From: Corynebacterium sp. 74A
GTDB lineage: Bacteria > Actinomycetota > Actinomycetes > Mycobacteriales > Mycobacteriaceae
DNA: 64,000 nucleotides
Direction: 5' to 3'
Assembly (NCBI RefSeq): GCF_008930665.1
Contig: NZ_PQMG01000006.1
Coordinates: forward strand, 62,001 to 126,000
Below the pieces are notes generated by a model. It was not told the origin of the DNA and made no database searches. It saw nothing but the letters and a program-made list of their open reading frames with translations. Position 1 is the stretch's first letter, and the number at the start of each line of letters is the position of its first letter. This document shows, piece by piece, positions 1 through 64,000 of this stretch. The translations under genes were made by a program, and so were the position numbers.

Positions 1-17
1 CGAGTTTCATTCGCCAT
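1..17 (-). CDS. parB: ParB chromosome partitioning protein, N-terminal start only (partial)
   Basis: Only the first five codons are inside the window: an ATG at 17-15 followed by codons reading MANET, running off the left edge. An AAGG sequence lies about 13 nt upstream on the minus strand. It sits 115 nt downstream of parA on the same strand, exactly where parB is expected in the rsmG-parA-parB order. The identity is therefore inferred from position, not from the protein. A second in-frame-independent ATG at 10-8 makes the exact start uncertain. Confidence 0.4.
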
Positions 18-132
18 GGTTGCTCAACATCCTTCGTTTGCGTTCCGCGTGGGCGCTGCAGGGGCGCTTAAGCGCCTGCGATCGAGACGATCGCCCCGCT
101 CGCTCCCAGTATCTTTCCTGGGCATGTTTCCG

Positions 133-1065
133 TCAATCCTCATCGCCGGATGGGGCTTGGCCGATAGGGGAGGACTCCTCGGTGGCGGGGTAGTCGCCCC
201 GATTATTCAGCTCCCGTGCCGCATCCAGATAGGCCATAGCGCCGCGCGAGCCGGGATCATATTCCAGCACTGTCTGGCTATAGCCTGGCGCCTCGGAGAC
301 CTTCACGCTGCGCGGGATCACCGTGTTGAGCACGACCTCGCCGAAGTGATTGCGCACCTCGCTGCTGACCTGCTCGGCCAGCTTGGTGCGGCCGTCATAC
401 ATGGTGAGCAGGATGGCGGAGATATGCAGATCGGGGTTGAGGTGGGTGCTGATCATGGAGATGTTATTGAGCAGCTGGCCCACGCCCTCCAGCGCGTAGT
501 ACTCGCACTGAATCGGAATGATCACCTCGTTGACGGCGGTCATGGCGTTAATCGTGAGCAAGCCCAGCGAGGGCGGGCAGTCGATGAGCACATAGTCCAG
601 ATCGTGCTCGGCGAGGAAGTCCTCATTAATGGCATCTGCCAGGCGATATTCGCGGCGCACCATGGACACCAGCTCGATCTCCGAACCCGCCAGATCGATC
701 GTGGCGGGAATGCAGAAGAGATTCTCCGAGAAGTCACAGCTCTGCATCGCCTCCTCGGCGGTAGTTTCCCCGAGGAGCAGCTCATAGCTGGAGACGGTGC
801 CGGCGCGATGCTCCACGCCGAGCGCGGTGGAGGCATTGCCCTGCGGGTCGAGGTCAATCACCAGCACCCGGAGCCCGCAAATCGCGAGACCCGCGGCAAG
901 ATTGACGGAACTGGTGGTCTTACCCACCCCGCCCTTTTGATTCGCAATCGTCACGATGCGCGGCCGCTCGGGTCGAGGCAGCTTCAGCGCATTCGGGGTG
1001 CGCACCTGCGCCGCCCGCTGTGCCGCAGCGGCAATGGGTGTGTCGTCCCACGTAGTTTCATGCAT
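133..1065 (-). CDS. parA: ParA/Soj chromosome partitioning ATPase
   Basis: Walker-type ATPase that works with ParB on parS sites to segregate the origin region. The 310-residue protein has about 40 N-terminal residues before the deviant Walker A motif KGGVGKTTSS, then DLDPQGNASTALG and the Walker B-like DYVLIDCPPSLGLLT, all typical of chromosomal ParA. Length fits the family. It lies downstream of rsmG on the same strand and upstream of the parB start at the window edge. The 5' neighbour ends about 180 nt away, so a separate promoter is possible. Family assignment is secure. Confidence 0.95.
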   Translation of the reverse strand: MHETTWDDTPIAAAAQRAAQVRTPNALKLPRPERPRIVTIANQKGGVGKTTSSVNLAAGLAICGLRVLVIDLDPQGNASTALGVEHRAGTVSSYELLLGETTAEEAMQSCDFSENLFCIPATIDLAGSEIELVSMVRREYRLADAINEDFLAEHDLDYVLIDCPPSLGLLTINAMTAVNEVIIPIQCEYYALEGVGQLLNNISMISTHLNPDLHISAILLTMYDGRTKLAEQVSSEVRNHFGEVVLNTVIPRSVKVSEAPGYSQTVLEYDPGSRGAMAYLDAARELNNRGDYPATEESSPIGQAPSGDED

Positions 1066-1242
1066 GCTCGCTGATCTATCCCCTCTATGGCTGGCCTATG
1101 AGACTACCGCGTGCGCTGCCCGGAGCATGGCCATCATGCTTATCGACGCCACCCTCTTGGCGCACACACCTAGGCCTCTAGCCTAGTGCCTCACTGTGTC
1201 ACCAACCAATGGGGTAAGAGGCCGACGCACCCACACCAACTT

Positions 1243-1935
1243 CTAGCGGCGGCGCGGGATACTGATCACCGTGGTGGGCTGCTCCAGCACACCCTCACCG
1301 ACGGTCATGATTGTGCCCAATCCGCCGCCGGCCTTGGCGATAGTGGCGTGATCGCGTTCCCATTCTTCGTGCACACTCGAGCCTTTGAGGGCAATCATTT
1401 TCCCATTCGGGCGCACCAGCGGCATACACCACCGGGCGAGCTTGCCCAAGGGGGCCACCGCCCGCGAGGTCACCACATCAAAGCGGCCAACCTCAGCGCG
1501 CACGGTCTTTTCTTCGGCGCGGCCGCGCACGACCGTGACGTTCTCCAATTCCAGCTCCTCGACCACTTCCCGCAGATAAGTGGAGCGCTTGAGCAGCGGC
1601 TCAATGAGGGTGATGGAGAGATCGGGGCGGGCGATGGCCACCGGAATGCCGGGCAGGCCCGCACCGGAGCCGATATCGGCCACGCGACGCGCATCGGCCG
1701 GGATGGCTTCGGTGACCACCGCGCAGTTGAGGATATGCCGCTCCCAAAGCCGGGGGATCTCGCGGGGGCCGATGAAGCCGCGCTGGGTGCCGGTGGTGGC
1801 GAGCGAGGCGTGATAGCGCACAGCGAGATCGAGGCGCTCGCCAAAGACGGCAGCCGCGCTCGCAGGCGGCGGAGCCATCTCTGTATTCAGCTCGCCCTCC
1901 GACTCTGGTTTCACGTGAAACATCCCTTTCCTCAT
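1243..1935 (-). CDS. rsmG: 16S rRNA (guanine-527-N7)-methyltransferase RsmG
   Basis: SAM-dependent methyltransferase of G527 in 16S rRNA (also called GidB); loss is classically linked to low-level streptomycin resistance. The 230-residue protein carries the SAM-binding motif [20 protein letters not shown] and the downstream [15 protein letters not shown] segment typical of the family. An ATG at 1935 gives [10 protein letters not shown]; the internal ATG at 1923 gives MFHVKP. The FHVK codons are themselves the parS-like sequence. It stands between yidC and parA; the KhpB/Jag gene that sits here in mycobacteria is not visible. Confidence 0.93.
1907..1922. promoter_or_regulatory. parS-like centromere site
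   Basis: GGTTTCACGTGAAACA differs at one position from the widely conserved 16-bp parS palindrome TGTTTCACGTGAAACA. It is embedded in the first codons of rsmG, a common parS location, and is close to parA and parB. ParB would nucleate here; that role is inferred from known parS biology. Confidence 0.85.
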
Positions 1936-2030
1936 CCTCGGCGCTGGCTGTATCTCCTGCCCAGCCAGACTGCACTGTATTCATCACTATACGTTGCCCT
2001 ATGCGGCCTTTCCCAAGGGGGAATATGCAT

Positions 2031-2069
2031 CGCGGCCCAGCATCTCTGCGAGGAGGATGCTGGGCCGCG
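2031..2069. terminator. Strong hairpin between yidC and rsmG
   Basis: A perfect 14-bp stem: CGCGGCCCAGCATC at 2031-2044 pairs with 2056-2069 around an 11-nt loop. It lies about 40 nt past the yidC stop on the minus strand. No U-tract follows, so it could be an attenuator, a processing hairpin or a weak terminator. Confidence 0.5.
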
Positions 2070-2111
2070 GGGGCTTACTAGGTCGCTGAACTCTAGGACG
2101 CTTGAGCGCGT

Positions 2112-3068
2112 TTAAGAGTTAGTGCCCTTCTTCGGGTTCTTCGGCTTCTGGCCAGGGCGAGGAGCAGTGGTGCGCTTCGCTTCGCGCTTGCGGGCGAGCT
2201 CTTCTTCCTCCTCGGCGTCGACCTTGGCAAAGATCCAGCGCTGCTGGAAGAAGGTCCACACGTTGTTCGATGCCATGTAGAAGAGCAGACCGATGTGCCA
2301 GAAGACACCAGTGAAAAGGATGATGCCGGGCATGAACCAGAGCATCATCTTGTTCATCATCTGCATCTGGGTGGCCATCATGTCATTCTGCGGGGCCTTG
2401 GTCTTGCCGGAGCGGCGGCGCTCCTCCTGGCGGGAGATCGACAGGCGGGCGTTCATGTGGGTTGCGAAGACCACGATAAGGATCAGCGGTGCGGCAACAG
2501 CAATGATCTTGGCGCGGGTGAAGTCCACGGTGCCGAAGGCGCCGAACATCTCATTGGGCATGGAGATATAGGAGGACAGCGGCACTCCGAAGATACGAGC
2601 ATCGAGGAAAGACTGCACCTCATCGACGCCGAAAATGTAGTTCGGGGTATTGCGGTTGACCTCAATGGACAGGCCCAGCTGGGTGCCTCCGGTACCGGTG
2701 CGGTTGAAGGAACGCAGCACGTGGAACAGGCCGATGAACACCGGCATCTGCACGAGCAGCGGGATACAGCCGGCGATGGGGTTGACACCCATCTCCTTCT
2801 GCAGCTTGCGCGACTCCTCCATCATCTTGGCTTGGTCGTTCTTGTACTTCTCGCGGATGGCCTGCATCTTCGGCTGCATCTCTTGCATCTTCAGCGTCGA
2901 GCGCATCTGCTTGAGCATGGGCCTGACGAGGAAGGCACGGATGGTCACCGTCAGAAGAACGATGGCGAGCACCCAGGACACACCCGAGTCGGGGTCGAGG
3001 ACATAACTGACCACCTTGTGCCAAAACCACAAGATGGCAGAAATTGCATAATAAATAGGATCCAGCAC
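2112..3068 (-). CDS. yidC: YidC/Oxa1 membrane protein insertase
   Basis: Inserts membrane proteins, with SecYEG or alone. The 318-residue protein has the core of Gram-positive YidC: an N-terminal membrane segment (MLDPIYYAISAILWFWHKVV), VLAIVLLTVTIRAFLVRPML, the cytoplasmic coiled hairpin with KMQAIREKYKNDQAKM, then MGVNPIAGCIPLLVQMPVFIGLFHVLR and later hydrophobic segments. The C-terminus is basic and Pro-rich (KRTTAPRPGQKPKNPKKGTNS), as expected for ribosome contact. It follows yidD in the rpmH-rnpA-yidD-yidC order. Confidence 0.95.
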   Translation of the reverse strand: MLDPIYYAISAILWFWHKVVSYVLDPDSGVSWVLAIVLLTVTIRAFLVRPMLKQMRSTLKMQEMQPKMQAIREKYKNDQAKMMEESRKLQKEMGVNPIAGCIPLLVQMPVFIGLFHVLRSFNRTGTGGTQLGLSIEVNRNTPNYIFGVDEVQSFLDARIFGVPLSSYISMPNEMFGAFGTVDFTRAKIIAVAAPLILIVVFATHMNARLSISRQEERRRSGKTKAPQNDMMATQMQMMNKMMLWFMPGIILFTGVFWHIGLLFYMASNNVWTFFQQRWIFAKVDAEEEEELARKREAKRTTAPRPGQKPKNPKKGTNS

Positions 3069-3225
3069 GGCGTTCTGAATGCTCCTTTAGCTGCTACGTG
3101 GTGTGATCATCGTTCAGGGTTCAGCAGCGCGCCGCTCGGCGCCTGCGTCGTGCCGCAGAAAAACACAGCCACATGGGGTGTTCGCTCGCGCCGCCACCGG
3201 CGGCACATATGCGTGTATTATTCCA

Positions 3226-3537
3226 TCATTTTCTCTGCACTGGGGGCACGGGGTCATAGCCGCCCGGATGCCAGGGACCACACTTACTCAGACGAATCAC
3301 GGTGAGCAGCACCCCACGCAACGCCCCAAAGCGCTGCAAGCTGCCCAGCGCGTAGGCGCTGCAACTCGGTTCGAAGCGGCAGCTCGGGCCGCTTTTGAGT
3401 CCAGAAAGATACTTCTGGTACAGCCGCACCGCACCGACCAACACCGCGGTCAGCGGGCCACGCCGAGTGGGCCTAGTGGGACTGTGCGGTGCGCTCGGCG
3501 AAGCGTCGTCGACTGCGTGCGAGTGCTCGTCTAACAT
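3226..3537 (-). CDS. yidD: YidD membrane protein insertion efficiency factor
   Basis: Small accessory protein of the YidC/Sec pathway. After a roughly 30-residue variable N-terminus comes the family core: AVRLYQKYLSGLKSGPSCRFEPSCSAYALGSL (quoted in part), with cysteines in CRFEPSCS and a later KCGPWHPGGYDPVP. Length 103 residues is slightly long for the family. Its start overlaps the end of rnpA by 65 nt, so the two are probably translationally coupled, and yidC follows on the same strand. Confidence 0.92.
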   Translation of the reverse strand: MLDEHSHAVDDASPSAPHSPTRPTRRGPLTAVLVGAVRLYQKYLSGLKSGPSCRFEPSCSAYALGSLQRFGALRGVLLTVIRLSKCGPWHPGGYDPVPPVQRK

Positions 3538-3859
3538 CGTCCTCTAATTTCCCTGCGGGGGCATCGGCGCTGGCAGGCAGCGCTCGGATGACCACTCGGT
3601 CCGTGCGATCGAGCTCGTTGGCGAGCTCGGCACAGATATGCCGCAGCCGCCGGGCGACGCGGTGACGAATCACAGCATTCCCGACGGCTTTAGACACGAT
3701 GAGCCCGAAATGCGGCCCACCAAAGCTCACCTGAGGCTCCCGCTCCTCGCAGGCGCGCGAATAATAAGCAACCACGCGCTTGGTTCCGGCCCGGCTTGCG
3801 CCGGAGACAACCTGCGAAAACTCCGCAGAGGAACCAATTTTGAGGTTCTTCGGAAGCAT
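3473..3859 (-). CDS. rnpA: Ribonuclease P protein component
   Basis: Protein subunit of RNase P, which matures tRNA 5' ends. I chose ATG at 3859 (MLPKNLKIGSS), giving 128 residues; the frame is open 60 nt further upstream, but the extension has no RnpA character. The core FGLIVSKAVGNAVIRHRVARRLRH matches the conserved RnpA RNA-binding signature (K-A-V-G-x-A-x-x-R-x-R-x-x-R-R-x-R). It sits 83 nt downstream of rpmH, the usual pairing. Confidence 0.93.
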   Translation of the reverse strand: MLPKNLKIGSSAEFSQVVSGASRAGTKRVVAYYSRACEEREPQVSFGGPHFGLIVSKAVGNAVIRHRVARRLRHICAELANELDRTDRVVIRALPASADAPAGKLEDDVRRALARSRRRFAERTAQSH

Positions 3860-3942
3860 CAGTGCGCCCCTCGAGTAATTTTTCGGTGGCGAGGCCCCGG
3901 GCCACAGAGTGCGTGGCACCGTCGCCTCACGGGAAAAGAAAA

Positions 3943-4086
3943 CTACGCGGTGAGGCGAGCACGGCCCTTGCGGCGACGTGCAGCGACGATAGCGCGACCG
4001 GAACGGGTGCGCATACGAGTACGGAAACCGTGGACGCGGGCACGACGACGGTTATTGGGCTGGAAAGTCCGCTTGCCCTTAGCCAT
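3943..4086 (-). CDS. rpmH: 50S ribosomal protein L34
   Basis: A 47-residue, strongly basic protein ([20 protein letters not shown] at the start; RGRARLTA-like end), the classic L34 sequence with [20 protein letters not shown] in the middle. It begins at ATG 4086-4084 and ends at TAG 3945-3943. First gene of the minus-strand rpmH-rnpA-yidD-yidC group that reads away from dnaA. Confidence 0.97.
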
Positions 4087-5568
4087 AGGTCAAACACTCC
4101 TTGAAAGTTTGCTGTCATAAGCTCCGCGCTGCTCAGCACTAGAGACCCAGACCACAATGGCGGCCTGAGACGCTGGCGCTGCGCGACGCCTAAGGAACTC
4201 ATGAGATGAATTCTCTTCTTCCCCTCTTCCGCCGAAGCGAAACAGGATGCAGATCGATACTTCAGCTTCCGCAACGAGGTAGTCACCCACCTCCGAGCCG
4301 GCGCTCGAATCAGCGCACTGTACCGCCGAAGTATCGTCCACACGCGGCCCTGCCCACCCCATCTGCAAGGCTCAACCTCAGGTTGAACCCGCGATGCAGC
4401 TGCGTGACCGCAATAGACCTAGACAGAATACGGTATGGCCGTCGTGAATAACAAGTTGCCACGCGAATAAGATTCGTGGCGCTAGCTGGGCGAACTTACA
4501 TCCCTGTGCTTTTCCCGCTGTAGCTGTGCTGCAACCAGGACACCATCGCGGACGGACTTGTACGGCCCCGAACTCGGCACAAATAGTACGGGTGTACTGG
4601 TATTTAGGTGATTCCACCAGTACCCACATCCAAGAGTGTAAAGCCCCCTCGGCCACGCTCCCCGCGCTCTGCCCGCACGGCCACCGAGGAAGAGCCACGG
4701 CGCTACAGCGGGGGGAGAATGAGCATTTTTTACCCCTGAAATACTGCCGATGTAATTCTCGGCTCGACCCTCGACACCCCTCTGCTCCCGCTCCTGCGGC
4801 AATGCCGATGCGCAACAGAAAAAGAGCATGTCATCGCAATGTGGGATTATCGACTTTCCGGCCGAGGGTACGGAGATAACGATAATTACAGTATTGATAT
4901 TCCCCGCGATTGTTGGACTGTATCCACCACCGGCGGGTAACAATGGAAACCGTGAATTAAACACAGCTGTGAACACCCCGTGGCTGTGGATAACTCTAAA
5001 GCTGAAGTTGAGACTTCCCTGAGCCCGGCGCTTTGATGCAGCTCAGAACCCATTTTTTCGGCGATTTAGTTATGCACAGGCTCTCGACTAGGCTGTGGAT
5101 AGCGCTTGTGCAGTCCAGTTATCCACAGCTGTGGATAACGTTGTGGAAAACTCCGCATCACCATGGAGTTCGGCTATGTCGGCTCTGTGCACACGGCGGT
5201 GTAATCACACAACCGTGCATCCACAGCGAAGCGTTCTTTCCGACTGAGATAACTCGCTTTTTCTGGGGTTATGAACAGGCTCGGAAAGGCCGTCGGGGAG
5301 AGGGGAGACCGGCTTTAAGCGCGCGTGCGCCTTGAGGCTTTGGTGTTTCCTCGCTTCGCCGCGATAGCGGTGAGCTAGGGGTGCCCATGGCTGGTGGCTG
5401 CAGCTCCTTTCGAGGACACCGTTATTCGGAAACGACCTCCTCGCTGGGAAAACGTATCGTGCCTGTGTGGCAGGGATGGTGCGGATGTGTCGTTTCCGCG
5501 TGCCATCACCCGGTGGTGGTGCTGTGCCCGTGATTGTCCGTCCACCCGTGTAGTAAGGGGCTTTCCCT
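4087..5568. other. Gene-free rpmH-dnaA region, left part of the origin
   Basis: About 1.5 kb with no credible gene: the open frames here lack start signals and any recognisable protein. It must carry the divergent rpmH and dnaA promoters. Around 4870-4910 it turns AT-rich (gataacgataattacagta), which could be an unwinding element just left of the DnaA boxes at 4985-5150. The dnaA ribosome site TAAGGGG ends 8 nt before its GTG start. Confidence 0.6.
4985..5150. promoter_or_regulatory. oriC: DnaA-box cluster upstream of dnaA (oriC or dnaA autoregulation)
   Basis: Boxes seen: TGTGGATAA at 4985-4993 (perfect), TTATGCACA at 5070-5078, TGTGGATAG at 5094-5102, TTATCCACA at 5119-5127 (perfect), TGTGGATAA at 5130-5138 (perfect) and TGTGGAAAA at 5142-5150. 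The pair at 5119-5138 forms a perfect 20-bp inverted repeat. Consensus TTATCCACA is established; function as an origin or as a dnaA operator is inferred from position. Confidence 0.8.
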
Positions 5569-7332
5569 GTGACAGAGCATTCTGGTTCTCTCGCCCAGAC
5601 GTGGCAGAGCGTGATTAACGATCTGTTGGCGCTGTCTGAGCAACCCTCCTCTGGGATCGGACCAATTAGCGCCCGCCAGCGCGGTTTTCTCAGCCTCGTC
5701 ACCCCGGTGGCCTTGGTGCCGGGCTATGCGGTGCTCGCCGCGCCTCATGCGATGGCGAAAACCGTCATTGAGCAGGATTTGGGCCCTGCGCTGACCTCTG
5801 TTCTTACCACCCATATGGGCCGCCCGACGGGGCTGGCCGTCAGCGTCAATCCGGAAGCGATCATGCCGGAGACCGCCGCCGCCCCCGAGCAGGCCGCGGA
5901 CTATTCCGAGCACGCCGAACACGCCGAGCAGCGCGTAGATCCCCACGGGGCGGCCAGCAGCGCGGCCACGGAGATGCTCAATAACGACAACGCAGCGGTC
6001 GTCCCGCCGCCGAGCAGCGCGCAGACGCTCTCGCAGCCTACCGCGCACTCCGAGGGCGACAGCCCGCAGCAGCAGTGGGCGGATCAGGGCTGGCCGGAGA
6101 AGAATTGGCAGGAAAGCCATGCCAACTATCCCGAACAACCGCAGCACTCCGAGCCCGGCCAGCATGGGGCTCAGCACCATGATTCGCTGGCGCAGCGCGG
6201 CCACGACGCCTCGGTGGGTTTCGGGCACCCGGTAACCAATCCGCAGGCAGCAGCACCGCAGCGCTATACTCGCGAACAGCCGGCCCCCAAGGCATCCTCG
6301 GAAGGATCGCTGAATCCGAAGTACACCTTCGATTCCTTCGTTATCGGATCCTCCAATCGTTTCGCCCATGCCGCGGCAGTCGCGGTGGCGGAGACCCCAG
6401 CGAAAGCCTTCAACCCGCTGTTCATCTGGGGCGGATCAGGACTGGGGAAAACCCACCTTCTACACGCTGCGGGCCTTTACTCGCAGGTACTGCAGCCGGG
6501 CCTGCGCGTGAAGTATGTCTCCAGTGAGGAATTCACTAATGACTACATCAACTCGGTGCGCGATGACCGCCAGGAAGCCTTCAAGCGGCGCTACCGCAAC
6601 CTCGACATCCTCATGGTTGATGACATCCAATTCCTCGAGGGCAAAGAGGGAACGCAGGAAGAGTTCTTCCACACCTTCAACGCCCTCCACCAGGCGGATA
6701 AGCAGATCATTTTGTCCTCGGACCGGCCCCCGAAGGAGCTGACCACTCTCGAGGATCGTCTGCGCACCCGTTTTGCCGCGGGGCTGATCACCGATATTCA
6801 GCCCCCGGACTTAGAAACCCGCATCGCCATTTTGATGAAGAAGGCCCAAGACGATGGCACCCAAGTGCCCCGGGATGTGCTGGAGCTGATCGCCAGCCGC
6901 TTCGAGTCCTCTATTCGTGAACTCGAGGGGGCGCTGATTCGGGTGGCGGCGTTTTCTTCGCTGACCAATCAGCCGATCACCATCGAGCACGCCGAGGTGG
7001 CGCTGCGCGACATCATGCCGGAGAACAAGCACGTCGAGATCACCGGGCAGACCATCATCACCGCCACGGCCAATTACTTCGACATCTCGGTGGACACCAT
7101 CACCGGCACGAGCAAAACCCATGCGGTGGTCCATGCCCGCCAGCTAGCCATGTACATCTGCCGCGAGCTCACGGCTCTCTCCTTGCCCCAGATCGCCGAG
7201 AAATTCGGTGGTAAGAACCACACCACCGTGATGTATGCGGTGCGCAAGATCAAGAACGAGATGCAAGAAAATCGCGAAACCTACGATCAGATCCAGGAGC
7301 TCACCCAGCTGATCAAGAATGGCTCCGCTTAG
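5569..7332 (+). CDS. dnaA: Chromosomal replication initiator DnaA
   Basis: AAA+ ATPase that binds DnaA boxes and melts the origin. GTG start at 5569 with a TAAGGGG ribosome site 8 nt upstream. The 587 residues comprise an N-terminal domain ([14 protein letters not shown]), a long, Gln/Ala/His-rich low-complexity linker (about residues 100-240), then the AAA+ core with [23 protein letters not shown], Walker [14 protein letters not shown], Walker [15 protein letters not shown], and the C-terminal DNA-binding signature [15 protein letters not shown]. The long linker is typical of actinobacterial DnaA. Confidence 0.98.
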
Positions 7333-8096
7333 CGAGGCCTACGAGCCAGGCTTTTTAGCCAGACTTTCACCCCCGCGGGGTAGGGCAGGAGCACCTTCTG
7401 CCCGCCGCGGCCCCCAGCGCCCGTATGCACAGTGTGTGGCACGGGCGCTGTGTCGTATCTGTACTGGGCGAAGGCGCCGCAGAGGTGGCGTCGATACGCG
7501 CGCTGGGGCGTTATCCACAGAGTTATTCACAGTTGTGTAATTACAGAATTGTCATTTACTGCCCGTTCGGAGAAACCGCAGGTCGCCGCCTGTGCATAAG
7601 TGGCGATTTTCTGTTGTTCGCAGCCGCCTCGACGGTGCATGAATTGTGCACAACGAGCAGGGGTCGAAAGTTGTGCACAACCCCCTCTAGTTATGCACCT
7701 GTTATGCACAGCCTGGAACACATGCCGCAACGCTAGGGTGAGCTGCGCGGATCGTGGAATTACACAGATTGCACAGCACCTACTGCTACTACCAAAGAAA
7801 GTTATGGATTGAACTAAGAAGAAATAGGGGGTGTGGACGCGGCGCCGATTCCTGTCATTCACCGCACCCGCCACGACGGCACGCCGCGAGGTGCGGGGAG
7901 GCGGAATCACATATCCCCTCCCGCGCGGATCCCGGTTTATAGCGGAGTGTGATTCTTGTAGGCTGGGAGGGAAGAACAATTGTTTTGCCGCCGATGAGCC
8001 GATACTGGGCCATATTGGCCGTATCGCCGAGGACCTGATAGCAGGATTTCTTGGCTGCTCAGCGGCTGCTTGTGCTTGAAGGAGCCTCAGCTAAGC
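7333..8096. other. Gene-free dnaA-dnaN region
   Basis: 764 bp without a credible gene. It contains the second DnaA-box cluster (7511-7710) and a relatively AT-rich stretch around 7530-7560. It also carries the promoter of dnaN, which has an AAGGAG ribosome site at 8079-8084. In many actinobacteria oriC lies in this interval. Confidence 0.65.
7511..7710. promoter_or_regulatory. oriC: DnaA-box cluster between dnaA and dnaN (probable oriC)
   Basis: Boxes seen: TTATCCACA at 7511-7519 (perfect), TTATTCACA at 7523-7531, two palindromic TTGTGCACAA copies at 7644-7653 and 7671-7680, TTATGCACC at 7691-7699 and TTATGCACA at 7702-7710. The first two and last two pairs are direct repeats spaced 11-12 nt apart. 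Origin activity is inferred from the dnaA-dnaN position known in actinobacteria. Confidence 0.8.
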
Positions 8097-9302
8097 ATGG
8101 AATCGCAGCCTGTGTCTTTCCGAGTGTCGAAAGATGACTTTTCCGCAGCCGTGGGCTGGGTCGCTCGTAGTTTGCCCACCAAGCCCACCCAGCCGGTACT
8201 TCGCGGCATGGTGATTAGCGCCGACGATGACGGCCTCACCCTGGCCGGATTCGACTATGAAGTATCCACCAAGGTCAGCATCTCGGCGGAGATCGATGAG
8301 CCGGGCCGCATCGCCGTTCCCGGCAAGCTGGTCTCGGATATTGTGAGTTCGCTGCCAAATAAGCCCATCGAGGTGCGCACCGACGAGTCCAAGGCATTTT
8401 TCCGCTGCGGTTCCTCCAGCTTTGAGCTCCCGCTGATCCCGCTGGATGATTATCCTGCGCTGCCCACGCTGCCGGAGGTGACCGGCCGAGTGAACCCGAG
8501 CCTCTTCAACGAGGCCGTGTCCCAGGTGGCCATCGCCGCTGGTAAAGACGACACGTTGCCGATGCTCACCGGCGTGCACATGAAGGTGCAGGGAAAGAAC
8601 GTGGTCATGGCCGCCACCGACCGTTTCCGGCTCGCGGTGCGGCGCTTCGAGTGGGAGCCGGTGGCCGATGACGTCGAGGCCGCCCTGCTCATCCCGGCGA
8701 AAACCTTGCAGGAAAACGCCCGATCCATCGATCCCTCGCTCAACGAGAACGTGGAGATCGCCGCTGGTACCGGCGAGAAGGTGGGCGCCGATGGTCTCTT
8801 CGGCGTGCATACCCGCAACCGCCAGACCACCACCCGCATGCTGGATGCGGAGTTCCCGAACTACGATCCGCTCCTGCCGAAGGTGCACACCTCTTTGGCA
8901 ACCGTGGCTATCGGCCCGCTTCTCGACGCCATCAAGCGTGTCTCCCTCGTGGCCGAGCGCAATGCGCAGATCCGCATGCACTTCTCCGAGGGCCAGGTGG
9001 TGTTGGCTGCCGGTGCCACTGATTCCGGCCACGCCGAGGAGTCGCTGCCCTGTGACTATCAGGTGGGCGAGGGCGCCGAGGGCCAGGATTCCCTGCTCAT
9101 CGCCTTTAACCCCTCCTACCTCAAGGAGGGCCTCAACGCCATGCCGGGACAGCGCGTGGTCTTTGGTTTCACCGCTCCGTCGCGCCCGGCGATCATCATC
9201 CCCGAGCCGGAGGAAGCCATCGAGGCTAATTCCGCTGGTGAGTTCCCCACCCCGGGGTCGGAATTCACCTATCTGCTGATGCCGGTTCGCCTGCCGGGCT
9301 AA
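8097..9302 (+). CDS. dnaN: DNA polymerase III beta subunit (sliding clamp)
   Basis: Ring-shaped clamp that tethers polymerase III to DNA. I take ATG 8097 ([19 protein letters not shown]) with AAGGAG 12 nt upstream; 401 residues. Recognisable clamp features include [21 protein letters not shown] near the N-terminus, [32 protein letters not shown], and the C-terminal [12 protein letters not shown], the conserved P-M-R-L end that lines the clamp surface. recF follows after 10 nt, suggesting co-transcription. Confidence 0.98.
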
Positions 9303-9312
9303 TTCTTCCGCG

Positions 9313-10557
9313 GTGTACATTCGGCATCTCAGCCTGCGCGATTTCCGCTCGTGGCCGAGCCTCGAGATCGATCTGACCCCCGGGATCACGGTGTTTACCG
9401 GCCGCAATGGGCACGGCAAAACAAACATTGTGGAGGCGGCCGGCTATGTGGCGCATCTCGGCTCCCACCGGGTCTCTACCGATGCGCCGCTGGTGCGCGA
9501 GGGCGCGCAGGCGGCACGGGCATCGGCCACGGTGGTCAACGATGGCCGCGAACTCGCAGGGCATGTGTTGATTAAGGCCCGCGGCGGCAATCAGGCTGGC
9601 ATTAATCGTACCAAGCTCAAAAGCACCCGCGAACTGCTCGGCGTGCTCAAAACCGTGATGTTTGGCCCCGAGGATCTCAGCTTGGTGCGCGGCGAACCCG
9701 CCGAGCGCCGCCACTATCTGGATGCGATTATTGCCTCGCGCAAACCGCGGATCGCGGGGGTTAAGGCGGATTATGACAAGATCGTGCGCCAGCGCAATGC
9801 GCTGTTGAAGTCGAACTATGCCGCGCTGCGCCGCGGCTATTCCGCCGATGATGGCGCCGCCACCTTGGCCACCCTCGATTCCTGGGATATGCAGCTGGCC
9901 AGCTGCGGCGCGATCGTCCTCGAGGAGCGTCTGCGCACCATTGAGCAGCTGCAGCCATTGGTGACCGGCGCCTATAGTGGGCTGGCCCCAGAATCTCGGC
10001 CGGCGTCGATCGCCTATGATTCCTCGCTCAATGACACCTTGGCAGAGGTGGAGGGCCGGCCCGATCGGGGAGTGCTGGAGGCGGCGTTGATGGCGCGTCT
10101 GTCGGCGGTACGCACGAATGAGATCGAACGCGGTATCACCCTGGCCGGGCCGCATCGGGATGATATTCAGCTCATGTTGGGCGGCCAGCCGGCCAAGGGC
10201 TTTGCCTCCCATGGCGAGACGTGGTCCATGGCCTTGGCCCTGCGGCTCGCGGAGTTTCATCTGCACCGCGGCGATGGCACAGATCCGGTACTCATCCTGG
10301 ACGATGTTTTTGCCGAGCTGGATGCGCGCCGCCGCGCCCAGCTCGTGGGGCTGGCCCAGGACGCCGAGCAGGTGCTCATCACCGCAGCCGTGGGCGATGA
10401 CCTGCCCGATAATCTGGATGAGCACATTGCTGCCCGCTACTTCGTGGAGGCCGTCGCCGATCCAGAGGGCAAGGAGCACGCTCGCTTATCGACGCTCACT
10501 CCCATGCCCCTCGATCCTCCTGCCGCGGCTGAGCCCGAGGAGGGTGCGTCGTCGTGA
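9313..10557 (+). CDS. recF: DNA replication and repair protein RecF
   Basis: SMC-like ABC ATPase that loads RecA at gaps. GTG start at 9313 gives [14 protein letters not shown], the conserved RecF opening (L-x-L-x-x-F-R). Walker A is GRNGHGKTN; the family motif [21 protein letters not shown] follows, and near the C-terminus the D-loop and Walker B region ([20 protein letters not shown]). Length of 414 residues is normal. It overlaps dciA by 4 nt (GTGA), so the two are translationally coupled. Confidence 0.97.
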
Positions 10558-11258
10558 GCGACAAGCAGCAGCCACCGGCCGCGGCGCAGCCGAAGGAAAC
10601 GAGCCCCAACTCTGCCTCTAAGGGCGCGGCACCGGCGCCGTCCCGCCCGGCGGATCTGATTAGCCGCTCTTTTCAGGCGGTGCGCGCCGAGGCGAAAAAG
10701 CGGCGGGGCTATGTGCCGGATTTATCGCGGCAGCGCCGCGATACCACTCGCCGCCTGGATTCTGATCGCGCCGATTCCTCGGCGATGTTGCAGCGTATGG
10801 GCTTGGACAAGTCCTCCTCGGCGCCGCGTTCGTGGCGGTTGCGGCGCGGCTCGAATACCGTGCTGCGCGCCACCGGCCCGGATGGGCGGGCGTTGCGCCG
10901 AGCCCGCACCTTCTCCTCGGTGGGGGAGGTGCTCTCGGAGGAAATCACGGCCCGAGGCTGGGGCAAGGATTTAGCCAATGGCTGGGTGCAGACCCACTGG
11001 CCGGAACTAGTGGGGCCGACGATCGCCGGCTATGCCGTGGTGGAAAGGGTGAAGGGAACCACCGTCTACGTACGCTGTGCCACCACCCCGCAGGCGACGA
11101 ATTTGCGCGCCATGCAGCGCATGATCCTAGCCAAAATCGCAGAAAAGGTGGGCCCGAATGTGGTTACTACCTTGAAGATTCACGGCCCCGAGGCGCCCAG
11201 CTGGCGTCATGGCCCGCTGCACGTGAAGGGCCGCGGGCCGCGCGATACCTACGGATAG
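10554..11258 (+). CDS. dciA: DciA-family replicative helicase accessory protein (DUF721)
   Basis: DciA proteins help load the replicative helicase DnaB in bacteria lacking DnaC. The 234-residue protein starts at GTG 10554, overlapping recF by 4 nt. Residues 1-115 are basic and low-complexity ([18 protein letters not shown]); the C-terminal half holds the DUF721 domain, beginning [22 protein letters not shown] and containing [12 protein letters not shown] and a [12 protein letters not shown] segment. In actinobacteria this gene is regularly found between recF and gyrB. Confidence 0.92.
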
Positions 11259-11374
11259 GCCACGGGCCGGTGCGTCTAACCCGCTCTGTTTCTGCCTGAG
11301 AGCGAATGAGGCGCCAGGCAAGTAGGGGGATAGCTCATCGGGGAGTGAAGGCGGTGATTGGGCCTGTAGGGGTG

Positions 11375-11380
11375 TAATAT
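11375..11380 (+). promoter_or_regulatory. Candidate -10 element of gyrB
   Basis: TAATAT preceded by GTG (TGTAATAT, an extended -10 form) about 45 nt before the gyrB start and 25 nt before its AAGGAG ribosome site. No convincing -35 at the right spacing, which is common for extended -10 promoters in corynebacteria. Confidence 0.45.
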
Positions 11381-11415
11381 GGAGGGGTCTAATTAATCTG
11401 TTTCAAGGAGTTTGA

Positions 11416-13494
<2,079 letters not shown>

Positions 13495-13532
13495 GATCGC
13501 CCGCTGCGTTGTCACGCAGCCCGCATCAAGCA

Positions 13533-13569
13533 CACCACCCGCCTCCTGCACTGCAGGAGGCGGGTGGTG
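13533..13569. terminator. Bidirectional hairpin between gyrB and the convergent hypothetical gene
   Basis: A near-perfect 18-bp stem (CACCACCCGCCTCCTGCA at 13533-13550 with its complement at 13552-13569) and a single-nucleotide loop. It lies 39 nt past the gyrB stop and 27 nt past the stop of the convergent gene. No U-tract, but the stem is very stable and correctly placed for both genes. Confidence 0.6.
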
Positions 13570-13595
13570 GTGTATCGCGGTGAAGATAGGGCCGT

Positions 13596-14045
13596 TTAGC
13601 TGGCGTGCTTGTGGATGATCTCTCCGGTTTCGAAGAGGGAGTCGGTGATGAGCTTCTCGCTCTTGCCACGGACCGAGGAGTAGACCTTCTTCAGCGGCGC
13701 GGCCGAGATCTTATCGGCGTTGCGGTCCGCCACGGTCATGATGGAGTTGACCACCTCGGTGGAGTTCTCCTCGAGGTAGGTGCCGAAGCTGTGACCAGCC
13801 CCCGGCTCCTGGAACTTCTGCCAATAGGGGTCCAACTCATCGGCCATTTCGGGGAGCAGGCGGCGGGCAGCCTTATTCACGATGTCCGAATCCACCTTCT
13901 TGGCGGCGGCGAGGGCACCTGTGATCAGCTTGCCGGAGATACCGCTTTGCTCCTGCACCTTCTTCTCCACCAGGGCGCTGAAGTCGGAAACGACCGCGTT
14001 GGTGGTGTCATCGTCCTTGGTGAGCAGTTCGCGTAAATGTTGCAT
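13596..14045 (-). CDS. Conserved hypothetical protein (DUF6918-like)
   Basis: About 149 residues starting MQHLRELLTKDDDTTNAVV; I chose this ATG because homologues seen near gyrase genes begin this way, but an ATG nine nt upstream is equally open. The sequence is helical and charged, with no signal peptide or membrane segment (GKLITGALAAAKKVDSDIVN; LDPYWQKFQE). It resembles the actinobacterial family I remember as DUF6918, of unknown function. It is convergent with gyrB and divergent from gyrA, with a large inverted repeat just upstream (14086-14140). Confidence 0.8.
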   Translation of the reverse strand: MQHLRELLTKDDDTTNAVVSDFSALVEKKVQEQSGISGKLITGALAAAKKVDSDIVNKAARRLLPEMADELDPYWQKFQEPGAGHSFGTYLEENSTEVVNSIMTVADRNADKISAAPLKKVYSSVRGKSEKLITDSLFETGEIIHKHAS

Positions 14046-14085
14046 GACCCTCATGGTACGGGCTCTGAACTGCAGATAACGCAAC

Positions 14086-14140
14086 ATCCTTGTAGTTCCA
14101 CATTTTTCGGCGCACCTGAGAAATGTGGAACTACAAGGAT
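14086..14140. repeat. Perfect 20-bp inverted repeat in the gyrA upstream region
   Basis: ATCCTTGTAGTTCCACATTT at 14086-14105 is exactly complementary to 14121-14140, with a 15-nt loop. It lies 41 nt upstream of the minus-strand hypothetical gene and 319 nt before gyrA. No U-tract follows on either strand, so it is not an obvious terminator. The rest of 14141-14458 holds no gene; a TAGAAT at 14406-14411 could be the gyrA -10 element. Confidence 0.8.
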
Positions 14141-14458
14141 CGTATTCGCGTGTTGTGACTCTTCCGCCACAGCTCAGCCGACCACCTCAGTAGTCACATG
14201 CTTTCACTGCAATCACAACTGCAACATAGCTTACATGAGCAGAGGGGCGGCGCCAAGAGAACGGGGAATCATTTTCTTTCTCTGTGCGCGCCTGAGAGCC
14301 TCTATGCGGGCCGGAAGGGTGGTGTGAATTCGATCATAGTAGCGTCGATAAGCGAAAAAATGCGTGTAAATCGCGCTCAGTGCCACTCTGCGGCGAAAAG
14401 GGGAGTAGAATGGCGGAGATTGGATTCTGAGAAACCCAAACCATAAGAGGTGACGCGC

Positions 14459-17071
14459 GTGAGCGATGACAATCAGGGCGGCGAGAGCTTATTCGACCGC
14501 ATCGAACCCATCGATATCAATGAGGAGATGCAGTCGAGTTATATCGACTACGCCATGTCTGTCATTGTTGGTCGAGCGCTGCCGGAGGTGCGCGACGGTC
14601 TCAAGCCGGTGCACCGCCGTATTTTGTACTCGATGTTTGACTCCGGCTATCGCCCGGAGCGCGGCTATGTGAAGTCGGCGCGCCCAGTGGCCGACACTAT
14701 GGGTCACTATCACCCGCACGGTGACTCCGCGATTTATGACACCCTGGTGCGTATGGCCCAGCCGTGGTCCATGCGCTATCCGCTGGTGGATGGCCAGGGT
14801 AACTTCGGTTCTCGCGGTAATGACGGCCCGGCCGCCATGCGTTATACCGAGTGCCGTCTCACGCCGCTGGCCATGGAGATGGTGCGCGATATCCGCGAGA
14901 ACACCGTGGATTTCTCCCCGAACTATGACGGCAAGACCCTCGAGCCGGATATTCTTCCCTCACGCGTGCCGAATCTGTTGATGAATGGCTCCGGCGGTAT
15001 CGCCGTGGGTATGGCCACCAACATCCCGCCGCACAACCTCAACGAGCTGGCCGAGGCCATTTATTGGATTCTTGCCCATCCCGAGGCCGATGAGAAGTCG
15101 GCGCTCGAGGCGTGCATGGAGCGCGTGAAGGGCCCCGATTTCCCGACTGCAGGGTTGATTGTGGGCGATGAGGGCATCAAGGATGCCTACACTACGGGCC
15201 GTGGCTCGATTCGCATGCGCGGTGTCACCAGCATCGAGGAACTGGGTAACCGGCAGATCATCGTGATCACTGAGCTGCCCTACATGGTGAATCCCGATAA
15301 CCTGGTCTCCTCGATTGCGGAGCAGGTCAAGCACGGCAAGCTGGCGGGTATCTCCAGCGTGGACGATGAGTCCTCCGATCGCGTCGGCCTGCGCATCGTG
15401 GTGACCCTTAAGCGCGACGCGGTGCCGCGCGTGGTGCTGAATAACCTATTCAAGCACTCCCAGCTGCAAACCAGCTTCGGTGCGAACATGCTCTCCATTG
15501 TGGATGGTGTGCCGCGTACCCTGCGCCTGGATCAGATCCTCAAGCAGTACGTGAAGCACCAGATCGATGTGATCGTGCGTCGTACCCAGTACCGCCTCGA
15601 CGAGGCCGAGAAGCGCGCCCATATCTTGCGCGGTTTGGTCAAGGCACTGGACATGCTGGATGAGGTGATCGCCCTTATCCGACGTTCGCCCACCGTGGAT
15701 GATGCCCGCACCGGTTTGATGACGCTGCTGGATGTCGACGAGATCCAGGCAGACGCTATTTTGGCCATGCAGCTGCGTCGCCTCGCCGCTCTGGAGCGGC
15801 AGAAGATCGTGGACGAGCTAGCCGAACTGCAGGCCCTCATCGAGGATCTGCAGAGCATTCTGGCCTCCCCAGAGCGCCAGCGCACCATCGTGCGCGAAGA
15901 GCTCGAGGAGATCGTGCGCAAGTACGGCGATGAGCGTCGTACCCAGATCGTGGCTGCCTCCGGCGATGTCACCGAAGAAGACCTCATCGCCCGCGAGAAC
16001 GTGGTGGTCACCATCACCTCCACCGGCTATGCCAAGCGCACCAAGGTGGATGCCTATAAGTCGCAGCGACGCGGCGGCAAGGGCGTGCGCGGCGCCGAGT
16101 TGAAGCAAGAAGACATTGTGCGCCACTTCTTCGTCTGCTCCACGCACGACTGGATTCTCTTCTTCACCAACTTTGGCCGGGTCTATCGCTTGAAGGCCTA
16201 TGAGCTGCCCGAGGCATCGCGAACCGCGCGCGGCCAACATGTGGCGAATCTGCTGGAGTTCCAGCCGGAAGAAACCATCGCGCAGATCATTCAGATCCAA
16301 ACCTATGACGATGCCGAGTACCTCGTCTTGGCTACCCAGCAGGGTCGGGTAAAGAAGTCCAAGCTGCACGATTATGAGTCCAACCGTTCCGGCGGGTTAA
16401 TCGCCATCAACCTCAACGATAACGACAAGCTCATCGGCGCCACACTCTCTAATGGCGATGATGACATCCTGTTGGTCTCCGAAAAGGGGCAGTCCATTCG
16501 CTTCACTGCCGATGATGATGCGCTGCGCCCGATGGGTCGTGCCACCGCCGGTGTGAAGGGCATGCGTTTCCGCGACGATGACCAGTTGCTCTCCATGACC
16601 CGCGTGGACAATGGAGAGTTCCTCTTGGTGGCCACCTCCGGCGGCTATGGCAAGCGCACCCCGATGGAGGAATACCCCACCCAAAACCGTGGCGGTATTG
16701 GCGTGGTCACGCTCAAGCACACTCCGAAGCGCGGCAAGCTGATCAGCGCCTTGGCTGTGGATGAGGACGATCAAATCTTCGCTATTACCTCCGCTGGCGG
16801 TGTGATCCGCACCGAGGTGAACCAGATCCGCCCGAGCTCCCGCTCGACCATGGGCGTGCGTCTGGTGGACCTGGCAAAGGATGTCGAGGTCTTGGCTATC
16901 GACCGCAACGTCGAGGACGAGGGCGAGGAAAACGCCACCGCCGTGGCCACCGGCCAGGCCGAGTCCCCGACCGCTGCCCGGGCGCGCAAGACCGGAGAAG
17001 ATGATGCCACCGCGGACCCCATTCCCGGAGTGGAAGGTCTCAGCGACAACGATGAGTCCGAGGAGGACTAA
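14459..17071 (+). CDS. gyrA: DNA gyrase subunit A
   Basis: Breakage-reunion subunit of gyrase. I use GTG 14459 ([20 protein letters not shown]) because AAGAGG at 14445-14450 is spaced 8 nt from it; an in-frame GTG at 14450 is less likely. The catalytic tyrosine is in [10 protein letters not shown] (about Y129). The quinolone-resistance region reads [17 protein letters not shown], with Ser90 and Asp94, the drug-susceptible residues. The C-terminal beta-pinwheel contains [10 protein letters not shown], the GyrA-box. The acidic tail ([14 protein letters not shown]) is long. The stop overlaps the next start (TAATG). Confidence 0.98.
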
Positions 17072-17415
17072 TGAGTAGTCGGAGAGTCGCCGTGCGGCAT
17101 ATTTCTCCGCTGTCTGCATTCAAGACAGCGCTGGCCCTATCGCTCACGGGACTAGCTGCCTGGATCATCTGCGTGATCGTTCTCTATATGGGCCTCGATG
17201 CCGCAGGGGTGTGGGATAAGGCCAATGAAGTGATTGCAGGCGTCGGCGGCGAGCAGGTGCTGAACTTCGGCATCACGGTCTCGCTCGCGACGCTGGTGGG
17301 GGCGATCTTCGCCCTGATTGCCACCTTCCTCGCGCCCCTCGTGGCGATCATCTACAACGCCGTGGTTGATCTCTTCGGAGGCGTCGTGATCACCATCGGT
17401 GACGTCGAGGATTAA
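17071..17415 (+). CDS. DUF3566 membrane protein
   Basis: A 114-residue protein with two clear membrane segments (TALALSLTGLAAWIICVIVL and TLVGAIFALIATFLAPLVAI) and a short basic N-terminus ([18 protein letters not shown]). It matches the DUF3566 family found directly after gyrA in corynebacteria and mycobacteria. Start overlaps the gyrA stop by one base (TAATG), so translation is coupled. Function unknown; in mycobacteria the longer homologue has been linked to cell division proteins, which I cannot test here. Confidence 0.88.
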   Translation: MSSRRVAVRHISPLSAFKTALALSLTGLAAWIICVIVLYMGLDAAGVWDKANEVIAGVGGEQVLNFGITVSLATLVGAIFALIATFLAPLVAIIYNAVVDLFGGVVITIGDVED

Positions 17416-17443
17416 AACGCCGCTTTTTCGGCGGTAGCGCCGG

Positions 17444-17479
17444 CGGCCCCAGCACGGAATCACCTGTGCTTGGGGCCGC
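17444..17479 (+). terminator. Hairpin after the gyrA-DUF3566 operon
   Basis: GCGGCCCCAGCAC pairs with GTGCT(T)GGGGCCGC across a 10-nt loop, with one bulged T. A smaller GCCG/CGGC hairpin with a T5 loop precedes it at about 17419. It lies 30 nt past the stop and before tRNA-Ile. Confidence 0.5.
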
Positions 17480-17571
17480 TGGCATATACCGATAGAGACG
17501 CCTAAAAACGCAGTGTGACCAGCTGATTTGGTGTTGTTGCCCTTTCTGGGTAAAGTTCTTACACGTTCCAA

Positions 17572-17645
17572 GGGCCTATAGCTCAGTCGGTTAGAGCGCA
17601 TCGCTGATAACGATGAGGTCGCAAGTTCGATTCTTGCTAGGCCCA
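17572..17645 (+). tRNA. tRNA-Ile (GAT anticodon)
   Basis: 74 nt cloverleaf: acceptor GGGCCTA/TAGGCCC with discriminator A, D-arm AGCTCAGTCGGTTAGAGCG, anticodon arm CATCG-CTGATAA-CGATG with anticodon GAT, and T-arm GTTCGATTC. CCA is not encoded (followed by CTG). Paired with tRNA-Ala as near many actinobacterial gyrA genes. Confidence 0.97.
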
Positions 17646-17672
17646 CTGCGAAGCCCTCGGGTTTCGTTGTTT

Positions 17673-17745
17673 GGGGCATTAGCTCAATTGGTAGAGCACC
17701 TGCTTTGCAAGCAGGAGGTCAGGAGTTCGATTCTCCTATGCTCCA
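17673..17745 (+). tRNA. tRNA-Ala (TGC anticodon)
   Basis: 73 nt cloverleaf: acceptor GGGGCAT/ATGCTCC with discriminator A, D-arm AGCTCAATTGGTAGAGC, anticodon loop TTTGCAA with anticodon TGC, T-loop GTTCGATTC. CCA not encoded. It lies 27 nt after tRNA-Ile and is probably co-transcribed with it. Confidence 0.97.
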
Positions 17746-17757
17746 CAACTCACATTC

Positions 17758-17785
17758 CCCCTAGTGGTTATCCACTAGGGGTTTT
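17758..17785 (+). terminator. Rho-independent terminator of the tRNA-Ile/Ala unit
   Basis: CCCCTAGTGG at 17758-17767 pairs perfectly with CCACTAGGGG at 17772-17781 around a TTAT loop, followed by TTTTGTTGT. Classic intrinsic terminator 12 nt after tRNA-Ala. Confidence 0.9.
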
Positions 17786-17954
17786 GTTGTGTCTGGGCGG
17801 TGGGTGGGAAAATCAGTGGCCGTCACTGCGTTGCGCTGGGTATTCTGGATCCATCGCGGTGAGAAGAATGAGGCTTACGGCGATAGAACAGCTCACCCGC
17901 CGTGGTTGTGCCGCAGCCGCCGTGGAATACTCACCCAAGAAAAGAGGTTCTCCC

Positions 17955-18287
17955 GTGTCTCAGCATGAGATCGCCGCGCTGAATGATGCCACCGCATACG
18001 ATAGTGACGGCGAGAAACTGGGCGCCGTGGAGGAGGTATTCATCAATGATGCCACCGGCCAGCCCAAGTTCGTGGAGGTCTCTCATGGCCTCTTCGGTAT
18101 GAAGTCGAGCGTGGTGCCGCTGCTCGGCCACCGCCTCGAGGAAGAGCAGCTGCACCTGGCTTTTCCCTTAGAGCGCATCAATGGCGCCCCTAATTTCGAT
18201 GGCGCCCATATCGGCCCCGAGCAGGAAGAACGCCTCTACCGCCACTATGGCATTGCGGACGCCGAGGATAGCGAGAGCTACTCCTAG
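17955..18287 (+). CDS. PRC-barrel domain protein
   Basis: 110 residues starting at GTG 17955 (MSQHEIAALNDATAYDSDGE), with AAAGAGG 7 nt upstream. The PRC-barrel core is visible: GEKLGAVEEVFINDATGQPKFVEV, then VVPLLGHRLEEEQLHLAFP and an acidic C-terminus. Such soluble single-domain PRC-barrels are widespread in actinobacteria; the function is not established, although one in this family binds ribosomal or RNA-processing partners elsewhere (RimM has the same fold). It stands alone, 32 nt before the NAD(P)HX repair gene. Confidence 0.85.
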   Translation: MSQHEIAALNDATAYDSDGEKLGAVEEVFINDATGQPKFVEVSHGLFGMKSSVVPLLGHRLEEEQLHLAFPLERINGAPNFDGAHIGPEQEERLYRHYGIADAEDSESYS

Positions 18288-18318
18288 CCTTCGCCTGGCG
18301 GGATTATCCTTGGTGGGT

Positions 18319-19950
18319 ATGAGCCTTTCCGTATGCGATCTTCTTGGTAGTCCCACCCGCACGCTGAGCAGCCCGGCCACCGTCGCCGAGATTCGCGCCG
18401 CCGAACAGCCTCTCCTCGATGCTCAAGGCAGCGTCGATGAGCTGATGCGTAGTGCCGCCAGCGCGGTGGCGGGGGTCGCCAGCGCCATGCTGGGCGATGC
18501 TCAGAGGCTTATCGACGCCCCCTCCCAGCCCCACATCCTGGTTCTCGCAGGAGCCGGTGGCAATGGCGGGGATGGGCTGTATGCGGCCGCCATGCTGCGC
18601 GAGCAGGGCTGGACACAGGTGAGCGCCTATCGGGTGAGCAGCTCGGTACACGCCCCGGCGTGGCAGCGTTTCCTCGACGCGGGGGGAACGGTGGTGAGCG
18701 ATCCCGCCACCATGGGCCGGGTGGATCTGCTCATTGATGCCATCACGGGTATCGGAGCGCGGCCCGGGCTACGAGCAGAAGCCGCCGCGGTGCTGCAGGG
18801 GCTTGATGTGGCCCAGGTGCTGGCAGTAGATATCCCCTCGGGAGTGGCCGCCGATAGTGGCGCGGCGGGGGAGCAGCACATTAATGCGGATGTGACGGTG
18901 AGTTTCGGGGCGCCGCGCCTGGCCCATGTGCTCTCCCCAGCGTGCGGCACGGTGCTCATAGCCGATATCGCCCTCGACAGCGCTACGATGCCGCCGCTAT
19001 CCGAGCTGATTGCCCAGCAGATTGCGCGGCGGCGCGCCTGCACTGGCCTGCGCGCGGTCTATGGCAGAAGCCAGTTGCAGCTCGAAGGCTATGAGTGCGT
19101 AGGTGGCCACCACGGCATCGCGGATCTATCGCCGGGGCCGGAGGATGATAAGTACAGTGGCGGAGTGGTGGGAATTCTCGCCGGATCTGAGGACTATATC
19201 GGCGCTGGGGTGCTGTGTGCGACGGCCGCGGTGCGGGCCAGCAGCTCCATGGTGCGCTATGTGGGGGCGCTGCGAGCGAGAGTCGTGGAATGCCTCCCGG
19301 AGGTGGTCTCTCATCCCAGCCTTGGTGAATGCGGCCAGGTGCAATGCGTGGTGGTGGGGCCCGGACGCGGCACAGATGAGAGAGCGCGCGAGGAATTACT
19401 GACCGCGCTGTCCATGGATGTTCCGGTGGTGGTGGACGCCGATGCGATCACCCTGCTGGCTGAACTGCCGAAGCTGCGCGCCGCATTAGCCGCCCGGCAG
19501 GCGCTCACCGTGCTCACTCCCCATGCTGGGGAGTTCGAGCGCCTGGCCGCCGCCCTCGACGATGAGCTGCCGGGGCTGAGTGAACACCGCGTGGAGGCCT
19601 GCGAGAAGCTGGCCGCCCTCCTGGGTGTCACGGTCTTGCTCAAGGGGCATGCGACGATCATCGCTGATCCGCAGCAGAGCACCATCGTTCATACGGGTGT
19701 GTCCTGGGCAGCGACGGCCGGCTCGGGTGATGTACTGGCGGGGATTCTCGGCGCCCATCTCGCCTGGGCGGAGGCCACCGAGCACATCGACACTATCGAG
19801 GCGGTGGTCTCGGCGGTGCTGGTGCACTCTGTGGCCGCGGCACTCGCGGCGCACACCCCCTATGGGCCGGCGCCGACGAGCGCCAGCGCCATCGCCGAGA
19901 GTATTCCTGCCGCGACGGCCGCGCTCATCGCGCACCGAAAAAACGCCTAG
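18319..19950 (+). CDS. nnr: Bifunctional NAD(P)H-hydrate epimerase / ADP-dependent NAD(P)H-hydrate dehydratase
   Basis: Repairs hydrated, inactive NAD(P)HX: the N-terminal YjeF-type domain epimerises S and R forms and the C-terminal ribokinase-like domain dehydrates the S form at the expense of ADP. From ATG 18319 the protein has 543 residues. The epimerase half shows VAEIRAAEQPLLDAQGSVDELM, LAGAGGNGGDGLYAAAML and VLAVDIPSGVAADSG. The dehydratase half shows VVDADAITLLAE, VLTPHAGEFERLA and SWAATAGSGDVLAGILGAHL. No strong ribosome site precedes the ATG, so the message may be leaderless. Confidence 0.93.
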   Translation: MSLSVCDLLGSPTRTLSSPATVAEIRAAEQPLLDAQGSVDELMRSAASAVAGVASAMLGDAQRLIDAPSQPHILVLAGAGGNGGDGLYAAAMLREQGWTQVSAYRVSSSVHAPAWQRFLDAGGTVVSDPATMGRVDLLIDAITGIGARPGLRAEAAAVLQGLDVAQVLAVDIPSGVAADSGAAGEQHINADVTVSFGAPRLAHVLSPACGTVLIADIALDSATMPPLSELIAQQIARRRACTGLRAVYGRSQLQLEGYECVGGHHGIADLSPGPEDDKYSGGVVGILAGSEDYIGAGVLCATAAVRASSSMVRYVGALRARVVECLPEVVSHPSLGECGQVQCVVVGPGRGTDERAREELLTALSMDVPVVVDADAITLLAELPKLRAALAARQALTVLTPHAGEFERLAAALDDELPGLSEHRVEACEKLAALLGVTVLLKGHATIIADPQQSTIVHTGVSWAATAGSGDVLAGILGAHLAWAEATEHIDTIEAVVSAVLVHSVAAALAAHTPYGPAPTSASAIAESIPAATAALIAHRKNA

Positions 19951-20094
19951 GTGCTAGAGACCTTCGAGAACGCCGCGTTCATAGTGCAGGGGCGTGATAC
20001 CGAGGTTCGTCGTGCAGTCCTCAACGCGGATGGGGAGGAGGCGGTGATCGCCGCCATGTCTGCACGGTTCATAGCTTCCCTACAGAGAGGCTAG
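19951..20094 (+). CDS. Possible short ORF after nnr (unrecognised)
   Basis: GTG at 19951 immediately follows the nnr stop and opens a 47-codon frame (MLETFENAAFIVQGRDTEVR at its start) ending with TAG at 20092-20094. I do not recognise the protein. No good ribosome site is visible apart from coupling to nnr. It could be a real small protein, a remnant of a larger gene, or chance. Its charged composition is not obviously shadow-like. Confidence 0.25.
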   Translation: MLETFENAAFIVQGRDTEVRRAVLNADGEEAVIAAMSARFIASLQRG

Positions 20095-20167
20095 AAGGCC
20101 TGCGAAGGGGCGTTGCATAGTCCAACTGGTCTATCACGGTATGGGCCGGAAACTGGGGCATAAGAAA

Positions 20168-20194
20168 AACCGCCTGCCCGAAGGGAAGGCGGTT
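20168..20194 (-). terminator. Rho-independent terminator of the 20231-21037 gene
   Basis: On the minus strand AACCGCCT pairs with AGGCGGTT over an 11-nt loop and continues into TTTTTCTTA. It begins about 37 nt past the stop of the minus-strand gene. Confidence 0.8.
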
Positions 20195-20230
20195 CTGCTC
20201 GCCGCGGCTATACGCAGCGTGAAGAAGTGT

Positions 20231-21037
20231 TTAGTTCTTCTCGTTGTCGCCGTACTTGGCGTCTACCTCGGCGGAGAGGATCTCATGCGCCTGGGCGGAG
20301 CTGGAGCGCTCATCGGTCCAGCTCTCTACCTCGGCCTCATTATCGAGCTCACCCACACCGGTGTTGGGCACGGCAGGATCGAGGGAGTCGGCAACCTTTT
20401 CATCGAAGGGCTTCTCCGGGGTGGCCACCTCGGCATCGGCGGGGGTCTCGGTGGAGTAGACCAGCTTCGGCTCCTCATCCGGTGTGGCGGTATCGAAGTC
20501 CTCCACGCGCGGCGGGACGGTCTGAACCTTTTCCTCCTCGCGGAAGAAGAAGTAGTACACGGCGGCGGCCACAGCGCTCAGCAGCGCCAGAACCGCGGCG
20601 ATCGTGCCGAAGGTCTTTCTCTTCGCGCAGCCCTTGTCCTTCTTAAACTTCTTCTTGGCCTGTGCGGCTGCCTTCTTGGCATCCTTTTCCCGCTGCTTGG
20701 CCAGCTTGCGCAGTTGCTTGCCGGATTTTTTGGCGTTCTTCTCGGCCTCCTTGCGGAAGGAACCGGTCTGCGCCTTCGCCTTCTTGAGGCGCTTGGCGGC
20801 CTGGGCGCCAATGGCGGAGCCGCGCTTGTTCAGATCGGCTACACGCTTATCGACGTCCGCATTATCCACGGCCTCAGCTGCCGAATCATAGAGCTCCTGG
20901 CCCTTATCCACGGCCGCATGGGCGGCCTCTTGCAGGGCCTCATAGGCCTCATCAGCCTTCTGCGCGCGATACTCATTCAATGCAATAAGGCCCTTTTTAG
21001 CGGTTTGTGCGCCCTGGACGAGCAACATGGGATTCAT
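20231..21037 (-). CDS. Lys/Ala-rich single-pass membrane protein, unknown function
   Basis: 268 residues from ATG 21037 (MNPMLLVQGAQTAKKGLIAL), with GGAAGG/GGTGGG upstream. Residues 1-140 are helical and very rich in Ala and Lys (QLRKLAKQREKDAKKAAAQA), followed by one membrane segment at about 143-165 (TFGTIAAVLALLSAVAAAVY) ending in FFF, and a long acidic C-terminal tail with EEEKVQTVPPRVEDF. The charge distribution predicts a cytoplasmic basic helical part and an acidic external part. I do not recognise the family beyond its occurrence in corynebacteria. Alone between nnr and ppiA, with its own terminator. Confidence 0.8.
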   Translation of the reverse strand: MNPMLLVQGAQTAKKGLIALNEYRAQKADEAYEALQEAAHAAVDKGQELYDSAAEAVDNADVDKRVADLNKRGSAIGAQAAKRLKKAKAQTGSFRKEAEKNAKKSGKQLRKLAKQREKDAKKAAAQAKKKFKKDKGCAKRKTFGTIAAVLALLSAVAAAVYYFFFREEEKVQTVPPRVEDFDTATPDEEPKLVYSTETPADAEVATPEKPFDEKVADSLDPAVPNTGVGELDNEAEVESWTDERSSSAQAHEILSAEVDAKYGDNEKN

Positions 21038-21138
21038 AGTGGTGTCCCACCTTCCAATCTTTAGTTTCTTTAATAGATAGTCCCATCCTAGGTGCAGTGA
21101 CGGTGCACATGCCACGTTTTTTCTCTACGATGAGGGCT

Positions 21139-21660
21139 ATGACTCAGAAGACCGCAACTGCAACGATGCACACCAATTACGGTGATATCGTCATTGAACT
21201 CTTTGGCAACCACGCGCCCGTCACCGTCGAGAACTTCGTCGGTCTGGCCCAGGGCACCAAGGAGTACCGTGCCAACAACGCCAACGGCACCACCGAAGGC
21301 CCCTTCTACGATGGTGCTATCTTCCACCGTGTGATCAATGGCTTCATGATCCAGGGCGGCGACCCCACCGGCACCGGCCGCGGTGGGCCCGGCTACACCT
21401 TCGAGGACGAGTTCCACCCCGAGCTGCAGTTCGATCGCCCCTACCTCTTGGCCATGGCCAATGCCGGCCCCGGCACCAACGGCTCCCAGTTCTTCATCAC
21501 GGTGGCGCCCACCCCGCACCTAAACAACCACCACACCATCTTCGGTGAGGTTGTGGACGAGGACTCCAAGGCTGTTGTGGACTCCATCGCCACGGTGCAG
21601 ACCTCCATCCAGGATCGTCCGAATGACCCGGTGGTTATCGAGTCCATCGACATCCAGTAG
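21139..21660 (+). CDS. ppiA: Cyclophilin-type peptidyl-prolyl cis-trans isomerase
   Basis: Cytoplasmic PPIase catalysing proline isomerisation. From ATG 21139 the protein has 173 residues ([20 protein letters not shown]). Cyclophilin hallmarks: [45 protein letters not shown] (catalytic Arg in FHRV), [16 protein letters not shown] and HHTIFGEVV. No signal peptide, so it acts in the cytosol. An ATG nine nt upstream is possible. The neighbours share no obvious pathway. Confidence 0.95.
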
Positions 21661-21749
21661 GAGGGTGATCATCGCGGCGGGGCGTGGGCAGTGAACGTCG
21701 ATAAGCGCGCTGCACGCCCCACCCCCGTGACTTCCCCCATCAACCTATG

Positions 21750-21790
21750 ACCCATCGCCGGCCTGAGGCCGTATGCGGCGATGGGTCTTT
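21750..21790 (+). terminator. Terminator between ppiA and the rhomboid gene
   Basis: ACCCATCGCCG at 21750-21760 is perfectly complementary to CGGCGATGGGT at 21776-21786 across a 15-nt loop, followed by CTTTGCGT. It lies 90 nt past ppiA. Confidence 0.65.
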
Positions 21791-21812
21791 GCGTGTCTAA
21801 AGAAAGAGTGTC

Positions 21813-22496
21813 ATGAATTCCTCCACCATTGCCCGCTGGTATCGCGAAGCGCCCGTGACCGTGGTGCTGGTTGCGCTCAACTGCGTGTTCTATCTGATCA
21901 CCGCAGTCGAGTCGCTCTCCCTGCAGCACAACCTCGCACGCTCCGTGCTGGCCGAATACCTCGTGTTCTTTCCGCCGCGGGCGGCGTATCTCGGCTTCGC
22001 CGGGCTGCTGCCCTCTGTGGGCTACGCCTTTATGCATGTGGGCCTCGCCCATCTATTGATGAACATGTTTTTGCTCTTTCTCATTGGCCGCGAGATCGAG
22101 CAGTATGTGGGCGGCCGCGTGATGGTTGCCGCCTATTTCTGCTCCGTGGTGGGTACGGCCGCGTGCATCACCTGGGCCAGCCCCCTGACCTCTACCGCAG
22201 GAGCCTCGGGCGCGGTCTATGCGCTGATGGTGGTCTTTATGGTGCTCTGCCACCGCACCGGCCGTGATGTGCGCGGGCCGGCTGTGCTGTTGGCAGTGAA
22301 TATCGTCTACACATTCATCGCAGTCAATGTATCGGTATGGGGCCATATCGGCGGCATCATCATGGGCGCCCTGCTCGCATGGCCGCTGGTGTATAGCACT
22401 AGGCAGCAACGCACCCCCATTGTTGGTCTTTTATGTGGGGCGAGCCTGTGTGCTCTGCTGGCCGGCTTCGCGAAGATATCCACAAGCATCTTGTGA
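21813..22496 (+). CDS. Rhomboid-family intramembrane serine protease
   Basis: 227-residue polytopic membrane protein starting MNSSTIARWYREAPVTVVLV. It has the rhomboid features: a hydrophobic first segment ending FYLITAVESLSLQ, GYAFMHVGLAHLLMNMFLLFLIGREIE (the H-x-x-x-N type motif), the catalytic serine in TAGASGAVYALM, and the catalytic histidine in VWGHIGGIIMGALLAWPLV. Such proteases cleave substrates inside the membrane; the substrate is unknown. Its stop is followed directly by the DnaA-box cluster at 22522-22902. Confidence 0.92.
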   Translation: MNSSTIARWYREAPVTVVLVALNCVFYLITAVESLSLQHNLARSVLAEYLVFFPPRAAYLGFAGLLPSVGYAFMHVGLAHLLMNMFLLFLIGREIEQYVGGRVMVAAYFCSVVGTAACITWASPLTSTAGASGAVYALMVVFMVLCHRTGRDVRGPAVLLAVNIVYTFIAVNVSVWGHIGGIIMGALLAWPLVYSTRQQRTPIVGLLCGASLCALLAGFAKISTSIL

Positions 22497-22521
22497 CAGG
22501 CGAGAAGAAACGCACCGACCG

Positions 22522-22902
22522 TTATCCCCATCGACAGGCAGGTTATGCCCAGTCGGTGGGGATAAGTGTTTTGTGGGCAAAGGCAGATAGACTGTGCACA
22601 CCCGCTGTGGAGGCTGTGCATAATCTTCTGCGTGTAATTTAGCTAGACTCGAACGCACGCGCTTTCGAAACGCCTATGCCTGACCTGCGTTTGAGCAGAT
22701 AGTTAGAACATTATTCAGCTGTGTGCACAGCGTGTTGAGTTAGTGCACAAAGTTATGCACAGGCTGTGCAGAACCGCTGAATTACAAGAATGTAAGCAGA
22801 ATCCACAGAGTTATCCACAGCCTGTGCATAACTTTGTCGTTTTCTACACACATGCGCTATGCACAGCCTAGGTTGTGCATAACCCTGTGTAATTGTGCAT
22901 AA
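22522..22902. promoter_or_regulatory. Cluster of DnaA-box-like motifs far from dnaA
   Basis: In a gene-free 586-bp interval I count: TTATCCCCA 22522-22530, TTATGCCCA 22543-22551, TGGGGATAA 22557-22565, TGTGCATAA 22615-22623, TTATGCACA 22753-22761, TTATCCACA 22811-22819 (perfect), TGTGCATAA 22823-22831, CTATGCACA 22857-22865, TGTGCATAA 22874-22882 and 22894-22902. The same non-canonical TTATGCACA variant appears in both clusters flanking dnaA. No gene is visible in 22497-23082. Function unknown; see findings. Confidence 0.7.
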
Positions 22903-23033
22903 CTGCTCTCTCACATGGGGGTGGTGTGCACCGCCTGTGGTGTCTTTTTGGTGCGGCGGCGAACGTGCCGGCGGCCCGGTCCACGGCCTATGGCCGCTAC
23001 TACGCAGCGGCGGCGGTGAGGGTGTGGGGCATG

Positions 23034-23064
23034 AAAAAACCCGACTCCCCAGCGGAGTCGGGTT
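23034..23064 (-). terminator. Rho-independent terminator of crgA
   Basis: On the minus strand AACCCGACTCC pairs with GGAGTCGGGTT over a 5-nt loop and runs into a T6 tract (TTTTTTCAT). It lies 19 nt past the crgA stop. Confidence 0.9.
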
Positions 23065-23082
23065 CTTTCTCGGTCTGCGTGG

Positions 23083-23349
23083 CTAGCGCCAGCCCATCGT
23101 CATCAGCAGCCCAATGATGAGCAGACCGAAGCCGATCGCGAAGTTGATCGGGCCGAGTTCACGCATGAGCGCGATCTGCGGGCCAGCCAAATAGTTCACT
23201 ACCAACCAGGCCAGGCCGAGCAAGATCAGCCCAAACATCAAGACCTTGTACCACAGCGGGGTACCGGAGGAATTGATCTTCACAGGGGTGCGGCTAGCCG
23301 TCGACGTCGACACCGTGGTCGAGCTCTGAGTAACCTTTGCCTTCGGCAT
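23083..23349 (-). CDS. crgA: Cell division protein CrgA
   Basis: 88-residue membrane protein regulating FtsZ-ring and septum formation in actinobacteria. ATG 23349 ([20 protein letters not shown]) has GAAAGG 6 nt upstream. The family pattern is complete: a basic, Ser/Thr-rich N-terminus, two membrane segments ([21 protein letters not shown] and [20 protein letters not shown]), with the conserved [13 protein letters not shown] and terminal MGWR. It follows pknB on the same strand, as in mycobacteria, but with a 204-nt gap and a hairpin between. Confidence 0.95.
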
Positions 23350-23487
23350 ATCTAGCCTTTCTTTCTTTTCACAGTTCTCGGGCAGGTGCGCCCGTGGACG
23401 TCTCCTGCACACCCTACCAGCGTCGATAGAGTTTCTGAACACCGCACACGGCCGCCGTGTTCGCTCAGCTGGTGACAGTAGACAGCA

Positions 23488-23525
23488 CACACCCGCCCTC
23501 ACGCGCTGCGGCGGGGGCGGGTGTG
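23488..23525 (-). terminator. Hairpin downstream of pknB
   Basis: CACACCCGCCC at 23488-23498 is complementary to 23515-23525. It lies 29 nt past the pknB stop on the minus strand. No U-tract; a weak terminator or processing site that could lower read-through into crgA. Confidence 0.5.
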
Positions 23526-23553
23526 CGACTACGAGCTGCGTTGCTCGCTGCGG

Positions 23554-25602
23554 TTAGGGCGCGAGTTCCAGCAGGGAGAAGCGATAGATCCGCAGGACCA
23601 CTTCATCTTCATCCCCGATGCTTTCTCCGGCGGCGGGAACCTGGGAGGCCACGGTGTTCTGCTTCGTCAGATCATCGGTGGGCTCCTCTTCTTGGCGCAC
23701 CTGGGCTTGGGTGCCCTTCCAGCCGGCGGCCCGCAAGGCGGCGACGGCCTGATTGACGTTCTTGCCGCGGAGATCCGGGACGGTGATCTGCTTCTTGCCA
23801 TTGGACACGCGCACAATCACCGTCGAGCCCTTGGGTACCTTGGTGCCCTCGCCATTGACGCTCAGCACCGTGCCCTCCGGCTTATCGGATTCCACATACT
23901 CGGGCTGCGGAATAAAGCCGGCGGACTCGAGGTTGCCTACGGCCTGCTCGTACTTCATGCCGGTGAGCGAGGGGATGCGCACATTTTCCACACCGGTGGA
24001 GATGGTGATGCTCACCTCGGAGCCCTTGGACACGGCAGTACCGGCGGGCGGCGACTGCTCGATGATCTCGCCGGCGGGGGCGGTATCCGAGGGTTCCTCA
24101 CGCGGGGTGGAGTTGAGCTTTAGTCCCGCCCGTTCGAGTTCCCTATTGGCGGCCTCGGTGGTGCGGCCGGTGATCTGCGGCACCTCCACGATCTCCTTAC
24201 CCGAGGAGACGATCAGCGTCACCGTGGAGCCCTTGGGCAGGGTGGAGTCGGCGGAAGGATTCGTGCCCAGTGCCAGACCACGCGCCACATCTGGGCTGGG
24301 TTCCTCGGAGCGAATCACCTCAAACCCTGCCGAGCGCAGCCGCTGGGTGGCGACCTGCTCCTCGAGCCCGGCGATCGTCGGAACCGAGATGGAGCTTTCG
24401 GCCACCCGCTCCTCGCGGTTGCCAAAGTAGTCCACGGCGAAAGCGACACCAATACCCACCACCACGACGGCGAGGAGAGAGGTCAGCCACACGCCCCAGC
24501 GGGAGGACTTCTTCTTGCGATGCCCGCCCTGGGGGCTTTGCTGTGCCGGGGCCTGCTGGGCGGCGTACTGGTTATTGGCCGGGTACTCGTTCTGCGAGCC
24601 ATAGTGCTGGCCGGCGGCACTGGCGGCCGCGGCAGAGATCTCACCGGAATCACCGATGATCGCAGTATGTGCCGGACCCTCGCCCTGGCGATGGGTGTTT
24701 TCCAGCTTGGCCCCCACCGGGCCGGAGAGGTGCATCTTCGCGGCATGGGTGACGGCGTTGCGCATCACCAGCTCGAGATCGGAGGAAAACTCCGCCGCCG
24801 ACTGGTAGCGATCACCCGGGTGCTTGGCCATGGCGGTGAGAATCACCGCATCAATATTGGTGGCCATGGTGGGGGCGAGATCGCTGGCGTACTCCGAGGG
24901 CGGAGTGGGGGTTTCGTGCACGTGCTGATAGGCGACATCAAAAGGCGACTCGCCCTCAAAGGGCGGCCGGCCCGTGATGGCTTCATAGAGCACACAGCCC
25001 AAGGCATACACATCCGAGCGGGCGTCAGCATTGCGGCCGCGCGCCTGCTCAGGGGAGAGATACTGGGCGGTGCCGATCACGGCAGAGGTTTGGGTCATTG
25101 CCGAGGTGGCGTCGTCAAGCGCTCGCGCAATACCGAAATCCATCACCTTCACCTGGCCGGTATTCGTGACCATGATGTTGGCGGGTTTGATATCGCGGTG
25201 AATGATGCCGGCGTCGTGCGAGGCCTGCAGAGCCGAACACACCGGGATCATTACCTGGGCGGCCTCGGATGGCGAATAGGGGCCGCGGTCGTGGACAATG
25301 CCGCGCAGGGTGGTGCCGTGCACCAGCTCCATCACGATATAGGGCACCGATACGCCATCGATGAGCTGCTCGCCGGTGTCATACACCGCCACGATATTGG
25401 GGTGATTCAACCGGGACGAGTTTTGGGCTTCGCGGCGGAAACGCTCGCGGAAATTCTCATCCCGCGCCAGCTCCATACGCAGCACCTTCAGCGCCACCTG
25501 GCGTCCCAAGAGCGTATCAGTGGCGGAATACACATCGGACATGCCGCCGTGCCCAATATTTTCTTGGGGATCATAGCGGCCACCGAAACTGGTGTGCATC
25601 AT
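23554..25602 (-). CDS. pknB: Serine/threonine protein kinase PknB with four PASTA domains
   Basis: Transmembrane receptor kinase that senses muropeptides or lipid II and controls growth and division. The 682-residue protein has a kinase domain at about residues 8-275 (IGHGGMSDVYSATD; catalytic HRDIKPANIMV; DFGIARALDD), a juxtamembrane stretch, one membrane helix (LLAVVVVGIGVAFAVDYF), and four extracellular PASTA repeats (beginning ISVPTIAGLE, EVPQITGRTT, RIPSLTGMKY and TVPDLRGKNV). It starts inside the stop of pknA (TAATG). The last residues (FSLLELAP) form a hydrophobic end. Confidence 0.97.
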   Translation of the reverse strand: MMHTSFGGRYDPQENIGHGGMSDVYSATDTLLGRQVALKVLRMELARDENFRERFRREAQNSSRLNHPNIVAVYDTGEQLIDGVSVPYIVMELVHGTTLRGIVHDRGPYSPSEAAQVMIPVCSALQASHDAGIIHRDIKPANIMVTNTGQVKVMDFGIARALDDATSAMTQTSAVIGTAQYLSPEQARGRNADARSDVYALGCVLYEAITGRPPFEGESPFDVAYQHVHETPTPPSEYASDLAPTMATNIDAVILTAMAKHPGDRYQSAAEFSSDLELVMRNAVTHAAKMHLSGPVGAKLENTHRQGEGPAHTAIIGDSGEISAAAASAAGQHYGSQNEYPANNQYAAQQAPAQQSPQGGHRKKKSSRWGVWLTSLLAVVVVGIGVAFAVDYFGNREERVAESSISVPTIAGLEEQVATQRLRSAGFEVIRSEEPSPDVARGLALGTNPSADSTLPKGSTVTLIVSSGKEIVEVPQITGRTTEAANRELERAGLKLNSTPREEPSDTAPAGEIIEQSPPAGTAVSKGSEVSITISTGVENVRIPSLTGMKYEQAVGNLESAGFIPQPEYVESDKPEGTVLSVNGEGTKVPKGSTVIVRVSNGKKQITVPDLRGKNVNQAVAALRAAGWKGTQAQVRQEEEPTDDLTKQNTVASQVPAAGESIGDEDEVVLRIYRFSLLELAP

Positions 25603-27029
25603 TATTGCTCGCCTCCTTCGTCGTTCTTGGGGGTGTCAGCCGGCGATGCCGGTTGGGTCGGCTGCGCCGGTTGCGCGGGTTGGGTGGGCTGCGTGGGCTG
25701 TGGAGGTGCCGGCTCCTCCGTCGGCTCCTGCGACGTGGTCACGCTCGGCTCGGATGTTTCTTCTTCAGAGCTTAGCGTTGGGCTTTCGCGGCGCTCGGGG
25801 GTGATCGTCTCGATCACGGTCTCCGTCACCGGGGGCAATTTGCTTGTCGACGTCTCCTCGCTGGTGCTGCTCGTCTCCGTCGGCGCGGGCTGCCCCGTCG
25901 GTTGGCTAGTGAGATAGTACAGCAGCACGCCCATGCCTCCTACTAGCAGCAGCAGCACAAACAGCCACGGCCCGATGCTTTTCTTTTTCGCGGGCCGCTG
26001 CCCGGTCGGCTGCTGAGCCGCGCGAGGTGCCGCGGGCAGCATCTGCGGCCGTGGCGGGGTGACCGCCGGATTCACCGTGGTCGGAACCGTGGCATTGCCG
26101 AGCGCGGTGGTGGAGGATCCGGGGTGGTGTTGCGGTGCCTGACCAGCCACCGCCGCTGAGCGCGGCTGCGGCGGGCGTTTCTGAAAACGCACCGCGGAAA
26201 TGGCGTGGGAAAGCTCATTGCCATCGGCGTAGCGACGCTGCGGATCCTTACGCAAACAGATCCCAACGAGCTCTCGGATCTGCGGGGCGATCTCCCGCGG
26301 CAGCACCGGCGGGGCTTCATTAATATGCGCAATGGCCACCGAGACCGTCGAATCCCCACTGAAGGGACGGTGGCCAGCGAGAATCTCATAGCCCACCACA
26401 CCGAGAGAATAAACATCCGAACAGGCGGTCACCGGGTGGCCCTGGGCCTGTTCCGGGGAGACATACTGGGCGGTACCCACCACCATGCCGGTGCGGGTCA
26501 GCGGCACGGCCTCCGCCGCCTTGGCGATACCAAAATCGGTGATCTTTACCTGCCCGGACTCGGTGATGAGGATATTGCCGGGCTTAATATCGCGGTGCAC
26601 CAAACCCATGCGGTGGATCACGGCCAGCCCGTGGGCGGCCTGCTCCAACACATCGAGGGCCTGCTCCTGCTCGAGCTTGCCGCGGCGGCGCAGCATATCC
26701 GCCAAGGACTCGCCGCGGACGTACTCCATGACGATGAAGCAGAACACATTGCCCGCAGGATCATCCGCCTCGCGGTAGTCGTAGGTGCCCACGACGTTCT
26801 CGGAATTGATGCTCTCCGCAGCCTCCGCCTCATTGCGGAAGCGGGTGAGGAATTCCTCATTGTCCGAAAACTCCGGACGCAGCACCTTAATGGCCACCTC
26901 GCGGCCGCTCTGGCTTTCCTTCGCCAGCCACACCGTGGACATACCGCCGTGTCCAATAATGAACTGCAGCTGATAGTCATCGCCGATGAGGGCCTGCACG
27001 CGGTCTAAGCCGGTGGAGTCATTACTCAT
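25602..27029 (-). CDS. pknA: Serine/threonine protein kinase PknA
   Basis: Partner kinase of PknB, phosphorylating cell-shape and division proteins. 475 residues: kinase domain with IGHGGMSTVWLAKE, HRDIKPGNILITE and DFGIAKAAEAV; a linker rich in Pro/Ala; a membrane helix (WLFVLLLLVGGMGVLLYYLT); and an extracellular Ser/Thr/Pro tail ending in PQPTQPTQPAQPAQPTQPA-type repeats, without PASTA domains. The tandem Pro-Ala-Gln-Pro-Thr repeats are encoded by repetitive DNA near 25650-25700 and may vary in length between strains. It overlaps pknB by one base. Confidence 0.96.
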   Translation of the reverse strand: MSNDSTGLDRVQALIGDDYQLQFIIGHGGMSTVWLAKESQSGREVAIKVLRPEFSDNEEFLTRFRNEAEAAESINSENVVGTYDYREADDPAGNVFCFIVMEYVRGESLADMLRRRGKLEQEQALDVLEQAAHGLAVIHRMGLVHRDIKPGNILITESGQVKITDFGIAKAAEAVPLTRTGMVVGTAQYVSPEQAQGHPVTACSDVYSLGVVGYEILAGHRPFSGDSTVSVAIAHINEAPPVLPREIAPQIRELVGICLRKDPQRRYADGNELSHAISAVRFQKRPPQPRSAAVAGQAPQHHPGSSTTALGNATVPTTVNPAVTPPRPQMLPAAPRAAQQPTGQRPAKKKSIGPWLFVLLLLVGGMGVLLYYLTSQPTGQPAPTETSSTSEETSTSKLPPVTETVIETITPERRESPTLSSEEETSEPSVTTSQEPTEEPAPPQPTQPTQPAQPAQPTQPASPADTPKNDEGGEQ

Positions 27030-27056
27030 AGTTGCTTTCTCACTTCCGATCCGCGG

Positions 27057-28508
27057 CTAGGCCTGCGTCCTCAAAACGGCATCGATCACGGCACGACCAA
27101 TAGGGGCAGACACCGAACCGCCGGTAGCACCAGCACCCTGGTTACCGCCGTTTTTCACCATCACAGCCACCGCTACATCGGCGTCTTTATCTGGGGCGAA
27201 GGCCACATACCAGGTGTGCGGGAAGCTAGAGCGCGAATCCTCGCCATGCTCGGCCGTTCCGGTCTTGGAGGCGATATCTCCGCGCCCGCCGGAGGTATTC
27301 CGCTCCGACTGCCGCATCAGCTCCTGCAGCTTGGCCGCCACATCCTCATCCAGGCCATCCTTGGCCTGCTGAGGCTTATGGGAGGACAGCGTAGACAGAT
27401 CCGGACGCAGCACCTCATCCACCACATAGGGCTTCATGCGCTTACCGTTATTGGCCACGGTGGCGGCCATGACGGCGGCGTCGAGAACCGTCATGGACAC
27501 ATCCGCCTGGCCGATAGAGGACACGCCGCGCCGGGCGGGATCGCTGAGATCGCCGACCGAGCTCGGGGTCTCCGGCAGCCCAAGATCATAGGTGTCGCCG
27601 ATGCCAAAGGATTTCGCGGCATCGTAGAGGGCATCCTCGCCCACATCCACGCCCATCTGCACGAAGGCAGTATTGCAGGAGAGGGAGAACGCCGTGGTGA
27701 GCGATACCTCGCCGCCACCAGCGCAGGGCCGGCCACCGTAGTTTTCCAGCGTCGAGGTGGAGTTCGGCAGCGTGATCTTGGCCTCGCCGGTGAGCTGGGA
27801 GCCTGGCTCGTAGCCATTGCGCAGCCCCGCGGTAGAGGTGATGATCTTAAAGATCGAGCCAGGCGGCAGCGTCTCCTGGGTGGCGTGGTTGAGTAGCGGT
27901 GACGCCGGATCCGAGGTGAGCCGCTCCCACGCCTGCTCGGCGGAATCATTATCCACCACGGTATTGGGATCAAAGCTCGGGGTCTGGGCCATGGCCAGCA
28001 CCTCGCCGGTGGAGGGTTTGAGGGCCACCACGGCGCCCTCATAGTTGTTGTTCACCAGCTGCTGATAGGCCACCTCTTGGGCCTCGGGAAGCAGGGTCAG
28101 CTTCAGCGAAGCTCCATCGTGCTCCTTGCCGGTGAGTGTGTCCCAGGTGTTGGACACCAGCATGGAGGGATCGGTGCCATTGAGCACCTCGTTGAAGCCC
28201 TGCTCCAGCCCAGCGGCACCGTAGATATCGGAGAGATAGCCGCTGACGGGGGCATAGGCCTGCGGATTGGTGGAGGGATAGGAGCGGTAGTAGAAGTCGT
28301 CCGCGGCCTTGCTGGACTTGGCCAGCACCACGCCGCCGGCCGAAATCTGGCCGCGGGGGGTGCTTTTCATCTCATAAAACTGGCGCTTATTCAGCGGGTT
28401 CTGCGCATAGGTTTCTTCGCGGAAGCCCTGCACCACGGTGAGGTTGATCAGCAGCACTAGAACCATCAGCAGAGCGATCATGGTGGACGAGCGAATAGCC
28501 TTATTCAT
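27057..28508 (-). CDS. pbpA: Penicillin-binding protein 2 / PbpA (class B transpeptidase)
   Basis: Membrane-anchored peptidoglycan transpeptidase paired with the SEDS protein RodA. 483 residues: one N-terminal membrane anchor (MIALLMVLVLLINLTVVQGF), a non-catalytic domain, then the transpeptidase domain with the active-site SxxK in PPGSIFKIIT, SxN in SLSCNTAFVQ, and KTG in ASKTGTAEHG. Typical actinobacterial PbpA. Start follows the rodA stop by 10 nt. Confidence 0.95.
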   Translation of the reverse strand: MNKAIRSSTMIALLMVLVLLINLTVVQGFREETYAQNPLNKRQFYEMKSTPRGQISAGGVVLAKSSKAADDFYYRSYPSTNPQAYAPVSGYLSDIYGAAGLEQGFNEVLNGTDPSMLVSNTWDTLTGKEHDGASLKLTLLPEAQEVAYQQLVNNNYEGAVVALKPSTGEVLAMAQTPSFDPNTVVDNDSAEQAWERLTSDPASPLLNHATQETLPPGSIFKIITSTAGLRNGYEPGSQLTGEAKITLPNSTSTLENYGGRPCAGGGEVSLTTAFSLSCNTAFVQMGVDVGEDALYDAAKSFGIGDTYDLGLPETPSSVGDLSDPARRGVSSIGQADVSMTVLDAAVMAATVANNGKRMKPYVVDEVLRPDLSTLSSHKPQQAKDGLDEDVAAKLQELMRQSERNTSGGRGDIASKTGTAEHGEDSRSSFPHTWYVAFAPDKDADVAVAVMVKNGGNQGAGATGGSVSAPIGRAVIDAVLRTQA

Positions 28509-28518
28509 GGTCTCTCAC

Positions 28519-29967
28519 CTACCTCCGATTCTTCTGTGCTGAGTGGTTGGACGGGGACACTCCAGGGGAGTGGTCACTGCTGACGGCGGAAAAGTGCGAG
28601 GTCTGCTCGATACTGGAGGGCTCCGCGTGGCCGCCGCCGCGCTGCGGCGGTGCGGCACTGGTGTGATCTTCTGGTACGCGCGCCTGGTGAGAGATGCGCA
28701 GCAGGATGGCCAGCAGGATGTAGTTCGCCATCAGCGAGGAGCCACCCTGGGACATGAAGGGAGTGGTCAAACCAGTCATGGGCAGCATGGCGGAGATACC
28801 GCCGACTACCACGAACAGCTGGATCAGGATAGTCATGGACAAGCCCGAGGCCACCAATTTCCCATAGGAGGACTTCGCCAGCATGGCGGTGTGCATGCCA
28901 CGCACCACGAACAGGGTGAAGAGCACGAGCACGGCCGCGAGACCGATGAAACCGAGCTCCTCGCCGATTCCGGCCAAGATGAAGTCCGATTCCGCCACCG
29001 GCACGGCCTGGGGGTAACCCTCGCCAAGCCCGGTGCCCGTGATACCGCCCCAAGACATGCCGAACAGCGCCTGGGAGAGCTGGAAACCGGTGGTGTCATA
29101 GTTCGACAGCGGGTCCATGAAATTAGCCACGCGGGACTGGATCTTGTCCGAGATCTGATAGATACCCACACCGCCGATAGCCACCAAGATCACGCCGATA
29201 AGCAGCCAGGAAATACGGCCGCTGGCGAGATACATCATGATCAGCACGGTGGAGAAGAGCAGCAGCGCCGGGCCAAAGTCGTTCTCTCCGGCCATGATCA
29301 CCAGCGCGAGTGCCCACACGAAGAAGATGGGGCCGAGATCGCGCAGGCGGGGCAGCTCAAGACCCAGCACACGATAGCCAGCGACATTGAATAGTGCCCG
29401 CTTATCTGCCAAGAGCTTGGCGAAGAAAAGCAGCAGCAAGATCTTGGAAAACTCCCCGGGCTGCAGGGTGAAGGGACCCACGGAGATCCAGATGCGGGCA
29501 TCGGATTGGATGCCGGAGCCCTGCGGCCACACCATGGGCAGGGCCAGCAGAATGATGCCGACCACGCCCAAAATATAGGAGTAGCGGGTGAGCACCATGT
29601 AGTCCTCCATGATCACCAGCACGATGGTCATGAGCACTACAGCCACCAGCGACCACATCACTTGGCGGCTAGCCATGGAGGTGTCCTTGGCCGCGTCGAG
29701 ACGCGAGATCATCACCAGGCCGAGGCCATTGAGGATCGCCGCCACGGGCAGCAAAATCTGGTCCGCGTGCGGGGCCTTCCACACGAGGGCGAAATGGGCG
29801 ATCATGAATACGCCGATGAAGCCGCCGCCCACCCAGAGCAGCTGGCTGCCGAGCTCATTGCCCAGCGAAATCTCGAGGCTCACCACCGCGGCCATGACGA
29901 TGGCCGCCGACAAGATGAGCAGCCACATCTCATTTCTTCGGATGGTGATTCTTTGCCACACGCTCAT
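28519..29967 (-). CDS. rodA: SEDS-family peptidoglycan glycosyltransferase RodA/FtsW
   Basis: Polymerises lipid II into glycan strands together with PbpA. 482 residues with about ten hydrophobic segments. SEDS motifs: QPGEFSKILLLLFFAKLLADKR, AGENDFGPALLLFSTVLIMM, YPQAVPVAESDFILAGIGEELGF and TGLTTPFMSQGGSSLMANYI. The last 55 residues are hydrophilic and Ser/His-rich (cytoplasmic tail). It lies between pstP and pbpA with 3- and 10-nt gaps, so the three are surely one transcript. Confidence 0.96.
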   Translation of the reverse strand: MSVWQRITIRRNEMWLLILSAAIVMAAVVSLEISLGNELGSQLLWVGGGFIGVFMIAHFALVWKAPHADQILLPVAAILNGLGLVMISRLDAAKDTSMASRQVMWSLVAVVLMTIVLVIMEDYMVLTRYSYILGVVGIILLALPMVWPQGSGIQSDARIWISVGPFTLQPGEFSKILLLLFFAKLLADKRALFNVAGYRVLGLELPRLRDLGPIFFVWALALVIMAGENDFGPALLLFSTVLIMMYLASGRISWLLIGVILVAIGGVGIYQISDKIQSRVANFMDPLSNYDTTGFQLSQALFGMSWGGITGTGLGEGYPQAVPVAESDFILAGIGEELGFIGLAAVLVLFTLFVVRGMHTAMLAKSSYGKLVASGLSMTILIQLFVVVGGISAMLPMTGLTTPFMSQGGSSLMANYILLAILLRISHQARVPEDHTSAAPPQRGGGHAEPSSIEQTSHFSAVSSDHSPGVSPSNHSAQKNRR

Positions 29968-29970
29968 GGG

Positions 29971-31344
29971 CTATTTCACCTCCCGGCAATTGGTTCCGGG
30001 TTTGGTGAGGTCGCCGGCCTCGCCCTTGAGGCATACCGGCAGGGCGTCGTGGGCGAGACGCTGCAGCTGCTGCACCACCTCGTCATAGCTGCCCGAGGGC
30101 AAGCCTTCCACAGAGTTGCGGGTGGCCTCGGGGAGGGCGTCCAAGGTGAACAAGGAGCAGTTCTTGGACGGCTTCACCGGGTCAGTGAGCATCAGATTGC
30201 CGGACTTATCCAAGCAGGCCGCCTGGTGCGGCTCGTGGAAGGAGGCGCCAAAGACATCGAGATTCACGCCGTGTTGGATCTCGAGGCGATCATTCTCTCC
30301 AGTGGTGAGGTAGTACTGCGAGTCCACGCTGCGCATAAACGCCCAGCCGCCCAGAATCGCCGCGAGGATCAGAACAAGGGCGATGCTGATGGGGATCCAG
30401 CGAAACCGCGAAGAAGAACCTTCCTCGCGTCCCTCCGGCGCTTCCGACTCAACATCGTTTTCGGATGCCTCTGGGCGGGGGTGTGACTCGCGCGCGGCGG
30501 ACGGCGCCTCATTCTGGTCGAGCAGGGAGGCACGGGCCGCAGAGGTATTTCCGCGCGGCTCCTCGGCAGTGGCGCTATTGAGCGCGCCAGCCACCATGGG
30601 AGTCACGGCCAGCTGAGAGGCCTCGGATCCTTCATCCTCCACCACATCGGCTACCACCACGGTGACGTTATCGGGGCCGCCACCGCGCAGCGCGAGATCG
30701 ACGAGCGTGCGGGCCGCCTCGGCGGGAGAGCCGTGGCGGAGGGTCTCTTCAATGGTGTCAAAGGACACCGGATCAGAGAGGCCATCCGAACACAGCAGGA
30801 GGCGGTCCTGGGGCTTGGCGTCGATAAGCCGAAAAGAGGGCTGAACCGGACGGCCGGTATAAGCCTTGAGGATCAACGAGCGCTGCGGGTGCGTGGAGAC
30901 ATCCTCGGGGGCGAGTTTGCCCTCGTCCACCAGGGATTGGACGAAGGTATCGTCCACGGTGATCTGCTCAAGACGGTCATCGCGAAGCCGATAGCCGCGG
31001 GAATCGCCCACATGCAGCATGGCGAACTCGGTGCCGTCGAACATCAGCGCCGTCAGTGTGGTGCCCATGCCCTCAGTTTGGGGATTGGCGCGTTCTTCCG
31101 CGGCGATGGAGCGGTTGCCATCATCGGCGACCCCGCCGAGCAGAGCGAACATGTCATTATCGCCCGGGTTGGCGTCGAGCTTCTGCAGATGAGTGATCAT
31201 CAGCTGCGAGGCGATCTCGCCCGCAGCGTGGCCACCCATGCCATCGGCCAAGGCCAGCAGATGGGGGCCGGCGTAGGCGGAATCCTCGTTGTTTTTTCGC
31301 ACGTGGCCGCGATCAGAGGCGGCCGCAAAATGTAGTCTCAGCAT
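29971..31344 (-). CDS. pstP: PPM-type serine/threonine phosphatase PstP
   Basis: Sole dedicated partner phosphatase of PknA/PknB. 457 residues: PP2C domain at about 1-240 with RKNNEDSAYAG, LALADGMGGHAAGEIASQL (metal-binding Asp), GDSRGYRLRDDRLEQIT and GGGPDNVTVVVADVV; a charged linker; a membrane helix (ISIALVLILAAILGGWAFMR); and an extracellular domain with four cysteines that ends in GTNCREVK. One-base overlap with fhaB (TGATG). Confidence 0.96.
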   Translation of the reverse strand: MLRLHFAAASDRGHVRKNNEDSAYAGPHLLALADGMGGHAAGEIASQLMITHLQKLDANPGDNDMFALLGGVADDGNRSIAAEERANPQTEGMGTTLTALMFDGTEFAMLHVGDSRGYRLRDDRLEQITVDDTFVQSLVDEGKLAPEDVSTHPQRSLILKAYTGRPVQPSFRLIDAKPQDRLLLCSDGLSDPVSFDTIEETLRHGSPAEAARTLVDLALRGGGPDNVTVVVADVVEDEGSEASQLAVTPMVAGALNSATAEEPRGNTSAARASLLDQNEAPSAARESHPRPEASENDVESEAPEGREEGSSSRFRWIPISIALVLILAAILGGWAFMRSVDSQYYLTTGENDRLEIQHGVNLDVFGASFHEPHQAACLDKSGNLMLTDPVKPSKNCSLFTLDALPEATRNSVEGLPSGSYDEVVQQLQRLAHDALPVCLKGEAGDLTKPGTNCREVK

Positions 31345-31826
31345 CAGGGCATCAGCCTCACGGTCGTGCGCCCGATCGTCACTTCACTCTCGGTGGTGAT
31401 TTTTTCGGGCTGGTCGATACGGTAGCCGCCTACGTGGGTGCCATTGCGGGAATCGAGATCCTCCACAAACCAATCATCGCCGCGGCGGAACAGGCGCGCA
31501 TGGCGGGAGGAGGCGAAGTCGTCCTGGATCACAAAGGTGCACTCCTGGGAGCGGCCGATCGTGATCTCTTGCACACCAAGCAGATCCATGCGGGAGCCAC
31601 GCATCGCGCCATCGACCACCACCAGCTGCGCCGGTGGCTGGGGGCGCTTGCGCGGCGCACCCGCCGGGGCGGTAGCCGGGGAACGCTTGGACCAGAAACG
31701 GCCCGAGGACTGCGTGCCCGCGAGCCGGTTGGTATCGCGCCGCATGGCGCGCAGCGCAAAGAAGATACACAGCCAGAGCAGCACAAGCAGGCCGATACGG
31801 AACACAAGTAAGATGACGGCGCTCAT
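31344..31826 (-). CDS. fhaB: FHA-domain membrane protein FhaB (FipA)
   Basis: 160 residues: N-terminal membrane helix (VILLVFRIGLLVLLWLCIFF) and a C-terminal forkhead-associated domain that binds phosphothreonine on PknA/PknB targets: ITIGRSQECTFVIQDDFASSRHARLF followed by DLDSRNGTHVGGYRI. The G-R-S, S-x-x-H and N-G-T signatures of FHA domains are complete. In other actinobacteria FhaB links FtsZ and division under stress. It sits between fhaA and pstP but separated from fhaA by 349 nt. Confidence 0.94.
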   Translation of the reverse strand: MSAVILLVFRIGLLVLLWLCIFFALRAMRRDTNRLAGTQSSGRFWSKRSPATAPAGAPRKRPQPPAQLVVVDGAMRGSRMDLLGVQEITIGRSQECTFVIQDDFASSRHARLFRRGDDWFVEDLDSRNGTHVGGYRIDQPEKITTESEVTIGRTTVRLMP

Positions 31827-32175
31827 TGTTGTTCTTCAGGCCTCCTTTAAAGGCAATGTCGGTGTGCTCTAGGCGGGCACTCATATCCGCCCCGCACGTC
31901 CATGCGCCGGGTGCGCATGTCCGGCTGATTGGGCCACGGGGCACAACCAGCAGCTGCTGGTGCCACGGGAACGCGAGCCCTGTGGTGCCGCCTCCCAGTC
32001 GCTTCCCCATATATACAAGGGCAAACGATCCAGTCTTCGGCCGCACCACACAGATGCATCCTCTACCAGCACCAACCATGCTGCTGGTAGGGGTTATTCC
32101 CGCCCTAGAACGGAAGACACCCCCGCCCAGCGTGGGAGCCAAGCAGGTTACCCACACATTTTAGTACGCGTAGGC
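31827..32175. other. Intergenic region between fhaA and fhaB with dyad symmetries
   Basis: 349 bp without a credible gene. It holds a perfect 16-bp palindrome ACCAGCAGCTGCTGGT at 31947-31962 and a second hairpin, CTACCAGCA (32063-32071) with TGCTGGTAG (32082-32090). Both share the core ACCAGCA/TGCTGGT, which suggests a repeated recognition or RNA element rather than one terminator. The fhaA-fhaB gap is much larger than in mycobacteria, so fhaB may have its own promoter here. Confidence 0.5.
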
Positions 32176-33291
32176 CTAGTTATTAGTGATCCGCACTTCA
32201 ATGTAGGAGTGCCCCACGGTGATCACGTCACCGTCTGCGAGCAGCCAATTATCCACCGGAACATCGTTGACGGTGGTTCCGTTCGTAGACTGCAAGTCTG
32301 TAATGACAGCATCATGGCCATTCCATGTGACTTCGGCGTGCTGGCGGGAAACCCCGGTATCGGGCAGGCGGAAGTCTGCGTCATTCGAGCGGCCGATGAT
32401 ATTCGAGCCATCGCGGACCAAGTACGTGCGCGAGGAGCCATCCTGCAGCAGCAAGGACACGGTCGGTTGCGATGCCGCTGGGGCGCGGGTCTCCTCCGGC
32501 GCATTCGCCGCCGCTGTCTCGGTGGGGGAGTCGAAGGTAGTGGTCTCCGCGGAGTACTTGGCGGAATCCTCCGCCGGAAGCGCTGCGGCCTTGGGCATGT
32601 CCACGTGATGAGCAGCGCTCGTCGGGGTTACCGCGGCATAACCGGCCGCTGCGCCCGTAGCGGCGCCTGCTGCGCTGGCCGCGCCGGGGGAGTTGTGGTG
32701 ATCGCTGTTCATATATCCATTCGTCTCTGCTGGCTGGTGATCCGCCGGCTCATTGCGGTGCGGAGTGGAGCTGTAGTGATGATCCTGCTGGTCGTGGTCG
32801 TGATCCTCCGGCTGCTGCTCGAAGGAGTGCTCCTCGAAAGAGCCTGAATCCTCAGACTCTACGGCATCCGCGTCCTCCGGCATACCGTAGAAACCACTCT
32901 CATCCTCTGGGCGCTGGGAGCGGATGCAGTGGGACTTCAACTGGCCGGTGCGCAGTCCTTTAGCCTGCACAAGCTTGACGACGACTGGCCCCGCCGGCGA
33001 CCAATTCTGATTACGGAAATAGCGAGCCAGACGATCCGCGAAATCCCAGGGCAGCTCGGGCGAGGTTTCCTGCAAATTGGAGAAATCTTTCTTGCCCACC
33101 ATTACCTCGAACTGGTTGGGAACCTCCACATAGCCCTCGTAAGTGGTGACAGCCTCGTCCTCGGCGCACTGTTTAAGCGCCTCCTCGACTTCGGCGGCCA
33201 CAATCTTGCCGCCAAAGACGAAGGCGAAGCTGTTATCTAGGCCGCGCTGCAAGGCGCTGTCCATCTTTGCGAATCTCGACCACACAGACAT
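32176..33291 (-). CDS. fhaA: FHA-domain protein FhaA (DUF3662 plus FHA)
   Basis: 371-residue cytoplasmic adaptor of the PknA/PknB pathway, reported in mycobacteria to bind the lipid II flippase homologue. Residues 1-125 are the DUF3662 domain (MSVWSRFAKMDSALQRGLDN; VEEALKQCAEDEAV; VEVPNQFEVMVG), then a roughly 150-residue low-complexity linker rich in His, Asp, Ala and Ser, then a C-terminal FHA domain (NIIGRSNDADFRLPDTGVSRQHAEV; DLQSTNGTTVND). First gene of the fhaA-to-crgA cluster. Start MSVWSRF is at 33291; an ATG at 33264 is also possible. Confidence 0.94.
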   Translation of the reverse strand: MSVWSRFAKMDSALQRGLDNSFAFVFGGKIVAAEVEEALKQCAEDEAVTTYEGYVEVPNQFEVMVGKKDFSNLQETSPELPWDFADRLARYFRNQNWSPAGPVVVKLVQAKGLRTGQLKSHCIRSQRPEDESGFYGMPEDADAVESEDSGSFEEHSFEQQPEDHDHDQQDHHYSSTPHRNEPADHQPAETNGYMNSDHHNSPGAASAAGAATGAAAGYAAVTPTSAAHHVDMPKAAALPAEDSAKYSAETTTFDSPTETAAANAPEETRAPAASQPTVSLLLQDGSSRTYLVRDGSNIIGRSNDADFRLPDTGVSRQHAEVTWNGHDAVITDLQSTNGTTVNDVPVDNWLLADGDVITVGHSYIEVRITNN

Positions 33292-33512
33292 AGCGGATGC
33301 AGTGTCACCTTCCTACTTTTCTTCGGCGAGAGTACTCAGCGGCTCATCAGTTGTGGCCGACATATCTGGCATGGCCACTAGGGCCCTATCAAGGCTCAGA
33401 ATGTGCACGTCATAGCCATGGTGGCCACAACGCTCAACGCCTCCGCCCGTCACCGCTCTCACCGGGCGAGCCTGCAGGCAGTTCTCATGCCCCATAAAGA
33501 TATAAGAGACAT

Positions 33513-33538
33513 GGCCACACTTGAGCCGAAGTGTGGCC
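33513..33538. repeat. Perfect inverted repeat between fhaA and tRNA-Leu
   Basis: GGCCACACTT at 33513-33522 is exactly complementary to AAGTGTGGCC at 33529-33538 with a 6-nt loop. Several further TGGCCA-like sites occur nearby (33352-33360, 33371-33380, 33421-33430, 33548-33556). The 417-bp interval 33292-33708 otherwise holds no gene; a 12-bp palindrome TAACCTAGGTTA lies at 33662-33673, just before tRNA-Leu. Confidence 0.5.
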
Positions 33539-33708
33539 CCAGTATAGAGGCCACGTCTGCCACAATGAACTTCTACCAGCGCAAAAACGCTGTGCCCGCC
33601 GCGCGAGCCCACCATGAAACAGGTATCCACCTGCGGATTTGGGATAGTGTAACAATCTGTGTAACCTAGGTTAAGTCTTGCACAGCACTGCTGGTTAGAC
33701 GCCAACTC

Positions 33709-33792
33709 GGGCGAGTGGCGGAATGGCAGACGCGCTGGCTTCAGGTGCCAGTGTCCTTTACGGACGTGGGGGTTCAAGTCCCCCTTCGCCCA
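33709..33792 (+). tRNA. tRNA-Leu (CAG anticodon)
   Basis: 84-nt class II tRNA: acceptor GGGCGAG/TTCGCCC with discriminator A, D-arm GTGGCGGAATGGCAGACGC, anticodon arm CTGGC-TTCAGGT-GCCAG with anticodon CAG, a long variable arm, and T-arm GGGGGTTCAAGTCCCCC. CCA not encoded. As in mycobacteria, a leucine tRNA lies upstream of fhaA in divergent orientation. It also marks the left boundary of the CRISPR-Cas region. Confidence 0.96.
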
Positions 33793-33804
33793 CAATGATT
33801 AGTG

Positions 33805-33846
33805 CCCCGCATCATGGTTTCTCACTATGGTGCGGGGTATTTTTTC
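33805..33846 (+). terminator. Rho-independent terminator of tRNA-Leu
   Basis: CCCCGCATCAT at 33805-33815 pairs with ATGGTGCGGGG at 33827-33837 (one G-U pair), followed by TATTTTTTC. Begins 12 nt after the tRNA. Confidence 0.88.
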
Positions 33847-33983
33847 TGTCTTCTCCTGCGGTCTCGGCAGTTGCGCAGTACCGCTAGGCCCAATTCCGCA
33901 GCGCAAACTGGAGATTAAGAGTGGACTGACTGAGTAGTGTGGGGACAGCAGTATTTCTTTTCCCGCCGCAAGGAGTTACGGCA

Positions 33984-36776
33984 GTGTCTCGTTCCACCGA
34001 ATCAATGCGCCACGCACTCGCTTTTGCAGAGACCATTGATGGCTGGGTGGAAGCACGGAGTGCAGCGGCGCGTGCACTGTGGGCGAAATCGGGAGACGAC
34101 ACTGGCTACCTCAACCTTCCCCAACACCTAGTAGATGCCGCGTGTACTGCAGCGGCTGTGTGGGAAGTGTGGTTATCTCCCGCAACGAAGAACACCGTGG
34201 CGACAGAACTCGACCTCGACTGCGAGGATGCTCGCCGTCTGGTGATCTGGTGGGCAGGGATTCATGACATCGGCAAGGCGTGCAAAACATTCCAAACCCA
34301 ATTGGAAAAGAGTCCTCGCTTCGACTACCTCATGGCCGCACTCCACTCATCTGGTCTGCCCCTCGACCTCGGCCGGCACGAGCTGGGGCGGAAAATGCCC
34401 CATGGAGTGGTCTCCGGTGTAGTGCTGCAGCGGTGGCTTGTGCGCCAGGGCTTTCGCTCTCGTATGGCGCGGCGGCTCTCTGATGTCGTGGATGCGCACC
34501 ACGGAATCTCTTCCGGTCGGGAGGAAAGAACAACCGTGGGCATAGTTCTCGACGGATACGAAGCATCATGGCAGGCGATTCACTCCGAGCTGCTCGCCGC
34601 CATGGCCGATATAACAGGAGTCTCCGATGTTCTCGACGTACTCCGTCGGCGACGCGTTGCACCTTCGGCCCCTGTGCTGCAGTTACTCACCGGCATTGTC
34701 GTGATGGCGGACTGGATTGCCTCCAACACCGATGCCTTTCCGCTGAACGTGCATTCATCTCAGGTTGAGCGACTGATTGCAGGCATGGAAGCCACCGACC
34801 TCACACTGCCCTGGCGACCGCAACAGGTTGAAGGAGATATCGACCGTTATTTTCAGTCAGCATTCGAGTGGCCAGACGATGCCCATGCCCGCCCGGTGCA
34901 GCGGGCAATGGCGGAGGCCGCTGCGACTATCACTCGCCCCAGCCTTGTGATCCTTGAGGCTGAGACCGGGGTGGGTAAGACCGAGGCCGCGCTGATCGCC
35001 GCCCAGATCATAGGAAAAAACACCGGTGCGCAGGGCGTGTACTTTGCGACGCCGACTATGGCCACCGCCAATGGCCTCCTCGAACGCACGATCTCGTGGG
35101 CACGTCGAACAGCTCACAGCGATACGGTGCAATCGATGTATCTTGCCCATTCGAAGAGCGACTTGTCCGAGCCTTTCCGCCGGCTCAAGATGCAGGGTAT
35201 CGCTGAGGACGAGGGCGCCAAGTATGCGTCCGTTGTTGCTAGCTCGTGGATGCGTGGTCGGCGCCGCGGGCTGCTCTCCAACATCGTGGTGGGGACGATG
35301 GACCAAGTGATCATGATGGCGCTGCAACAGCGCTACTCTATGCTGCGTCATCTGGCGCTGGCCGGAAAAGTAGTGATCTTCGATGAGGTGCACGCTTTTG
35401 ATGCTTATTCCTCTATGTATCTCGAGAGGACACTGGAATGGCTGTCCAAGTATGGCGTGAGCGTGATAATGATGAGTGCCACGTTGCCGGAGCAGCGAAG
35501 AGCCGCTCTAGTTAAGGCCTATTCCGATTGTGATCTCGCTGAATCGACCACCGCATATCCGCTCATTACTGTGGCCGGTATCGGTACCAGCATTGAGGTT
35601 CGAACCCCAGAGCCATCACCCACGAATCTCCATGCGGAGATCAGAGTAATCGATGATGGTGTGAGAGAACTCCGCAGCCACGTGGAGACTTTGCTGTGCG
35701 AAGGCGGCTGTGCGCTGATCATCTGCACTACCATCGCTCGCGCTCAAGAAGCGTATCGGGTGCTCAGCGAGAATGCGCCATGGGAGATTGAGCTTCACCA
35801 TTCTGGATTCATTGCACGTGACAGGGTGAGGCGGGAAGAGACACTGCGCACCAAGCTCGGCCCCCGGGCTCGACGAGGTGAGGGTCGCCCTGAGAATCTC
35901 GTGGTGGTGGCTACCCAAGTAGCTGAACAAAGCCTCGATATCGATGCCGATGTGGTGATCACTGATATTGCCCCAGTCGATCTCCTTATCCAGCGCATTG
36001 GCCGCCTGCATCGGCATCACCGTCCTAAGGAGGATCGCCCAGAGCCTGTACAACAGCCCATTGTGTGTATCAGAGGAATAACGCAGCAGGAGCCTGTTCC
36101 AGCGTTCGACAGTGGAGCAGTAGCAGTGTACGGACAGCGGCTACTCCTCGCGACTTTGTTGCACCTGCCCGAAGTATTTCGCCGCCCCGATGATGTGGCC
36201 CCACTCGTGCAGGCTGTTTATGCGCCGCAGCAGAATGTGCCGGAGCATTGGGTATCCCTCTGGCGCGAGGCGGTGGGTGAAGATGAAGCCAAAGCTGACG
36301 CTGCTCGGAGTCGAGCAACGCACTTCCGCGTGCCATCGCCATACATGAACCAGGATCTCGAAAGTCTTTTTGGTCGCTTCATCGAAGCGGTAGTGCACTT
36401 GGGCGATGAAGAGAGGGGCGCGGCCCAGGTGAGGGATAGTGAACCTACCGTGGAAGTCATCCCCATTGTGGAGGCCGACTATGGCTATCGCGCATTCGGT
36501 GATACAGAGGAGATCATTCCCAACGGCGAGCTGGGTTATGCCCAAGCCTTCCGCTTAGCTTCGAGTACAGTGCGCCTGCCAGCACGAATAACACGCTTTG
36601 ATAAGGATTTCGATGCAGTGGTGACGGAACTGGAAGAACGCACTCCCGCCCACTGGGCGTCGCATTATCTGCTGCGCGGACAACTGGCGATGCCGCTGGA
36701 TGACGATGGTGCCATAAAACTTGGACGGTTTCAGCTTCGCTATTCCACCGATATGGGAATCGAATGTAGTAACTAG
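33984..36776 (+). CDS. cas3: CRISPR-associated helicase/nuclease Cas3 (type I-E)
   Basis: Recruited by target-bound Cascade, nicks and degrades DNA. I start at GTG 33984 (MSRSTESMRHALAFAETIDG) because AAGGAG at 33970-33975 is spaced 8 nt from it; the open frame reaches 45 nt further. 930 residues. HD nuclease domain: WWAGIHDIGKACKTF at about 89-103. SF2 helicase: EAETGVGKTEAAL (about 328), ATPTMATANGLLERT, DEVH in VVIFDEVHAFDAYSS (about 465-478), SATLP, and the motif VI-like IQRIGRLHRHH. Full-length, no fusion to Cas2 or Cas8. It is separated from cas8e by 135 nt. Confidence 0.96.
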   Translation: MSRSTESMRHALAFAETIDGWVEARSAAARALWAKSGDDTGYLNLPQHLVDAACTAAAVWEVWLSPATKNTVATELDLDCEDARRLVIWWAGIHDIGKACKTFQTQLEKSPRFDYLMAALHSSGLPLDLGRHELGRKMPHGVVSGVVLQRWLVRQGFRSRMARRLSDVVDAHHGISSGREERTTVGIVLDGYEASWQAIHSELLAAMADITGVSDVLDVLRRRRVAPSAPVLQLLTGIVVMADWIASNTDAFPLNVHSSQVERLIAGMEATDLTLPWRPQQVEGDIDRYFQSAFEWPDDAHARPVQRAMAEAAATITRPSLVILEAETGVGKTEAALIAAQIIGKNTGAQGVYFATPTMATANGLLERTISWARRTAHSDTVQSMYLAHSKSDLSEPFRRLKMQGIAEDEGAKYASVVASSWMRGRRRGLLSNIVVGTMDQVIMMALQQRYSMLRHLALAGKVVIFDEVHAFDAYSSMYLERTLEWLSKYGVSVIMMSATLPEQRRAALVKAYSDCDLAESTTAYPLITVAGIGTSIEVRTPEPSPTNLHAEIRVIDDGVRELRSHVETLLCEGGCALIICTTIARAQEAYRVLSENAPWEIELHHSGFIARDRVRREETLRTKLGPRARRGEGRPENLVVVATQVAEQSLDIDADVVITDIAPVDLLIQRIGRLHRHHRPKEDRPEPVQQPIVCIRGITQQEPVPAFDSGAVAVYGQRLLLATLLHLPEVFRRPDDVAPLVQAVYAPQQNVPEHWVSLWREAVGEDEAKADAARSRATHFRVPSPYMNQDLESLFGRFIEAVVHLGDEERGAAQVRDSEPTVEVIPIVEADYGYRAFGDTEEIIPNGELGYAQAFRLASSTVRLPARITRFDKDFDAVVTELEERTPAHWASHYLLRGQLAMPLDDDGAIKLGRFQLRYSTDMGIECSN

Positions 36777-36911
36777 AACAATCCAATACACGTCCGAACT
36801 GACAGCTAGATTTATGAATGTGCACTGCATTGGTGGACAACCACACTCATGGCAGATGCCTCGATGAAACCAACACACAACGATAACGGCGATTTAAGAA
36901 AGGAGCAGGAG

Positions 36912-38603
36912 GTGTCACATACCGTTGAACCGGAACCGCGGTTTAATCTGATTGATGAACCGTGGATGTGCTGCCGCACTGCGGAGGGTACTCAAACGCT
37001 GAGTATTCGCGACGTTTTTGACGGCAGTGCCAGCCCAATCAGTGTCCTCGGGGATTCGCCCACGCAGGATTATGCAGTGCTGCGCGTACTTCTCTCCATC
37101 TACTGGCGAGCACACCACCATGCACTAGAGAAGCACATGAGCACTCGACGGGAACGCGAAGCTTTTTCGTGGCCCGACTGGTTTGAAGATCAGCTGATCG
37201 ATGCCACCTCTGGATCTCGTGATGAGGTTGTGCTCGACTATCTAGACACGGTGAAAGATCGTTTCTATCTTTTCCATCCTACTCAGCCTTTTATGCAGGT
37301 CAGCGACCTGCATACGAAAAAAAATGAAGCAACGACAGTGAATAGGCTGATTCCTGAGGCTGAGCACTCGTATTTCTCCATGCGTGCGGGGAGCGGACAA
37401 GAAAAACTCGATTTCGCAGAGGCAGCCCGGTGGCTGATCCATACACACGCGTGGGATTATTCAGGAATCAAATCCGGTACGGTGGGTGATCCTAGGGTCA
37501 AGGGAGGAAAAGGTTATCCGATTGGCACCGGTTGGACGGGAATGACAGGTGGAACCGTAGTGTGCGGAGCAACGCTGCGGGAAACCCTAGTTCTTAACAC
37601 GACACCGGAAGCAGTTCTTGAGGTGTCCACGCCGGATCTTCCCGTATGGGAGCGGAAGCCCGATACAGCAGCCCAGCGTGGCTCGGGCGATCTTGTGCCC
37701 ACCGGCCCCGTAGATCTTGCCACCTGGCAATCACGACGTGTTCGACTTTTCCGCGAAGGTACTGCCGTCACAGCTGTGCTGGTGAGTAATGGGGATCGAA
37801 TTCCCGATGCTGGCAAGAATGTCATGCTGGATCCCATGACTCCCTATCGCTACAGCCCTAACCAGTCCAAAAAGGGGCACGTGGCGTACTACGCAAAACC
37901 TTATGACACATCGCGGACGATGTGGCGAGCCATCGATCCTCTGCTGGTGCTGGACGGTGACCCTGGTTTTAGTGAGAAAAAGAAGGCTCCCAAACGTCCG
38001 GCAAATCTGAGTCACCTCGCGATGTTGGCTGATGACGGCGTGGTGGAGGGGATCCTTGATGTCTCTGTGGTCTCCATGGCATACGGGGCCCAGAGTTCAT
38101 CTGTCAGCACGATTGTGAGTGCTTCGGTCGGTATTCCTCTTGATGTTCTTCGCTCCAATCAGATGAGTGATGCGCTGAGGCAGGATATTCGTGATGCCGC
38201 TGCGCGTACTGAGCAGATTGCCACGGCCCTTGGATCTTTCGCTGGAAACCTACTCGTGGCCAGCGGCGGGGACTATGAATTCGGTGCCGATGCTGCAGAT
38301 CGCTTCTATGCAGACATGGAGCCCCGCTTCATTGAGTGGATTCGCCGAGTAGGCACAGCCGACTCCGACACGCATGTGGTGGCCTGGCAGAAAATATTGA
38401 AAGAGCAGGTCTTTGCGATTGCGGAGGAGCTGGTCCGAAGCGCAGGGCCGCGCGCACTGATCGGTAGAACGATAGGAGCAGACGATTCTGGCTCAGGAGG
38501 TCGCATCATATCAGCGGCCACAGCCTATGACGGGCTGAGGAGGAAGGTTGCAGACATCCTGAACCTCCTCAGCAACGAACAAAAGACAAGGAGAGATCAG
38601 TGA
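36912..38603 (+). CDS. cas8e: Cascade large subunit Cas8e (Cse1)
   Basis: Recognises the PAM and recruits Cas3 in type I-E interference. I choose GTG 36912 (MSHTVEPEPRFNLIDEPWMC) with AAAGGAG 6 nt upstream; an ATG at 36849 is in frame but has no ribosome site. 563 residues. Family signs are the opening FNLIDEPWM-C, the motif EREAFSWPDWFED region, FYLFHPTQPFMQVSDL, and a large C-terminal helical bundle. First gene of the overlapping cas8e-cas11-cas7e-cas5e-cas6e-cas1e-cas2e run. Confidence 0.94.
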   Translation: MSHTVEPEPRFNLIDEPWMCCRTAEGTQTLSIRDVFDGSASPISVLGDSPTQDYAVLRVLLSIYWRAHHHALEKHMSTRREREAFSWPDWFEDQLIDATSGSRDEVVLDYLDTVKDRFYLFHPTQPFMQVSDLHTKKNEATTVNRLIPEAEHSYFSMRAGSGQEKLDFAEAARWLIHTHAWDYSGIKSGTVGDPRVKGGKGYPIGTGWTGMTGGTVVCGATLRETLVLNTTPEAVLEVSTPDLPVWERKPDTAAQRGSGDLVPTGPVDLATWQSRRVRLFREGTAVTAVLVSNGDRIPDAGKNVMLDPMTPYRYSPNQSKKGHVAYYAKPYDTSRTMWRAIDPLLVLDGDPGFSEKKKAPKRPANLSHLAMLADDGVVEGILDVSVVSMAYGAQSSSVSTIVSASVGIPLDVLRSNQMSDALRQDIRDAAARTEQIATALGSFAGNLLVASGGDYEFGADAADRFYADMEPRFIEWIRRVGTADSDTHVVAWQKILKEQVFAIAEELVRSAGPRALIGRTIGADDSGSGGRIISAATAYDGLRRKVADILNLLSNEQKTRRDQ

Positions 38604-39244
38604 CCCAGGATAGTCCCAAGACATCCTCGCTCAGTCTCGCACAAGGAGTGGGAGCTACAGCACAGAGGCTGCAGCGCAATCTACTCAAGCACTCCCATAC
38701 CGCTGTGGGAGCAGAAGCGCGTGCGCAGATAGCTGAATTGAGAAAATATTCCTCGTACAGCGTTGAAGATTCACCTCTGGCACTGGAGAGTGTGCTGTTC
38801 ATGATGGATCTGCCTTTGAGTGAACAGGAGTTGGGAAAAGGCGACCACGCGAGCCCTTCTGAGCAGGCTGCGTTCCACGCTCTCACACTCTTTGCCGTTC
38901 ATATGCAGAGTGCGCGAGAGCCTATGCATTGCCCAGGCATCCCCTTTGCCTCTGCCTGCGGGGCTCTGTATGCACGCAGCTCTTCGAAATCCATCAAGCC
39001 GCGCTTCGACGCAATGCAATCGGCCACGGATGAACAGGCCCGTATTGTGCATCTACGTTCTCTTATCACGCTGCTTCGGGGTCAGTCGCTTGGCTTCGAC
39101 TATGGACGCTTCGCCCAAGATCTTCGATCTTTACAGCACCCGCAGCGACGCAGTGGCGTTCTGCTGCGATGGGGACGAGATTTTGCCCGCGGCGTGTTCC
39201 GCACTCCCTCCCCTCACAACCACAACGAATCCGCTATCGGATAG
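38600..39244 (+). CDS. cse2: Cascade small subunit Cas11 (Cse2)
   Basis: Present as a dimer in the belly of Cascade, stabilising the crRNA and displaced strand. 214 residues, helical, no enzymatic motif; start GTG 38600 overlaps the cas8e stop by 4 nt (GTGA). Recognisable Cse2 features are LAQGVGATAQRLQRNL, an internal FHALTLFAVHMQS segment, and the C-terminal LITLLRGQSLGFDYGRFAQDL followed by VLLRWGRDFARG. Identity is supported by both motif and position. Confidence 0.93.
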   Translation: MTQDSPKTSSLSLAQGVGATAQRLQRNLLKHSHTAVGAEARAQIAELRKYSSYSVEDSPLALESVLFMMDLPLSEQELGKGDHASPSEQAAFHALTLFAVHMQSAREPMHCPGIPFASACGALYARSSSKSIKPRFDAMQSATDEQARIVHLRSLITLLRGQSLGFDYGRFAQDLRSLQHPQRRSGVLLRWGRDFARGVFRTPSPHNHNESAIG

Positions 39245-39259
39245 GAAAGGAATAATTCC

Positions 39260-40396
39260 ATGAGTCTCTTTATCGATATCCACTCCCTGCACACTGTCCC
39301 TCCGTCTCTCATTAACCGTGATGACACGGGTGCCCCAAAATCGGCGATCTTCGGCGGAGTTTCGCGGCAGCGAGTGTCCTCGCAGTCGTGGAAGCGGGCG
39401 ATGCGCAAGTATTTCGACCAGCATGTCGACTCCGCAGCCGTGGGCGCTCGTTCGCGTCGACTGCCGGAGAGCATTGCCAAGCGCCTAGAAGCGCGTGGTG
39501 TGGAGCAGGACGAGGCTATTCGTCGGACAGAGATGCTGTTCAAGCAGGCCGGGATCAAGACTGCCGTCGACAAGCCCAAGAAGAAGGCTGATGGTGAAGG
39601 TGAGCAGGAGCATAGCCCGTACCCGCGAACGGGATACCTTCTCTTCCTCAGTAAGCATCAAATCGATAATGCCGTAGAGGCGCTCCTCGCGAGCGAGGGA
39701 GAGAAGCTCACTAAGAGTGATGCGAAAAAGATTCTGGATACCGAGCATTCCGTGGACATCGCATTGTTCGGTCGCATGGTCGCCGATGATGCTGCGTTCA
39801 ATGTCGATGCTGCTGTTCAGGTCGCCCACGCATTAGGAGTTCACTCCTCTGCCCCTGAGTTCGACTATTTCACTGCGGTCGATGATATGGCTGAAGAAGG
39901 TGAGGAAACTGGTGCCGGGATGATTGGAACGGTGCAGATGATGTCCTCCACGCTGTACCGTTATGCGTCCGTTAATGTTGATGGCCTTGTAGCGAACCTT
40001 GATTCCGAGGACGTTGCTATCGAGGCAATCCAGCACTTTATTGAAGCGTTCATCCAGTCGCTGCCCACAGGCAAAGTCACGACCTTTGCGCATAACACCC
40101 TGCCTGAGCTCGTCCTAGTGGAGGTAAGGCGTGGCCGTCCAGTGTCTCTTGTCTCCAGCTTCGAAACCCCGGTTGAAGCTCAGGACGGGAAGGATCGCCG
40201 CAGGGTGGCTGCTGAGCGCCTTGCACAGGAGGCCACTGACGTTCGGACTGTCTATGGACTCGTGCCCGAGGCATCCTATGTACTGGGGCTATCAGGTTTG
40301 GACGAGTCTTTCAGCGACCTTGCTGAAACTGTCACCTGCCCCGAGATGGGTGAGAAGGTGGCCAACGATGTTCGTCGTATCCTGGGTGATCAGTGA
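39260..40396 (+). CDS. cas7e: Cascade backbone subunit Cas7e (Cse4/CasC)
   Basis: Six copies wrap the crRNA spacer. 378 residues starting MSLFIDIHSLHTVPPSLINR. The family opening (DIHSLHTVPPSLINRDDTGAPK) and FGGVSRQRVSSQSWKRAMR are textbook Cas7e, as are MMSSTLYRYASVNVDGL and the GxG-type C-terminal part (VSSFETPVE). A Lys/Glu-rich insertion occurs around residues 104-117 (KPKKKADGEGEQEHS). AGGAA ribosome site upstream; 15 nt after cas11. Confidence 0.96.
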   Translation: MSLFIDIHSLHTVPPSLINRDDTGAPKSAIFGGVSRQRVSSQSWKRAMRKYFDQHVDSAAVGARSRRLPESIAKRLEARGVEQDEAIRRTEMLFKQAGIKTAVDKPKKKADGEGEQEHSPYPRTGYLLFLSKHQIDNAVEALLASEGEKLTKSDAKKILDTEHSVDIALFGRMVADDAAFNVDAAVQVAHALGVHSSAPEFDYFTAVDDMAEEGEETGAGMIGTVQMMSSTLYRYASVNVDGLVANLDSEDVAIEAIQHFIEAFIQSLPTGKVTTFAHNTLPELVLVEVRRGRPVSLVSSFETPVEAQDGKDRRRVAAERLAQEATDVRTVYGLVPEASYVLGLSGLDESFSDLAETVTCPEMGEKVANDVRRILGDQ

Positions 40397-41115
40397 TGGC
40401 GCACTCGCTAATGGTGCTCCTCAAAGGTCCACTACAGGCATGGGGTGATGAATCGCGCTATAGGATTCGGGCTACTGCAGCCACTCCCACTAAGTCTGGT
40501 GTCGTGGGGCTTATTGCTGCAGCCCAGGGGCGGAGTCGGGATGAATCCGTTGAAGACCTTGCCCATTTGACGATGGCGACGCGTGTTGATCAGCAGGGAA
40601 GCTTGCTGCGGGATTATCAAACTGCACAGCCGTGGCTAGAGAAACCCAGCGCACCTGCCATGCTCTCGACCCGATACTTTCTTTCCGATGCGGCGTTTGT
40701 CGTGGCTCTTGAATCGGAGGATCGCGGGGTGCTTGAAGAATATGAGCAAGCGCTGCGCAATCCCGTCTACCCGCTCTACATGGGGCGGCGGTCGTGCCCC
40801 GTCCATCCAGGCCTTGTAATCGGCATTGTTGATCGTGGAGCAGAAAGTGCGGTTCGTGAGCACCCAACGTGGTACGCGACCGAGACCTACAAAAAGGAAT
40901 GTCCGCAGACATCTGGGTTAGCTGTGTACAGGGATGCGCTTCCAGGTGAAGCAGGTGCCGTTGCACGACAGGATGTGCCTGTCTCCTTCTCCCCTCAGCG
41001 TCGATCCTATGACTGGAGATACGAAGTGAGAGTCGATGATGTGGAAATGGCTAATCCGTTAGGACGTGCGAATAGAGGCCATGATCCCTTCTTTGAATCG
41101 GTGGTGCAGGCATGA
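40396..41115 (+). CDS. cas5e: Cascade subunit Cas5e (CasD)
   Basis: Caps the 5' handle of the crRNA. ATG 40396 overlaps the cas7e stop (TGATG); GTG 40393 is an alternative. 239 residues. Cas5e signature: LMVLLKGPLQAWGDESRYRIRAT followed by PTKSGVVGLIAAAQGRSRDE, then YPLYMGRRSCPVHPGLVIG (the conserved Y-L-G-R-R-x-C-P). The Cys-Pro motif and length are normal for the family. Overlaps cas6e by 4 nt. Confidence 0.95.
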   Translation: MAHSLMVLLKGPLQAWGDESRYRIRATAATPTKSGVVGLIAAAQGRSRDESVEDLAHLTMATRVDQQGSLLRDYQTAQPWLEKPSAPAMLSTRYFLSDAAFVVALESEDRGVLEEYEQALRNPVYPLYMGRRSCPVHPGLVIGIVDRGAESAVREHPTWYATETYKKECPQTSGLAVYRDALPGEAGAVARQDVPVSFSPQRRSYDWRYEVRVDDVEMANPLGRANRGHDPFFESVVQA

Positions 41116-41810
41116 CCACGTTTACCCGTTTGTTGCTCAACCCCCGCACACGGGAGGGAAGGAAGCTTCTTACTGATCCGCAGTCCATGCATGCCGCGGT
41201 ACGGGCTTGTTTTCCCCCTGATCTCGGCGATCAGCATGAACGTATTTTGTGGCGAGTAGATAGCCAAGGGCATGAGCACCGGCTTTATATCGTTGGCCCC
41301 GAGACTCCCACGTGCACACCACTTGTGGAGCAGGCTGGATGGTCTACACGACCTGCTGAGACGGCTGATTATGAGCCGATGCTCAATAGCCTCCGTCAAA
41401 ACCAGTTCTGGAGATTCGAGCTGGTGGCGAATCCGACGTATTCGGAGCCCACTAAGGGACAGAGGGGCAAGGTGAAGGCACACGTATCCGCTGCTCACCA
41501 ACTTGAATGGCTGTACAAGAGGTCTGCCAATGCCGGATTTGTTTTGCCTGATCGAAACACTGATTCGTTCGAGCAAGCGCTGAAGGCTGTGGCAGAACCC
41601 CGCGTGATGGAGCGAAGAATGATCTCCTTCTCCAAAGGGCGGCGTAGCTCGGGACATCGCGTTCGTATTGCGCAGGCGCGCTTCTCCGGTGTGCTACAGG
41701 TAACGGATGCCGACATACTGCGGCAGACACTTACGCAGGGAATTGGTCGTGCCCGTGCTTATGGGTGCGGACTCATGACCCTAGCCAAAATTCAGGCCGA
41801 TAATGCCTAA
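41112..41810 (+). CDS. cas6e: CRISPR RNA endonuclease Cas6e (CasE)
   Basis: Cleaves the pre-crRNA at the base of the repeat hairpin. 232 residues. It shows MTTFTRLLLNPRTREGRKLL, a likely catalytic His27 in SMHAAVRACFP (matching the position of the catalytic His in E. coli Cas6e), FWRFELVANPT and the C-terminal glycine-rich RNA-binding loop GIGRARAYGCGLMTL. ATGA overlap with cas5e; 8-nt overlap with cas1e. The repeats it should process contain a perfect GC-rich stem. Confidence 0.95.
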   Translation: MTTFTRLLLNPRTREGRKLLTDPQSMHAAVRACFPPDLGDQHERILWRVDSQGHEHRLYIVGPETPTCTPLVEQAGWSTRPAETADYEPMLNSLRQNQFWRFELVANPTYSEPTKGQRGKVKAHVSAAHQLEWLYKRSANAGFVLPDRNTDSFEQALKAVAEPRVMERRMISFSKGRRSSGHRVRIAQARFSGVLQVTDADILRQTLTQGIGRARAYGCGLMTLAKIQADNA

Positions 41811-42741
41811 CCCGAGCGAAGTACCCATCGAACGCCAAGCATTAGCTCGGTTTAGTGATCGATTGTCCTTTCTCTATATCGAGCGTGCTGTAGTCAGCCG
41901 CGATGGAAATGCCTTGACGGTGAACGATCAGCGAGGCACTGCGCACGTGCCAGCGGCCATGCTGACAGTGGTGATGTTGGGACCTGGGACCAAGGTCACC
42001 TATGCCGGGATGGCCCTGCTGGGTGATGCCGGCGTCAGCGTGGTGTGGGTTGGTGAGCGAGGTGTGCGCTTTTATGCGAGTGGTCGCCCTCCGGCTAAGT
42101 CTGCGCGTATGGCGGAGGTCCAAGCCTCTGTTGTGAGCAATCAGCGTAAGAGACTGGAGTGTGCGAGGAAGATGTATGGGTTGCGTTTTCCTGATGAAGA
42201 GGTCTCGTCCTTGTCCATGTCACAGCTCAGAGGTCGAGAGGGCGCACGTATGAAAAAGGTGTACGCCCGCGAGGCTCGGCGGACGGGAGTGCCGTGGTCA
42301 CGGAGATCATATGATCCGAACGACTTCGACTCAAGTGATCCGATCAATCAAGGATTGACGGCTGCCAGTGCAGCTCTGTACGGGATCGCGCACGGCGTAG
42401 TCGCGGGATTAGGATTTGTGCCCTCCTTAGGAGTTGTTCACACTGGCACGGATCGGGCCTTCGTGTACGACATCGCGGACCTATACAAAGCTGAAGTTGC
42501 TATCCCTGCCGCCTTCGACGCGGTGGCTGCGGGGGCTGATGATCCAGGTTCAGCTGCTCGTCGCAAGTTACGGGATCTCGTCACTGAGAAGCGGTTGCTG
42601 CCTAGGATGGTCAAGGATCTCAAGTTTCTCTTCGATCTCAGTGATGATGTCCTGACTGCGGATGCGGAGCTATTGCTATGGAGTGAATTGGAGCTTGTGT
42701 CCTCGGGTGTCTCCTGGGCTGAACCGGCGAGTTCATCATGA
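41803..42741 (+). CDS. cas1e: CRISPR adaptation integrase Cas1 (type I-E)
   Basis: Metal-dependent integrase that inserts new spacers with Cas2. 312 residues. Active-site residues are in place: Glu146 in QLRGREGARMKKVY, His213 in VVHTGTDRAF, and Asp223/Asp226 in VYDIADLYKAEV. N-terminal beta domain includes LSFLYIERAVVSRDGNALTV. Subtype E is supported by length and its pairing with a Cas2e of the CRISPR-associated ribonuclease type. Overlaps cas6e by 8 nt and cas2e by 4 nt. Confidence 0.96.
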   Translation: MPNPSEVPIERQALARFSDRLSFLYIERAVVSRDGNALTVNDQRGTAHVPAAMLTVVMLGPGTKVTYAGMALLGDAGVSVVWVGERGVRFYASGRPPAKSARMAEVQASVVSNQRKRLECARKMYGLRFPDEEVSSLSMSQLRGREGARMKKVYAREARRTGVPWSRRSYDPNDFDSSDPINQGLTAASAALYGIAHGVVAGLGFVPSLGVVHTGTDRAFVYDIADLYKAEVAIPAAFDAVAAGADDPGSAARRKLRDLVTEKRLLPRMVKDLKFLFDLSDDVLTADAELLLWSELELVSSGVSWAEPASSS

Positions 42742-43082
42742 TCGTTCTCGTAGTAACAGCGTGCCCTGCAGGCTTACGGGGGGATCTGACTAAGTGGCTC
42801 ATGGAGATTGCGCCGGGCACGTTTGTGGGAACTCCTTCAGCCCGGATCCGTGACCTGCTGTGGGATAGGACCGTAGGCCTCTGCAAAGATGGGCAAGCCC
42901 TTCTCGTGTATTCCGCCGACTGCGAGCAGGGCTTCGAATTCAGGACGCATCGCCACAAGTGGATGCCTCGTGACTTCGAAGGCCTGACCTTGATGGTTCG
43001 CCCTGGAGCGTCGGACACGCCACGGCGACGTACTGGCTGGAGCAATGCCCGACGCCAACGCCGCACCTACAGATCGAGGTGA
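42738..43082 (+). CDS. cas2e: CRISPR adaptation protein Cas2e
   Basis: Structural partner of Cas1 in spacer integration. 114 residues starting MIVLVVTACPAGLRGDLTKW, the standard Cas2e opening, then IAPGTFVGTPSARIRDLLWD, GFEFRTHRHKWMPRDFEGLTL. The C-terminal RRTGWSNARRQRRTYRSR is a basic tail. It overlaps cas1e by 4 nt and ends 65 nt before the first repeat. Confidence 0.95.
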   Translation: MIVLVVTACPAGLRGDLTKWLMEIAPGTFVGTPSARIRDLLWDRTVGLCKDGQALLVYSADCEQGFEFRTHRHKWMPRDFEGLTLMVRPGASDTPRRRTGWSNARRQRRTYRSR

Positions 43083-43147
43083 GAACTTCCCGCTACAAGT
43101 TGTAGCTATTCTGAGCTAGGCGCTAATATTTCACCAGCTCAGTAAGT
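43083..43147 (+). promoter_or_regulatory. CRISPR leader
   Basis: 65 nt between cas2e and the first repeat, AT-richer than the flanks near its 3' end (gctaatatttcacc). It contains GCTACAA-G-TTGTAGC at 43092-43106, a perfect 7-bp inverted repeat about one base. New spacers are expected to be added at this side, since the repeat reads in the same direction as the cas genes. Role inferred. Confidence 0.65.
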
Positions 43148-46100
43148 GTTTTCCCCGCACACGCGGGGATGAGCCCCTCACCGGCGAAGCATGGGTGAGT
43201 GGCAATGCGTTTTCCCCGCACACGCGGGGATGAGCCCGCCGTAGTGAGCGGGCGGTCGAAGGTCGGCGGGTTTTCCCCGCACACGCGGGGATGAGCCGCA
43301 CGGCCCAAAACAATACTGGTAGTGAGCGATGTTTTCCCCGCACACGCGGGGATGAGCCCGCAGATATCAACTCTCGGTCTATCGGTATTGAGTTTTCCCC
43401 GCACACGCGGGGATGAGCCGGTCAAGGACCTCGGCTCTCAGGGCAAAATCACGTTTTCCCCGCACACGCGGGGATGAGCCCTCTGCAACGTGTAGGAACA
43501 TCTGTCTAGCGCGGTTTTCCCCGCACACGCGGGGATGAGCCCGCTTATTCGAGCGCTTGGGCTGTTCGGTGGCGGTTTTCCCCGCACACGCGGGGATGAG
43601 CCTATGACTCCGCTACTGTCAGCGACCGGGCTAGCGTTTTCCCCGCACACGCGGGGATGAGCCGATCGTCCCGGCCGATATCTAGGTATCCGTCTGGTTT
43701 TCCCCGCACACGCGGGGATGAGCCCATCGACAATGAGCGCGCCGACTTTATCCTCGAGTTTTCCCCGCACACGCGGGGATGAGCCCACCGCGTCCCCACT
43801 CGGGGTAAACCGCAACTCGTTTTCCCCGCACACGCGGGGATGAGCCGGAGAATCGATGAGAAGCTGGACCAAGCTCGAGGTTTTCCCCGCACACGCGGGG
43901 ATGAGCCGCTAACAACGTTGAGCTGCCAGTTGACTATGAGGTTTTCCCCGCACACGCGGGGATGAGCCGATCGACCAGCACAAGGCCACATTCGAACTCA
44001 TGTTTTCCCCGCACACGCGGGGATGAGCCGGAGCTGGAGCACATTTTGTGCTGGCCTAATCCGTTTTCCCCGCACACGCGGGGATGAGCCCGCAGACATT
44101 AATGCCCGGTCTATCGGTATTGAGTTTTCCCCGCACACGCGGGGATGAGCCGAGAGAGAAAGAAACTCTCACCACACACAGAAAGTTTTCCCCGCACACG
44201 CGGGGATGAGCCCACGCCGATGTTTTCGGGCCCGATGGCTTCCTGGTTTTCCCCGCACACGCGGGGATGAGCCTATTTCCGGCCCGCCGCGATGGCAGAT
44301 TAGCGAGTTTTCCCCGCACACGCGGGGATGAGCCTGTGGTGTCGATCCTAGGGGCTTGGCGCTGTATGTTTTCCCCGCACACGCGGGGATGAGCCGACCG
44401 CGACGACATCTCGGACGATGACAAGGAGTTTTCCCCGCACACGCGGGGATGAGCCTTCCGCCGAGGGCATGAGCGTGCTCACGGGGTTGTTTTCCCCGCA
44501 CACGCGGGGATGAGCCCGAGAAATCCGGCAGAATGATCGACGCGGGCCCGTTTTCCCCGCACACGCGGGGATGAGCCGGGCGGTGGCGATACCCTCACCG
44601 CGGTGCTCTTGTTTTCCCCGCACACGCGGGGATGAGCCTTCGCGCAGGCGCTGCTGGCTGTGGTGTCAGTTGTTTTCCCCGCACACGCGGGGATGAGCCG
44701 GGAACCTCGAAGGGTGGGACGGTCATTTCATTGTTTTCCCCGCACACGCGGGGATGAGCCTTCGGCCCGCTCCTGGCTGTCGCTGCGCAGGAAGTTTTCC
44801 CCGCACACGCGGGGATGAGCCCATCGCCTTCATGTTCGTGACGTTGCTGGTGTCGTTTTCCCCGCACACGCGGGGATGAGCCGGATGCTTTCATGGCACT
44901 CACCGAGACTGAGCAGTTTTCCCCGCACACGCGGGGATGAGCCTCGATGCACCAAGGGCTAGCTGACGGCTCCCTAGTTTTCCCCGCACACGCGGGGATG
45001 AGCCCAGCGCGGCCCGTATCGCCTCGATCTCAGAGACGTTTTCCCCGCACACGCGGGGATGAGCCGGGGCGCGTGTCCAGCTTCAGCTTGGCACGAACGT
45101 TTTCCCCGCACACGCGGGGATGAGCCCATGCTGTTCATGTTCGTGACGTTGCTTGTGTCGTTTTCCCCGCACACGCGGGGATGAGCCTACGAGATCGAGG
45201 ACACCCAGCTACGCGGTGATGTTTTCCCCGCACACGCGGGGATGAGCCCACAATAAGGCGCGCCTTCCGAAGTCCAGCTTCGTTTTCCCCGCACACGCGG
45301 GGATGAGCCTCCCCAGTTCGGAGGGGGAGTACACAGTGATCCGTTTTCCCCGCACACGCGGGGATGAGCCCTGCTGGGCTTGCTGCGCGTGCGGCTGCAA
45401 CCAGTTTTCCCCGCACACGCGGGGATGAGCCCCCGCCACAGATGGACTGGGATTACATCTACTCGTTTTCCCCGCACACGCGGGGATGAGCCGAATTCGA
45501 CATCGACGCCATCGCGGACGAGGTGGTTTTCCCCGCACACGCGGGGATGAGCCCCCGTCCCGACAGCCGATCACCACTACTGCCGAGTTTTCCCCGCACA
45601 CGCGGGGATGAGCCGTCGCCGCTGGGTAGCGTGTTTATGGATAGCACGTTTTCCCCGCACACGCGGGGATGAGCCTCATCGACGCCGGCTACCGCGGAGA
45701 AATCGGGGGTTTTCCCCGCACACGCGGGGATGAGCCCCGGCGCCCGGCCGCCCCCACGGCGCGTGGATAGTTTTCCCCGCACACGCGGGGATGAGCCGTA
45801 AGCCCCGCCGTGTGCGGGGTTTCTCTGTTGGTTTTCCCCGCACACGCGGGGATGAGCCCGCCTTTTGGGCCAATGTCAAGAACATTGGTGAGTTTTCCCC
45901 GCACACGCGGGGATGAGCCCAAAAAACTGTCGCGCGTTGAGGACCGCGCCGCGTTTTCCCCGCACACGCGGGGATGAGCCCATGGGCGCGGCGGCCGGCC
46001 GTTTGGGCGCGACGTTTTCCCCGCACACGCGGGGATGAGCCTCAGTGCGCGGCGCAGCGGCTCGGTAATTCTATGTTTTCCCCGCACACGCGGGGATGAG

Positions 46101-46590
46101 CCTTCCCACTCGGGCAGCGCCGGGTCGGGGTTGATGTTTTCCCCGCACACGCGGGGATGAGCCCTGGTGCCCTTCACCGAGGCAAGAGCATTATCCGTTT
46201 TCCCCGCACACGCGGGGATGAGCCTTGCTAGATCCGAAACGGTCGATCCGCACCGAGGTTTTCCCCGCACACGCGGGGATGAGCCCTGTGATTATCCGCA
46301 CCGGCAGCAGGCCGGAGCGTTTTCCCCGCACACGCGGGGATGAGCCCTTTTTAAGCAGGTGATTCTCGGCATCTACCAGGTTTTCCCCGCACACGCGGGG
46401 ATGAGCCCCAAAAGTCCTCTTCGCTGAGCTCGGGGTCAAGGTTTTCCCCGCACACGCGGGGATGAGCCGAGGACTCGGCAGTAGTCGACTACATTTTCCG
46501 CGTTTTCCCCGCACACGCGGGGATGAGCCGTCGGCTCCCTCGGTGAGCACCTGCACGGTGGCGTTTTCCCCGCACACGCGGGGATGAGCC
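43148..46590 (+). CRISPR. CRISPR array, 57 repeats and 56 spacers (type I-E)
   Basis: I counted 57 copies of a 28-nt repeat (starting GTTTTCCCCGCAC, ending GCGGGGATGAGCC) on a 61-nt period, from 43148 to 46590. All copies look identical, including the last. The core CCCCGC-ACAC-GCGGGG forms the stem expected for Cas6e cleavage, leaving an ATGAGCC-type 5' handle. Spacers are 33 nt except the one at 44396-44427, which is 32. Notable spacers: 43359-43391 versus 44091-44123 and 44822-44854 versus 45127-45159 (each pair 28 of 33 identical), and 45798-45830, which carries a terminator-like hairpin. The lack of decay at either end suggests a recently active array. Confidence 0.99.
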
Positions 46591-47361
46591 CACCATCTCG
46601 TGCGGCCTAGCTCCGCTTCCCAGTTATTTCTAAGGACTGCCACCCGTCGCGTATGCCGAGATAAAAGTGTGCGCTACGGGCTGCGAGGTGTGCGTGGTGT
46701 CTATTGCGCGTTGCTGCGCGGTGTGGGGGTGGCCCTCAGCCTGCACTGCAGTGTCGCTGTTGGTTGAACTGGTTCCTGTGGCACAGCCACCATTCAGTCA
46801 GGGGGGCCCTGGCTCTGGTATTTGATTACTGCGGGTGAACATCGTGTGGTGTGTGAATACAGGCCAGGATGAGAGCACTCAAGCCAAGATTCCTAGACGC
46901 CCCACGATCACCTTCTATGCCCTCGGTGGTACTCATCGTGCCGTAGCCGCGGATAGGGCAATGTGGGCGTCGATCATTGGCTTGTCCTAGTGTGCAGTAC
47001 GTAGTGATGTTGCTCTCTAGCCACGGCGGGTGGCTCACCGAGAGGGTGAGTCAGCTGTAGGGATTAGTGATACTCATCGTGTGTATCGATCGCACAGGCG
47101 CCCCAAAGACACCACTTCAGAGCACGCTCTAAGACAGCCGCCACCTCAGCCTGCAGCAGTCCCAACCACAGATGGAATGCGTCGGTGGTGTCGCGGGAGG
47201 AGAGCGATCAACACAAAGCCCTGATGGCATAGTGCGCGTGGGCATCGCCGAGATCAGCCCCGCGAGCGAGAAAAGAAGTGACGAATAAAAAGCGATCGTC
47301 TTCTATATCGCATCGCCCCTGTGAATCCCCATGCTGTCCCCGCCCCCGATACGGTGGGGTT
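46591..47361. other. Gene-free region after the CRISPR array
   Basis: About 770 bp with no credible coding sequence; the open frames are short and unrecognised. An 11-bp direct repeat TACTCATCGTG occurs at 46930-46940 and 47071-47081. No copy of the tRNA-Leu 3' end that would mark an island boundary was found by eye. It may be remnant sequence between the CRISPR locus and the conserved backbone. Confidence 0.5.
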
Positions 47362-47874
47362 ATGACACGAGACGAAATCCTTATCGAGTTCATCACCCGC
47401 GCCCACGACAGCCTCGAGTCCCTCGGCGAGGTCGATGCCGCCACCGCCTCCCGTTCGCCGGGCGGGCACCCCAACTCGCTGACGTGGCTGTTGTGGCACA
47501 CCGGCCGGATGCTGGATATTCAGCTATCCGAGCTCAGCGGCCAGCCCCAGCTGTGGCACACCCTAGAGCTGCGGCGGCAGCTGGGTCTTGGTGAGCTCGG
47601 CGATGGTATGGGCTATGGACATAGCGATGATGAAGCCCGCGCCATCCAGGTGCATCGGGCAGAGGATGTGCGCGGGCTGATGAGTTATGTGCACGCCTGT
47701 CTCGATGACGTGCAGTGTTATGCGCTGTCGGGGCCGGATCTCGACGAGGTGATTGATACCAGTTTCACTCCGCCGGTCACCCGCGGGGCGCGGATCGTAT
47801 CGCTTATCGACGATGCCATCCAGCACCTCGCGCAAGCGCACTATGCAGCGCGCATTCTGGGTAGCCGGGCCTAG
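47362..47874 (+). CDS. DinB/DUF664-family protein (possible mycothiol-dependent enzyme)
   Basis: 170 residues from ATG 47362 (MTRDEILIEFITRAHDSLES), with GGTGGGG upstream. The four-helix DinB/DUF664 pattern is visible: HPNSLTWLLWHTGRMLDIQLSEL with a His in the metal-binding site, a second His region (RAEDVRGLMSYVHACLDD), and the third His in IQHLAQAHYAARILG. Related actinobacterial proteins are mycothiol- or bacillithiol-dependent transferases or isomerases; the substrate here is unknown. Convergent with the hydrolase gene that follows. Confidence 0.8.
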   Translation: MTRDEILIEFITRAHDSLESLGEVDAATASRSPGGHPNSLTWLLWHTGRMLDIQLSELSGQPQLWHTLELRRQLGLGELGDGMGYGHSDDEARAIQVHRAEDVRGLMSYVHACLDDVQCYALSGPDLDEVIDTSFTPPVTRGARIVSLIDDAIQHLAQAHYAARILGSRA

Positions 47875-47883
47875 CGGGGCGGC

Positions 47884-49497
47884 TTAGCGGAAGTACGCCG
47901 AAACCGCCGGAGCTACGTGGGCGGCGTGGTTGATGAGCACGCCGTGGCTATAGCCGCTGAGGGTGATCAGCTCACCGCCCATGGCTTCCTTCATGCTGGG
48001 CGCGCCGTGCGGGCCTACCGCGGAGTCCTTGGAATAGCCCAAATTCAGTGGCGCCGTTTTCAGCTTCTCGCCGTTGAGCGGGCGGGCGGGGGCCACGGGC
48101 TCGGGCCAGCCGAGGCAGTGCTGGCCGCTGCCTAGGAGATCACCATTGAGGTCGATGAAGTCACCGCCGGTGAAGGTGGTCTCCCAGAAGGGTGCAATCA
48201 GGCTCGGGTCGGGGGCCGTGGTGTTCTCATTACAGACGATGGCGCGGTCCACGTTTTGCATGGTGATCGCCTGCAACTGCATCGCCTCCTGCTCCTCCGG
48301 GGTGGGCTGTGCGGTGGCCTCGCCGAGGTCGAGCTCTAGCGGTGTGGCGGGGGTGTGCTCGGCGGAGCGGGAGAGTGCCTCGGCAAGCTCTGGCCATGCC
48401 TGCTCGGAGTACATGGCGAGGTTGATCGGACCCACCGATTGGGCGATCTTCATTGCGGCGGTGAAATCCCCAGTGTTGGAGATGGCATCGGCGAAGGTCT
48501 CGCCGCGCCATTGGGTCCAGTCATAGAGGTTGAGCAGCAGCAGGGCCATGTCTTCGATCTGCTCGTTGCCGGCGGCGGCGGAGGCGAGGGCGTCGAGAGC
48601 CACTGAGCCGCTGGCGCCGAGATCCGCTGCCTCGGCCTCGCGGGGTTTCAGGGCGGGGGTCACGCCGAGGTTATCGCGGATCACGCGGCTGAAGTTCTGG
48701 TACACCTCGCGGGAGGTCGTGCCTAGGTGATAGGTGTCATCATTGTCTGCGGTCCAGCTGAAGAAGGCGGAGATGGCTTCTTGGCGGACGGCCTTGCGGT
48801 TGGCGCCGAGGGCGAACCAGCGATCCTGCGGGGCGACGCTGGAGTCCAGCAGGAACTTATTGACCCGCTCCGGGTACATGGTGGCGTAGGTGCTCATTAG
48901 CGAGCCGCCATAGGAGACGCCGTAGAGGTTGAGCTGTTCCTCGCCGAGGGCGAGGCGGGCGCGCTCGAGATCCCGAGCGGTGTTATCGGTGGTGATGGTG
49001 CGGGTATAGCCGGGTTGGGTCTGCTCGCACATCTGGAAGGTGGTGCCGGGCAGTGCGATCGGCGGGATATTCTCGCTGCTACAGGTCAGCGGGGTGCCGT
49101 AGCTGAGTCCGCGCGGCTCCACAGCGATGAGGTCATAGGCGGCGCGGACATCGTCGGGCAGCTGCACCTTCTGACTCACGCCGTCCTTGGGGGTGGTATC
49201 GGCAAACATGCCGAGGGCATCGCCGCCGGGACCGCCCGGGTTGCCGGCGATCACGCCCTTGCGCTCGCCCGTGGCGGGCAGCTTGCTCATGGTCAATTCG
49301 ATGTTGCCGGCGCCTGGGTCGGAGTAGTCCTTCGGCACGGAGAAGGTGGCGCACACCGCTCGCTCTGCGGTACCGCTGCCGGTGGGGCAGGGGCCCCATT
49401 CCAGCCCCTCATCAGCCTGCGCTGCGGGGATGGTGATCCCGCCGAGCAGGAGGGAGGCGCCAAGGCACGCGCTCAGTGCGGTTGGAAGCTTTTTCAT
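47884..49497 (-). CDS. Secreted alpha/beta hydrolase, tripeptidyl aminopeptidase (TAP)-like
   Basis: 537 residues with an N-terminal signal peptide (MKKLPTALSACLGASLLLGG, cleavage likely after AQA). Mature protein begins DEGLEWGPCP. Catalytic elements: GNPGGPGGDALGMFAD (oxyanion region), nucleophile elbow LYGVSYGGSLMSTYA, and the C-terminal His in SGYSHGVLINHAAH. The family is known from Streptomyces SlpD/SlpE proteases; in actinobacteria some act on peptides or acyl esters. No lipobox, so it is presumed secreted or loosely wall-associated. Confidence 0.88.
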   Translation of the reverse strand: MKKLPTALSACLGASLLLGGITIPAAQADEGLEWGPCPTGSGTAERAVCATFSVPKDYSDPGAGNIELTMSKLPATGERKGVIAGNPGGPGGDALGMFADTTPKDGVSQKVQLPDDVRAAYDLIAVEPRGLSYGTPLTCSSENIPPIALPGTTFQMCEQTQPGYTRTITTDNTARDLERARLALGEEQLNLYGVSYGGSLMSTYATMYPERVNKFLLDSSVAPQDRWFALGANRKAVRQEAISAFFSWTADNDDTYHLGTTSREVYQNFSRVIRDNLGVTPALKPREAEAADLGASGSVALDALASAAAGNEQIEDMALLLLNLYDWTQWRGETFADAISNTGDFTAAMKIAQSVGPINLAMYSEQAWPELAEALSRSAEHTPATPLELDLGEATAQPTPEEQEAMQLQAITMQNVDRAIVCNENTTAPDPSLIAPFWETTFTGGDFIDLNGDLLGSGQHCLGWPEPVAPARPLNGEKLKTAPLNLGYSKDSAVGPHGAPSMKEAMGGELITLSGYSHGVLINHAAHVAPAVSAYFR

Positions 49498-49638
49498 GAA
49501 AACCGTCTGTCCCTTTCTTACTGGTCATCACGCGATTCGCGGGGAATCGCAGCTCTAATCCGCAAGTCCTGCAGAAATATGTGTACACGGTAGTGTGGGC
49601 CCTAGCTTATAGGAGTCTGAAGTTAAGGAGCGCGCATT

Positions 49639-51123
49639 ATGGCCAACACCGATGGCGAGACCATCACCCCTTCAGAGTCAGAGGCAGAGGGAATTGGCGG
49701 CTATCGGGTGTGTGCCTCCGCCGAGGAGGCGGTGCAGCGCTTGTGCGAGCTTTACGACGCCTCCACGCGGCTCGCTGCGCGGGTGATCGATTCAGCCCAG
49801 TGGGCGGAGTATGAGAATGTGCGCTATCCGCGATTGGTGATCGACGTCCACAGCTGGCGCCCCATCGATCGCGCCCAGCCCTTCGGTTATGTGGATGCGG
49901 CTGGGCGCTATTGCGCCAGCGTGTCTCGGCCGCGGGTGATGGGCCGCTACTTCACCGAGATGATTGAACGCTTGGTCAGTAATTATCCCTGCACTATTCA
50001 CGTGGGCTATTCCCGCGAGCAGATTCCGCCGGAATATATCGATGGGCTGGATCGTTCCGAGAAACTGCAGGAGGCGCTCCAGCTCGGGGTGCGGCTGCCG
50101 CGCCCCAGCTTGGACTTTGTCGATGATGGCATTATCGACGCCAAGTGGGATGTCTTCCACCAGCAGGGAAATGATGAGCGCCCCCTGTTTCACTTCTCTC
50201 CGCAGCGCTTCGATATCGCGATTAAGCGCATCGAGCACTACACCGGCATCCCTATCGAAGGGGTGCAAAACTTTATTCTTTTCAGTAACTACGCCATGCA
50301 TACTCGGGAGTTCGTGGCTTATGCCCTGTATGAGCTGGCGCGGGAGGAGTCGCGTTATACCGAGCTGTGGCTACCCGATGGTACGCGGGTATCGCGCGAG
50401 GAGGCGGCGTCGATAAGCATCGAGGATCTCTCCTTAGAGAGCCACTATCAGATGCCGCGCTATGACCTCATTGCGCCCAATGACGATGGATTGACAATGG
50501 TCAATATCGGGGTGGGGCCGTCGAATGCAAAAACGGCCACGGATTGTTTGGCGGTGTTGCGCCCGGAGATGTGGGTGATGATCGGCCATTGCGCGGGACT
50601 CGATGGGCGTATGCGCATCGGCGATCTCATTTTGGGTAATGCCTATGAGCGGCGCGACCATATTCTGGATGATCGTATCCCGCTGTCCACGCCGATTCCC
50701 GCGGTGCCTGAGGTGCAGCGGGCGCTGGAACGCGCGGTGCGCGATATCTATGGCGAGGACAAAAACATGATGCGCACCGGCACGGTGCTCTCCACCGATG
50801 ACCGCAACTGGGAGTGGCATACCCCCACCACCTTGTGGGAGATGTTCCGCGGCTCCACCGCGGTGGCGGTGGATATGGAATCCTCGGCGCTGGCCACCAA
50901 TGGCTACCGCTATCGCATCCCCTATGGCACGCTGCTCTCGGTCTCGGATCTGCCGCTGCATGCGGTGCCCAAGCTGCCCAGCGGGGCGCAGGCCTTCTAC
51001 TCCTCCTCGAAGGAGGCGCACGTGATGTGTGCGGTGCGGGCCGTGGAATCCCTCGCGCAGGATAAGAGCCGACTCCGCACCCGAAAGCTGCGCCGCACCA
51101 TCGGCGAGGTGCCCTTCCGCTAA
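49639..51123 (+). CDS. amn: AMP nucleosidase
   Basis: Hydrolyses AMP to adenine and ribose 5-phosphate, controlling adenylate pools. 494 residues, ATG 49639 with AAGGAG 8 nt upstream. The N-terminal regulatory domain holds VRYPRLVIDVHSWRPID; the C-terminal nucleoside phosphorylase-like domain carries VNIGVGPSNAKTATDCLAVL, WVMIGHCAGLDGRMRIGDLILG and AVDMESSALATNGYR (the catalytic Met-Glu-Ser). Full length. The gene is monocistronic, convergent with the monooxygenase gene downstream. Confidence 0.94.
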   Translation: MANTDGETITPSESEAEGIGGYRVCASAEEAVQRLCELYDASTRLAARVIDSAQWAEYENVRYPRLVIDVHSWRPIDRAQPFGYVDAAGRYCASVSRPRVMGRYFTEMIERLVSNYPCTIHVGYSREQIPPEYIDGLDRSEKLQEALQLGVRLPRPSLDFVDDGIIDAKWDVFHQQGNDERPLFHFSPQRFDIAIKRIEHYTGIPIEGVQNFILFSNYAMHTREFVAYALYELAREESRYTELWLPDGTRVSREEAASISIEDLSLESHYQMPRYDLIAPNDDGLTMVNIGVGPSNAKTATDCLAVLRPEMWVMIGHCAGLDGRMRIGDLILGNAYERRDHILDDRIPLSTPIPAVPEVQRALERAVRDIYGEDKNMMRTGTVLSTDDRNWEWHTPTTLWEMFRGSTAVAVDMESSALATNGYRYRIPYGTLLSVSDLPLHAVPKLPSGAQAFYSSSKEAHVMCAVRAVESLAQDKSRLRTRKLRRTIGEVPFR

Positions 51124-51148
51124 CAGCGGCGGCCGCCGCAGCAAAGAG

Positions 51149-53566
51149 CTACGGGGTAGAAAGCTGCCGGGTGAGGGCGCGCAGAGCGGCGGCGGTGGCC
51201 GCCGGTTGCTCATTCATCACCATGTGCCCACAGCCGGGCAGTACCGTCACCTGCGGATCGGCGTGTAGCGCACGAAGGTTATCCAGCTGCCCGATGCCGA
51301 GCACCGCATCCTCGCTGCCCCAGACGGCGCCCACGGGGATAGCGTGGGCGCGGCAGCTGCGGGCACACTGCCGCGCCGCCGCCATGCGCTGCGGCGCTGG
51401 AGTACCCACCAGCGCCTGGGAAATGCCGGCGAAGGTCTCCGCCCGGTCCTCATGCTGCGCCCAGCGCAGAGACAGCGCCCGCTGCTCTTCGGTGATGCTT
51501 GCTGGATCGTGCACGGCCACATTATCTGCGGCGGCCACCACCCGCGGATGCGCTATCGCCATGAGGCGCTGACCCAGCACCGGCACGGCCGCGGCCTTGA
51601 CTACTGGGGTGATCTCGGTGGAAAAGCCCGACGGCGCGAGCAGCAGCAGCCCAGCACAGTGCGCCGGGCGGTCGGTGAGCATGCGCTGCACCAGCGCCCC
51701 GCCCAAGGAATGGCCCACGAGCACCACTGGCCGCTCGCTGCCGAGCAGCTCATCCACTGCTTCCCAGAGCGTCTCCACCATGAGCGTCAGGGTGTTCTCT
51801 GGGCGCAGGGCAGGGGTGGCACCGAAGCCGGGAATGTCTAGGCTGAGGATCTCGAGCTCCGGCGCGTTCGCGTCCTGCGGGCGGATGCGCTGCAGCTCGC
51901 GGGTGAGGGTGTCGAAGTCTTCGAGGCCCCGGCCAATGCCGTGGATGCACACCACCGGCAGGCTCTCGGCTGTGGCAGGGATGTGGCGATAGCGCAGCGG
52001 ACCATGGGAGGTGTGCAGCATCTGTGGTGCGGGCAGCTCTGATGCCGGCGGCTGCTGCGCTGGGTCCGTGGACTCATCGGGTGTTGCGGCAGGATCGGCT
52101 GCGGCGGCAGCGCCTGGGGCGGCAATGGCGGGGGCGAAGGCCATATCCGTGGTGGGATCAGTGCGGCGGAAATCGCGCACTTCCCGCAGATAATCATTGC
52201 GCAGGGTCCACGGTGCGGTGTCGGTGACGGCGGGGAATTGGGCGATCCCGCGCTCCACATAGTTGCTCTGCAGGTCAATGATGCGGCTGCGGGGCCCAGC
52301 CGGCGGGGTCGTGGGGCAGAAGGAGCCGAGGCCGTGCTGGCGCAGATGGGTGATCATGCGGGCCAGATAGCGGCCCACCAGCTCGGCCCGGAGAGTGAAG
52401 GAATCATTCACATAGCCCAGGGTGAAGCTGAAGTTGGGGACCCCATCCAGGCACATGCCGCGCCAGGCGGTTTTCTCGCCGGGATGAACCGGCGCACCGT
52501 CCACGGAGAGCTCGATATCGCCCAAAGCCTTGAGCTGCAGTCCGGTGGCCTTAATCAGCACATCGGCCTCCACGGCCGTGCCATCGCTGGTGTGGATGTG
52601 GTGGGCGCTGAGGGTATCGATGGTGTCGGTGACCACGGTGATATCGCCGGCGGCGATGGCGTGGAAGAGATCGCCATCGGGCACACGGCACACCCGCTGG
52701 GTCCACAGGGGATAGGAGGCCTCGAAGTGCTGGGAGTGCAGTTCTTCACCAATGATGGCGCGGCGGTGCGAGGCGAGCGTGCGCGTGACCGCATCCTCTG
52801 CGAACTGGGAGGCCTTGAGGGTGAGCGCCTGGGTGCCGATCGCACGCCAGCGATCGAGGGCATCCACGCCCCGCTGCGGCAATACCGAGCGCAGCGGCTG
52901 GAGGGGAGTGGAGTTAGGCATGACGGCGGCGTGATTCACGGTGCGCTGGATCATCGTCACGTGGCGTGCCGTGGCAGCGAGTTCCGGGGCGAGCGTGACG
53001 GCTGTCGCGCCGGAGCCGACGATGGCCACCGCGGCATCGTTGAGGTCGAGATCCTCCGGCCAGAACTGGGGATCAACGATGGTGCCCGCGAAGTTTTCCT
53101 CACCGGGAAGAGTGGGTTGGTGGGAGTGGGCGTGATCGTAATACCCCACCGCGGCGTGCAGGAACTGCGCGTTGAGCTGGTGTTCCTCGCCGGTGGCGGT
53201 ATCCACATAGCGCAGCTGCCAGCGCTGGGTGGTGCTGTCATAGGCCGCCTCGCGCACCTGGGCGCCGAAGCGCATTCCGGAGGCGAGCCCGTGGCGCTGG
53301 GCCGTGTGTCGCAGATAGTGCAGAATCTCCTCGCCGGTGCCCAAAGGCCGGCTGCCCGTCCAGGACTCGAAGGAAAAGCAGTAGCTATCGATATCGGAAT
53401 CACTGCGCAGTCCGGGGTAGGAGAAGGTGTGCCACGTGCCTCCGAGATCCTCCTTGGCATCGAGGATCACCCAGCTCAACCCAGGGATCTGGGAGAGATA
53501 GTAGGCGGTGGCGATGCCGGAGATTCCGGCACCGATGATGGCTACGTCTACCTGTTGCTGAGACAC
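51149..53566 (-). CDS. Flavin monooxygenase (Baeyer-Villiger-like) fused to alpha/beta hydrolase
   Basis: 805 residues in two domains. Residues 1-475 are a class B flavoprotein monooxygenase: FAD motif IIGAGISG (11-17), the signature-like FAGTIVDPQFWP at 159-170, and NADPH motif VGSGATA (183-189), with a conserved KATGLQLKALG. In the Baeyer-Villiger fingerprint F-x-G-x-x-x-H-x-x-x-W-P the His is Asp165 here. After a Pro/Ala linker (about 476-512), residues 513-805 form an alpha/beta hydrolase with CIHGIGRG, GHSLGG (Ser620), GSEDAVLG and GCGHMVMNE. Together they could oxidise a ketone to an ester and hydrolyse it; substrate unknown. Confidence 0.88.
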   Translation of the reverse strand: MSQQQVDVAIIGAGISGIATAYYLSQIPGLSWVILDAKEDLGGTWHTFSYPGLRSDSDIDSYCFSFESWTGSRPLGTGEEILHYLRHTAQRHGLASGMRFGAQVREAAYDSTTQRWQLRYVDTATGEEHQLNAQFLHAAVGYYDHAHSHQPTLPGEENFAGTIVDPQFWPEDLDLNDAAVAIVGSGATAVTLAPELAATARHVTMIQRTVNHAAVMPNSTPLQPLRSVLPQRGVDALDRWRAIGTQALTLKASQFAEDAVTRTLASHRRAIIGEELHSQHFEASYPLWTQRVCRVPDGDLFHAIAAGDITVVTDTIDTLSAHHIHTSDGTAVEADVLIKATGLQLKALGDIELSVDGAPVHPGEKTAWRGMCLDGVPNFSFTLGYVNDSFTLRAELVGRYLARMITHLRQHGLGSFCPTTPPAGPRSRIIDLQSNYVERGIAQFPAVTDTAPWTLRNDYLREVRDFRRTDPTTDMAFAPAIAAPGAAAAADPAATPDESTDPAQQPPASELPAPQMLHTSHGPLRYRHIPATAESLPVVCIHGIGRGLEDFDTLTRELQRIRPQDANAPELEILSLDIPGFGATPALRPENTLTLMVETLWEAVDELLGSERPVVLVGHSLGGALVQRMLTDRPAHCAGLLLLAPSGFSTEITPVVKAAAVPVLGQRLMAIAHPRVVAAADNVAVHDPASITEEQRALSLRWAQHEDRAETFAGISQALVGTPAPQRMAAARQCARSCRAHAIPVGAVWGSEDAVLGIGQLDNLRALHADPQVTVLPGCGHMVMNEQPAATAAALRALTRQLSTP

Positions 53567-53935
53567 GTTTCTCCTGCGTGTTCGGGGCCCTAGGGCGCGA
53601 ATAGATGAAGCGATCCGCGATGGATCTACCGAATATCTTAAACAGCATTCAATTGTGGCGTCTGCGGTTCTGGGTGAGCGCGGCGATCGCCGCCTGTTGC
53701 CTCAGTGGCGCTGGGAGGCCGCGCGCGGGGTGTGCGTGGGCGGGGTGCCGTAATTGACGCCCATTAGTGGGGTTATATGTATTAATAAAATCCCCCAAAT
53801 AAGAAAGAGATTAAGCAATTAGTAAAACAAAATAAGAGAGTGAGACCTCCGACAATACCCCCGAAAAGGGGCTCTGTGTAACGTTTTCGTCCCTGCTATA
53901 TTGACGGAGGCGTAACGAGCTGGCAAAGTCTTTTT

Positions 53936-54099
53936 TAGCCGTTGAGGTAGACGGTCACCCGCCCAGCAAGGCAGGCCTTTTTCAAGGTCAGCGTATGTTG
54001 TGGCGGAAGTTATGTCGTCCATTGGGGTGGGTGCCCCACGGATGAAATTAAAGGGATTCGGTACTCGTTTTGAGGGAATGCGGGTACCGAATCCTTTTT
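53936..54099 (+). ncRNA. Candidate small RNA ending in an intrinsic terminator
   Basis: TTGACG at 53901-53906 is a good -35, followed 17 nt later by CAAAGT (weak -10), predicting a start near 53936. The predicted RNA opens with a hairpin (GCCGT/ACGGT near 53938-53956), has several GC-rich stems, and ends in the strong terminator at 54054-54099. No open frame is needed to explain the terminator, and no + strand gene lies upstream. Family not recognised; an mRNA leader element is the alternative. Confidence 0.35.
54054..54099 (+). terminator. Intrinsic terminator with no upstream gene
   Basis: GGATTCGGTAC at 54054-54064 is perfectly complementary to GTACCGAATCC at 54084-54094, extended by a G-U and A-T pairs and followed by TTTTTG. 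A textbook Rho-independent terminator facing the + strand in an apparently gene-free region. Confidence 0.85.
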
Positions 54100-54291
54100 G
54101 TTTTTGCCCATTGACGCACATCAATGGCGAATGAAATAGGGATTATTCTTCTGGCCGCCTCGAATGACAGCACACGGAAAGAGAGGGCTGACGCGCTGAG
54201 GCGTGGCCGGTGGAGATACGGGGGCAGGTGAGCGTCGATAAGCGTGTGCCCTATGCCACTAGACAGGGTGGTCTACGGTAGGCTGGTGTGC

Positions 54292-54765
54292 ATGACTGAT
54301 CGTATGAACGTGGAATCCTTCAACCTCGACCACACCAAGGTGGCCGCGCCCTATGTGCGGATCGCTGATCGCAAGGAGCTGCCCGGCGGCGATGTGCTGA
54401 TCAAATATGATGTGCGTTTTAGCCAGCCCAATAAGGGCCATTTGGAGATGCCGGCAATCCACTCGATTGAGCATCTCACCGCCGAGCACATGCGCAATCA
54501 CACCGATAAGCTCATCGATTTTTCCCCCATGGGCTGCCAGACCGGCTTCTATGCCCTCATGCTCGGCGTGGAGCCCGAGGAGTTTTATCAGCTGCTCGAA
54601 AAGACCCTGCAGGACATCCTCGATGCCACCGAGGTACCGGCCGCAAACGAAGTGCAGTGCGGGTGGGGCGCTAATCACTCTCTCGGCGACGCACAGCAGG
54701 CCGTGCGCGGCTTCCTCGAGCACCGTTCCGAGTGGGAGACCGTGGACGCCTCAGCGGGCTCATAG
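54292..54765 (+). CDS. luxS: S-ribosylhomocysteine lyase LuxS
   Basis: Cleaves S-ribosylhomocysteine to homocysteine and DPD, the AI-2 precursor. From ATG 54292 ([20 protein letters not shown]) the protein has 157 residues. The metal site is complete: His57 and His61 in AIHSIEHL, Cys123 in [11 protein letters not shown]; Cys82 in PMGCQTGFY is the second catalytic cysteine. No ribosome site precedes the start; TAGGCT lies 7 nt upstream, so a leaderless transcript is likely. The SAH/MTA nucleosidase that feeds it is not in this neighbourhood. The gamma-carbonic anhydrase follows after 23 nt. Confidence 0.94.
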
Positions 54766-54788
54766 CGCGCTCTGGCTAGCATGAACTC

Positions 54789-55310
54789 ATGGCTACCATC
54801 ATCCCCATCGGCGATAAGACCCCGCAGATCCACCCCACCGCCTGGGTGGCGCCCAATGCCACCCTCATCGGCGATGTGGTGATTGGCGAGCACGCCAGCG
54901 TGTTCTATGGTTGCGTGCTCCGCGCGGACATCAACGCTATTCGCGTGGGAGCGCGCAGCAATATCCAAGACAACTCGGTGCTGCACGTGGATCGTGACGC
55001 CCCCTGTACCCTCGGCGCGGACGTGACGGTGGGGCATATGAGCCTGGTGCACGGCACGACCGTGGCCGATGCCTGCTTGATCGGCATGCACTCCACGCTC
55101 CTATCACACTCCAGCGTGGGCACGGGCAGCCTCGTGGCCGCCGGAGCTGTGGTGCTGGAGGGTCAAGATATTCCGGCCTCCTCGCTGGTCGCTGGCGTGC
55201 CTGCGCGGGTGCGGCGGCAGCTTAACGACGGCGACCGCGAGCACTTCATCGCCCATGCCGGCCGCTATGTGGAAACCGCCCAACTCCAAGAGGAACCACA
55301 AGAGAGCTAA
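54789..55310 (+). CDS. Gamma-class carbonic anhydrase-like protein
   Basis: Left-handed beta-helix protein of 173 residues starting MATIIPIGDKTPQIHPTAWV. The hexapeptide repeat pattern (IGDVVIGEHASVFYGCVLRAD) and the three zinc histidines of the gamma class (His66 in DNSVLHV, His83 and His88 in VGHMSLVHG) are present. The family includes CamH-type enzymes and close homologues with unproven activity such as PaaY and YrdA. Co-directional with luxS 23 nt upstream, perhaps co-transcribed. Confidence 0.9.
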   Translation: MATIIPIGDKTPQIHPTAWVAPNATLIGDVVIGEHASVFYGCVLRADINAIRVGARSNIQDNSVLHVDRDAPCTLGADVTVGHMSLVHGTTVADACLIGMHSTLLSHSSVGTGSLVAAGAVVLEGQDIPASSLVAGVPARVRRQLNDGDREHFIAHAGRYVETAQLQEEPQES

Positions 55311-55330
55311 GCCAGACCGGCCATGTGTGA

Positions 55331-55374
55331 AGCCCCCTGTTACGCGATGCGATACCGCATCACGGCAGGGGGCT
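55331..55374. terminator. Compound hairpin after the carbonic anhydrase gene
   Basis: AGCCCCCTG at 55331-55339 pairs with CAGGGGGCT at 55366-55374; inside, GATGCG/CGCATC form a second short stem. Convergent with the ROK-like gene (stop at 55426), so it may terminate both. No U-tract. Confidence 0.55.
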
Positions 55375-55425
55375 GAACTGATGGATGGACGGGGCGCCGT
55401 GGCTGGCGCCTAGCTGCTCTGGAAG

Positions 55426-56724
55426 CTAGCTGCTCTGGCGGCGGCGCCGCGGGCGACGGCGGGTGGTGGTGATGCGTCGCTTCGGGAAGAGCCGCTCGGA
55501 GATCAGCGTGGGATCGGTAAACAGCGGCCGCACGGCGATTGCCCGTGCCGCCGACGTGTAGGTGCCCTGCAAGTTATCGCAGTACACCACCTCGTGGGAG
55601 TGGCCGGCCTCGCGAAGAGTGGAGCGGACGATCTCCACGGCGCGGGGGTCGTGGGAGAAGGCGCACCCAGTGACGATCACCGTGGTGACGTCCAGACCAG
55701 AGGCCATGGTGGAGGCGATCGAGCCCAGGAGCCGGGCGCGCTCATCGAGCAGGCGGCGGGCGGATTCTGCGCGCTCATCATCAGAGTTCGCGAGATCCAC
55801 CATGCCGCTGACCGTGGCGGTCTTAATGCCTTGGCGGCCTGCTGCGGCGAGGAAGCCGCGGGTCGATAGCGCCTCGTGCGCGTCGCAGACGTGAATCTCC
55901 GACTCGGTGGGCGATTCGCAGCCGCCGAAGCCCAGCAGCTCCGAATCGGGAATCGGCAGGCGTGTGGCACCAGAGACCCCGTGGGTGCTGGTCCAGGCCG
56001 CGCCGACGGTATCGCCGGCGGCGAGGACCGCCACCTGATGCGGGGATTTGGTCTGTGCCAGGCAGGCGCCACGGTCGAGGTACTGCGCGAGCACGGTGCC
56101 CGTGGCCAGATCCTCCACATCCACCGGCACGGCGAAGGCCTCGGTGAAGGGGTGCAGGATGTCCACGTCGCGCCAATACCATTCGGCGTTGGTGACGGTT
56201 CCGCGCATTACTCGGGCCGGGATCATGATGCCGATAGCGGCGAGCGGCAATGCGTGCTCGGCCACTAGGGTGCGAAGTTCGGCGATCATGGTGTCCACGA
56301 AGTGGGCGGGGTTGGTGGTGGCAGGGTCCATGGTGATGGATTGCTCCACCACCAGATCAGCGCGAGTGCCGTACAGCGCCATGTGGAAGCCAGTGGGATC
56401 AATGGCGATGGCGGCATGCAGCCACGGCGACGGAGACAACTCGATCGGGATGCGCGGACGGCCCGGGCCACGGGGAACAATCAGATCGGGGCGCTCGCGC
56501 ACCAAGCGCGATTCAATCAGCGTGGTGACTGCGCGAGTGATTGTTGGTTGGCTGAGCTCGGCGGCCTCGATGAGGTCTTGGCGGATCATCTGGGTGCCCT
56601 GCTGGAGGACGGATAGACAGCGGCTTAGAGGGGTATCCGCCGTATACACAAAGGTTTGACCTGCCAAGGGCGAGAGGACGCTGATGTCTTCCTTGACTGG
56701 TGCATGTGTTGCGGGGGATTTCAT
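55426..56724 (-). CDS. ROK-family-like transcriptional regulator (zinc motif absent)
   Basis: From ATG 56724 (MKSPATHAPVKEDISVLSPL) about 432 residues; a longer start at 56769 is possible. N-terminal winged helix: IRQDLIEAAELSQPTITRAVTTLIESRLV, followed by GPGRPRIPIELSPSPWLHAAIAIDPTGF, the usual ROK linker and ATPase start. The zinc-binding Cys cluster and sugar-kinase motif of active ROK proteins are not visible, so it should act only as a repressor or activator. TAGAAT 9 nt upstream of the start suggests leaderless transcription. It stands alone; the ligand is unknown. It ends in a very basic Arg-rich tail. Confidence 0.8.
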   Translation of the reverse strand: MKSPATHAPVKEDISVLSPLAGQTFVYTADTPLSRCLSVLQQGTQMIRQDLIEAAELSQPTITRAVTTLIESRLVRERPDLIVPRGPGRPRIPIELSPSPWLHAAIAIDPTGFHMALYGTRADLVVEQSITMDPATTNPAHFVDTMIAELRTLVAEHALPLAAIGIMIPARVMRGTVTNAEWYWRDVDILHPFTEAFAVPVDVEDLATGTVLAQYLDRGACLAQTKSPHQVAVLAAGDTVGAAWTSTHGVSGATRLPIPDSELLGFGGCESPTESEIHVCDAHEALSTRGFLAAAGRQGIKTATVSGMVDLANSDDERAESARRLLDERARLLGSIASTMASGLDVTTVIVTGCAFSHDPRAVEIVRSTLREAGHSHEVVYCDNLQGTYTSAARAIAVRPLFTDPTLISERLFPKRRITTTRRRPRRRRQSS

Positions 56725-57215
56725 GCGAGTCATTCTATGCATAGCCTTGACGGACCACGAAAACGACAATCTGGGCTTAAAGAGTTCTCAGGGTCCTCTC
56801 ATTTTGTGGTGGTGTACTGCATCTTTAGGTTTCTATAGATGTAGTGATAGTGCGCCCCTACCGAGCGCGGCTAGGGACGTAATATTCCCCTTTTCAGGAT
56901 GTAACTGAGCCAATTTTGGCCCTGCGCACATGGGGGTGGCATCAGATGTCAGAGGAGTGGAGAAAGAGAACAAAGCCTTCCACATGAGATGCTCGCTTAA
57001 TAATTAGGAATTAACACTAGAGAGCTTGCTGTAATGCACCACTCGGTTCGCGCCTAGAAACCTACAGTAGATAAAGGACACATCCACATATGTGGCTGGG
57101 TGGTGAGGAGAAGGGTGTCCGCCATGGCCCAGAGGGAATGTCATACTCTGGGGCGCGGCACGGCTCTGGGATATGGCGGACCGAACGGTAAGTGGGTACT
57201 AGACCAGCGCCTCCG
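56725..57215. other. Intergenic region between the ROK-like gene and the sirtuin operon end
   Basis: 491 bp without a credible gene. It contains a perfect 12-bp palindrome CCACATATGTGG at 57084-57095 and an AT-rich stretch near 57000. The ROK-like gene's promoter must be near 56730. Nothing else is recognised. Confidence 0.5.
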
Positions 57216-58025
57216 CTACTCGCGGGTCGCGCGCAAGCCTTCGCGCACATGGGCCACGAGGGCAGGAAGTGCGTCTTGGGCGGTGGCCTGGATGAACACA
57301 TCCACCTGCGGGGTCAGGTCGGTGGTTTGGGGTGAGATTTCCACCAGTTTCGCCCCCATCTGCTTGGCGATAATGGGCAGGGAGGCGGCGGGCTGCACGA
57401 TGCCTGAGGTGCCCACGATCACCACGAGATCGGCGGTGGCCATGCGTTCTTCGGCCTGCTGCCATTCTCGTTGGGGAAGCGGCTCGCCGAACCAGACGAC
57501 ACCGGGGCGAATAAGGTTGCCGCACCGCGAGCACGTCGGTGGGGTCAGTCGCGGGCTGGGCTGCTCGGGCAGTTCAGGGCGGCGCGCAGGGGCGCCACAC
57601 ATGCAGCAGCGGAACGCAAAGAGCGAGCCGTGGAGGTGAGTGGGCGTGCGGGAGTTGCCGCGTTCGTGCAAATCATCGATGTTTTGGGTGGTGACGTGCA
57701 CGTCCTGCAGCCGCTCCCACTCGCCAATGGCGAGGTGCCCAGCATGCGGATAGGCGCTCTGGGCCACGCGGGCCCGCCACAGGTACCAAGCCCACATGGG
57801 TTCGGGGTCGCGCGCCCACGCATCGATGGAGGCCATGGCCTGCGGGTCCACATGATCCCAGAGCCCCGATTCGGCCGAGCGATACACCTCCAAGCCGGAG
57901 TCGGCGCTCATTCCGGCGCCGCTGAATACCTCGATACGCTCGGAGTGCAGGGCGAGATCCCCGGCGATGGCGATACTGTCGTGGTCCATGCTGTCCATGC
58001 TGTCCGTGCTGTCCATAGTGTCCAT
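57216..58025 (-). CDS. Sir2-family NAD-dependent protein deacetylase (sirtuin)
   Basis: Removes acyl groups from lysines using NAD. 269 residues. Sirtuin motifs: VFSGAGMSADSGLEVYR, TTQNIDDLHERGN, HLHGSLF (catalytic His), a four-cysteine zinc site (CCMCGAP; CSRCGNLIRP), VVWFGEPLP, and IVGTSGIVQPA. The start ATG 58025 is 1 nt after the ArsA-like stop, so translation is coupled. The N-terminus is a run of Met-Asp-Ser repeats (MDTMDSTDSMDSMDHD) encoded by imperfect 9-nt DNA repeats. Last gene of the cstA operon. Confidence 0.93.
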   Translation of the reverse strand: MDTMDSTDSMDSMDHDSIAIAGDLALHSERIEVFSGAGMSADSGLEVYRSAESGLWDHVDPQAMASIDAWARDPEPMWAWYLWRARVAQSAYPHAGHLAIGEWERLQDVHVTTQNIDDLHERGNSRTPTHLHGSLFAFRCCMCGAPARRPELPEQPSPRLTPPTCSRCGNLIRPGVVWFGEPLPQREWQQAEERMATADLVVIVGTSGIVQPAASLPIIAKQMGAKLVEISPQTTDLTPQVDVFIQATAQDALPALVAHVREGLRATRE

Positions 58026-58026
58026 G

Positions 58027-58935
58027 CTAGAGAAGCGAGGCGACCTCGCTGGGGTCCGCGTCGAGCAGCAATGCTAAACGCTGCTGCGGTACGGCGAGGG
58101 CCTGCTCCAGGGTGGCGATATAGGCGGATTCCTGGGCGGCGCGCTGTGCCAAGAACTCTCCTTGATCGGTGGGCGAGCAGCGGTTGATATACACCCCGCC
58201 CACCCGCACCCCGAGGTGCTGCAAGGTGTGGTAGAGCTCGATGGATTCACTCACCGGCATCTTCTCGGGCAGGGTCACCAGCCCAAAGGAGGTGAGTTCT
58301 GGGTCTTGGATGAGCTCACGGAAACTGCTGAAAAGGTGCTTGCGGCGGGTGAGGATAGCGCGGATCTCGGCATCGCGGCTGCGCTCTTTCTCGCCGGAGA
58401 AGCCGCGGACAATCTCGCCGAATTTCTCGGACTGGCCGCGGCGTTTCAGCAGCCCCTCGGTCCACGCCCCGAGCAGCTCGGGCAGGGCGAGCAGCCGCGA
58501 GGTATGCCCGCTGGGGGCGGTGTCGATGACGATGTGGCTGAACTCCTCGCGCTGGTGGAGCGCCACATCGGCGATGCGCTCGAGCAGGGCCGCTTCGTGG
58601 GTGCCGGGCGAGGTACGCGCTAGGTTGAGGTGTTTGCGCACCTCGCCGTGGAGGCGCTCCGGCATCATCGTGCGCATGGTCTCTTCCACCTTGGCGATGT
58701 GCGCCTCGGCGGTGGCGCGCGGATCGAGTTCCATCGCGGACAGGGTGGGAGTCAGCGCGGTCGGGGAGTCGCTGAGGGTGGCGTCGAAAATGTGCCCGAT
58801 ATTGTGGGCTGGGTCGGTGGAGACCAACAGGGTGGGGGCGGCCTCGCTCAGACGCAGCGCGGTGGCCGCGGCGAGGGTGGTTTTGCCCACCCCGCCTTTG
58901 CCACCGAAGAAGATCACGGGGGTGTTTAGCAGCAT
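58027..58935 (-). CDS. ArsA/GET3-family ATPase
   Basis: 302-residue P-loop ATPase with the deviant Walker A FFGGKGGVGKTTLAAATALR, STDPAHNIGHIF (the A-loop D-P-A-H), IVIDTAPSGHTSRLLALPELL and a C-terminal YHTLQHLGVRVGGVYINR. Such single-domain ArsA homologues need not relate to arsenic; no arsB, arsC or arsD is nearby. Its ATG lies inside the last codons of the CC-star gene, and sir2 follows by one base, so these three genes are tightly coupled. A client-targeting role for the membrane transporter or small protein is inference. Confidence 0.9.
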   Translation of the reverse strand: MLLNTPVIFFGGKGGVGKTTLAAATALRLSEAAPTLLVSTDPAHNIGHIFDATLSDSPTALTPTLSAMELDPRATAEAHIAKVEETMRTMMPERLHGEVRKHLNLARTSPGTHEAALLERIADVALHQREEFSHIVIDTAPSGHTSRLLALPELLGAWTEGLLKRRGQSEKFGEIVRGFSGEKERSRDAEIRAILTRRKHLFSSFRELIQDPELTSFGLVTLPEKMPVSESIELYHTLQHLGVRVGGVYINRCSPTDQGEFLAQRAAQESAYIATLEQALAVPQQRLALLLDADPSEVASLL

Positions 58936-59204
58936 TGGATGTGCTCCACGGGTGAGTGCTCTAAGCCCATGCGGGTATGCCAGGCGTGAAAGTCCTCGTA
59001 GATGATGGGCAGCAGCTCGATGGTGTAGAAGCTCGCGGGATTATCAATGCCGAGAGCTTCGGAGAGCACCAGCATCATGAAGAGGTCATCTTCCTCTCGC
59101 TGTGCCTGGGCGAAGGTGGCGCGGTAGGGGGAGACATAAAACTCCTCCATGCCGCGGCTCACTTTCTTGAATGCGTCGAGAAGCTGTGCAGGCCAGGCCG
59201 TCAT
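58926..59204 (-). CDS. cory-CC-star type small protein
   Basis: 92 residues (MTAWPAQLLDAFKKVSRGME; later LMLVLSEALGIDNPASFYTI-like segment) ending HIQCC, two cysteines directly before the stop. I recognise the family that NCBI annotation calls cory-CC-star. The small YbdD/YjiX proteins next to CstA/BtsT in enterobacteria also end in Cys-Cys, as I recall, which suggests a shared accessory role. Here it lies 9 nt downstream of cstA and overlaps the ArsA-like start by 10 nt: the TGCTGCTAA that encodes Cys-Cys-stop carries the ATG of the next gene. Confidence 0.88.
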   Translation of the reverse strand: MTAWPAQLLDAFKKVSRGMEEFYVSPYRATFAQAQREEDDLFMMLVLSEALGIDNPASFYTIELLPIIYEDFHAWHTRMGLEHSPVEHIQCC

Positions 59205-59213
59205 GGTGCCCCG

Positions 59214-60926
59214 CTAGCTCCGGGTGGAGGAGGCGGCCAGCTCGGGGTAGTCCTCGGGGAAGGCCGCATCCGGTTCGCTGTGCTCGCGGGCGCGGCGCAC
59301 GGCGGAGAGTGCTTCCACGGAGACCCACAGGGCGCAGGCGAGGATGATGATATCGAGGGTGGCGAGCAGCCAGTTGGCGTCGGCGATGAAGGTCTTGAGC
59401 TGTACCACCAGCGCCCACACGGACATCACGAGCACGAAGAGCAGCGGGATTACCACCGGCCAGATCGGGCGGGAGAGGCGGGAGAGGATCACCGCGATGA
59501 TAGACATCGACAGCGCCGCCATGAGTTGGTTGGTGGTGCCGAATAGCGGCCAGATGAGCACGCCGCCGGAGCCATTGCTGCCGGTGGAGAAGGTGAGCGC
59601 CAAGCCCACGGTGACGGCGATGATGGTGGCCCAGATAGCGGAGACCTTGGCGCCGATGATGCCGCCGATTTCTTGGACCACGAAGCGCTGGAGGCGAATA
59701 CCGGAGTCCATAGTGGTGGCGGCGAAGAGCACCGCCATGGTGGCGAGGACGGTGGCAGACAGCGAGGTGGGCAAGCCGAGACCCTCGTTGATGATGGAGC
59801 TGCCGCCCTGCACGAAGGCACCGACGCCACCGGCGTTGAACTCGGTGTAGATCTCCTCCCAAGCCGCCAGGGTCTGAAAACCTGCGGTGGTGGCCACGAT
59901 CGCGCCGAGGGCGAGCAGGCCCTCGCCGACCGCGCCGAAGTAGCCCACGAAGCGTTCATCGGTTTCTTTGTCGATCTGCTTGGAGCTGGTGCCGGAGGCG
60001 ACGGTGCCGTGGAAGCCGGAAATCGCGCCGCAGGCGATGGTGACAAAGAGCAGCGGCACCATCGACGGGGTGCCCTCGGGCAGGGAGGTATTGACCATGG
60101 GGGCCACCACGGTGGGCGCGGTGAGCAGCGCGGAGACATAGAGAATGCCGAGGCCGATGAACAGCTGCAGCCCATTGATGTAGTCGCGCGGCTGCAGCAG
60201 CACCCACACCGGCAGCAGCGAGGCGATGCCGCCGTAGATGAACAGCAGCAGAATCCACACGGCCTCCGGGGCGAGCCCGAAGGTGGATTCGGGCAGGCTC
60301 ACGGGAACACGGTCGCCCAACACGATCAGCCCGTAGAGGGCCACGATGCCGACCAGCGATACCAGCGGCAGGTTCCACTTGAGCCGGTAAATGGCTTGCC
60401 CGATGAGCAGCGCCACCAGCAGTGCGCCCCAGGTGGGGATCACGGCGCTCGGGGTGGATACCAGCAGCCCGGCGATCACCACACCGAAGGCGGCGACCAC
60501 CATGAGCAGAAGCAGGAAGATGACCACGAGGAAGAGGTTGCGGCCGCGGTTGCCAATGTACTTGCCGGATAAGGTGCCAATGGATTGGCCTTTGTGCCGC
60601 GCGGAGGCCCACAGCACGCCGAAGTCGTGCATGCCGGCGATGAACACGGTGCCGATGGTGACCCACAGGAAGGCGGGCAGCCAGCCCCAGATCACGGCCA
60701 CGGCCGGGCCCACAATGGGAGCGGCACCTGCGACGGAGGTGAAGTGGTGGCCCCACAGCACGTACTTATTGGTGGGCACGAAGTCCACGCCGTCTTCGAG
60801 CTCATGCGCGGGGGTGGCGTAGTCCTTTTTGAGTTGGTACACCGTCGATGCCAAGTAGCGGGAGTACAACAGGTAGCCGCCGCTCATCATCGCTACACCG
60901 ATGAGGATGAGCCACAGTGAGTTCAT
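59214..60926 (-). CDS. cstA: CstA-family carbon starvation / pyruvate transporter
   Basis: 570-residue polytopic membrane protein, shorter than E. coli CstA. CstA motifs: GYLLYSRYLASTVYQL near the N-terminus, TNKYVLWGHHFTSVAGAAPIVGPAVAV, GMHDFGVLWASARHKGQSIG, ISGFHGTVASGTSSKQI and WPLFGTTNQLMAALSMSII. Family members import pyruvate and possibly peptides. First gene of the cstA/CC-star/ArsA/Sir2 operon. Start ATG 60926 (MNSLWLILIGVAMMSGGYLL). The gap to the next upstream gene (61062) is 135 nt. Confidence 0.93.
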   Translation of the reverse strand: MNSLWLILIGVAMMSGGYLLYSRYLASTVYQLKKDYATPAHELEDGVDFVPTNKYVLWGHHFTSVAGAAPIVGPAVAVIWGWLPAFLWVTIGTVFIAGMHDFGVLWASARHKGQSIGTLSGKYIGNRGRNLFLVVIFLLLLMVVAAFGVVIAGLLVSTPSAVIPTWGALLVALLIGQAIYRLKWNLPLVSLVGIVALYGLIVLGDRVPVSLPESTFGLAPEAVWILLLFIYGGIASLLPVWVLLQPRDYINGLQLFIGLGILYVSALLTAPTVVAPMVNTSLPEGTPSMVPLLFVTIACGAISGFHGTVASGTSSKQIDKETDERFVGYFGAVGEGLLALGAIVATTAGFQTLAAWEEIYTEFNAGGVGAFVQGGSSIINEGLGLPTSLSATVLATMAVLFAATTMDSGIRLQRFVVQEIGGIIGAKVSAIWATIIAVTVGLALTFSTGSNGSGGVLIWPLFGTTNQLMAALSMSIIAVILSRLSRPIWPVVIPLLFVLVMSVWALVVQLKTFIADANWLLATLDIIILACALWVSVEALSAVRRAREHSEPDAAFPEDYPELAASSTRS

Positions 60927-61061
60927 TTTTTCACCCCTAGAGTGTGATCGCTGAAGAGTATGTGCGTCTTAGTGTGTCACATCACGTGGGGGTGGGGGAG
61001 TGGAATGCCCGTGCTATGGCGGCTTATCGACGCCGCCCTCTGCCTAGAGCACCCGCTGCAG

Positions 61062-62141
61062 TCAGCGCAGCACCCAGGGCAGCCAGCCGGCGAGGAAGAG
61101 CACGGTGATGAGGCGCACGATCTGCATGGCAGCGACGATCTCGACGGCACCGGTTTCGGAGCCCAAGGCCAGGGCGGTTTCGAGACCGCCGGGATTGGTG
61201 GCGAGGAAGGCGTCGATGTAGTCCATGCCCATCCACTGCGCAATCACCCACGCCAGCCCAGCGCAGCCGCCAATGAGCACCGCAATCAACCCTAGGGTCA
61301 GGGGAAGCTGGTGGGAGAAGGAGCGCAGCGCTGCTACCGAGAGCCCACCGCCGGCCATCCAGCCGATGGAGACATAGGCGATATCGCGGGCGGCCTCGGG
61401 CAGGGCGAGGGAGTGCCAGGGGTCGAGCAGCAGCGCCACGATGATAGTGAGCAGCATGGGTCCGAGCACGCTCGCCGCGGGCAGGTGGAGAAGCCGTCCC
61501 ACGCGCCCGCCGCACACAACGATGATGCCGATGGCGAGAGCGCTCAGCCAGGTGAAGGGCTGCGCCTCGTGGTCGCTGGCGCTGCTACTGCCGCTGAGAT
61601 GAGCCCAGGCCACCACCAGCGGCATGATGATGGAGACGCTGAGGAGCCGGAGATACTGGGTGAGGGTGACATAGCGGAAGTCCGCGCCGAGGTCCTTGGC
61701 CAGCAGCGGCATGACGGAGGCGCCGCCAGCAAAGAGCGATAACACTCCGGTTTCCGGGGAGACCACGTGCGCGGGATCGCGTGGATCGGCGCCGGCGCGC
61801 TGGGCTTGGCGCAGGGAGCCACGCCACAAGAGCCAGCCGCCACCGAAGGCGAGCACCACGGTAAAACCCGCAGAGAGTAGCCCGGGTGCCACATAGCGCA
61901 GCAGCTCACCGGCGGGGGTGCGCACCAAGGGCAAGGCGGCGATGATCGCGATGAAGGACTTGGCCACGGTGATCAGGCGAGGATCCACGGTGAGTTCCTC
62001 GCCGTGGAGGATAGCCGAGCCGGCCGCGGCGATAATGGCGGCGAGAATCCATGCGGCAGGCACATGCAGCGCGCTCAACGCCACGCCCAGCACCAAAGAG
62101 AGCGGGACCACAATGGCCCATCGTGCCCACTGGGCGCGCAC
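61062..62141 (-). CDS. AbrB-family membrane protein (duplicated AbrB domain)
   Basis: About 359 residues, from GTG 62141 (MRAQWARWAIVVPLSLVLGV); AAAGGGG is spaced 8 nt from it. A GTG nine nt upstream is also open. It has about ten hydrophobic segments in two similar halves, with VLSLFAGGASVMPLLAKDLGAD and NPGGLETALALGSETGAVEIV, the two diagnostic motifs of the AbrB (ammonia monooxygenase-like) membrane family. Function unknown; distant to transporters. Divergent from the csoR gene 41 nt away, so it may share its regulation. Confidence 0.85.
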   Translation of the reverse strand: MRAQWARWAIVVPLSLVLGVALSALHVPAAWILAAIIAAAGSAILHGEELTVDPRLITVAKSFIAIIAALPLVRTPAGELLRYVAPGLLSAGFTVVLAFGGGWLLWRGSLRQAQRAGADPRDPAHVVSPETGVLSLFAGGASVMPLLAKDLGADFRYVTLTQYLRLLSVSIIMPLVVAWAHLSGSSSASDHEAQPFTWLSALAIGIIVVCGGRVGRLLHLPAASVLGPMLLTIIVALLLDPWHSLALPEAARDIAYVSIGWMAGGGLSVAALRSFSHQLPLTLGLIAVLIGGCAGLAWVIAQWMGMDYIDAFLATNPGGLETALALGSETGAVEIVAAMQIVRLITVLFLAGWLPWVLR

Positions 62142-62182
62142 TGGCCTCACCCCTTTCTTCTTACCGTTTTAGAATCAATCCT

Positions 62183-62464
62183 ATGAGCCACGGATACGAC
62201 AGCGACAAGCAACGCTACCTCGCGCGCCTGAAACGCATCGAAGGGCAAGTCCGTGGCATTCACCGCATGGTGGATGAGGACGAGTATTGCATCGATGTGC
62301 TCACCCAAATCCAGGCAGCTCGCGCCGCCCTCGACAATGTGGCGCTGAAGCTTCTCGACGATCACCTCTCGCACTGTGTGGTCACGGCAGCAGCCCACGG
62401 CGGCCAGGAGGCCGAGGATAAAATCGCGGAGGTATCGCGGGCCATTGCCCGACTCGTGAAGTAG
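62183..62464 (+). CDS. CsoR/DUF156-family metal or sulfur sensor repressor
   Basis: 93 residues from ATG 62183 (MSHGYDSDKQRYLARLKRIE), all-helical. The CsoR signature is complete: LKRIEGQVRGIHRMVDEDEYCIDVLTQ with Tyr35 and Cys36, then His61 and Cys65 in DDHLSHCV. That Cys-His-Cys set at the same positions is the Cu(I) site of mycobacterial CsoR; the persulfide sensor CstR lacks the His. Yet the next gene is a TSUP sulfur exporter, not a copper pump. Located 9 nt before that gene and divergent from the AbrB gene. Confidence 0.92.
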   Translation: MSHGYDSDKQRYLARLKRIEGQVRGIHRMVDEDEYCIDVLTQIQAARAALDNVALKLLDDHLSHCVVTAAAHGGQEAEDKIAEVSRAIARLVK

Positions 62465-62473
62465 GAGCCGCCC

Positions 62474-63256
62474 ATGTTGTCACTCGGACTAGGAGGATGG
62501 CTCGTCCTGCTGTGCGCTGCGTTCGCCGCCGGTTGGATTGACGCAGTGATCGGTGGTGGCGGGCTGGTACTCATCCCCGTGATTATGGCGGTGCTGCCCC
62601 AAGCCTCCCCCGTGGTGGCGCTAGCGACCAACAAGTGTGCGGCCTGTCTCGGCACCGGTTCAGCCGCAGTGTCTCTGTTGCGGAAGGTGCAGGTGGAGCG
62701 GCGCCGGCTGGTGACCTACATTCCGATCGCGGCCGCCAGTTCAGGCGCGGGGGCGCTGATTGCCAGCTCGCTGTCTAAAGCGGTGCTGCGCCCGATCGTC
62801 ATTGTGATGCTGGTGGTAGTGGGCGTGTTCGTGGTGTGCCGGCCAGACTTCGGTGAGCAGGCGCGGGAGCACAGCAGTAGGCGTCGAGAAGCGGTGGTGC
62901 TGGTCGCGGTTGGCGCGATCGCACTCTACGACGGCGTGTTCGGGCCCGGCACCGGAATGTTTCTGATCATGGTGTTTACGGCGGTGCTGGGACGGAATTT
63001 CCTGCAATCGGCGGTGCTGGCCAAGGTGGTGAACTGTGCCACCAACGCCGGCGCACTGGTGGTGTTCATTCTCGGAGGACATGTGTGGTGGACCATGGGC
63101 ATCGCCTTGGCGGTGATGAACGTGGCTGGGGCGCAGCTGGGGGCGCGCACCGTGCTCGCAGGAGGGACGAAACTCATCCGGATTGCGTTGTTGACGCTGG
63201 TAGTAGTGATGTCCTGCTATCTCAGCTACACCCAGATTTTTGGGGAGCCGTTTTAG
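62474..63256 (+). CDS. TSUP-family (TauE/SafE) transporter
   Basis: 260-residue membrane protein with about eight hydrophobic segments. TSUP pattern: AAGWIDAVIGGGGLVLIPVIM in the first repeat, ALATNKCAACLGTGSAAVSL, and in the second repeat VGAIALYDGVFGPGTGMFLIM and VVNCATNAGALVVFILGGHV. Members export sulfite, sulfoacetate or related anions. Nine nt after the CsoR-type gene, so probably in one operon regulated by it. Stop is adjacent to the stop of the convergent methyltransferase pseudogene. Confidence 0.9.
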   Translation: MLSLGLGGWLVLLCAAFAAGWIDAVIGGGGLVLIPVIMAVLPQASPVVALATNKCAACLGTGSAAVSLLRKVQVERRRLVTYIPIAAASSGAGALIASSLSKAVLRPIVIVMLVVVGVFVVCRPDFGEQAREHSSRRREAVVLVAVGAIALYDGVFGPGTGMFLIMVFTAVLGRNFLQSAVLAKVVNCATNAGALVVFILGGHVWWTMGIALAVMNVAGAQLGARTVLAGGTKLIRIALLTLVVVMSCYLSYTQIFGEPF

Positions 63257-64000
63257 CCGGCGGCAGATGGGTGTGGCTTGCGGGCAATGAGTTCGCCGTG
63301 CGGCACCATGAAATAGGCGCCGAGTTGACTGCCCCAGCGACGGAACGCATCGGCAATATCGTGTAATTCCTCCTCGCTGGCCCAGCCCTCGCGGAGAATC
63401 AGCGTGGAGAGTTGGGTGTTGCTGATGCGCTGCGCCCACGACTGAGACCACCAGGTGAGATCCTCGGGGTGCTGAATGGCCAGATCGCTGCGCCTATGCG
63501 GACCGGATGAATTCCTGCCTGCTCAGCCCAATACTTGAGCCGCACACCCGCGTCGGGATGACCGCCATTGTGGCGGGCAGCCAAAAGGTACAACTCGCGC
63601 CACCGCTCGAGTCGTGGATCGTGGGGCTACCAGCTAAAAGCGGTGTAATCAGCATCGCGCGCGGCAACAATGCCGTGAGGGCGGGTGACTCGCCACATGT
63701 GCTGTAGTACGAGCACAGGGTCGGCCACGTGCTGCAGCACCTGATGGGCATGAACAAGATCGAAAGAGTGTTCCGCATACGAAAGCTGGTGGGCGTCTTC
63801 TACCACCACCTCGACTGTGTTGATACCACGCTGCTCTAGGGTGCGGCGTCTCCACTCGGCAGCAGTATGATCAAGCTCAACCGCCACTACTCGTCCGGGA
63901 GCCACCGCGTAGGCAAGATCAGCGGTGATGGTGCCGGCGCCCGATCCAATGTCCAGCACATCCATGCCTGGGCGTAGCATGCCGAGCAGTGTCCCCGCTG
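63253..64000 (-). pseudogene. SAM-dependent methyltransferase, disrupted (partial at window edge)
   Basis: Minus-strand reading from the right edge: SAGTLLGMLRPGMDVLDIGS-like N-terminal part with the SAM motif DIGSGAGTITADLA, then VVAVELDHTA, down to DYTAFSW where an in-frame TAG lies at 63629-63627. The frame continues as PHDPRLERWRELYLLAARHNGG up to FSTP, after which a missing C in the C4 run at 63468-63465 shifts the frame; the next frame reads EDLTWWSQSWAQRIS to a stop at 63253. Restoring one base and the Tyr-like codon reconstructs a UbiE-type protein. The 5' end lies outside the window. Confidence 0.85.

What the first reader, a model, noticed from the sequence alone, without database searches (positions are those of the whole stretch)
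22522..22902. Third cluster of DnaA-box-like motifs, about 17 kb from dnaA, between a rhomboid gene and crgA
Ten matches or near-matches to the DnaA box lie in under 400 bp, including a perfect TTATCCACA (22811-22819) and five copies of TTATGCACA/TGTGCATAA, the same variant present in both clusters flanking dnaA. No coding sequence is visible in 22497-23082. Density and variant type match the origin clusters. It could titrate DnaA, act as a reactivating or timing site analogous to datA/DARS, or be a second origin-like element.
Basis: partly seen in the sequence, partly recalled or inferred. Interest (0 to 1): 0.7.

Follow-up and report, generated by a model that had tools for sequence, protein, structure and literature searches.

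The report
Conserved DnaA-binding site beside crgA
Between two converging genes close to the replication origin lies a dense group of likely binding sites for DnaA, the protein that starts chromosome copying; related sites recur at the same place in many actinobacteria, so it is probably a device that controls DnaA, but what it does has not been tested here.

Summary
The cluster is real: six exact TTATNCACA boxes in 288 bp (chance about 4e-15 for one such stretch), in a gene-free gap between a rhomboid gene and crgA, which converge, so it is not their promoter. The own genome has three other clusters: both oriC flanks and upstream of dnaB. In Corynebacterium 44 of 61 loci carry it, mostly right behind the rhomboid gene even when crgA is up to 11 kb off; 13 of 60 relatives lack a strong one. 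Elsewhere boxes sit within 250 bp 3' of crgA (17 of 20 genera of the family; 13 of 20 genomes from 19 other families). A DNA-pattern scan of public genomes gave 120 loci: 96 lie within 457 bp of crgA's 3' end; a palindrome outside the pattern follows in 92 of 98 with crgA. The locus corresponds to the Rv0010c-Rv0011c site bound by DnaA in mycobacteria (Hicks 2020, PMC7738170). The DnaA-trio of oriC is missing. Best reading: an origin-proximal DnaA-control locus (titration or inactivation, datA/DBC-like); DARS-like reactivation is the main rival; a second origin is unlikely. New here: the wide conservation and fixed architecture. Not shown: binding or effect in Corynebacterium.

The parts
22497..23082 (.). 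gap between the convergent rhomboid and crgA genes that holds the cluster (boxes 22522-22902)
22615..22623 (-). DnaA box TTATGCACA
22753..22761 (+). DnaA box TTATGCACA
22811..22819 (+). DnaA box TTATCCACA; with the next box forms an inverted pair with 3 bp between
22823..22831 (-). DnaA box TTATGCACA
22874..22882 (-). DnaA box TTATGCACA
22894..22902 (-). DnaA box TTATGCACA
22522..22565 (.). three one-mismatch boxes (22522 +, 22543 +, 22557 -)
22765..22773 (-). one-mismatch box TTCTGCACA
22842..22865 (+). two one-mismatch boxes (22842, 22857)
22615..22639 (+). composite TGTGNATAA-N9-TGTAATT, the element found at this locus across the genus
22780..22795 (-). palindromic element TTACATTCTTGTAATT (ACA-N4-TGT) on the minus strand; the same kind of palindrome follows the boxes beside crgA in other genera
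   Evidence: read by eye; class-wide motif
21813..22496 (+). rhomboid-family gene, left neighbour
23083..23349 (-). crgA, right neighbour, convergent
4985..5150 (.). box cluster upstream of dnaA (oriC side)
7511..7710 (.). box cluster in the dnaA-dnaN gap (oriC)
7780..7791 (+). DnaA-trio-like CTACTGCTACTA in oriC, absent from the crgA cluster
5569..7332 (+). dnaA

Best explanation
It is an origin-proximal DnaA-binding control locus, the Corynebacterium form of an element that many actinobacteria carry 3' of crgA. DnaA occupies paired boxes there; because the locus is near oriC it doubles early after each initiation and then withdraws free DnaA, or helps turn ATP-DnaA over to the inactive form, so that oriC does not fire again too soon (the logic of datA in E. 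coli and of the DnaA-box clusters of Bacillus and Streptomyces). Shown here: the boxes, their arrangement, position and conservation, and the lack of the oriC trio motif. Shown in print for mycobacteria: DnaA binds the corresponding site. Inferred: that DnaA binds it in this organism, and that the effect is negative.
For: Density far above chance and matched only at oriC and dnaB. Composite TGTGNATAA-N9-TGTAATT: 29 exact hits in 81 whole Corynebacterium genomes, 28 of 29 within 25 kb on the 3' side of crgA, the last on the dnaA contig of a genome whose crgA starts 115 bp from the edge of another contig; reversed control 0. Exact inverted box pairs: 47 sites, 31 on the same side of crgA, 13 at oriC, 3 elsewhere; reversed control 0. 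44 of 61 loci have the cluster; in 36 of the 38 with a recognised rhomboid stop it starts within -200..+450 bp of it. Other genera: 17 of 20 with a box within 250 bp of the crgA 3' end, 26 boxes against 0.23 expected; other families of the class 13 of 20, 29 against 0.33. Pattern scan of genome contigs, all 120 stretches held: crgA in 98, the element 25-457 bp behind it in 96 of 98, same orientation in 97 of 98, palindrome ACA-N4-TGT after it in 92 of 98 against 15 of 3250 random windows. Convergent neighbours. Hicks 2020: DnaA binds oriC, rpmH-dnaA, Rv0010c-Rv0011c, upstream of dnaB and Rv3843c-RVnc0040 in vitro, and their homologues by ChIP-seq in M. smegmatis; this genome's four clusters match four of those five. 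Weak further support: the window species and its sister share an unusual DnaA signature residue and TTATGCACA boxes (limits in the full report).
Against: No binding or phenotype data in Corynebacterium. In M. tuberculosis the site mutants had longer cells like the dnaA mutants, and the dnaA mutants had an unchanged initiation rate, which a pure titration site does not predict and which hints at a positive or a cell-division role. 13 of 60 relatives have no strong cluster in the piece fetched, so it is dispensable in some lineages; 3 of 20 other genera and 7 of 20 class genomes have no box within 250 bp of crgA. In the window species the tandem pair of the wider form is not kept: on the left only the inverted box and the TGTAATT half remain, and the full palindrome is on the other strand.
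Confidence: 0.55

Rival explanations
1. DARS-like site: DnaA oligomers on the boxes, perhaps with a factor on the palindrome, release ADP and regenerate ATP-DnaA, so the site promotes initiation.
For: M. tuberculosis site mutants resemble dnaA mutants whose long cells the authors compare with hypomorphic alleles, as loss of an activator would. Of 29 box-to-TGTAATT distances under 60 bp, 24 are 18 bp, in 24 loci, which suggests a built complex and not loose boxes.
Against: Initiation rate unchanged in the M. tuberculosis dnaA mutants. The origin-proximal position differs from that of DARS2 in E. coli (recalled). No biochemical test.
Confidence: 0.2
2. Replication-division coupling site: DnaA bound here acts on cell division or chromosome organisation near the origin and only secondarily on initiation.
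For: Neighbourhood of crgA and a PASTA kinase gene; M. tuberculosis site mutants have longer cells, and the authors infer altered coordination of replication and division.
Against: In Corynebacterium the cluster stays with the rhomboid gene while crgA is up to about 11 kb away, so crgA itself is hardly the target; in one genome, G068, exact pairs lie about 20 kb from crgA (rhomboid not checked there). Expression of Rv0010c and Rv0011c is unchanged in M. tuberculosis dnaA mutants.
Confidence: 0.12
3. Transcription control: DnaA represses or stops transcription of rhomboid or crgA, or of an unseen small RNA.
For: Two weak promoter-like matches against 0.6 expected.
Against: Both neighbours end here; no Rfam match at gathering scores; the cluster is kept where crgA is no longer its neighbour.
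Confidence: 0.05
4. A second or vestigial replication origin.
For: Box clusters and a TGTAATT element are shared with oriC; lower G+C (0.526 against 0.615 for the window).
Against: DnaA-trio (CTACTACTACTA, at most 2 mismatches) in 10 of 11 oriCs and 0 of 44 clusters; random stretches of 540 bp 1 of 44, of 1850 bp 9 of 100.
Confidence: 0.03
5. Chance, a compositional artefact, or sites of another protein.
For: The region is richer in A+T than its surroundings.
Against: Shuffle and reversed-pattern controls, conservation across the class, published DnaA binding at the mycobacterial counterpart.
Confidence: 0.02

Closest known systems
Rv0010c-Rv0011c DnaA interaction site of Mycobacterium tuberculosis and its M. 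smegmatis homologue (Hicks et al. 2020, PMC7738170; abstract, outline, sections 7, 9, 10, 12 and passages read)
   Same: Same place (3' of crgA; that Rv0011c is crgA is recalled), cluster of DnaA boxes with a palindrome, one of five genome-wide DnaA sites together with oriC, rpmH-dnaA and dnaB.
   Different: In Corynebacterium the cluster is spread over about 290 bp (6 exact boxes here), lies between convergent genes and follows the rhomboid gene; the authors saw no obvious correspondence in other species, whereas related elements are found here in many genera of the class.
DnaA-box cluster of Streptomyces coelicolor (Smulczyk-Krawczyszyn 2006, PMC1595370; not held, seen only as cited in PMC5742627 and PMC4585315)
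   Same: Non-origin cluster near oriC in an actinobacterium, said to repress untimely initiation.
   Different: Its map position could not be read. Two genomes of one family that I take for Streptomycetaceae by size have 5 box matches (two overlap on opposite strands) within 261 bp 3' of crgA, so it may be the same locus; not checked.
oriC-proximal DnaA-box clusters (DBCs) of Bacillus subtilis (Okumura 2012, PMC3245932; not held, seen only as cited in PMC5742627 and PMC4585315)
   Same: Box clusters near oriC, said to repress untimely initiation.
   Different: Other phylum; sequences and neighbours not compared here.
datA of Escherichia coli (PMC5742627, passages)
   Same: Non-coding box cluster outside oriC that lowers active DnaA.
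   Different: datA works with IHF; here a palindrome with no known partner stands beside the boxes; function untested.
DARS1/DARS2 of Escherichia coli (PMC5742627, passages)
   Same: Non-coding box clusters that act on the nucleotide state of DnaA.
   Different: Core arrangement and position differ as recalled; ADP release not tested.

Membership tests
Mycobacterial Rv0010c-Rv0011c-type DnaA site | DnaA boxes in the gap 3' of crgA | tested here: met
   for the window; 44 of 61 Corynebacterium loci have the cluster, some with crgA several kb off; 17 of 20 other genera
Mycobacterial Rv0010c-Rv0011c-type DnaA site | palindrome next to the boxes | tested here: met
   92 of 98 crgA-bearing pattern loci, among them the named mycobacterial L174 and L189; window 22780-22795 by eye. 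That it is the same palindrome as in the paper is inferred, its letters were not seen
Mycobacterial Rv0010c-Rv0011c-type DnaA site | DnaA binds it | not testable with these tools
   shown in print for mycobacteria only
datA | box cluster outside oriC | tested here: met
datA | IHF site needed for ATP-DnaA hydrolysis | not testable with these tools
   no assay; partner of the palindrome unknown
DARS | promotes release of ADP from DnaA | not testable with these tools
   needs biochemistry
oriC-proximal DnaA-box cluster (Bacillus/Streptomyces type) | box cluster near but outside oriC | tested here: met
   17 kb in the window; dnaA-crgA distance 16-87 kb, median 32 kb, in the 63 of 81 genomes with both on one contig
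oriC-proximal DnaA-box cluster (Bacillus/Streptomyces type) | loss causes early or extra initiation | not testable with these tools
   needs deletion
replication origin | DnaA-trio next to boxes | tested here: not met
   0 of 44 clusters, 10 of 11 oriCs
MtrA binding site | 8-bp direct repeat with 3-bp linker (RTAACAATttnRTAACAAT, PMC3353115 passage) | tested here: inconclusive
   compared by eye only; in several oriCs TGTAATT recurs after 14 bp, and the crgA element is a palindrome

The most novel reading that the evidence does not exclude
The ACA-N4-TGT palindrome at a fixed distance from the boxes is the site of an unidentified actinobacterial partner of DnaA, doing there what IHF does at datA and DARS2, so that the element is the actinobacterial DnaA-state switch, kept since the ancestor of the class.
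Probability: 0.25. Interest if true: 0.87.

Novelty: new variant of a known kind. Interest (0 to 1): 0.68.

Why it matters
How actinobacteria keep DnaA in check is, to my knowledge, poorly understood. A DnaA element at one address in many genera of the class, with a defined layout and a second conserved motif, gives a small piece of DNA that can be deleted, moved and assayed in harmless laboratory strains. It would turn a site for which its discoverers saw no correspondence outside mycobacteria into a general one. The match between this genome's four clusters and four of the five mapped mycobacterial DnaA sites also suggests that the core set of DnaA targets is old.

Tried and rejected
Second origin: rejected for lack of the DnaA-trio. 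Promoter or small-RNA role: convergent neighbours, no Rfam family, weak promoter matches. MtrA as reader of the TGTAATT element: its published consensus does not fit by eye. Phage origin: blastn against phage records gave nothing. The strict TGTGNANAA-N9-TGTAATT pattern does not carry over to other genera (3 of 61 genomes of the family, all three Corynebacterium); by eye the spacing there is one base longer, so the box test and a wider pattern were used. The MAFFT alignment of 27 cluster regions was cut in the output; its reading rests on the visible part and on the 14 maps. Not analysed: L001, L002, and L004-L014, fetched for the left flank and for isolated box pairs. Two papers on Streptomyces and Bacillus clusters were not held.

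I first counted the 80 tabulated loci (65 with crgA), then all 120 (98 with crgA). Of the 22 pattern loci without crgA, 4 end at the locus edge, 2 follow a rhomboid gene, 1 is near dnaB, 8 are unexplained (among them MAGs labelled Clostridia and Cytophagales) and 7 were not looked at. L168 (Kitasatospora) and L179 (Bifidobacterium MAG) may be mislabelled; that is a guess. The oriC stretches were longer (768 or 1850 bp) than the clusters (540 bp); with 800 bp behind dnaA the oriC result is the same, 9 of 10 fetched besides the window.

Full report
Observation. The window lies in a genome of 2.46 Mb in 11 contigs (G000:C8:62001-126000), by its relatives a Corynebacterium. Pfam names dnaA at 5569-7332, dnaN at 8070-9302, gyrA at 14450-17071, a cyclophilin at 21097-21660, a rhomboid gene at 21813-22496, crgA at 23083-23349 (minus strand) and a PASTA kinase at 23554-25602. 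In the gap between rhomboid and crgA there are six exact TTATNCACA, and from 22476 on seven one-mismatch copies. Chance is excluded by shuffles and by the genome rate. The two genes converge, so the boxes sit behind two gene ends.

The genome's set of clusters. All 62 TTATNCACA places of the own genome were listed. The only groups of three or more within 500 bp are upstream of dnaA (4), between dnaA and dnaN (4), here (6) and at C8:11968-12327 (5). The last lies between rplI and dnaB, in front of the replicative helicase gene. Of 20 Corynebacterium genomes fetched for this, 15 have at least two exact boxes upstream of dnaB.

Conservation in the genus. crgA was found in 81 of 81 genomes. I fetched pieces of up to 20 kb around it from 60 of the 80 others. 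With the window, 44 of 61 have a strong cluster (score at least 8), 3 score 6-7 and 14 score 5 or less. Of these 14, one (L034, G068) has exact pairs about 20 kb from crgA, outside the piece; 11 have 105 bp or less between rhomboid stop and crgA, that is, no room; two have the rhomboid gene 3.2-3.3 kb away and no cluster. In 36 of the 38 strong cases with a recognised rhomboid stop the cluster begins within -200 to +450 bp of it, even where crgA is about 11 kb off. The composite TGTGNATAA-N9-TGTAATT is almost private to this side of crgA: 29 exact hits in 81 genomes, 28 within 25 kb 3' of crgA and one on a broken contig; with one mismatch 24 more, 15 here, 3 at oriC, 6 elsewhere; 45 of 81 genomes have a hit. 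Of 29 distances under 60 bp from inverted box to TGTAATT, 24 are 18 bp, in 24 of the 44 loci. TGTAATTT occurs 37 times inside the 44 clusters and 4 times in the rest of those loci.

Conservation beyond the genus. For one genome from each of 20 other genera of the family, 17 have a TTNTNCACA box within 250 bp of the crgA 3' end, 26 boxes where 0.23 are expected. The common layout is TTATCCACA-N4-TTATCCACA-N-TGGGGATGA-...ACA-N4-TGT, often with one or two boxes degenerate; Corynebacterium loci such as L048 and L061 have nearly the same. For 20 genomes of 19 other families of the order and class, 13 have such a box, 29 boxes against 0.33; seven have none. Of the 120, 98 hold crgA; the element lies 25-457 bp behind it in 96 of 98 (the other two at 3.9 and 5.1 kb) and in one orientation in 97 of 98. 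Named crgA-bearing hits include Amycolatopsis, Rhodococcus, Prescottella, Gordonia, Williamsia, Dietzia, Mycobacterium, Mycobacteroides, Saccharopolyspora, Pseudonocardia, Kibdelosporangium and, in the other orientation, a Streptomyces. The palindrome ACA-N4-TGT, not part of the pattern, follows in 92 of 98, against 15 of 3250 random windows.

Not an origin. A DnaA-trio-like CTACTACTACTA with at most two mismatches is in 10 of 11 oriCs and in 0 of 44 clusters; random stretches gave 1 of 44 (540 bp) and 9 of 100 (1850 bp). oriC shares boxes and a TGTAATT element with the cluster, in another arrangement.

Which protein. DnaA binding is published for the mycobacterial counterpart. Hicks et al. 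2020 (PMC7738170; abstract, outline, sections 7, 9, 10, 12 and passages read) found five regions highly enriched in vitro by M. [quoted passage not shown] smegmatis, and wrote that the Rv0010c-Rv0011c site has no obvious correspondence in other species. That Rv0011c is crgA I recall. Recurrent clinical changes fall, with one exception, in a small palindrome there, and the site mutants have longer cells as the dnaA mutants do.

A weaker second line. The window species uses TTATGCACA in 5 of its 6 exact boxes here, while the 44 clusters together hold 170 C, 7 G, 2 T and 2 A at that place. Its DnaA has N where 10 of 10 and 28 of 28 (the 30 best matches of 241 genomes were read) other Corynebacterium DnaA have D in the GGKDHTTV signature (D433 of E. 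coli, a box-contacting residue, recalled). The sister species G265 has the same N, two TTATGCACA and one TTATTCACA near dnaA, and six of six exact boxes TTATGCACA in its rhomboid-crgA gap. Against a clean switch: the four clusters of the window genome hold 11 TTATGCACA, 7 TTATCCACA and 1 TTATTCACA, with TTATCCACA in 3 of 4 upstream of dnaA, and 2 of the 28 D-type loci have one TTATGCACA each. It is one event in one clade. Between the two species five of the six exact boxes and the TGTAATT at 22633 are unchanged.

Mechanism. Early duplication, paired boxes and lack of the trio favour titration or inactivation of DnaA. E. coli DnaA prefers pairs of boxes 2-3 bp apart (PMC11317965, abstract), M. 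[quoted passage not shown] coli (PMC12371093, abstract). Clusters of B. subtilis and S. coelicolor are said to repress untimely initiation (PMC5742627, PMC4585315, passages). Against this, the long cells and the unchanged initiation rate of M. tuberculosis dnaA mutants leave an activating or division-linked role open.

Print status. In the rows listed by ten paper searches (several lists were cut) only PMC7738170 deals with this locus as a DnaA site, and nothing that I read describes its conservation outside mycobacteria. The library lacks most subscription papers, and the S. coelicolor paper, whose cluster may be the same locus, was not held.

Noticed in passing
L003:5969-6328 (G000:C8:11968-12327), about 55 kb left of dnaA: Fourth DnaA-box cluster of the genome, between rplI and dnaB; at least two exact boxes upstream of dnaB in 15 of 20 Corynebacterium genomes.
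   Followed up: partly
window 5569-7332 (DnaA) and the four clusters: DnaA signature GGKNHTTV instead of GGKDHTTV together with many TTATGCACA boxes, in this species and its sister G265 (2 of 30 dnaA loci read): perhaps a natural change of box preference, though TTATCCACA is still common at oriC.
   Followed up: partly
G033, G054, G015, G079 about 12-16 kb upstream of dnaA: In these genomes without the crgA cluster one or two exact TTATCCACA lie there (list cut); may be a replacement site.
   Followed up: no
G000:C4:393026, C7:169798, C7:30621, C4:9681: Isolated divergent box pairs in the own genome, fetched but not analysed.
   Followed up: no
window 7511-7560 and other oriCs: oriC has TTATNCACA-N4-TGTAATT and in several genomes a second TGTAATT 14 bp on; reader of this motif unknown.
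   Followed up: no
cluster loci among L015-L074: TTCGAA is about nine times denser inside the clusters than outside (28 inside, 106 outside).
   Followed up: no
G012, G057, G011 upstream of dnaA: One-mismatch copies of the composite element about 2 kb before the DnaA C-terminal domain, that is upstream of dnaA.
   Followed up: no
window 23040-23062: Hairpin CCCGACTCC-N5-GGAGTCGGG flanked by A and T runs, by eye a two-way terminator behind crgA; the scan did not list it.
   Followed up: no
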